Below, one piece after another: positions 1-22,080 of a DNA stretch of 22,080 bases. A program made the translations under genes and the position numbers. This stretch comes from a virus: positions 1-22,080 of the IMG/VR virus record IMGVR_UViG_3300048837_002351; one strand, written 5' to 3'. Within the stretch, counting starts at the first letter, position 1. Each line of letters opens with the position of its first letter. Under the pieces are notes generated by a model. The model saw only the letters and a program-made list of their open reading frames with translations. It searched no databases and was not told the origin of the DNA.

Positions 1-2769
1 GTGACGGACGTTGAAGCCCTGTTCCAACCCGGCGAGCGCATCACCCACCACGAGTACGGCCAAGGCGTCGTGCTTGACCCGGCGCGTGACGGGTATTTGC
101 GCGCGTTCTTTGGCGTCGGCGAACGCCGGGTGCCGGTGGCATCGTTGCGGCGCGAACTCACGCGCACCGAACGCATCCTGCGCGCTGTGGATGGCGGCGC
201 GGAACGGTCGCGCAAGGCATGGTTGTCCTACGAGGCGCACGCGCTGCCGGTGATGGAAAGCGCCTCGGCGCTGACCTCGGCCAAGATCGACCTGTTGCCG
301 CATCAGGTGGTGCTGACGCACCGCATCGCCACCGCCTCACCCCGGCGCTATCTGATCGCCGACGAGGTGGGCTTGGGCAAGACCATCGAAGCCGCGCTGA
401 TCCTGCGCGAGTTGGCCAGCCGGGGCGAATTGACCCGCGCCTTGATGGTGGTGCCTGCGGGCCTCGTGAACAACTGGCATCGGGAATTGAACGAGGTGTT
501 CAATCTCGACTTCGAGGTGTTCGGCTCCGAAGGCGACATCACCGACCGCAAGACCAATGCCTTCGCCAAGCACGACCGGCTGATCGCCAGCATCGACACC
601 CTGAAGCGCCCGGCGCGCATCAAGCGCCTGCTGGACGCGCCGCGCTGGGATTTAGTGGTGTTCGACGAAGCGCATCACCTGACCGCCTACCGCACCGGCG
701 GCAAGGTGCGCAAAACCGAAAATTACAAGCTGGCCGAAGCGCTGAAAGATCATTCGCGTGATCTCGTGCTGCTGTCGGCCACGCCGCACCAGGGCAATCA
801 CTTCCAGTTCTGGATGCTGGCGCAACTGCTGAACCCGACGCTGTTCCGCAGCCCCGAAGAAATGCTGGAAGAACGGCACCGGCTCAACACGGTGATGTTC
901 CGCCGCACCAAGGCCGACGCCTGCCAGCCGGATGGCTCGCCGCTGTTTGCACGGCGCTGGGTTCATACCGAGTCCTTCGTGATGAACCAGACCGAACGGC
1001 TGTTTTACGAGAAGCTGCGCGAGTACCTGGAGGACGGTTTCGACCTTGCGCGCCGCCAAGGCAACCAGGGGCGTGCGCTGGGCTTCCTGATGGCGATCTT
1101 CCAGAAGATCGCAGCGTCGAGCTTTGCCGCCGTGCGCCGCACGCTCAAGCGCCGCCTGCTGATGCTGACGCTGCACGAGGCGTTCCTGCGCGACAAGGAA
1201 CTGGACATCGAAGGCCGCGAGCGCCTGACCGAGGAAGCGCGCGAGCTGATCCACGAGGAATTTGGCCTGCCCCGCGACAGCGTCGGGCGCAGTGAAGTGG
1301 ATCGTGTGCTGGCCGATCTGAAGTACCGGCTGGTGAAGAAGCTGGACGAAGAGGCGCTGGAGATGGCCTCCGACCCTTACGCCAGCGAGTATTCGGCCAC
1401 GCACGCGGAAGAAGCCGCGTCGGCGGTGGTGAACCTGCATCTTCCCGAGGAACGCCTGCGTATTGGCGACCTGTTGCGCCTGTTCCCGGCGGAGCGCGAA
1501 ACCAAGATGCAGAAGCTGCTCGATGGCTTGGGCACGCTGTGGCGGCAGAACCCCAACGAGAAGATCGTGATCTTCGCCACCTACCTCGGCACGGTGGACA
1601 TGATCGCCCGCGAGATCGAGCAGACCTTCCCCGGCCAGGGCGTTACCGTGCTGCGCGGTGGTGACCACGGCGCGAAGGTGGCGGCGGAGCGGCGCTTTCG
1701 CCAGAAGGATGGCCCGCGCGTGCTGGTCTGCACGGCGGCTGGACGCGAAGGCATCAACCTGCAATTCGCTCGCGTCTTGTTCAATTTCGACCTGCCGTGG
1801 AACCCGATGGACATGGAGCAGCGCATCGGGCGCATCCATCGCTACGGTCAGCGCGACACCGCGCAGGTTTACAACCTTGTGCTGTCGGACACCATTGAGG
1901 GCCGCATCTTCCTGCTGTTGGATGAAAAGCTCACCGAAATCGCCCGCACGGTCGGCAAGGTGGATGACCAGGGCAACGTGGCCGAAGACCTGCGCGCACA
2001 GATTCTTGGGCAGTTGTCGGAACGGTTGAACTACGACCGGCTGTATCAGGAAGCGCTGTCCGACCCGGAATTGAAGCGCACGCAGGTGGAGCTGGAGGCG
2101 GCGCTGTCGAATTCCCGCGAGGCGCGGCAGGTGGTGTTCGACCTGTTCCAAGACCTCGACGGCTTCAGTCTCGATGACTACAAGCCCTTCTCGGATGTGT
2201 CATCCAGTCTGGATCGACTGGTGCGCTTCCTCTCGGCGGCAGTGGCAGATCGCCAGCAGAAGCTGGTCAAGGTGGACGATGCAACCTACGACCTCGTCAC
2301 CGTCGAAGGCACGCGCCGCGCCCGTTTCACCCTGAGCCGCGAAGCCGCGACGAATCAGGACGACCTGCAATTGATGGGCTTGGATCACCCTTTGGTGCAA
2401 GAGGAACTGGGCCGCTGGCGCAGCGTGCCGCCGGAGGAAGTCGGCATCGCCGTGTCCGGCGACGTGGACGAACCGGTGCTGCTGTCGCTGTGGATGGTCG
2501 AGACATCGGCTGGCAAGGGCGAACGCCGCGTGGTGGTGCAGCCCATCGCAGTCAAGCAAGACGGCACGCGCGTTCCGGCGGTCGAGCGCCTGTGCGAGAA
2601 ATTCCTGCAAGCACCGCCCGCCACACCGCTGTTCCGACCCGAGCAGCGGAACGACCTGTTCACCCACGCCGTTGAGCCGACCCTGCAGCGGGAACTGAAG
2701 CACAAGGGAGCCGCGAATGGCGATGGCAGCTATTCGGCGGAGCTGATTGGGTATGTTGAGATTTTGTAA
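1..2769 (+). CDS. SNF2-family DEAD/DEAH helicase, RapA/HepA-like
   Basis: A 922-residue ATP-dependent nucleic-acid translocase. The first RecA-like lobe has Walker A DEVGLGKT at residues 121-128, DEAH at 222-225 and LSATP near 259. The second lobe has TAAGREGINLQ near 578 and QRIGRIHRYGQ at 607-617, the SNF2 motif VI. The N-terminal stretch HHEYGQGVV (residues 16-24) resembles the small beta domain found ahead of the motor in RapA-type proteins. About 300 residues follow the motor and carry no motif I recognise. The GTG start lies on the first base of the window, so an upstream start cannot be excluded. All motor motifs look intact. Proteins of this family act in RNA polymerase recycling and also in phage-defence loci such as DISARM and other island systems. 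The SDH protease downstream makes an island role plausible, but this is inference. Confidence 0.9.
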   Translation: MTDVEALFQPGERITHHEYGQGVVLDPARDGYLRAFFGVGERRVPVASLRRELTRTERILRAVDGGAERSRKAWLSYEAHALPVMESASALTSAKIDLLPHQVVLTHRIATASPRRYLIADEVGLGKTIEAALILRELASRGELTRALMVVPAGLVNNWHRELNEVFNLDFEVFGSEGDITDRKTNAFAKHDRLIASIDTLKRPARIKRLLDAPRWDLVVFDEAHHLTAYRTGGKVRKTENYKLAEALKDHSRDLVLLSATPHQGNHFQFWMLAQLLNPTLFRSPEEMLEERHRLNTVMFRRTKADACQPDGSPLFARRWVHTESFVMNQTERLFYEKLREYLEDGFDLARRQGNQGRALGFLMAIFQKIAASSFAAVRRTLKRRLLMLTLHEAFLRDKELDIEGRERLTEEARELIHEEFGLPRDSVGRSEVDRVLADLKYRLVKKLDEEALEMASDPYASEYSATHAEEAASAVVNLHLPEERLRIGDLLRLFPAERETKMQKLLDGLGTLWRQNPNEKIVIFATYLGTVDMIAREIEQTFPGQGVTVLRGGDHGAKVAAERRFRQKDGPRVLVCTAAGREGINLQFARVLFNFDLPWNPMDMEQRIGRIHRYGQRDTAQVYNLVLSDTIEGRIFLLLDEKLTEIARTVGKVDDQGNVAEDLRAQILGQLSERLNYDRLYQEALSDPELKRTQVELEAALSNSREARQVVFDLFQDLDGFSLDDYKPFSDVSSSLDRLVRFLSAAVADRQQKLVKVDDATYDLVTVEGTRRARFTLSREAATNQDDLQLMGLDHPLVQEELGRWRSVPPEEVGIAVSGDVDEPVLLSLWMVETSAGKGERRVVVQPIAVKQDGTRVPAVERLCEKFLQAPPATPLFRPEQRNDLFTHAVEPTLQRELKHKGAANGDGSYSAELIGYVEIL

Positions 2770-2878
2770 GATGGAACCGACGCCAGTGCATCATAGCGTT
2801 GGTACGTTGGTATTATGAGGTGTTCGGTGCACATCTGCGCTTCGCAGATGTCCCGAATCAAAATGAAGGAATAGACCG
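2770..2878 (+). promoter_or_regulatory. Intergenic region with direct repeats, -10-like box and hairpin
   Basis: Two copies of GTTGGTA lie at 2798-2804 and 2806-2812, one base apart, and the second runs into TATTAT (2811-2816), which fits a -10 box. No good -35 box is visible 17 bases upstream. A perfect 9-bp inverted repeat follows at 2831-2851 (ACATCTGCG, loop CTT, CGCAGATGT) without a T-tract. AAGGA near 2865-2869 is a fair ribosome binding site for the GTG at 2879. The layout suggests a regulated promoter or leader for the protease gene. The assignment is by pattern only. Confidence 0.35.
2831..2851. repeat. Perfect 9-bp inverted repeat (hairpin)
   Basis: The arms ACATCTGCG and CGCAGATGT are exact reverse complements around a 3-base loop. 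No run of T follows on either side, so it is not a standard intrinsic terminator. It may be a binding site for a dimeric regulator or a leader hairpin for the downstream protease gene. Confidence 0.6.
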
Positions 2879-3886
2879 GTGTCGAGCTATAAGTCCAGAA
2901 AAGCAACACTAAAAGCCATTGCCGAATGCAGAGACTCTGCGGTTATATCTTACGTAACCGGGGATAGACGACAGCTGGAAACGCAAATCTCTCCCGAGAT
3001 CATTGATCTATTTGTTGAGCACTTAGATGAAATCGGCCCAACAAAAAAGATATCGCTACTTCTTCATACGAATGGAGGAGATACGGCTGCTGCTTGGCGT
3101 CTTGTAAATTTGCTTCATACATTCTGCGATGAGCTTGAGGTAATTATTACCGCAAAGGCCTTAAGCGCCGGAACATTGATCTCGCTCGGGGCAAACAAAA
3201 TTGTCATGACGAAGCAAGCGGCTCTCGGCCCGATCGACCCAAGCATTAATCACCCTCTCAATCCGTTGATACCCAATGCGCCTCACGTCAAGGCCCCGGT
3301 GAGTGTGGAGGCGATCAGAGGGTATTTGGATGCAGCGACGGAACTTGGCATCAAGGATGCGTCCAGCCTGACTCAAATTCTTGTTGACCTATCAAATAAG
3401 GTGCATCCTCTCGTACTTGGGCAGATATTCAGATCTCGGGAGCAAATTAGATTTCTGGCCAAGAAGCTCCTGAAGCGCCAAGTTGAAGACGAACAAAAGA
3501 CCAAAGAAATCATCGATTTTCTTTGCGCTGAGTCCGGCAGCCATGATTACACTATCAATCGAAGAGAGGCTCGCGATCTTGGTCTTAATATTGAAAACCC
3601 GTCTGACGAGCTTTACGGCCTATTGAGGAAGCTGCATCTCAGCTATGTTGATGAGCTCAAGCTGCTGGAACCATACGATCCATACAGTCTGTTGGGCGCA
3701 AACCAGACAACTGACTATGCACTTCCGCGAGCGACCATCGAAAGCGTCAAGACCGGAAGTCATAAGTTTCTGTCGGAAGGTACATTGACAAAAACTGCCA
3801 CCCAGCAAGTCGGGCCAGCAGGGCCTTTCATGCAAGACATGATCAATGACAATCGAAAATTCGAAGGATGGAGAAAGACATCATGA
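2879..3886 (+). CDS. SDH-family ClpP/SppA-fold serine protease
   Basis: A 335-residue cytosolic protein of the serine dehydrogenase proteinase (SDH) family, part of the ClpP/crotonase superfamily. HTNGGDTAAAW (residues 63-73) matches the oxyanion-type GG strand. ALSAGTLISLGA (95-105) carries the probable nucleophile Ser97. ALGPIDPSI follows at about 115-123, as in SppA and Clp proteases. No signal peptide or membrane segment is evident, unlike SppA. The start is GTG, with AAGGA about nine bases upstream. The reading frame is intact. Base composition is markedly more A+T-rich than the helicase before it and the prophage after it (28 of 60 G+C in 2881-2940), which suggests horizontal acquisition. 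Its stop overlaps the next small gene. The substrate is unknown. Confidence 0.85.
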   Translation: MSSYKSRKATLKAIAECRDSAVISYVTGDRRQLETQISPEIIDLFVEHLDEIGPTKKISLLLHTNGGDTAAAWRLVNLLHTFCDELEVIITAKALSAGTLISLGANKIVMTKQAALGPIDPSINHPLNPLIPNAPHVKAPVSVEAIRGYLDAATELGIKDASSLTQILVDLSNKVHPLVLGQIFRSREQIRFLAKKLLKRQVEDEQKTKEIIDFLCAESGSHDYTINRREARDLGLNIENPSDELYGLLRKLHLSYVDELKLLEPYDPYSLLGANQTTDYALPRATIESVKTGSHKFLSEGTLTKTATQQVGPAGPFMQDMINDNRKFEGWRKTS

Positions 3887-4098
3887 ACTACTTTCAACCC
3901 ACAGCAGATGCTCGCGGGTTTTTTCAGTCCAATTCTTCGGCGGGTAATGCTTCGCTCACCAGCACGGCTGTTTCCGGTAATTTGAGTGATCTAATGAGAA
4001 ATGCCACCGTAGTTCGAGTAAACATTCCTAGCCCGGACAAGCCCCCTACCTGCGCCGAGCCGAGGCAAAGCGCCAGCACAAACGCAGCCGAAGACTAG
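3883..4098 (+). CDS. Small hypothetical protein coupled to the SDH protease
   Basis: A 71-residue protein I do not recognise. The ATG at 3883 overlaps the protease stop as ATGA, and GGAG lies about eight bases upstream. This is why I prefer it to the in-frame ATG at 3868, which would overlap by 19 bases. The sequence starts MNYFQPTADARGFFQ and is rich in Ser, Asn, Thr and Ala, with no membrane segment, catalytic motif or clear fold signature. Low complexity suggests a partly disordered polypeptide. Composition is intermediate and becomes GC-richer towards the end. The coupling suggests it is made with the protease, perhaps as a partner or substrate, but that is inference. The reading frame could also be fortuitous. 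Confidence 0.5.
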   Translation: MNYFQPTADARGFFQSNSSAGNASLTSTAVSGNLSDLMRNATVVRVNIPSPDKPPTCAEPRQSASTNAAED

Positions 4099-4334
4099 GA
4101 AGTAATCTCTCTGGAGAGGAATGCTGCCTCTACAGTGCGTCTAGCAACCAGCCCAGGCAGCGCTCTTCCTCCGCCATAGCCCCACCTGCGCAATTCATGA
4201 CTGGCCGCAGTCCAGGCTCGCTCGTTAACCCGTCGGCGCAGCGTCGAAGTCTACAACCGCCCCACCCCAAAGCTGAAGATGAAGTCCACGATAGCGGTGA
4301 TCCTGCTCTCGGGTCGATTGCCAGCACCCAGGCG
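4099..4334. other. Convergent intergenic region, probable prophage edge
   Basis: No convincing gene lies between the plus-strand island genes and the minus-strand spanin. A minus-strand GTG frame (4130-4327, 65 codons) is open but looks non-coding. In the Rz frame, sequence after the Rz stop (TAG, 4335-4337) reads on as RLGAGNRPESRITAIVDF and so on to an in-frame TAG near 4251-4253. It then reads TSTLRRRVNERAWTAASH onwards to a TAG near 4098, with protein-like composition but no ATG or GTG start in the second part. It could be a decayed small gene. No tRNA, integrase or certain att repeat is visible. Confidence 0.4.
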
Positions 4335-4832
4335 CTATTTGGCTGTCACCGTCATGTCTTGTGCCCACGCTTGCAGCGCCCTCAACTGCTCGGCGTTCTC
4401 GTGGCAGGTCTGATAGTTGGTGGCAACGGTTCCGGCGACGGCAGAGAGCGCAATGCCTGCGGCGGCCGCATCAGCATCTCGGGCGGGTTCGGGCAGATCA
4501 CCGGCGGCGGCAGCGTCGTGCAGGCGCACAAAGCCACGGTTGATAGTGCAAGCAGCATCGGTTTGAATGGGCACATAGACGGGAACCTCCTTGATGATGG
4601 TGTCGCCCTTCTCGCGGACGACGCGGACGCGGTCGATGTACTCGGTGACGACCTTGACGGTAGCCTGCGCCTGCCGCTCTCGAACGGCGGCAGCTTGCAG
4701 GGTTTGTTGCTGGACGGCGGCGTCCCACTGGGCCTGAACGTGGCCCGCGCCCTTGATCCAGCCGAACCCGATCAAGGCGACGGCAAGCAGGACGAGGGGC
4801 AGCCAGAGGTACGGCCACGGGATCAGGCTCAT
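4335..4832 (-). CDS. Rz: Rz-like inner-membrane spanin (i-spanin)
   Basis: A 165-residue type II membrane protein that, with Rz1, bridges the inner and outer membranes and disrupts the outer membrane in the last step of lysis. Residues about 5-26 (PWPYLWLPLVLLAVALIGF) form an N-terminal transmembrane segment. The periplasmic part is rich in Gln, Ala, Val and Arg (QAQWDAAVQQQTLQAAAVRE), consistent with the coiled coil of i-spanins. The start ATG at 4832 overlaps the endolysin stop by four bases (ATGA), which favours it over the longer upstream frame. It is the last gene of the lysis cassette. A second, out-of-frame lipoprotein gene lies entirely inside it, strongly supporting the Rz assignment. 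Length is normal for the family. Confidence 0.85.
   Translation of the reverse strand: MSLIPWPYLWLPLVLLAVALIGFGWIKGAGHVQAQWDAAVQQQTLQAAAVRERQAQATVKVVTEYIDRVRVVREKGDTIIKEVPVYVPIQTDAACTINRGFVRLHDAAAAGDLPEPARDADAAAAGIALSAVAGTVATNYQTCHENAEQLRALQAWAQDMTVTAK
4382..4576 (-). CDS. Rz1: Rz1-like outer-membrane lipoprotein spanin nested in Rz
   Basis: A 64-residue reading frame in the +1 frame relative to Rz and fully inside it. The N-terminus MCPFKPMLLALSTVALCAC has a short basic region, a hydrophobic stretch and a lipobox LCAC ending at Cys19. The predicted mature lipoprotein is 46 residues with 15 prolines (TTLPPPVICPNPP at its start), the classic Rz1 composition. An internal Met7 is an alternative start giving a more usual signal peptide. 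Rz1 would be sorted to the outer leaflet and bind Rz through its C-terminus. Nested Rz1 genes are known from lambda and many other phages, and annotation often misses them. Evidence is from sequence pattern only. Confidence 0.85.
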   Translation of the reverse strand: MCPFKPMLLALSTVALCACTTLPPPVICPNPPEMLMRPPQALRSLPSPEPLPPTIRPATRTPSS

Positions 4833-5338
4833 GGCGTTTCCCCGAGGCACTGGCGGTACTCGGCCTGCCGCCGCGTTACCAACCCGCCGCACAAGCGCGC
4901 ATTGGCAGGCAGCGCGCAGTCCTTGCCCAGGAAGAATCGCCAGCGCAGCAACTCGGAACACGCCCCGGCGTAGTCCTCGGCGTTGAGCTTTCGCACCAGC
5001 GTGGACTGGCAGAACGCGCGGCTGCCGACGTTGTAGGAGAAACTGACCAGCGCGTCGTACTCGTGCTGGGCCAGCGGCACGGTCACGCAGCTTTTCAGGG
5101 CACCCTCGAACTTCTGCACATCCGTGAGCGCCCGCGCCAGCGCTTTCGGCGGCGTGGTGGTGTCGCCCAGCTTCACGTCGGTGGTGGTGCCGAAGCCGAT
5201 GGTCGGCACATCACCCTTGATCGGAATCACCGCGCGGTCGGTATAGCCCTCGTGCAGCACGATGCCGACCAGCGCGGCGGCGGACAGCGTCAGCGCGGCC
5301 ACGGCCTTACGCGATGTTGGCGTGGGTGGCCGGGTCAT
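4829..5338 (-). CDS. GH24 lysozyme endolysin, probable SAR type
   Basis: A 169-residue muramidase of the T4/P21 lysozyme family that cleaves peptidoglycan glycan strands. The Glu-Asp-Thr site appears as Glu30 in LHEGY, then Asp43 and Thr46 in GDVPTIGFGTT. The Glu-Asp spacing is a few residues longer than in T4 lysozyme, which I take as a subfamily loop. Residues about 11-28 (KAVAALTLSAAALVGIVL) form a weakly hydrophobic, Ala/Ser/Gly-rich segment directly before Glu30, as in signal-arrest-release endolysins such as P21 R. Such enzymes reach the membrane by Sec and are released when the membrane is depolarised. LVSFSYNVGS lies in the middle, as in the family. The start at 5338 overlaps the holin stop by four bases. 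Confidence 0.88.
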   Translation of the reverse strand: MTRPPTPTSRKAVAALTLSAAALVGIVLHEGYTDRAVIPIKGDVPTIGFGTTTDVKLGDTTTPPKALARALTDVQKFEGALKSCVTVPLAQHEYDALVSFSYNVGSRAFCQSTLVRKLNAEDYAGACSELLRWRFFLGKDCALPANARLCGGLVTRRQAEYRQCLGETP

Positions 5339-5556
5339 TGGCGCATCTCCGGCTGGGCCACGATGCGCGCCACGGTCGCGCCGATGCTGGCGGCGAAGGC
5401 CAGCAGCACGAACGCGCCGCGCGGCAGCACGTCGCCGAAGATCGGCACCACCACTTCCGCCGCCGTGAAGGCAGCGGCCAACAGCGATAAGCGGATGCTC
5501 CACGCACGACGCAACACGCGCCGCCAGTCATCGAGCAGGCAGATGCGGCAGTTCAT
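5335..5556 (-). CDS. Small two-helix membrane protein, probable holin
   Basis: A 73-residue protein with two likely transmembrane helices, about residues 19-40 (SIRLSLLAAAFTAAEVVVP) and 46-67 (GAFVLLAFAASIGATVARI), joined by a short turn. The N-terminus is charged (DDWRRVLRRAW). Size, topology and position directly before the endolysin fit a small (pin)holin, which would set lysis timing and, with a SAR endolysin, depolarise the membrane. The ATG at 5556 overlaps the upstream stop as ATGA, and its own stop overlaps the endolysin start in the same way, so the genes are translationally coupled. The holin role is inferred from context and topology. Confidence 0.7.
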   Translation of the reverse strand: MNCRICLLDDWRRVLRRAWSIRLSLLAAAFTAAEVVVPIFGDVLPRGAFVLLAFAASIGATVARIVAQPEMRQ

Positions 5557-5855
5557 TGCGCACCTCCCATCAGCTTCAATTTGATGGCGGCACCGACCAG
5601 CAGTGCGGCCAAGATGCCGGTGGTGATGACCTTCACAGCGGTCTGCCACGCGGTGCGCCGCGCATCGCGCCACGCTTGCAGCAGATCGCGCAGTTCACGG
5701 ATGTCCTTCGCGGCGTGGCCGTTCTCCAGCCCGAGATGGGCGAGGCAACGCTCGGCTCCACGCTCGGCGGCACGGTCGAGCAGATCGTCGAAGTCCTCCT
5801 TGCGCAGAAGCAGCATGTTCTCCACAAGGGCGGCGGGTTGGGTTTCTTCGGTCAT
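5553..5855 (-). CDS. Lysis-cassette membrane protein, DUF6127-like
   Basis: A 100-residue protein with an acidic and basic helical N-terminal part (KEDFDDLLDRAAERGAER, then LRDLLQAWRDARRTAW) and one C-terminal transmembrane helix at about residues 73-95 (VKVITTGILAALLVGAAI). The layout resembles the DUF6127 proteins found beside holins in proteobacterial prophages; I match this from memory. The start at 5855 (MTEETQ) is chosen because TTCTGGAGAAAACC places GGAGA at good spacing; the in-frame ATG at 5876 lies inside the terminator stem. It is the first gene after the terminator at 5876-5910. A role as holin partner or antiholin is possible but unproven. Confidence 0.65.
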   Translation of the reverse strand: MTEETQPAALVENMLLLRKEDFDDLLDRAAERGAERCLAHLGLENGHAAKDIRELRDLLQAWRDARRTAWQTAVKVITTGILAALLVGAAIKLKLMGGAQ

Positions 5856-5875
5856 TGGTTTTCTCCAGAAATGCA

Positions 5876-5910
5876 AAACCCGCCCGATGCCGAAGCACCA
5901 GAGCGGGTTT
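5876..5910 (-). terminator. Intrinsic terminator between tail and lysis genes
   Basis: Read on the minus strand, AAACCCGC at 5910-5903 pairs with GCGGGTTT at 5883-5876. The inner stem closes on a C(TTCG)G tetraloop. Allowing three G-U pairs and one bulged T, I count about 15 paired positions, ending in TTTT. The UUCG loop forms only in minus-strand RNA, which fixes the direction. It sits after the tail gene ending at 5942 and 20 bases before the first lysis gene, so lysis genes need read-through, antitermination or their own promoter. Confidence 0.75.
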
Positions 5911-5941
5911 CAGGGGGAACGAGGGTTGTTGAGGGAACGGT

Positions 5942-6163
5942 TTAGATGTCGATGACTTCCATCGGCAGCGACGGCGCGACGCCCTCGATCACGTCGTCGC
6001 GCACGAAAACGGTCTGGCCCACGGTGGCGTTGCCACGCGCCCGGATCAGGCCGCCGCCGGGGAGCACCACCAAGGCCACGCCCCCACCGATTTCGAGCAC
6101 GGTGCCCGCTTGCAGCGGCGCGTCGGGCAGCAACTGCCGGAACTGCTGGTAGAGGTTATGCAT
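5942..6163 (-). CDS. Small hypothetical tail-region protein
   Basis: A 73-residue protein of unknown function, last gene of the tail block. The first part (MHNLYQQFRQLLP) is helical and the rest is beta-rich with many Gly and Val residues (LEIGGGVALVVLPGGGLIRA, then VFVRDDVIEG). The alternating Gly/Val pattern resembles small beta-barrel domains such as those in baseplate spike or head-fibre proteins, but I recognise no family. The start at 6163 overlaps the preceding gene by eight bases. A longer frame through this position is a shadow of the baseplate gene. The terminator follows shortly after. Confidence 0.65.
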   Translation of the reverse strand: MHNLYQQFRQLLPDAPLQAGTVLEIGGGVALVVLPGGGLIRARGNATVGQTVFVRDDVIEGVAPSLPMEVIDI

Positions 6164-8024
6164 GGCTCTGCACTCCCAGGGTCTGCCAGACCTCCGGCAG
6201 ACCCGCTTCGACGCGCGTCGAGCGCACGATGCCCAGCCGCGCCACGCCGCCGTCCTGATAGGCCACAAAGGCTCCCGGTTCGATGATTCCGGTTTCGGGC
6301 AGCACCGGCAGGCGCAGCGTCACTTCGATCTGGCGGCCCGTGTCCGACAGGATGGCGATGCCGCGCTGGCGTGCCGCCGCTGCTTGAGTGATGAGCGCGT
6401 CCACCACCATCGGCGCGAGCACGTCGCCCGCCGTGCCGGTGCGCGTGACCTGGCCGAGCACGCCGGTTTCTTGGCCAGCCACGAACACGCGGTTGTAGGC
6501 GGGCTTGTCGATCCAGCGCAGCGATTCGCGTGCCACGACATCCACCGGCAGCACGAAGTCCGGCGTCACATCCGTCCACCAGTCCCACGGCACGACCGGG
6601 TCCCGGTGGCGCACCCGCAGAATCTTCTCGGACGGATGCGGCAGCAGGTAGCCGCCCACCGCGCCGACGATGGTGTTCAGCGCCTCGATCCACGTGCCTT
6701 GCTTGGCGAACACGCCCGTGGGCACCAGCCAGTCGGTCAGCGCCCAATCCACCGTCCAGCCCAGCGGGATGCCGTTGATGGTCAGCACGTCCTCCATCAA
6801 CTGCTGCGCGCTGCGCGGCTCGGTGTTGGCGAAGGTGATGACCGGCGCATAGGGTGCGGCCAGCGCCGCGCTGCGCCCGCGTCCGGTGATGCGGATGCTG
6901 GCGTCGCCAAACACGCGCTCGCGGCTCAGGTTCTCGGCCAGAACGTGGAAGGCGGTGCCGTTGACGGTGGCGATCAGCTCGACCGGCGCGGCACCCACCT
7001 CGGGCACGACCAGCGCTTCGGCGATCACGGGCAACGTGGCCTCGAAGCCCCACGCCCACGAATCGGCATCCAGCGACAGCGACAGGCCCAGCACCGGCAC
7101 CGGGGTGCCATCCGGCCAGCGCGTCAGCGTCACCTCATTGATCACGAAATACACCCTCCGGTTGGGAACGAGCACCGACCCCGCCTCAGGCTGGTCGTAG
7201 TGCTCGCAGACGAACAACAGATCGCCGTCGATGGCGGCGTCCTCGGTGAACAGCAGATGTGCGTTCGGCAGGTAGCAGGCTGGCCCCTCCGGCGGCACGA
7301 ACGGCACCGGCGGATGACGCCCCGGCAGCGGACGCATCGCCGCCTGCCAGAGCGAGGCCCACCAGCGGCGCAGGTAATCTGCGCTGTGGATGCCCTCGAC
7401 GTGGAAGTGCCCGGTGTGCCGAAGCGCCTCCTGGTAGAGCGAGACAGCCGTGAAGCGGCGGTCGCGCCACGTGTCCTGATGGCTGATGACCCAGCGCAGC
7501 CACTCGGCGCGGATGGCCTCCTCGAAGGCTGAGCTGCGCGCCGCACGCAGCCGGATGGCATCGGCGTGACCCGCGCGCCCACCGGTTTGCACTGGCACCG
7601 CCTCTTGATGCCACGCCCGACTGGCCACGGGCGCACGCACGCGCGCGCTGTGGCGTCGAAACTCCACGCCCACTACCTGTAGGCCAGCCGCCTGCCACGG
7701 CGTGCGCGTGGGCGCGTGTTCGCGCACGGTAGCCTCGCGCCGATCCTCGGCCCCGGCGCTGTGTTCGCTCGCGTGCTGCCAGCGGGTGGCACTCTGGCCG
7801 GTGACCGGGCGTACCGCGTAGGACTGGTAGCACGCCTCGGCCACCATCGCCAGCGGCGGGAAGGTGCCCGCCAGCGCCACGTCCGTCACCGGCACTGCCT
7901 GCGCCGCGAACACCAGTGCGGGCAGCGTGCCGATCAGCGCTGCATCGGCGTTCGGGATCGCGGTGGCGGTGAAACTCAGTTCCGGCAGCGTCGCGGCGAG
8001 GATGACATCGCCGGGCTCGCTCAT
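6156..8024 (-). CDS. Tail-tip/baseplate hub-like protein
   Basis: A 622-residue structural protein, probably part of the tail-tip hub. The N-terminus has three tandem units of about 18-21 residues, LAATLPELSFTATA, LIGTLPALVFAAQA and LAGTFPPLAMVAEA. A middle part contains WLRWVISHQDTWRDRRFTAV. The C-terminal half reads like a phage hub protein of the gp27/gpD class: QLMEDVLTINGIPLGW, then TWIEALNTIVGAVGGYLLPH and RVRHRDPVVPWDWW. LPETGIIEPGAFVAYQDGG near the end matches the final beta segment of such proteins. Assignment is by general resemblance, not by a diagnostic motif. The start at 8024 has a GGGG Shine-Dalgarno-like stretch a few bases upstream, and the gap to the preceding gene is three bases. 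Confidence 0.65.
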   Translation of the reverse strand: MSEPGDVILAATLPELSFTATAIPNADAALIGTLPALVFAAQAVPVTDVALAGTFPPLAMVAEACYQSYAVRPVTGQSATRWQHASEHSAGAEDRREATVREHAPTRTPWQAAGLQVVGVEFRRHSARVRAPVASRAWHQEAVPVQTGGRAGHADAIRLRAARSSAFEEAIRAEWLRWVISHQDTWRDRRFTAVSLYQEALRHTGHFHVEGIHSADYLRRWWASLWQAAMRPLPGRHPPVPFVPPEGPACYLPNAHLLFTEDAAIDGDLLFVCEHYDQPEAGSVLVPNRRVYFVINEVTLTRWPDGTPVPVLGLSLSLDADSWAWGFEATLPVIAEALVVPEVGAAPVELIATVNGTAFHVLAENLSRERVFGDASIRITGRGRSAALAAPYAPVITFANTEPRSAQQLMEDVLTINGIPLGWTVDWALTDWLVPTGVFAKQGTWIEALNTIVGAVGGYLLPHPSEKILRVRHRDPVVPWDWWTDVTPDFVLPVDVVARESLRWIDKPAYNRVFVAGQETGVLGQVTRTGTAGDVLAPMVVDALITQAAAARQRGIAILSDTGRQIEVTLRLPVLPETGIIEPGAFVAYQDGGVARLGIVRSTRVEAGLPEVWQTLGVQSHA

Positions 8025-8027
8025 GGA

Positions 8028-8417
8028 TTACCCCAGCAGGCCGGACACGATGCGGGTGTAGCCCCCTGCGTACAGCGTGGTGGACGGTAGGCGCAACTCG
8101 CCCGCGCCGTCCAGATCAGACACGTCGCAGTCCCACGCCAGCGTGCCGTCGCCATTGACGATGCGCGCCCACGTCGCCACGCCGCCGGTTTCGATCAGCG
8201 CCTCGCCGGTGGGCGTGATGCTCAACAGGCCATCTTCGACCGCACCGATGGGTTCGACCAGCACGATGGTTGCCAGCAGGTCGCCGCTTGGGGCTGCGCC
8301 CAAGGCTGGGCGCGCGCCACCGTAGATCCGCACGCTCGCGTTCTGCGTGCCGATGGCGAGGAAGTTGACGACGGCGTTCAGGCGGTAGTCGCCCAGCGCG
8401 TTGGAAATCTGGATCAC
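8028..8417 (-). CDS. Hypothetical tail protein, beta-rich
   Basis: A 129-residue protein without recognised motif. It begins MIQISNALGDYRLNAVVNF and continues with short beta-type stretches (ASVRIYGGARP, GDLLATIVLVEP, GLLSITPTGEALIETGG), so a small beta-sandwich is likely. Its start overlaps the preceding gene's stop (8414) by four bases, and a three-base gap separates it from the next gene, so it belongs to the tail operon. Its position among tail-tip genes suggests a minor structural or receptor-side protein. Function is not known. Confidence 0.7.
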   Translation of the reverse strand: MIQISNALGDYRLNAVVNFLAIGTQNASVRIYGGARPALGAAPSGDLLATIVLVEPIGAVEDGLLSITPTGEALIETGGVATWARIVNGDGTLAWDCDVSDLDGAGELRLPSTTLYAGGYTRIVSGLLG

Positions 8418-9394
8418 AGGGACATCTCCGTCATGGGTTGGGCGCGCAGGTTGTCGGCGACGACCGCGCGGTGCTGGCGTTCGTGGTCAAAGGCGATGAC
8501 GAGGTAGCGCGGCACGGCGTCGATGTGGTCGAACGAGTACGCGCCGCTGACCGCATCGCTCCACGTCTCGCGCACCACGACGTAGGTGGCTTGGTCGATC
8601 AGCAGCACGCGCCGTCGCAGCGGCTCATCGGCGATCACACCCCTCACGCGGTGCTTCACCGTGCCTGCGATGCGGTGGCCGCCGTGGTAGTAGTGGTTGC
8701 GATTGCCGAGCAGCGGACGCAGGCCGCGATGCACGAAACGCTGCGCCGCCGCGTTCTCCGGCACGAGGACGCGGTGTGCCAGCGCGACGGGCAGACGCCG
8801 ATGCGCGGGAACGGGCGCTTCCTCCAGCACGGTTGGTGCGTCGCCTGCCACGCGGTGCAGGCGCAGCGTGATGCCGTAGCCGAAGATGCAGGGTCGGAAC
8901 GACGCATACCACCGCTTGTAGTCGCGCCAGACCACTTCGCTATCGACCGACAGTTGCAGCAGCCACACGCCCAGATTGGCTTGACGCTTCACGTCGAGCC
9001 GCAGCGTGCGCCGCGCGCCGACCACGGCCCAGCCCGCCCACGCCTCGGCGATGTTCTCGGACTCGGAGCCGCCACTCGTCCAGTACGAATGCGCCCAATT
9101 GCTGTTGTAGACGCACAGGCGATGCCCTTCGTAGGTCGCCACGCCCGTCCAGAGCCAGAAGCCGAAGTGCGGTGGTGGCGCAGCCGATGCGACGATCTCC
9201 ACGTCCATCTCGAACCAGAGGTCGGTGGACAGCGGCGCATCCGTCAGCCGCCAGAAATTCTGGGCGTTGTTGAACACCAGATCGACCGCCTGCTGCGCCC
9301 CGTTCCACGTAGCCGTGATGCCGCCATTGCCGCCGTTGCTGGCGAAGCCGGAAGGGATGCCAGTGGCGAAATCCTCCTCGAACGGATACGCCAT
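8414..9394 (-). CDS. Tail protein with lectin-like N-terminal domain
   Basis: A 326-residue protein. The first 190 residues look like a concanavalin/LamG-type beta-sandwich: MAYPFEEDFATGIPSGF, FWRLTDAPLSTDLWFEMDV, FGFWLWTGVATYEGHRL and TLRLDVKRQANLGVWLLQLS, rich in Trp and Tyr as in carbohydrate-binding folds. The C-terminal part (GTVKHRVRGVIADEPLRRR, then YVVVRETWSDAVSGAYSF) resembles small domains seen in phage tail-tip proteins, ending in LVIAFDHERQHRAVVADN. It may bind a surface glycan, by inference from fold appearance only. The start lies three bases past the preceding stop at 9398. Confidence 0.65.
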   Translation of the reverse strand: MAYPFEEDFATGIPSGFASNGGNGGITATWNGAQQAVDLVFNNAQNFWRLTDAPLSTDLWFEMDVEIVASAAPPPHFGFWLWTGVATYEGHRLCVYNSNWAHSYWTSGGSESENIAEAWAGWAVVGARRTLRLDVKRQANLGVWLLQLSVDSEVVWRDYKRWYASFRPCIFGYGITLRLHRVAGDAPTVLEEAPVPAHRRLPVALAHRVLVPENAAAQRFVHRGLRPLLGNRNHYYHGGHRIAGTVKHRVRGVIADEPLRRRVLLIDQATYVVVRETWSDAVSGAYSFDHIDAVPRYLVIAFDHERQHRAVVADNLRAQPMTEMSL

Positions 9395-9397
9395 CGA

Positions 9398-10675
9398 TCA
9401 ATGCCTCCACGGCCCGGTGATGTCGAACATGAAGCCGCTGGTGTTTCCTTCGCTGCCGTAGTCCACCGTCACGTAGAGGAACTTTCGATCCTCGTAGCCG
9501 ATGACGTTGTCGATCTTCGTCAGATGGCCGTAGGGCTGGTTCTGGTGAACCCAGAACATCCCCGGCAGCGTGCCGCGCAGATGGCCGCCCGATTCACGCA
9601 GGTAGATCGGGTGGATGATCAGCCCATAGTCCGGGCCGTTCGGGAACGGGATGGCGGCGGAACGACCCGAGACATTCTGGCTGTTCTGGTCGTTGAGCGA
9701 GAGCATCCCGATGCGCACGTTGCCGCCGATGCCGGTGTAGTCGCGCAGGCAAATCTTGCCTGTGGTGTCCAGCGAATGAGCCGAGTAGGCAAACTGAGAG
9801 GGGTAGCTGAAGTAGTTGCCACTGCCCGCAGGGCTGTAGTTTTCTGTGGCAATCAGATAGGACGCGAAGTTGTCACCGGCCCTGTAGCTGTCGAAGTCGG
9901 TGAAGGCGTGCAGCACGCGCTTGTCGCCGCCAAGGCCAGAGGAATTGGCGAGGAAGAATCCCCGATCATCACCCACCAGCACCCAACTGCGCGCGCCTGC
10001 GCCGCTGTCCCCGTTGTTCTCGTAGGCGTTCGAACGCGCGTAGTACCACTTGAACCAGCCCGTATACATCGCCGTCCCGCTGCCGGACGGCACCTCGTTG
10101 CGCGTGGGCGCACCGGGCGTGAACGGCGCTTGCGCACCGACGAAGGTGTCGATGTCGGCCATCCCTTCGGCGATGGTCACGCGAGCGAACTTGGCCCACG
10201 TCGTCGTGTAGCCTTCGGGCAGGCTGTCGTCCACGCGCAGGTAATGCCGGTTCGACAGCGGATTCGGGCTGCGGTAGACGCGCTTGTTGGTGCCAGTGAA
10301 CACGGTCTCGAAGCCCAGCGGCGCGATCTTCATCGTGATGCTGGTCTGCGTGGTGGCGGGCGACGCGGGTTCTCCTCCATCGACATCCACACGGAAGCTC
10401 ACCGTGGTCGAGGTGATGGCCGTGACCGTGAATTCACCGTTGTAGGACGGCTGGTCGCAGCCCTCCACCAGCACCACCTGATCGACCACGAAGCCGTGGC
10501 CGGTGCCGATGGTCGCCGTGGCCACGTCGCCCGTGCGCGCGAGCGCCATCACGGTTTTCAGGTTGAAGCCGGTGACGATGCAGGCATCGAGCAGTGCCGT
10601 CAGGCTGCCCCAGTTGTTGGTCAGCACGGGCGCTCCGGCGAACGCGTTGTGCATCCATTTGACCTTGTTGCTCAT
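9398..10675 (-). CDS. Hypothetical tail structural protein, 425 aa
   Basis: A 425-residue protein beginning MSNKVKWMHNAFAGAPVLTN. Residues about 15-115 contain WGSLTALLDACIVTGFN and GHGFVVDQVVLVEGCDQP, which read as a repeated beta domain common to phage tail-tip proteins. The remainder is rich in Gly, Tyr, Asn and Ser (YARSNAYENNGDSGAGARSW) with a single continuous frame. The start at 10675 lies ten bases past the stop of the preceding gene; the longer frame to 10846 would overlap that gene by 160 bases and is rejected. It is probably a minor tail or tail-spike component. Confidence 0.65.
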   Translation of the reverse strand: MSNKVKWMHNAFAGAPVLTNNWGSLTALLDACIVTGFNLKTVMALARTGDVATATIGTGHGFVVDQVVLVEGCDQPSYNGEFTVTAITSTTVSFRVDVDGGEPASPATTQTSITMKIAPLGFETVFTGTNKRVYRSPNPLSNRHYLRVDDSLPEGYTTTWAKFARVTIAEGMADIDTFVGAQAPFTPGAPTRNEVPSGSGTAMYTGWFKWYYARSNAYENNGDSGAGARSWVLVGDDRGFFLANSSGLGGDKRVLHAFTDFDSYRAGDNFASYLIATENYSPAGSGNYFSYPSQFAYSAHSLDTTGKICLRDYTGIGGNVRIGMLSLNDQNSQNVSGRSAAIPFPNGPDYGLIIHPIYLRESGGHLRGTLPGMFWVHQNQPYGHLTKIDNVIGYEDRKFLYVTVDYGSEGNTSGFMFDITGPWRH

Positions 10676-10685
10676 GGCATTCCTC

Positions 10686-13600
10686 TCAAGGACGATCCAC
10701 GTCGCCGCGCACCAGCAAGGTGAAGGCGTCGTTGATGACGGTTTCCGGGCCTTGTTGGATGGTGCGCACCACCCACACCGGGAACAGGCTGCCGGTGGTG
10801 TTGAAGCGCAGCACGTTGCCGGTGGCCCAGCCCGATCCCCAGCCAATGGCGGCGAGCGTGAAGTACGGTTTGCCGGTGGCCGGGTTGATCGGCGCGATGT
10901 CGCTGCCCGTGGTGCCAGTGGCGATCACGCCGACGTGCTCGCCGATGACGTTGAACGAGGTGGCGTTGGTGAACTGGATCGCCCAGCGTTCGGTGATCGC
11001 CCCGGCGTTCGTCACCACGATGGGGGCGAGCACGTCGTTGTAGGTGGCGGTGGCCGCGCTGCCGGTGATGGCATCGAGGAATGTGCCGTTCCACGTGGTC
11101 TGGTCGAACAGGTTGGAGACGTAGGCGCGCAAGTCGCCCGACACCAACGCCGAGGAGATGTGCGCGCCGATGGGATAGTCGTGGGTGATCTGGCGCGTGA
11201 AGGCCAGCCGCCCGGAGATCTGCACATCCGACACCTGCGCCATGTCCTCGATGCGGTGCTCGACGGTGAGCGGCTGCACGAGGCCCGTGACCACGCCGAA
11301 GGTGACGATGCCTGCTTCGAGATCGGCGCTGTAGTCGGCGGTGACGACCGCGCCGTTGCCGTCCAGCACGCGCACCCGCGACAGGCGCTGGCGGCCGCAG
11401 TCCACGACCTGCCCGCTGGTGACGGCGAGCGGCCCCACGGTGGCGGTGTGGCCGATAACGGCGAAGTCGCCCGCGCGGAAGATCGGCACACGTCCATCTT
11501 GCGGCAACCGCACCGGGTCGAGGCCGATGATGTCGGCATCCAGCGGCAGGTAGGAATAGGCGACGGCGTTGTACTTGATGGTGTCGGCGAACACCGGCAC
11601 TGGCTTGAAGATTTTCGCCACGCCGTCGAGGGTGACCACGGCATTCGGGTCGTACCAGCTCTGTCCTTCATTGCCAGCCGCCACCACCCACGCGCCGAAG
11701 CGCACGCGCACCACGCCGGTTTCGTAGTCGATGGAGCCGAGCACGTCGGTGCCGGTGATGTCGCCGTTGTTGTTGGCGCTGACGTTGATCGTGCCGCCGG
11801 TCAGCCGCGTGGCGAGGATTTGCAGGCTGGACGGGCGCACCGGCGAGGCCGGGACGCGGAAGGTCACCTCATCGACCGGCGAGCCGTCCAGCGTGGTGAG
11901 CAGCGAGCGCAGCGCCACCGCGTTGGCGGCGGCAGGCACCCACGCCGTGATGCTGGCCGCGCCGTTGGCGTAGTTGATGCCGCCTGCCAGCGTCGCCGCG
12001 CCCGTCACCGGGTTCAGGTCGTAGTACAGGCTGCCCAGCCGGTCGAAATAGGTCTTGCCGCCCAGTGTGAAACAGATGCTGCCGGGCACGATGTTCTCGG
12101 CAAAGCTCGGCGTGAGGTCAATGGCCAGAGCGCCCGCCGTGAGGCTGTCGTTCGTGGCGTTGGACGTTCCCGCCGCGCGATAGCGCACTTTCACCAGACC
12201 GCTTTCATCCACCGGCATCGACGCGCCTGCCGTGATGTATTCCCAATGGGTGAACAGGTTGCGGTACACCGGCACAGTTGCGTTGTTGACCCGCGTCCAG
12301 CCGATCTGCGTGACGCTGTAGCGCGCCACCGGAATGCGCACTGTGGTGTCGGGTGCAAAGTGGACGACGCCGGTGCTGTAGTTCACCGTCCCGAAGGCCG
12401 TGCCTTGCGGATCGCGCAGCACGCCCAACCCGTCATCCTTGACGATCTTGATCGGGTCGATCTGGCGGATCAGTTGCAGCTCGGCGGGCGTGGTCGAGAT
12501 GTACTCGTACAGGTCGATCAGCAGGTTCCACTCCAGCTCGACTGTTCCCGGAATCAGGCCGTCGAAATCCACCTCCACGTCGATGCTGCCGTCGCCGTTG
12601 CGCAGCGGCGCGTGGAATTCCTCCTCGTTGGGCGGCCCCCACGTATAGGCGACGCTGTAGGTCTGGCCGCCCGCAGGCAGCGTGGTCGGCGTGATCTGGA
12701 TCAGGCCGGTCTGGTAGTTGATGGTGCCGGTGGCGTTGCCGCTGATCACGCCTTTGCCGTTGTCGGTGGCGTTGCGCGCCGTGCCGTCGTTCCAGGTGAT
12801 GGACACCGACCCCGGCGTGACGCCTGCGTTGGTGAGTTGCAGGGCCACTGACGGCGGCGCGATGGTGCTGGATGCGCGGTTGAAGTAGTTGGCCTTGCCG
12901 CCCCACGCATAGACGATCTCACTGCCCACGTCGGGCAGCGCGCCCAGCGTCACGGCCACCGTGCCGGTGGCGTAGCTCACGGTGCCGACGCCGTACTCCG
13001 GGCTGACGCCCTTGAGCACGCCCGCGCCGTTGTCGCGCAGGTCGTACCACTTGCCCTGCGCGCGGTAGCTCACTTGCAGGGTGCCCGGCGATGGGCTGGG
13101 CACGATGGTCAGGATGTAGTTGTACGAGCGGCTCTCGATGTCCACCCGCACGCCCGCCGTGTCGGCCACGCGGATCGGCGCGGCGGCAGGCCGGAAGCTG
13201 ATGGTCTTGGTGCCCGAATAAGTCGGCGCGCTGGAGGCCAACATGATCTGGCCGCGCACGTAGTTGATGGTGCCGACCACGGTCGCGCCCGACATCAGGT
13301 CGCCGCCGTTGTCGGTGAGCGTCGCGCCGCTGACGCTGATCGACAGCGTCCCAGGCTGGATGGCATTGCCGACCGAGAGCACGGTCGAGGAATTGAACGC
13401 CACCGCCGAGGTATAGGAAACCGTGCCGTTGTCCGATTCGATCAGGGTTTCCGAGGTACCACCCGCCGTCAGGTCGAGCAGCGGCGTTTCGGTCTGCGCC
13501 GAGGGCACCAGTTGCGTGAACACGCTGGTGACACTGGCGGCCACATCGCCGATGGCGACTGGCTGGGTGGTCTTGACCACGCCGCAATACTTGGCGGCAT

Positions 13601-14288
13601 CGGCCACCACGGTGTCGCGGGTCTTGGTCTTGCCAGTGGCCATCGTGAATAACCGATCCGGCGGCGAGCCTGCGAAGTCGTAGCGCAGCGCGTCCGACAG
13701 ATCGCAGGTGACGACCACCGCTTGGTAGTCCTGAATGCTGCTGCCCGAGCCGTAGCTGAAGGTACGGGTTTCCGACTCGATGCGGGTGATGCGGATGTAC
13801 TGCGCATACTCATTGGCCAGCCCTTCGTTCATCACGAGAAACAGGGTCTTGCCGATGGTCGGCAGCTCTGCGCCAACCCGCTGAAACAACTGGATGCTGC
13901 GCTGGCCCGCGATGTGGTTTTCCAGCAGATAACCGTTCCACATCGACCCCTTGTTGAGATAGGCCTCGATGCGGTCGCGCGCCTGCGTGCGGCGGTCGAA
14001 CACCTGCTCGGTGGAGAAGATGGTGACGGCCACGCGCGGGTCGCCGGGCGGATCGGAGACGACGACGTTGCCGCCGAGGTAGGTGTCGGTGGTGTCGGTC
14101 TGGATGCTGGCGAACACCTTGCGCAGGTTCACGCGGCCGCCCGCGCGATCCAGCTCCGAGATGTCGTTGAACAGCGAGTTGCTCGCGCCATCGACGATGA
14201 CGTTGGCGGTGGGCGCGCCGCCGCCTTCGGCGACGTCGTCCATCACCTGACTGGCGACCAGCTTCACGTCGCCTGCAAGAATGGGCAT
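10686..14288 (-). CDS. Large repeat-containing tail-tip protein, 1200 aa
   Basis: The largest tail-tip protein here, probably taking the place of lambda gpJ-type proteins. The N-terminal 240 residues (MPILAGDVKLVASQVMDD, NLFNDISELDRAGGRVNLRK, STEQVFDRRTQARDRIEAYL) form a conserved-looking block known to me from proteobacterial prophage tails. From about residue 310 to 865 at least six modules follow, each with a PG(T/S)-type strand, often a DNGxGVLxG loop, and a core G(T/S/G)(I/V)(N/S/D)YxxGxxxx at residues 339, 435, 521, 633, 769 and 851. Spacing is 82-136 residues. The C-terminus is also beta-rich. No enzyme motif is visible. The gap after the preceding gene is 16 bases. Confidence 0.7.
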   Translation of the reverse strand: MPILAGDVKLVASQVMDDVAEGGGAPTANVIVDGASNSLFNDISELDRAGGRVNLRKVFASIQTDTTDTYLGGNVVVSDPPGDPRVAVTIFSTEQVFDRRTQARDRIEAYLNKGSMWNGYLLENHIAGQRSIQLFQRVGAELPTIGKTLFLVMNEGLANEYAQYIRITRIESETRTFSYGSGSSIQDYQAVVVTCDLSDALRYDFAGSPPDRLFTMATGKTKTRDTVVADAAKYCGVVKTTQPVAIGDVAASVTSVFTQLVPSAQTETPLLDLTAGGTSETLIESDNGTVSYTSAVAFNSSTVLSVGNAIQPGTLSISVSGATLTDNGGDLMSGATVVGTINYVRGQIMLASSAPTYSGTKTISFRPAAAPIRVADTAGVRVDIESRSYNYILTIVPSPSPGTLQVSYRAQGKWYDLRDNGAGVLKGVSPEYGVGTVSYATGTVAVTLGALPDVGSEIVYAWGGKANYFNRASSTIAPPSVALQLTNAGVTPGSVSITWNDGTARNATDNGKGVISGNATGTINYQTGLIQITPTTLPAGGQTYSVAYTWGPPNEEEFHAPLRNGDGSIDVEVDFDGLIPGTVELEWNLLIDLYEYISTTPAELQLIRQIDPIKIVKDDGLGVLRDPQGTAFGTVNYSTGVVHFAPDTTVRIPVARYSVTQIGWTRVNNATVPVYRNLFTHWEYITAGASMPVDESGLVKVRYRAAGTSNATNDSLTAGALAIDLTPSFAENIVPGSICFTLGGKTYFDRLGSLYYDLNPVTGAATLAGGINYANGAASITAWVPAAANAVALRSLLTTLDGSPVDEVTFRVPASPVRPSSLQILATRLTGGTINVSANNNGDITGTDVLGSIDYETGVVRVRFGAWVVAAGNEGQSWYDPNAVVTLDGVAKIFKPVPVFADTIKYNAVAYSYLPLDADIIGLDPVRLPQDGRVPIFRAGDFAVIGHTATVGPLAVTSGQVVDCGRQRLSRVRVLDGNGAVVTADYSADLEAGIVTFGVVTGLVQPLTVEHRIEDMAQVSDVQISGRLAFTRQITHDYPIGAHISSALVSGDLRAYVSNLFDQTTWNGTFLDAITGSAATATYNDVLAPIVVTNAGAITERWAIQFTNATSFNVIGEHVGVIATGTTGSDIAPINPATGKPYFTLAAIGWGSGWATGNVLRFNTTGSLFPVWVVRTIQQGPETVINDAFTLLVRGDVDRP

Positions 14289-14304
14289 GGAATTCTCCAG
14301 TGGG

Positions 14305-14712
14305 TCAGATCTGCATCAGCCGCAAGGTGATGCGGTAGAAATCGGTGTCGGCCTGCGCCGGGAAGCCCAGCACGGGTTCGGCGTCCACAGCGGTGTCCGC
14401 GTGGCGGAAGGCCACCGTGAACACGCGCGCATCGCGCAAGGTCAGCTCGAAGCGGCCACTGCTGGCCGTGAGCGGCGCAGCCGCCCAGCCGTGCAGTTGG
14501 TTCACCGCCGCGCGCGTCACCCACGCCATGTCGGAAGGCCCGACCAGCGTGATCGGGCGGCCCGCCTGCCGTGTGGCCGACTGCACCAGCAGCGCGCCGG
14601 TGAGCAGGTAGGACACGGAGGCGACGGCGGGCGACCACGCGTGTTCGTCCGCCCACAGCAAGTCATCCGGCAATGGCAGAGCCACCCCGGTAGCGAGGTT
14701 CTTCAGTTGCAT
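14305..14712 (-). CDS. Small tail-tip protein after the tape measure
   Basis: A 135-residue protein, MQLKNLATGVALPLPDDLLW at its start, then HAWSPAVASVSYLLTGALLV and RQAGRPITLVGPSDMAWVTR. LPDDLLW...WSP and AGRPITL are features I associate with distal-tail-type proteins that follow the tape measure in proteobacterial siphophages. The gene lies 11 bases after the tape measure stop, the normal place for a distal tail protein. The start at 14712 is the only one compatible with this spacing; the longer frame to 15186 runs inside the tape measure gene and is a shadow. Role is inferred from position and general similarity. Confidence 0.65.
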   Translation of the reverse strand: MQLKNLATGVALPLPDDLLWADEHAWSPAVASVSYLLTGALLVQSATRQAGRPITLVGPSDMAWVTRAAVNQLHGWAAAPLTASSGRFELTLRDARVFTVAFRHADTAVDAEPVLGFPAQADTDFYRITLRLMQI

Positions 14713-14723
14713 GGGAATCGAAC

Positions 14724-17700
14724 TCAGGTAGTGCGGGCGCGCGCCGCGTCCAGCAGTTGCAGCAGGCGCGCTTCGTCGCGGCCATCGACGGTGGCGGTGA
14801 CCTGCTGGCCGCCCGCAGCCAGTTCGACGCGCACGGTGCGCATGGGCGTGCTGGCCTCGTTCAATGCCGGACGCGGCACGTTCGCGCCGATGGGTTGCAC
14901 CAAGCCGCCGCTGGCGAAGCCCTGCACGCTGGCGAGCGTGTGGCCTGCCAGTGCCTGCGCGGGCGCGGACAGGTTGTTGATGGCCTCGAAGAAGCCCGCG
15001 CCCAGCCGCGCGACGGCGCTGCGGTTGACCACGAACTCGCCCGGCGTGAGCATCGCGGGCACGGTGTCGGACTTGGCCAGACCGCCGCGCGCGAGGAACT
15101 GGCCGTCCAGGCTTTCCATGTAGTCGATCAGCTCGCGCTCGAGGTCTTTGCCCCAGATCAACGGCTGCGCCATCGCCTGCCGCCACGTCTGCTTGATGCG
15201 CTGGAGGTTCTGGTTCTCGTTGCCGGTGAGCGTCTTGCGGTCGATGAACTCATCCAGCGTGCGCCGATCCTGCTGCGCCTGCTGGCCGTAGTTGCGCATC
15301 GTGTCGGACTTCATGTTCAGGCTGACCGCCGCGCCGTACTTGTACTGCAGCCAGCTGGTGTACTCGTTCATCCCCTGCAGGCCGAGGTCGATCATCTTCA
15401 GTGCCTCGACGGCCTCCCGATTGCGCTTGGGCGGATCGCCGCCACCAACCTGCCCACCGCGCGCGAAGTGCGCCACACCCCGAGCGAGGTTCGCCAGACG
15501 GCCCGCGCCGTACTTGCGCACCGCCGCCTTGCGGATCACGAAGGCCCCGGCGTCGAGCGTGCGCGGCACGGTGTCGTGGTGGCCGGAGCCGGGCACGGTG
15601 CCGCCGCCCATCCGGGGAAAGGCCGGAGCCACTGCGCCGCCGTCGGCAAAGTGCCGCACGCCGCCACCCCCAGCGCCGACCAGCCCCCCGGTGGCATTGG
15701 TTTCCACCTTGGTGACGTAGATCGTGTGCGTGCTCGTGGTGTGTATGCCGTTCAGGCTCATCACCTCGGCGCGCGCCGCATCGGCGTTGTGCTGGATGGC
15801 GTGGTGCGATTCGGTCTGGATGCGATCCAGCGCCTTGATCATCCCGTCGACGTTGGTGATCGCGGCCTGCGCTTTTTCGGTGACCACCTTCAACTCGAAC
15901 TGCGCGTTCTGGTCGGCGTAGGCCTTGAGCTTGTCCAGTGCTTCCTTCGCCTTGGACACATCGGCATCGACCGGCAGCGTCTTGCCTTCCTTGAGCAGCG
16001 CCTCGTATTCCTTGAGCTTCTTCTCCGCTTCCTGCAGGTCGGCCTGAATCTGGAGCAGGTATTCCTTCTCGGCCAGTGCCTTGTCCAGATCGGTGAGAGC
16101 CTTGTCGAAGCGTGTGGTGTCGGCATCGAGCGTGAGCTTCAGGCCGTCCTTGAGCTTGGCGGTGATGTCGTCGATCTGGCGCGTGGTCTCAATCAGCGTG
16201 CGCTGAATCTCATCGCGTGCGGTGATCGCCGAGCGCGCCGCCGTCTGGTGCGCCTTCGCTTCGGCATCCAGCGTCTGGTTGAGGATTTCCTCGGACTGGC
16301 GGATGCGGTCGATGGCGTCACGCACGCCCTGTTTGCCCTGTGCCGCCTGCGTGTCGGCGTCCCGGGCCTTTTGCGCCAGTTCAGCCCGCAACTGATCGGC
16401 CTGCCGCATCAGATCGGTGGCCTGCTGGTACTCCTGCCGACGGTAGGCCTCGCGCGACTGCGCCTCCAACTGCGTGGCCTGCGACACCGCCTGTTCGGAC
16501 TGCTTGCGCGCTTCTTCGCCGCGCTTGGCTTCGTTGGTCTGGCTGGTGGCCACCTGCGCGGCCATGTCCATCGCTTTCTGCGCGAGCTGGCGGGCCTGTT
16601 CCAGTTCGCCATTGGCCAGCGCCCGCCGTGCCTGCTCTTGCATCTCGGCGATCTGGCGCTTGCGATCCTCGGTGGCCTCGTACTCCGTCATGCCCTGGCG
16701 GCGGATGTCGCGGATGCGGTCCTCCGTGGACATCGACAACTGGCGCTTGGCCTCCTCGATGCGCTGCACTTCGGCCAGATGCCGGTTGGCCTCGGCGTTC
16801 AGTGCATCGATGTGCTGACGGTACTCGGCCAGTGCCTGCGTGAGCGTCTGGCGTTTGGTGGCCAGAATGTCGTTCTCGACCCGCTGCACGTTGGCGCGGC
16901 GTTCCTCTTCGGTCTGGCCTTGCCGTGCGGCGGCGTCCTTGCGCGCCTGCGTTTCTTGATCGATCAGGCCCAGCGTTTCGGTGGTGGCCTGACGGCGCAG
17001 CGTCGCCTGCTGCGTCAGCGCCTCGGTGAGCAGTTGCGTGGACTTGGTGATCTTGGCGGTTTCGGACTGCTGCGTGCGCTCCAGTTCCGCCTTCTCCTGG
17101 TCGTAGCGCGCCTTCACCGCCGTGATCTGCGTTTGCAGATTGGCCTCGACGATGGCGGTGAAGCCCTTGTAGGCCTCGGCCATCTTGGCGGTGGCGTCGT
17201 TGACCACGCCTTGGGCCTTGCCGATGGCCTGTTCGACCTCGCCCAGCCGGGATTTGAGCTTTTGCAATGCGGCGTGAACGGCCTCGATGCCGCGTCCGAC
17301 CGCTTCCTGCGTACCCTGGCGCACGGCCTCTAAGCGCTTGGCGATTTCCTCGGCGGCGGTCGCTGCGGTGTCCATCGCGCCCTTGGCGGCGTTCGCGCCC
17401 TCCGTGGCGTCCGCGTACATCTCGGCGAAGATGCGATTCATCTCCGTCAGGCGTTCGTTGTGGCGCTGGGTGGCCTCGGCAATGGTGTCGGACGTGAAGA
17501 TGGCGGCGAACACCTCCCACTGGAAGCGCAGGTGCTCGATGCCCGTCATCAGCACCTTCACCATGAAGATGCCCGCCTTGCGGACGATCTCGAATTTCTC
17601 GGACAGCCACGTCCCGATCTCCCAGCCGATGATGGCCGCGCCGAGCACGCCGAAGGCCACGCGCAGCTTGCCGACCGTGGCGATGGCGTTCGAGACGGAC

Positions 17701-18734
17701 AGGTTGGCCGTGGCCCATGCTGCTGCCGTGGTGCTGGCTGCCGTCACCGCCGCCGCGCCCGCCGTCTGCCACGCGATGATCAGCGCCGGAATCAGGCGGT
17801 AGACCAGCACCGCGAGGCCGACTTCGGCGATGCGCTGGAGCCACTTCATCACGGTGTCGAGGTTTTCTGACAGCCACGTCAGCGCCTCGGCGAGCTTCTT
17901 GGTGAAGCCAGTGGATTCGTCGAGGCGGCTAATCCACTGGCCGAAGGCGTTGGACAGGCGGGTGAAGGCCTGACCGACGGTCATCGGCAGTTGCGCGTAC
18001 TCGGCGGCCAGTTTGTCCTTCTGGCTCATCAGGGCATTGACCACCACGTCGGCGGTCAGCCGTCCTTCCTCGGCGAGCTTGCGCAGCCGCCCGATAGGGA
18101 CGTTCAGGCCGTCGGCGAGCGCCTTGGCCAGACGCGGGCTGTTCTCGACGACGGAGTTGAATTCCTCGCCGCGCAGCACGCCCGACGACAGGGCCTGCCC
18201 GAACTGCAGCAGCGCCGATTGCGCCTCGGTGGCCGATGCGCCGGAGATGCGCAGTGCCTGCGAGATGCTCTCGGTGATGGTCAGCGCATCCTCCTGCTCG
18301 CCGCCCAGCATCCGCACCGCCTGCTGGAGCTTGCCGTAGAGGGTGGCGGTTTCCTGAATCGGCACGCCGATGCGCTGGGCAATGGCGAACAGCTCCTTCT
18401 GGGCCACCGCGTACTCGCGGCTGCCTGCGGTGGCGAGCTTCAGGCGCGCGGACATCATGTTCCAGGCGTCGGCGATCTGGACGATCTCCTGCACCTTGCC
18501 GCTGGCCCAGTTGATGGTCAGAAAGGCCAGCAACTGCGTCTTGGCCTTGGCGACCTGATCGCCAAAGGCGTTCATCCCGGCCTTGACCTCGGCCACCCCG
18601 GCGGCGGCCTTGTCGCCTGCGGTCTTGGCGCTGGAGCCGAAGCCGCCGAGGCTGCGCTCGGCAGACGTGATGGCGCGCTTGAGCCCCTCGTCGGCCCCTT
18701 CGAGCGCGACGAGGATGGAAATGCGATTCGCCAT
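14724..18734 (-). CDS. Tape measure protein
   Basis: A 1336-residue protein that sets tail length and fills the tail tube. Residues about 75-266 match the tape-measure domain of lambdoid-type phages (ATLYGKLQQAVRMLGG, then GQALSSGVLRGEEFNSVVEN). Hydrophobic stretches at about 290-375 (VGLAVLVYRLIPALIIAW, FGVLGAAIIGWEIGTWL) could insert into the host membrane during DNA entry. Residues about 430-1000 are a long Ala/Gln/Glu/Arg-rich coiled coil (ARRALANGELEQARQLAQK). The C-terminus has two copies of DTVP...(G)xFV at Asp1054 and Asp1223. The start at 18734 (MANRIS) lies two bases from the preceding stop. A tail near 200 nm is expected at the usual 0.15 nm per residue. Confidence 0.93.
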   Translation of the reverse strand: MANRISILVALEGADEGLKRAITSAERSLGGFGSSAKTAGDKAAAGVAEVKAGMNAFGDQVAKAKTQLLAFLTINWASGKVQEIVQIADAWNMMSARLKLATAGSREYAVAQKELFAIAQRIGVPIQETATLYGKLQQAVRMLGGEQEDALTITESISQALRISGASATEAQSALLQFGQALSSGVLRGEEFNSVVENSPRLAKALADGLNVPIGRLRKLAEEGRLTADVVVNALMSQKDKLAAEYAQLPMTVGQAFTRLSNAFGQWISRLDESTGFTKKLAEALTWLSENLDTVMKWLQRIAEVGLAVLVYRLIPALIIAWQTAGAAAVTAASTTAAAWATANLSVSNAIATVGKLRVAFGVLGAAIIGWEIGTWLSEKFEIVRKAGIFMVKVLMTGIEHLRFQWEVFAAIFTSDTIAEATQRHNERLTEMNRIFAEMYADATEGANAAKGAMDTAATAAEEIAKRLEAVRQGTQEAVGRGIEAVHAALQKLKSRLGEVEQAIGKAQGVVNDATAKMAEAYKGFTAIVEANLQTQITAVKARYDQEKAELERTQQSETAKITKSTQLLTEALTQQATLRRQATTETLGLIDQETQARKDAAARQGQTEEERRANVQRVENDILATKRQTLTQALAEYRQHIDALNAEANRHLAEVQRIEEAKRQLSMSTEDRIRDIRRQGMTEYEATEDRKRQIAEMQEQARRALANGELEQARQLAQKAMDMAAQVATSQTNEAKRGEEARKQSEQAVSQATQLEAQSREAYRRQEYQQATDLMRQADQLRAELAQKARDADTQAAQGKQGVRDAIDRIRQSEEILNQTLDAEAKAHQTAARSAITARDEIQRTLIETTRQIDDITAKLKDGLKLTLDADTTRFDKALTDLDKALAEKEYLLQIQADLQEAEKKLKEYEALLKEGKTLPVDADVSKAKEALDKLKAYADQNAQFELKVVTEKAQAAITNVDGMIKALDRIQTESHHAIQHNADAARAEVMSLNGIHTTSTHTIYVTKVETNATGGLVGAGGGGVRHFADGGAVAPAFPRMGGGTVPGSGHHDTVPRTLDAGAFVIRKAAVRKYGAGRLANLARGVAHFARGGQVGGGDPPKRNREAVEALKMIDLGLQGMNEYTSWLQYKYGAAVSLNMKSDTMRNYGQQAQQDRRTLDEFIDRKTLTGNENQNLQRIKQTWRQAMAQPLIWGKDLERELIDYMESLDGQFLARGGLAKSDTVPAMLTPGEFVVNRSAVARLGAGFFEAINNLSAPAQALAGHTLASVQGFASGGLVQPIGANVPRPALNEASTPMRTVRVELAAGGQQVTATVDGRDEARLLQLLDAARARTT

Positions 18735-18736
18735 CT

Positions 18737-19381
18737 TTAGTCCACCAGCCGCAACTGCTTCTCGATGGTGGCGGACAGGCGTGGGATGCGACCGGCGACG
18801 ATGCGCTCCACTTGAAGACGCCGTTTGAGCTGCACGCGCGGCACCAGCACGGCAATCGGCACGTCCGCGCCGCGCTTCAGTTTCTTGATGCCTTCGGCCT
18901 TGCGGTAGCGCCGCTTGAAGCCCGACAGTGGCCGGTCGTGTTCCTTGATGTTTTCGGCCATCAGCACGATGTTCCCCTTGGCGTTCTTGATGAAATAGGC
19001 ATTGCCGCCGCGCATCAGTTCGGCGATCTGCGCCTTGAAGCGTTTGCGGCCCACGCGCCCGTGCAGCGGAATCAGCATCCGCCCAGCGATCACGCCGCCA
19101 CGCTCGTGGATGCCAGACCACGGAATGCGCGAGCCGACGTAGAGCGCAGGCAGCCGGTTTTTGTCCTTGTCGAGCACCTTGGCGGTGAAGCCCTTGACGA
19201 AGGACTTCTTCACCACCGCCATCTGGCCCGTGACGTGGCGGCGCACGTTCTGCTTCAGTTCCGCCGCCTCGCGGGCAATGCCGCGCGCGACCGCCTTCTT
19301 GACCTTGTGCCGGAACTCGCCGCCCCAGCGGCGCAATTGCGCCTGCGCGGCCTTGCTGTCAATGCGAACGGAGATGCGCAT
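18737..19381 (-). CDS. Minor tail protein, gpZ/DUF6441-like
   Basis: A 214-residue basic protein. The first 60 residues (MRISVRIDSKAAQAQLRRW) form a helical Lys/Arg-rich region, followed by VGSRIPWSGIHERGGVI and a Lys/Arg-rich C-terminal half (KRRYRKAEGIKKLKRG). Size, basicity and position resemble gpZ-type or DUF6441 minor tail proteins, which act in tail completion; this is judged from memory and is not certain. The start at 19381 (MRISVRID) is preferred over the upstream ATG at 19429 because it makes a 23-base overlap with the frameshift extension of the chaperone instead of a larger one. Confidence 0.6.
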   Translation of the reverse strand: MRISVRIDSKAAQAQLRRWGGEFRHKVKKAVARGIAREAAELKQNVRRHVTGQMAVVKKSFVKGFTAKVLDKDKNRLPALYVGSRIPWSGIHERGGVIAGRMLIPLHGRVGRKRFKAQIAELMRGGNAYFIKNAKGNIVLMAENIKEHDRPLSGFKRRYRKAEGIKKLKRGADVPIAVLVPRVQLKRRLQVERIVAGRIPRLSATIEKQLRLVD

Positions 19382-19951
19382 GGTCTTGGAGCCTGTCGAG
19401 GGTCTGGTCGAGATGGCGGGCATCGCCACGCGCGCCGATGGCGATCAAGGAGAGCAGCCGTGCGTCGCGGGCGGCGTCCTCGCGCGCCGTGGCGGCCACA
19501 AAGCCGCGCATCTGCGCCAAGGTGTAGTCGAGGATGTCCGGCAGCCGGTGGCCGTGGGCGATCAGATGCTGGACGGTGTCGAACCAGTGGCCGCCGCCGC
19601 ATTCGCCTGCGCGAACAGGCCGTCCAGCTTGGGCATCACCGTCCGGGTAAAAAAATCGGCGTTGACCTCGATCACCTTCGCCGCCAGCAGAATCGCCTCG
19701 TCGGCGGCCAGGTCATCGACCCACGCGCGCGGCTTGCCGATGGCAATGGCCACCGCCGCCAGCAGGTCGTCGCCGCGCTCGCCGAACAGCGCCAGCCAGT
19801 CGATGCCGTCGCCGCCGATCTGCTGCATCACCGGCGTGATGGCGCGCAGGAAGGCGGGCATCTGCCCGACCTTCAGCGGCTTCACGCTGACGGTTTCACC
19901 CGCGAGCGTGATCTCGAAGGCTTGCGGAACGAGCTTGTCCAGATCGCTCAT
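19359..19951 (-). CDS. Tail assembly chaperone frameshift product, gpGT-like
   Basis: A predicted -1 frameshift at the T TTT TTT heptamer (19655-19649) replaces the last 28 residues of the short chaperone with a 96-codon extension and a stop at 19359-19361. The fusion is 197 residues. The extension includes YPDGDAQAG, then FDTVQHLIAHGHRLPDIL and DYTLAQMRGFVAATAREDAA, an amphipathic helical sequence with normal codon use, like gpT domains. It fills 19382-19561, which otherwise would carry no gene, and overlaps the next gene by 23 bases. This is the conserved arrangement of long-tailed phages, where the G to GT ratio controls assembly. Slippage itself is not shown by the sequence. Confidence 0.85.
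19562..19951 (-). CDS. Tail assembly chaperone, gpG-like
   Basis: A 129-residue protein that in lambda-like phages coats the tape measure during tail assembly. The start chosen is ATG at 19951 (MSDLDKL) because GGGAG sits at good spacing; GTG 19966 and ATG 19963 are alternatives in frame that overlap the major tail gene. The sequence PLKVGQMPAFLRAITPVMQQ and the acidic WLALFGERGDDLL resemble short chaperones. At 19655-19649 a T TTT TTT heptamer lies exactly in the phase needed for -1 slippage, after Asp in the GAT TTT TTT codons. The zero-frame stop is at 19562-19564. The frameshift product is listed separately. Confidence 0.85.
   Translation of the reverse strand: MSDLDKLVPQAFEITLAGETVSVKPLKVGQMPAFLRAITPVMQQIGGDGIDWLALFGERGDDLLAAVAIAIGKPRAWVDDLAADEAILLAAKVIEVNADFFTRTVMPKLDGLFAQANAAAATGSTPSSI
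19649..19655 (-). promoter_or_regulatory. Slippery heptamer T TTT TTT
   Basis: Seven T in the minus-strand message, in phase as GAT TTT TTT ACC, fit the X XXY YYZ rule for -1 frameshifting. Both tRNAs can re-pair fully after the slip. I found no convincing downstream stem or pseudoknot by eye. It joins the short and long tail chaperone frames. Confidence 0.85.
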
Positions 19952-19962
19952 GGTCGCTCCCA

Positions 19963-20715
19963 TCACAGTTGCACGATGCGGCCGAACTGGCCGAGCAGCG
20001 CGTCATAGGGTTTGGTGGTGTCGGCCAGCAGCGAGCCTTCCAGCTCGAACTTGTTGTATTCGTCCGAGATGAAGGAGATTTCCTTCAGCGGATCGAAGGC
20101 CACGCGGTACAGCTCGACCAGTACCTTGGCGTTGCCCTGCGCGGTGTTAATGCCTTCCAGCCGCAGGTAACGCTCCGGCACCGACTGCGTGAAGATGCCG
20201 ATCTCGGTGGTGATGCCGTAGCTGTAGGCCGCACGGAACGGCGCGGTGAGGCCGGTGGTATCCAGAAACTGGAGGGCACCGAAGTCGGTGTCCACGGTGT
20301 AGTTGGTGCCTGCGACAAGCGTCGCGGGCGTTCCCGCCGAATCGGTGACCACGACCGCCGACACCTTGGGGTGGGCGAGGAAGTAGCGGTCGCCGACCAC
20401 GGGCGTCGCGCCCCCGATGGGTTCTGCTGTGACCGTGCCGGTGCTGCCGGTGACGTGGTTGCCGTACAGGGCCAGGGCGAGGTTTTCCTTGGTGAATTCC
20501 TCGATGGTGAGGTTCACCGTGGCCGATTTCTGCTTGACCATCCGGTGATCCAGCGAACGCTGGCCGGTCTGGCTCTCGTAGTGCTCCAGCACGTCGGTCT
20601 TGAGCGAGAGCTTCAACTCGGCGACGTTGCCGGGCGAGCGCACTTCGATGGGCAGGCCGTCGATGTCGCGCTTGCCGAGGAAGACGCGCCCCTGAAAACT
20701 GGCGTAGGTGCTCAT
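19963..20715 (-). CDS. Major tail (tube) protein
   Basis: A 250-residue protein forming the tail tube. It begins MSTYASFQGRVFLGKRDIDG and contains LKTDVLEHYESQTGQRSL, TVNLTIEEFTKENLALALYG, then a middle part with VGDRYFLAHPKVSAVVVTD and TLVAGTNYTVDTDFGALQF. The end is SDEYNKFELEGSLLADTT. The middle insertion with its beta-rich pattern suggests an inserted Ig-like domain. The gene precedes the tail chaperone, the normal order. The start at 20715 overlaps the preceding small gene by four bases. Composition and codon use match neighbours. Confidence 0.85.
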   Translation of the reverse strand: MSTYASFQGRVFLGKRDIDGLPIEVRSPGNVAELKLSLKTDVLEHYESQTGQRSLDHRMVKQKSATVNLTIEEFTKENLALALYGNHVTGSTGTVTAEPIGGATPVVGDRYFLAHPKVSAVVVTDSAGTPATLVAGTNYTVDTDFGALQFLDTTGLTAPFRAAYSYGITTEIGIFTQSVPERYLRLEGINTAQGNAKVLVELYRVAFDPLKEISFISDEYNKFELEGSLLADTTKPYDALLGQFGRIVQL

Positions 20716-20930
20716 GATTTGGACTCCTTGCGGTGGGTGGTGATGGGTTTGGATTCGGTGGGCGCGCCGTCGCCTTCCGGTGGCGGCGCAGGGTTGGGCT
20801 GGCGGTCGTGGCGGGCGATGCCGTTGGCGATGAGCCAGTCGGCGCTGCTGCCATCCACGTCGAGCCGCTCGCCCGCCTTGTGGGGCTTGCCCGCGTGGGT
20901 GTGCGCTTGGGTCAGAACGATGGAAGTCAT
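20712..20930 (-). CDS. Small phage structural-region protein
   Basis: A 72-residue protein, MTSIVLTQAHTHAGKPHKAG followed by ERLDVDGSSADWLIANGIA and a Pro/Ser-rich tail. The first 45 residues resemble short proteins common between tail terminator and tube genes (AHTHAGKPYKAG...V...A.WL pattern, DUF7210-like from memory). The start at 20930 is chosen because AAGGG lies eight bases upstream; the in-frame ATG at 20939 overlaps the previous stop as ATGA and is also possible, giving 75 residues. No function is known. Confidence 0.7.
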   Translation of the reverse strand: MTSIVLTQAHTHAGKPHKAGERLDVDGSSADWLIANGIARHDRQPNPAPPPEGDGAPTESKPITTHRKESKS

Positions 20931-20935
20931 GGGTG

Positions 20936-21382
20936 TCATCCCTTGGTTGAAAGATCGGTGTCGAGCGTCCGGTAGGTGATCGCGTAGCGCGCAGGAATAG
21001 CGGCGGCCACCGCGTCAGCGTCCTCGACGTCCCACTCGCATTCCTGTTCGCGGATGCCGAGCGCCAGCCCGCCCAAATTCCGGTCGGCCAGCAGCGCGGC
21101 GTGAGCGGCGGTGAGCAGCCGGTCGGCTTCGGTTTCAGGAATAGCGGGCGGTACCGCACGGGCGAGCGCCACGAGGCGCACGATCAGCACGCGCGTGACG
21201 CGGTCGTTGGCGCGTTCGGTGATGGATTCGGACTCGGGGAACACCACCAGCGCCGGGCATCGATCCCGGCTGATGGCCACCGTGGGCGAACGGTGCAAGG
21301 TGGCCCCGAGCGTTTCCACCGGCGTGCGGACAGCGGCGAGCACCGCGAGCAGAATCTGTTCACGGATCGAATTAGCGGACAC
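20936..21382 (-). CDS. Tail terminator-like protein (gpU position)
   Basis: A 148-residue protein beginning MSANSIREQILLAVLAAVRT, with ALVVFPESESITERANDRVT and ending TDLSTKG. The pattern of an N-terminal helix, a block of beta strands (VTRVLIVRLVALARA) and EADRLLTAAHAALLADRNLG is that of tail-terminator or head-tail connector proteins. Its place between the head-tail joiner and the major tail protein matches lambda gpU. Start is GTG at 21382, three bases past the preceding stop, with GAGG about ten bases upstream. Identification by order and fold pattern, not by a diagnostic motif. Confidence 0.65.
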   Translation of the reverse strand: MSANSIREQILLAVLAAVRTPVETLGATLHRSPTVAISRDRCPALVVFPESESITERANDRVTRVLIVRLVALARAVPPAIPETEADRLLTAAHAALLADRNLGGLALGIREQECEWDVEDADAVAAAIPARYAITYRTLDTDLSTKG

Positions 21383-21385
21383 GGT

Positions 21386-21688
21386 TCAAAGCCTCGTGAG
21401 CTTGGCGCGCATCTCGGTGCCGTCGGCCAGCGCCCGGACATCGCGCACCTGATAGGCCACGCCATCGACTTCGACCGCATCGCGCACGGCCAGTCCCGCG
21501 AACACCGACGCCGGATACGTGATCGCGTAGTCGGTGTTCAAGGTCAGGCCGTCGAGCGCCGTGTCGTCCGGCCCGGAGAATCCGACCTGCTGGGTCTGGG
21601 CAGACCCGCTACCGGCAGGAAACCACCGGCAGCGCACCGTCAGGCCCGCGTTCGCGGCGGCGCTGTAGACCTGTTCGACGAGGCCCAT
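21386..21688 (-). CDS. Head-tail joining protein (gpFII-like)
   Basis: A 100-residue protein beginning MGLVEQVYSAAANAGLTV and containing YAITYPASVFAGLAVRDAVE and VDGVAYQVRDVRALADGTEM. The beta-rich pattern, length and position just after the major capsid gene fit FII-type head-tail connectors, which close the capsid portal end and receive the tail. The start at 21688 shares one base with the capsid stop (TGATG), so translation is coupled. A longer open frame to 21730 lies within the capsid gene and is rejected. Confidence 0.72.
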   Translation of the reverse strand: MGLVEQVYSAAANAGLTVRCRWFPAGSGSAQTQQVGFSGPDDTALDGLTLNTDYAITYPASVFAGLAVRDAVEVDGVAYQVRDVRALADGTEMRAKLTRL

Positions 21689-22080
21689 CACGACACCGTG
21701 AGCTTCACCAACACGCCGGGGCGGTGGCACATCGGCAGCGGGTTGGACTGCGTGTGCAGATCGGTGCCCCGGTCGAACTTGCGCGGCTCCTGCTTGGCGT
21801 AGAGCGGCTGGCCCACCGTGTTGACGGTTTCGTTGAAGTCCGCAGGCGCGAAGTAGGTGCCGAAGGTGTCGATGGTGCCCAGCGGGAAGGCATGCGCCTC
21901 GCCTGCGGCGATGAAGCGGCGCACGGTGCCATTCGCATCGGTGGCCTGACCCCGGTACTCCTCGAAGGTGATGCCGCCGTAGGTGAAACCGCGCCGGATG
22001 TCGTTGATGAGGATCGCGCCGTTCTGCCAGTTCTCGAACGCCTTCTCGACCTTCGCGTGGCCGGTGAGCGCGGCGAAGAA
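21688..22080 (-). CDS. Major capsid protein, lambda gpE type (C-terminal part)
   Basis: The reading frame continues past the right edge, so only the last 130 residues are present. It reads FFAALTGHAKVEKAFENW, then GAILINDIRRGFTYGGITFE and EYRG, AAGEAHAFPLGT, TYFAPADFNETVNTVGQPLY and THTQ-type HTQSNPLPMCHRPGVLVKLT at the end. These are hallmark positions of the gpE (phage capsid E) family, including FPLGT, YFAPAD and HTQSNP. This identifies the head type and the direction of the late operon. A shorter frame starting at 21924 is an internal Met only. Confidence 0.93.
   Translation of the reverse strand, partial: FFAALTGHAKVEKAFENWQNGAILINDIRRGFTYGGITFEEYRGQATDANGTVRRFIAAGEAHAFPLGTIDTFGTYFAPADFNETVNTVGQPLYAKQEPRKFDRGTDLHTQSNPLPMCHRPGVLVKLTVS

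Follow-up and report, generated by a model that had tools for sequence, protein, structure and literature searches.

The tail assembly chaperones G and GT, the second of which extends the first through a -1 frameshift, represent a well-known kind of recoded phage gene (Xu, Hendrix and Duda 2004, cited in PMC5009743). In lambda, a low-copy -1 fusion adds a C-terminal domain to G; G binds the tape measure protein, and GT recruits the major tail protein (PMC5009743). Frameshifting has been measured at 6-7% in an HK97-like cluster (PMC3711429), and in Mu-like phages of Pseudomonas aeruginosa the sequence T TTT TTC was reported in 2014 at the corresponding place, in core ORFs 35/36 (PMC4378225). 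Joined frameshift coding sequences have been deposited for the phages MP38 (gpG/gpGT) and Summit (‘tape measure chaperone frameshift product’).

The window considered here, the whole 22,080-nt stretch of viral DNA that was analysed, resembles several of these systems. MP38 gpG/gpGT, together with the D3112-like P. aeruginosa Mu-like group, shares with it the G family phrog_1442, a slip site of the form NNT TTT TTY following N-x-x-FF, a T region in the -1 frame with a related motif, and a position between the major tail protein and the tape measure. Identity between MP38 and the window is, however, only about 23% in G and 19% in T, the MP38 heptamer is T_TTT_TTC rather than T_TTT_TTT, and in MP38 no DUF6441 gene separates T from the next gene, that of a tail component. 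Stenotrophomonas phage Summit likewise has a phrog_1442 G, the T_TTT_TTT heptamer and the T domain motif LIRHGHRLEDISEYT, but it is a large (96 kb) Delepquintavirus in which T immediately precedes the tape measure. A Summit-like system has been left unannotated in DLP_3. Both DLP_3 and VW-6B carry an in-phase T7 heptamer and an open T domain, with no joined GT annotation. The statement in the first-pass annotation that gene callers miss the long form is true of these two phages and does not extend to MP38 and Summit, which carry the joined coding sequence.

The same annotation had drawn a parallel with lambda. The order of major tail protein, G, GT and tape-measure region is indeed kept, whereas the gene for a DUF6441 protein intervenes before the tape measure, unlike in lambda; an intervening gene is also present in HK97, SPP1 and KL1 (PMC3483164). 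Neither G nor T of the window matches the lambda G and T families in Pfam. The sequences of G and T are not conserved across phages, and homology to those of lambda is not required of the G/GT kind; the lambda slippery heptamer, G_GGA_AAG, also differs from that of the window. The HK97-type gp13 proteins (PDB 2OB9 and 3FGX) have the same presumed role as the G of the window, but no significant structural match to it was found.

Gene neighbourhood

The late genes lie on the minus strand, in an operon that encodes, in order, a fragment of a major head protein, a head-tail attachment-like protein, a tail terminator (phrog_4204), a small DUF7210 protein, the major tail protein, G/T, the DUF6441 protein, the tape measure, tail proteins and lysis genes. 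Directly upstream of G/GT is the major tail protein, which has an Ig-like domain (19963..20715, minus strand; phrog_807, E=2.2e-81). Downstream, a single gene, that of the DUF6441 protein (18737..19381, minus strand; PF20039, E=9.6e-81), occupies the interval before the tape measure protein (14724..18734, minus strand; TMP_3, E=9.7e-66; phrog_8010, 1257 bits). The DUF6441 protein also has a weak HK97-gp10-like match (PF04883, E=0.2), and its ATG, at 19381, gives a 23-nt overlap with the end of T.

Elsewhere in the window, a 1200-aa protein (10686-14288, minus strand), with no Pfam match and a full-length match to phrog_6128 (function unknown), has a position that suggests a tail-tip or baseplate-like component. 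The spanin pair (4335-4898 and 4382-4576, minus strand) has the outer-membrane lipoprotein gene, with an LCAC lipobox-like sequence, nested in another frame within the inner-membrane spanin gene, an arrangement common among phages. A short match in the spanin region was the only close similarity to the window in the phage collection. On the strand opposite to the late genes are an SNF2-type helicase resembling the BrxHI/DrmD defence helicases (1-2769, plus strand) and, following it, an SDH/ClpP-like serine protease (2879-3886, plus strand). As no relatives of the protease were found in IMG/VR, this pair may belong to flanking host DNA or be cargo at the edge of the prophage.

The G gene and its -1 frame

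G, a short tail assembly chaperone of 129 aa (19562..19951, minus strand), reads from an ATG at 19951 to a TGA at 19564-19562, with an alternative in-frame start possible at a GTG (19966). Codons D99, F100 and F101 contain the slippery heptamer T_TTT_TTT (19649..19655, minus strand), in the context GTC AAC GCC GAT TTT TTT ACC CGG and in the X_XXY_YYZ phase; its location and its phase for a -1 slip are exactly as the first-pass annotation had given them. It is the sole T7/A7 run in the 22 kb window, and among the 4094 codon positions examined, an in-phase TTTTTT occurs at this site alone.

Beyond the slip site, G continues for 28 further codons before its TGA, while the -1 frame provides an extension of 96 codons (19359..19649, minus strand) that ends at a TGA at 19361-19359. 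The deduced product of slippage at the G gene would be a 197-aa fusion, GT (19359..19951, minus strand), consisting of G residues 1-101 and 96 residues of the -1 frame. The first ~20 codons of the T region are a variable linker, overlapping the G tail (19562..19648, minus strand; this overlap contains GGACGGTG). They are followed by the conserved T domain proper (WFDTVQHLIAHGH...DYTLAQ...), of 76 aa (19362..19589, minus strand).

Family membership and predicted structure

Residues 1-128 of G match phrog_1442, annotated as ‘tail assembly chaperone’, with E=4.1e-33. The match to Pfam DUF6631 is partial and, at 21.1 bits, below the 27-bit cut-off; MP38 gpG matches the same family with E=3e-99. 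The T extension matches phrog_13355 (E=6.6e-23) and phrog_14432 (E=2e-6), both of ‘unknown function’. NCBIfam yielded nothing relevant, and sequence profiles of the PDB gave nothing for either G or T.

Searching the phage collection by tblastn with G, T and the DUF6441 protein returned no match at the limits set, whereas the G of a distant relative, used as query, recovered four phages, MP38, Summit, DLP_3 and VW-6B, for the most part with weak E-values. Kinship was then confirmed through phrog_1442 for the three that were scanned, MP38, Summit and VW-6B.

AlphaFold2 models G as a small beta hairpin with helices (pLDDT 77); for T it predicts three helices, with a mean pLDDT of 86 and a pTM of 0.48, and the T domain proper is accordingly predicted to be all-alpha. 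Against solved structures, the G model gave nothing significant (3FGX was matched at E = 5.2), and a fold of the HK97 gp13/YqbN family is accordingly no more than a possibility for G. The T model gave nothing significant in a fold search either. Among predicted viral tail assembly chaperones, G does have fold matches, the top one being a DLP_5 protein (5.8e-7). The DLP_5 locus was also found in the search for relatives, and is annotated as a tail assembly chaperone in NC_042082.

Conservation of the frame and the heptamer

That the shifted frame stays open for 96 codons had been offered in favour of a frameshift, and the observation is exact. As proof, however, openness was set aside, because in DNA this rich in GC it tells little: across the late genes of the minus strand, 3622 codons of the -1 frame include 18 stops, and an open 96-codon stretch is weak evidence because ~62% of such stretches would be open by chance. 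The same figure is what favours reading the locus as a chance open frame beside a homopolymer, or as one gene split by a sequencing error, and the weight of the argument falls on relatives.

A first set, comprising viral contigs and the window itself, contained 71 distinct G/T regions. It was gathered with six search peptides, one of which spans the slip site; every one of the 71 regions also carried another of the patterns. In all 71, T lies in the -1 frame and the heptamer is in phase, being T7 in 69 and T6C in two. Further loci came from a genome collection, searched with a G domain query that excluded the slip site, and from the viral collection, searched with T alone, bringing the total to 138 distinct loci. 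The related prophages and MAG contigs belong mainly to Burkholderiales, Rhodocyclaceae-type and Lysobacterales genomes. At 137 of the 138 loci T occupies the -1 frame, and the in-phase heptamers comprise 134 T7, two T6C and one T6A, the remaining locus having Ns at the site. The X_XXY_YYZ phase is constant, with no drift, and the 0-frame stop of G past the slip site is conserved.

The lone exception in frame, L099, has T6A, one T fewer, and no -1 fusion. L099 and L111, the locus with Ns at its slip site, are two prophages in one MAG (CP059256.1). An assembly or sequencing error at the homopolymer is probably responsible for the T6 of L099, and is the simplest reading of it because the second prophage of the same MAG has Ns at this very place.

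Conservation extends to 17 distant members, drawn from a class-wide phrog_1442 search and from annotated phages, those that were aligned being 18-50% identical to the window in G. The heptamer is in phase in 17/17, with the pattern NNT TTT TTN, and the T motif W...LI..GH...DI..YT..Q...F is retained.

The first-pass annotation had named two findings in relatives, loss of the heptamer or stops within the extension, as evidence that would weigh against it; on this point the survey was strongly favourable. A chance frame or a split gene is vanishingly improbable, the comparative data having already refuted it: the two-frame layout, the heptamer and protein-level selection recur at 137 distinct loci in many unrelated assemblies, together with the conserved 0-frame stop. 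Conservation, rather than openness, proves the feature, and this comparative evidence is decisive.

Codon choice at the slip site

Very few residues are close to invariant in the family; N97, F100 and F101 of G belong to them, and the choice of codon for these phenylalanines is highly skewed. At the slip site TTT is used 272 times and TTC twice, while at other Phe codons of the same genes the counts are 123 and 431 (22% TTT). The preceding Asp codon is GAT in 136 cases and GAC in none (136/137 loci), compared with 820 GAT and 1848 GAC for Asp elsewhere. Fisher tests return extreme values; given the relatedness of the loci, weight is put on the pattern rather than on the p-value. In the 17 distant members, the residue before FF is not fixed (D, R, S, T, H, N or G), yet its codon ends in T without exception, compared with 11% of the remaining codons in these members; TTT invariably follows, and the final codon is TTT, TTC or, in a single case, TTG. 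A codon ending in T followed by TTT is what tandem slippage would demand, and protein conservation alone would not be expected to yield it. A Shine-Dalgarno-like GAGGT is present upstream of the slip site; its conservation is explicable by the E-V-N residues encoded there, hence no claim is made for it.

These patterns also bear on transcriptional slippage, in which RNA polymerase would add one U on the T7 run and part of the mRNAs would encode GT in frame. The run is a homopolymer, inserting a single base would produce an identical fusion, and slippage of RNA polymerase on poly-T is known for longer runs (Tn with n > 8 is cited in PMC3711429). Seven Ts are short for such slippage, however, and in most of the 17 listed distant members the run is only T6, with C or G after it. 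The variable last position of the heptamer fits slippage of tandem tRNAs, and the lack of drift in the XXX_YYY phase among relatives argues further against the polymerase, leaving this explanation very unlikely.

The T extension as coding sequence

Past the G stop, diversity in the T frame is 0.18/0.12/0.40 at codon positions 1/2/3, similar to that of G (0.16/0.10/0.38). By this measure of purifying selection, the T extension is evolving as coding sequence. The overlap of G and T has no codon periodicity in either frame, as expected where dual coding occurs.

T might alternatively be a separate protein with its own internal start, made by coupled re-initiation near the G stop. In keeping with this, several PHROGs contain T-domain ORFs that are cut short at internal codons, and a CTG frequently overlaps the G stop or follows it. 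Yet the part of the T frame that leads from the slip site to the conserved WFDxVQxLIxxGH block has an ATG, GTG or TTG in 0/137 loci, and T is therefore most simply reached by frameshifting. Conservation of T begins upstream of the internal codons, and an internal start would leave unexplained the fixation of the heptamer at silent sites. A separately initiated T is accordingly extremely unlikely. The short T PHROGs, of 42-58 positions, match the C-terminal part of the T domain alone and resemble ORFs whose calls begin at internal start codons.

Candidate stimulatory structures

The 79 nt after the slip site fold with -36.9 kcal/mol (z = -1.71), marginally better than shuffled sequences. A conserved downstream hairpin was considered and rejected, as 60-nt folding energies near the slip are no lower than elsewhere in the gene. 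The strongly conserved GGACGGTG, after the slip site, might base-pair with CACCGTCC, which lies close to the G stop and the start of the T domain, in a candidate stem of 8 bp with a spacing of about 55-97 nt. This pairing is perfect, or departs from perfection by G-U pairs only, in most close relatives, whereas in divergent relatives changes in the arms produce mismatches with no covariation, and the stem was rejected as a supported element. It is conceivable, though unlikely, that a long-range GGACGGTG/CACCGTCC stem bridges the G tail and determines the ratio of G to GT in this sub-clade.

Proposed mechanism

The site, its phase, the coding extension and the conservation of all three, as observed in the window and its relatives, are almost certainly best explained by programmed -1 ribosomal frameshifting in a G/GT-type chaperone gene carried by a long-tailed phage or prophage, with Betaproteobacteria and Xanthomonadales-type hosts. 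Gene order, the phrog_1442 match (4e-33) and the relatives all support the first-pass annotation in this interpretation.

Most ribosomes would stay in the 0 frame and produce the 129-aa G. A minority, whose P and A sites both hold tRNA-Phe on GAU UUU UUU, would slip back by one base, the two tRNAs moving together and re-pairing on UUU UUU; reading would then continue in the -1 frame to give the 197-aa GT, which would gain the alpha-helical T domain. We infer that such slippage occurs, and by analogy its efficiency may be a few percent. The lambda precedent suggests that G would coat the tape measure protein, and that the few copies of GT would recruit the major tail protein.

Conclusions

The analysis confirms a recoded gene of a sort that automatic callers frequently overlook or predict incompletely. 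Its additions to what was known are the breadth of the conservation test, across >130 relatives, and a proposed assignment of several families, in which DUF6631 would represent the G side and phrog_13355, phrog_14432, phrog_8022, phrog_10839 and phrog_18719 the T domain. For annotating the long form, a compact rule emerges: differing residues before FF, always with a codon ending in T, then TTT. Annotation aside, this is ordinary phage biology, and the window is a further member of the well-known G/GT frameshift class.
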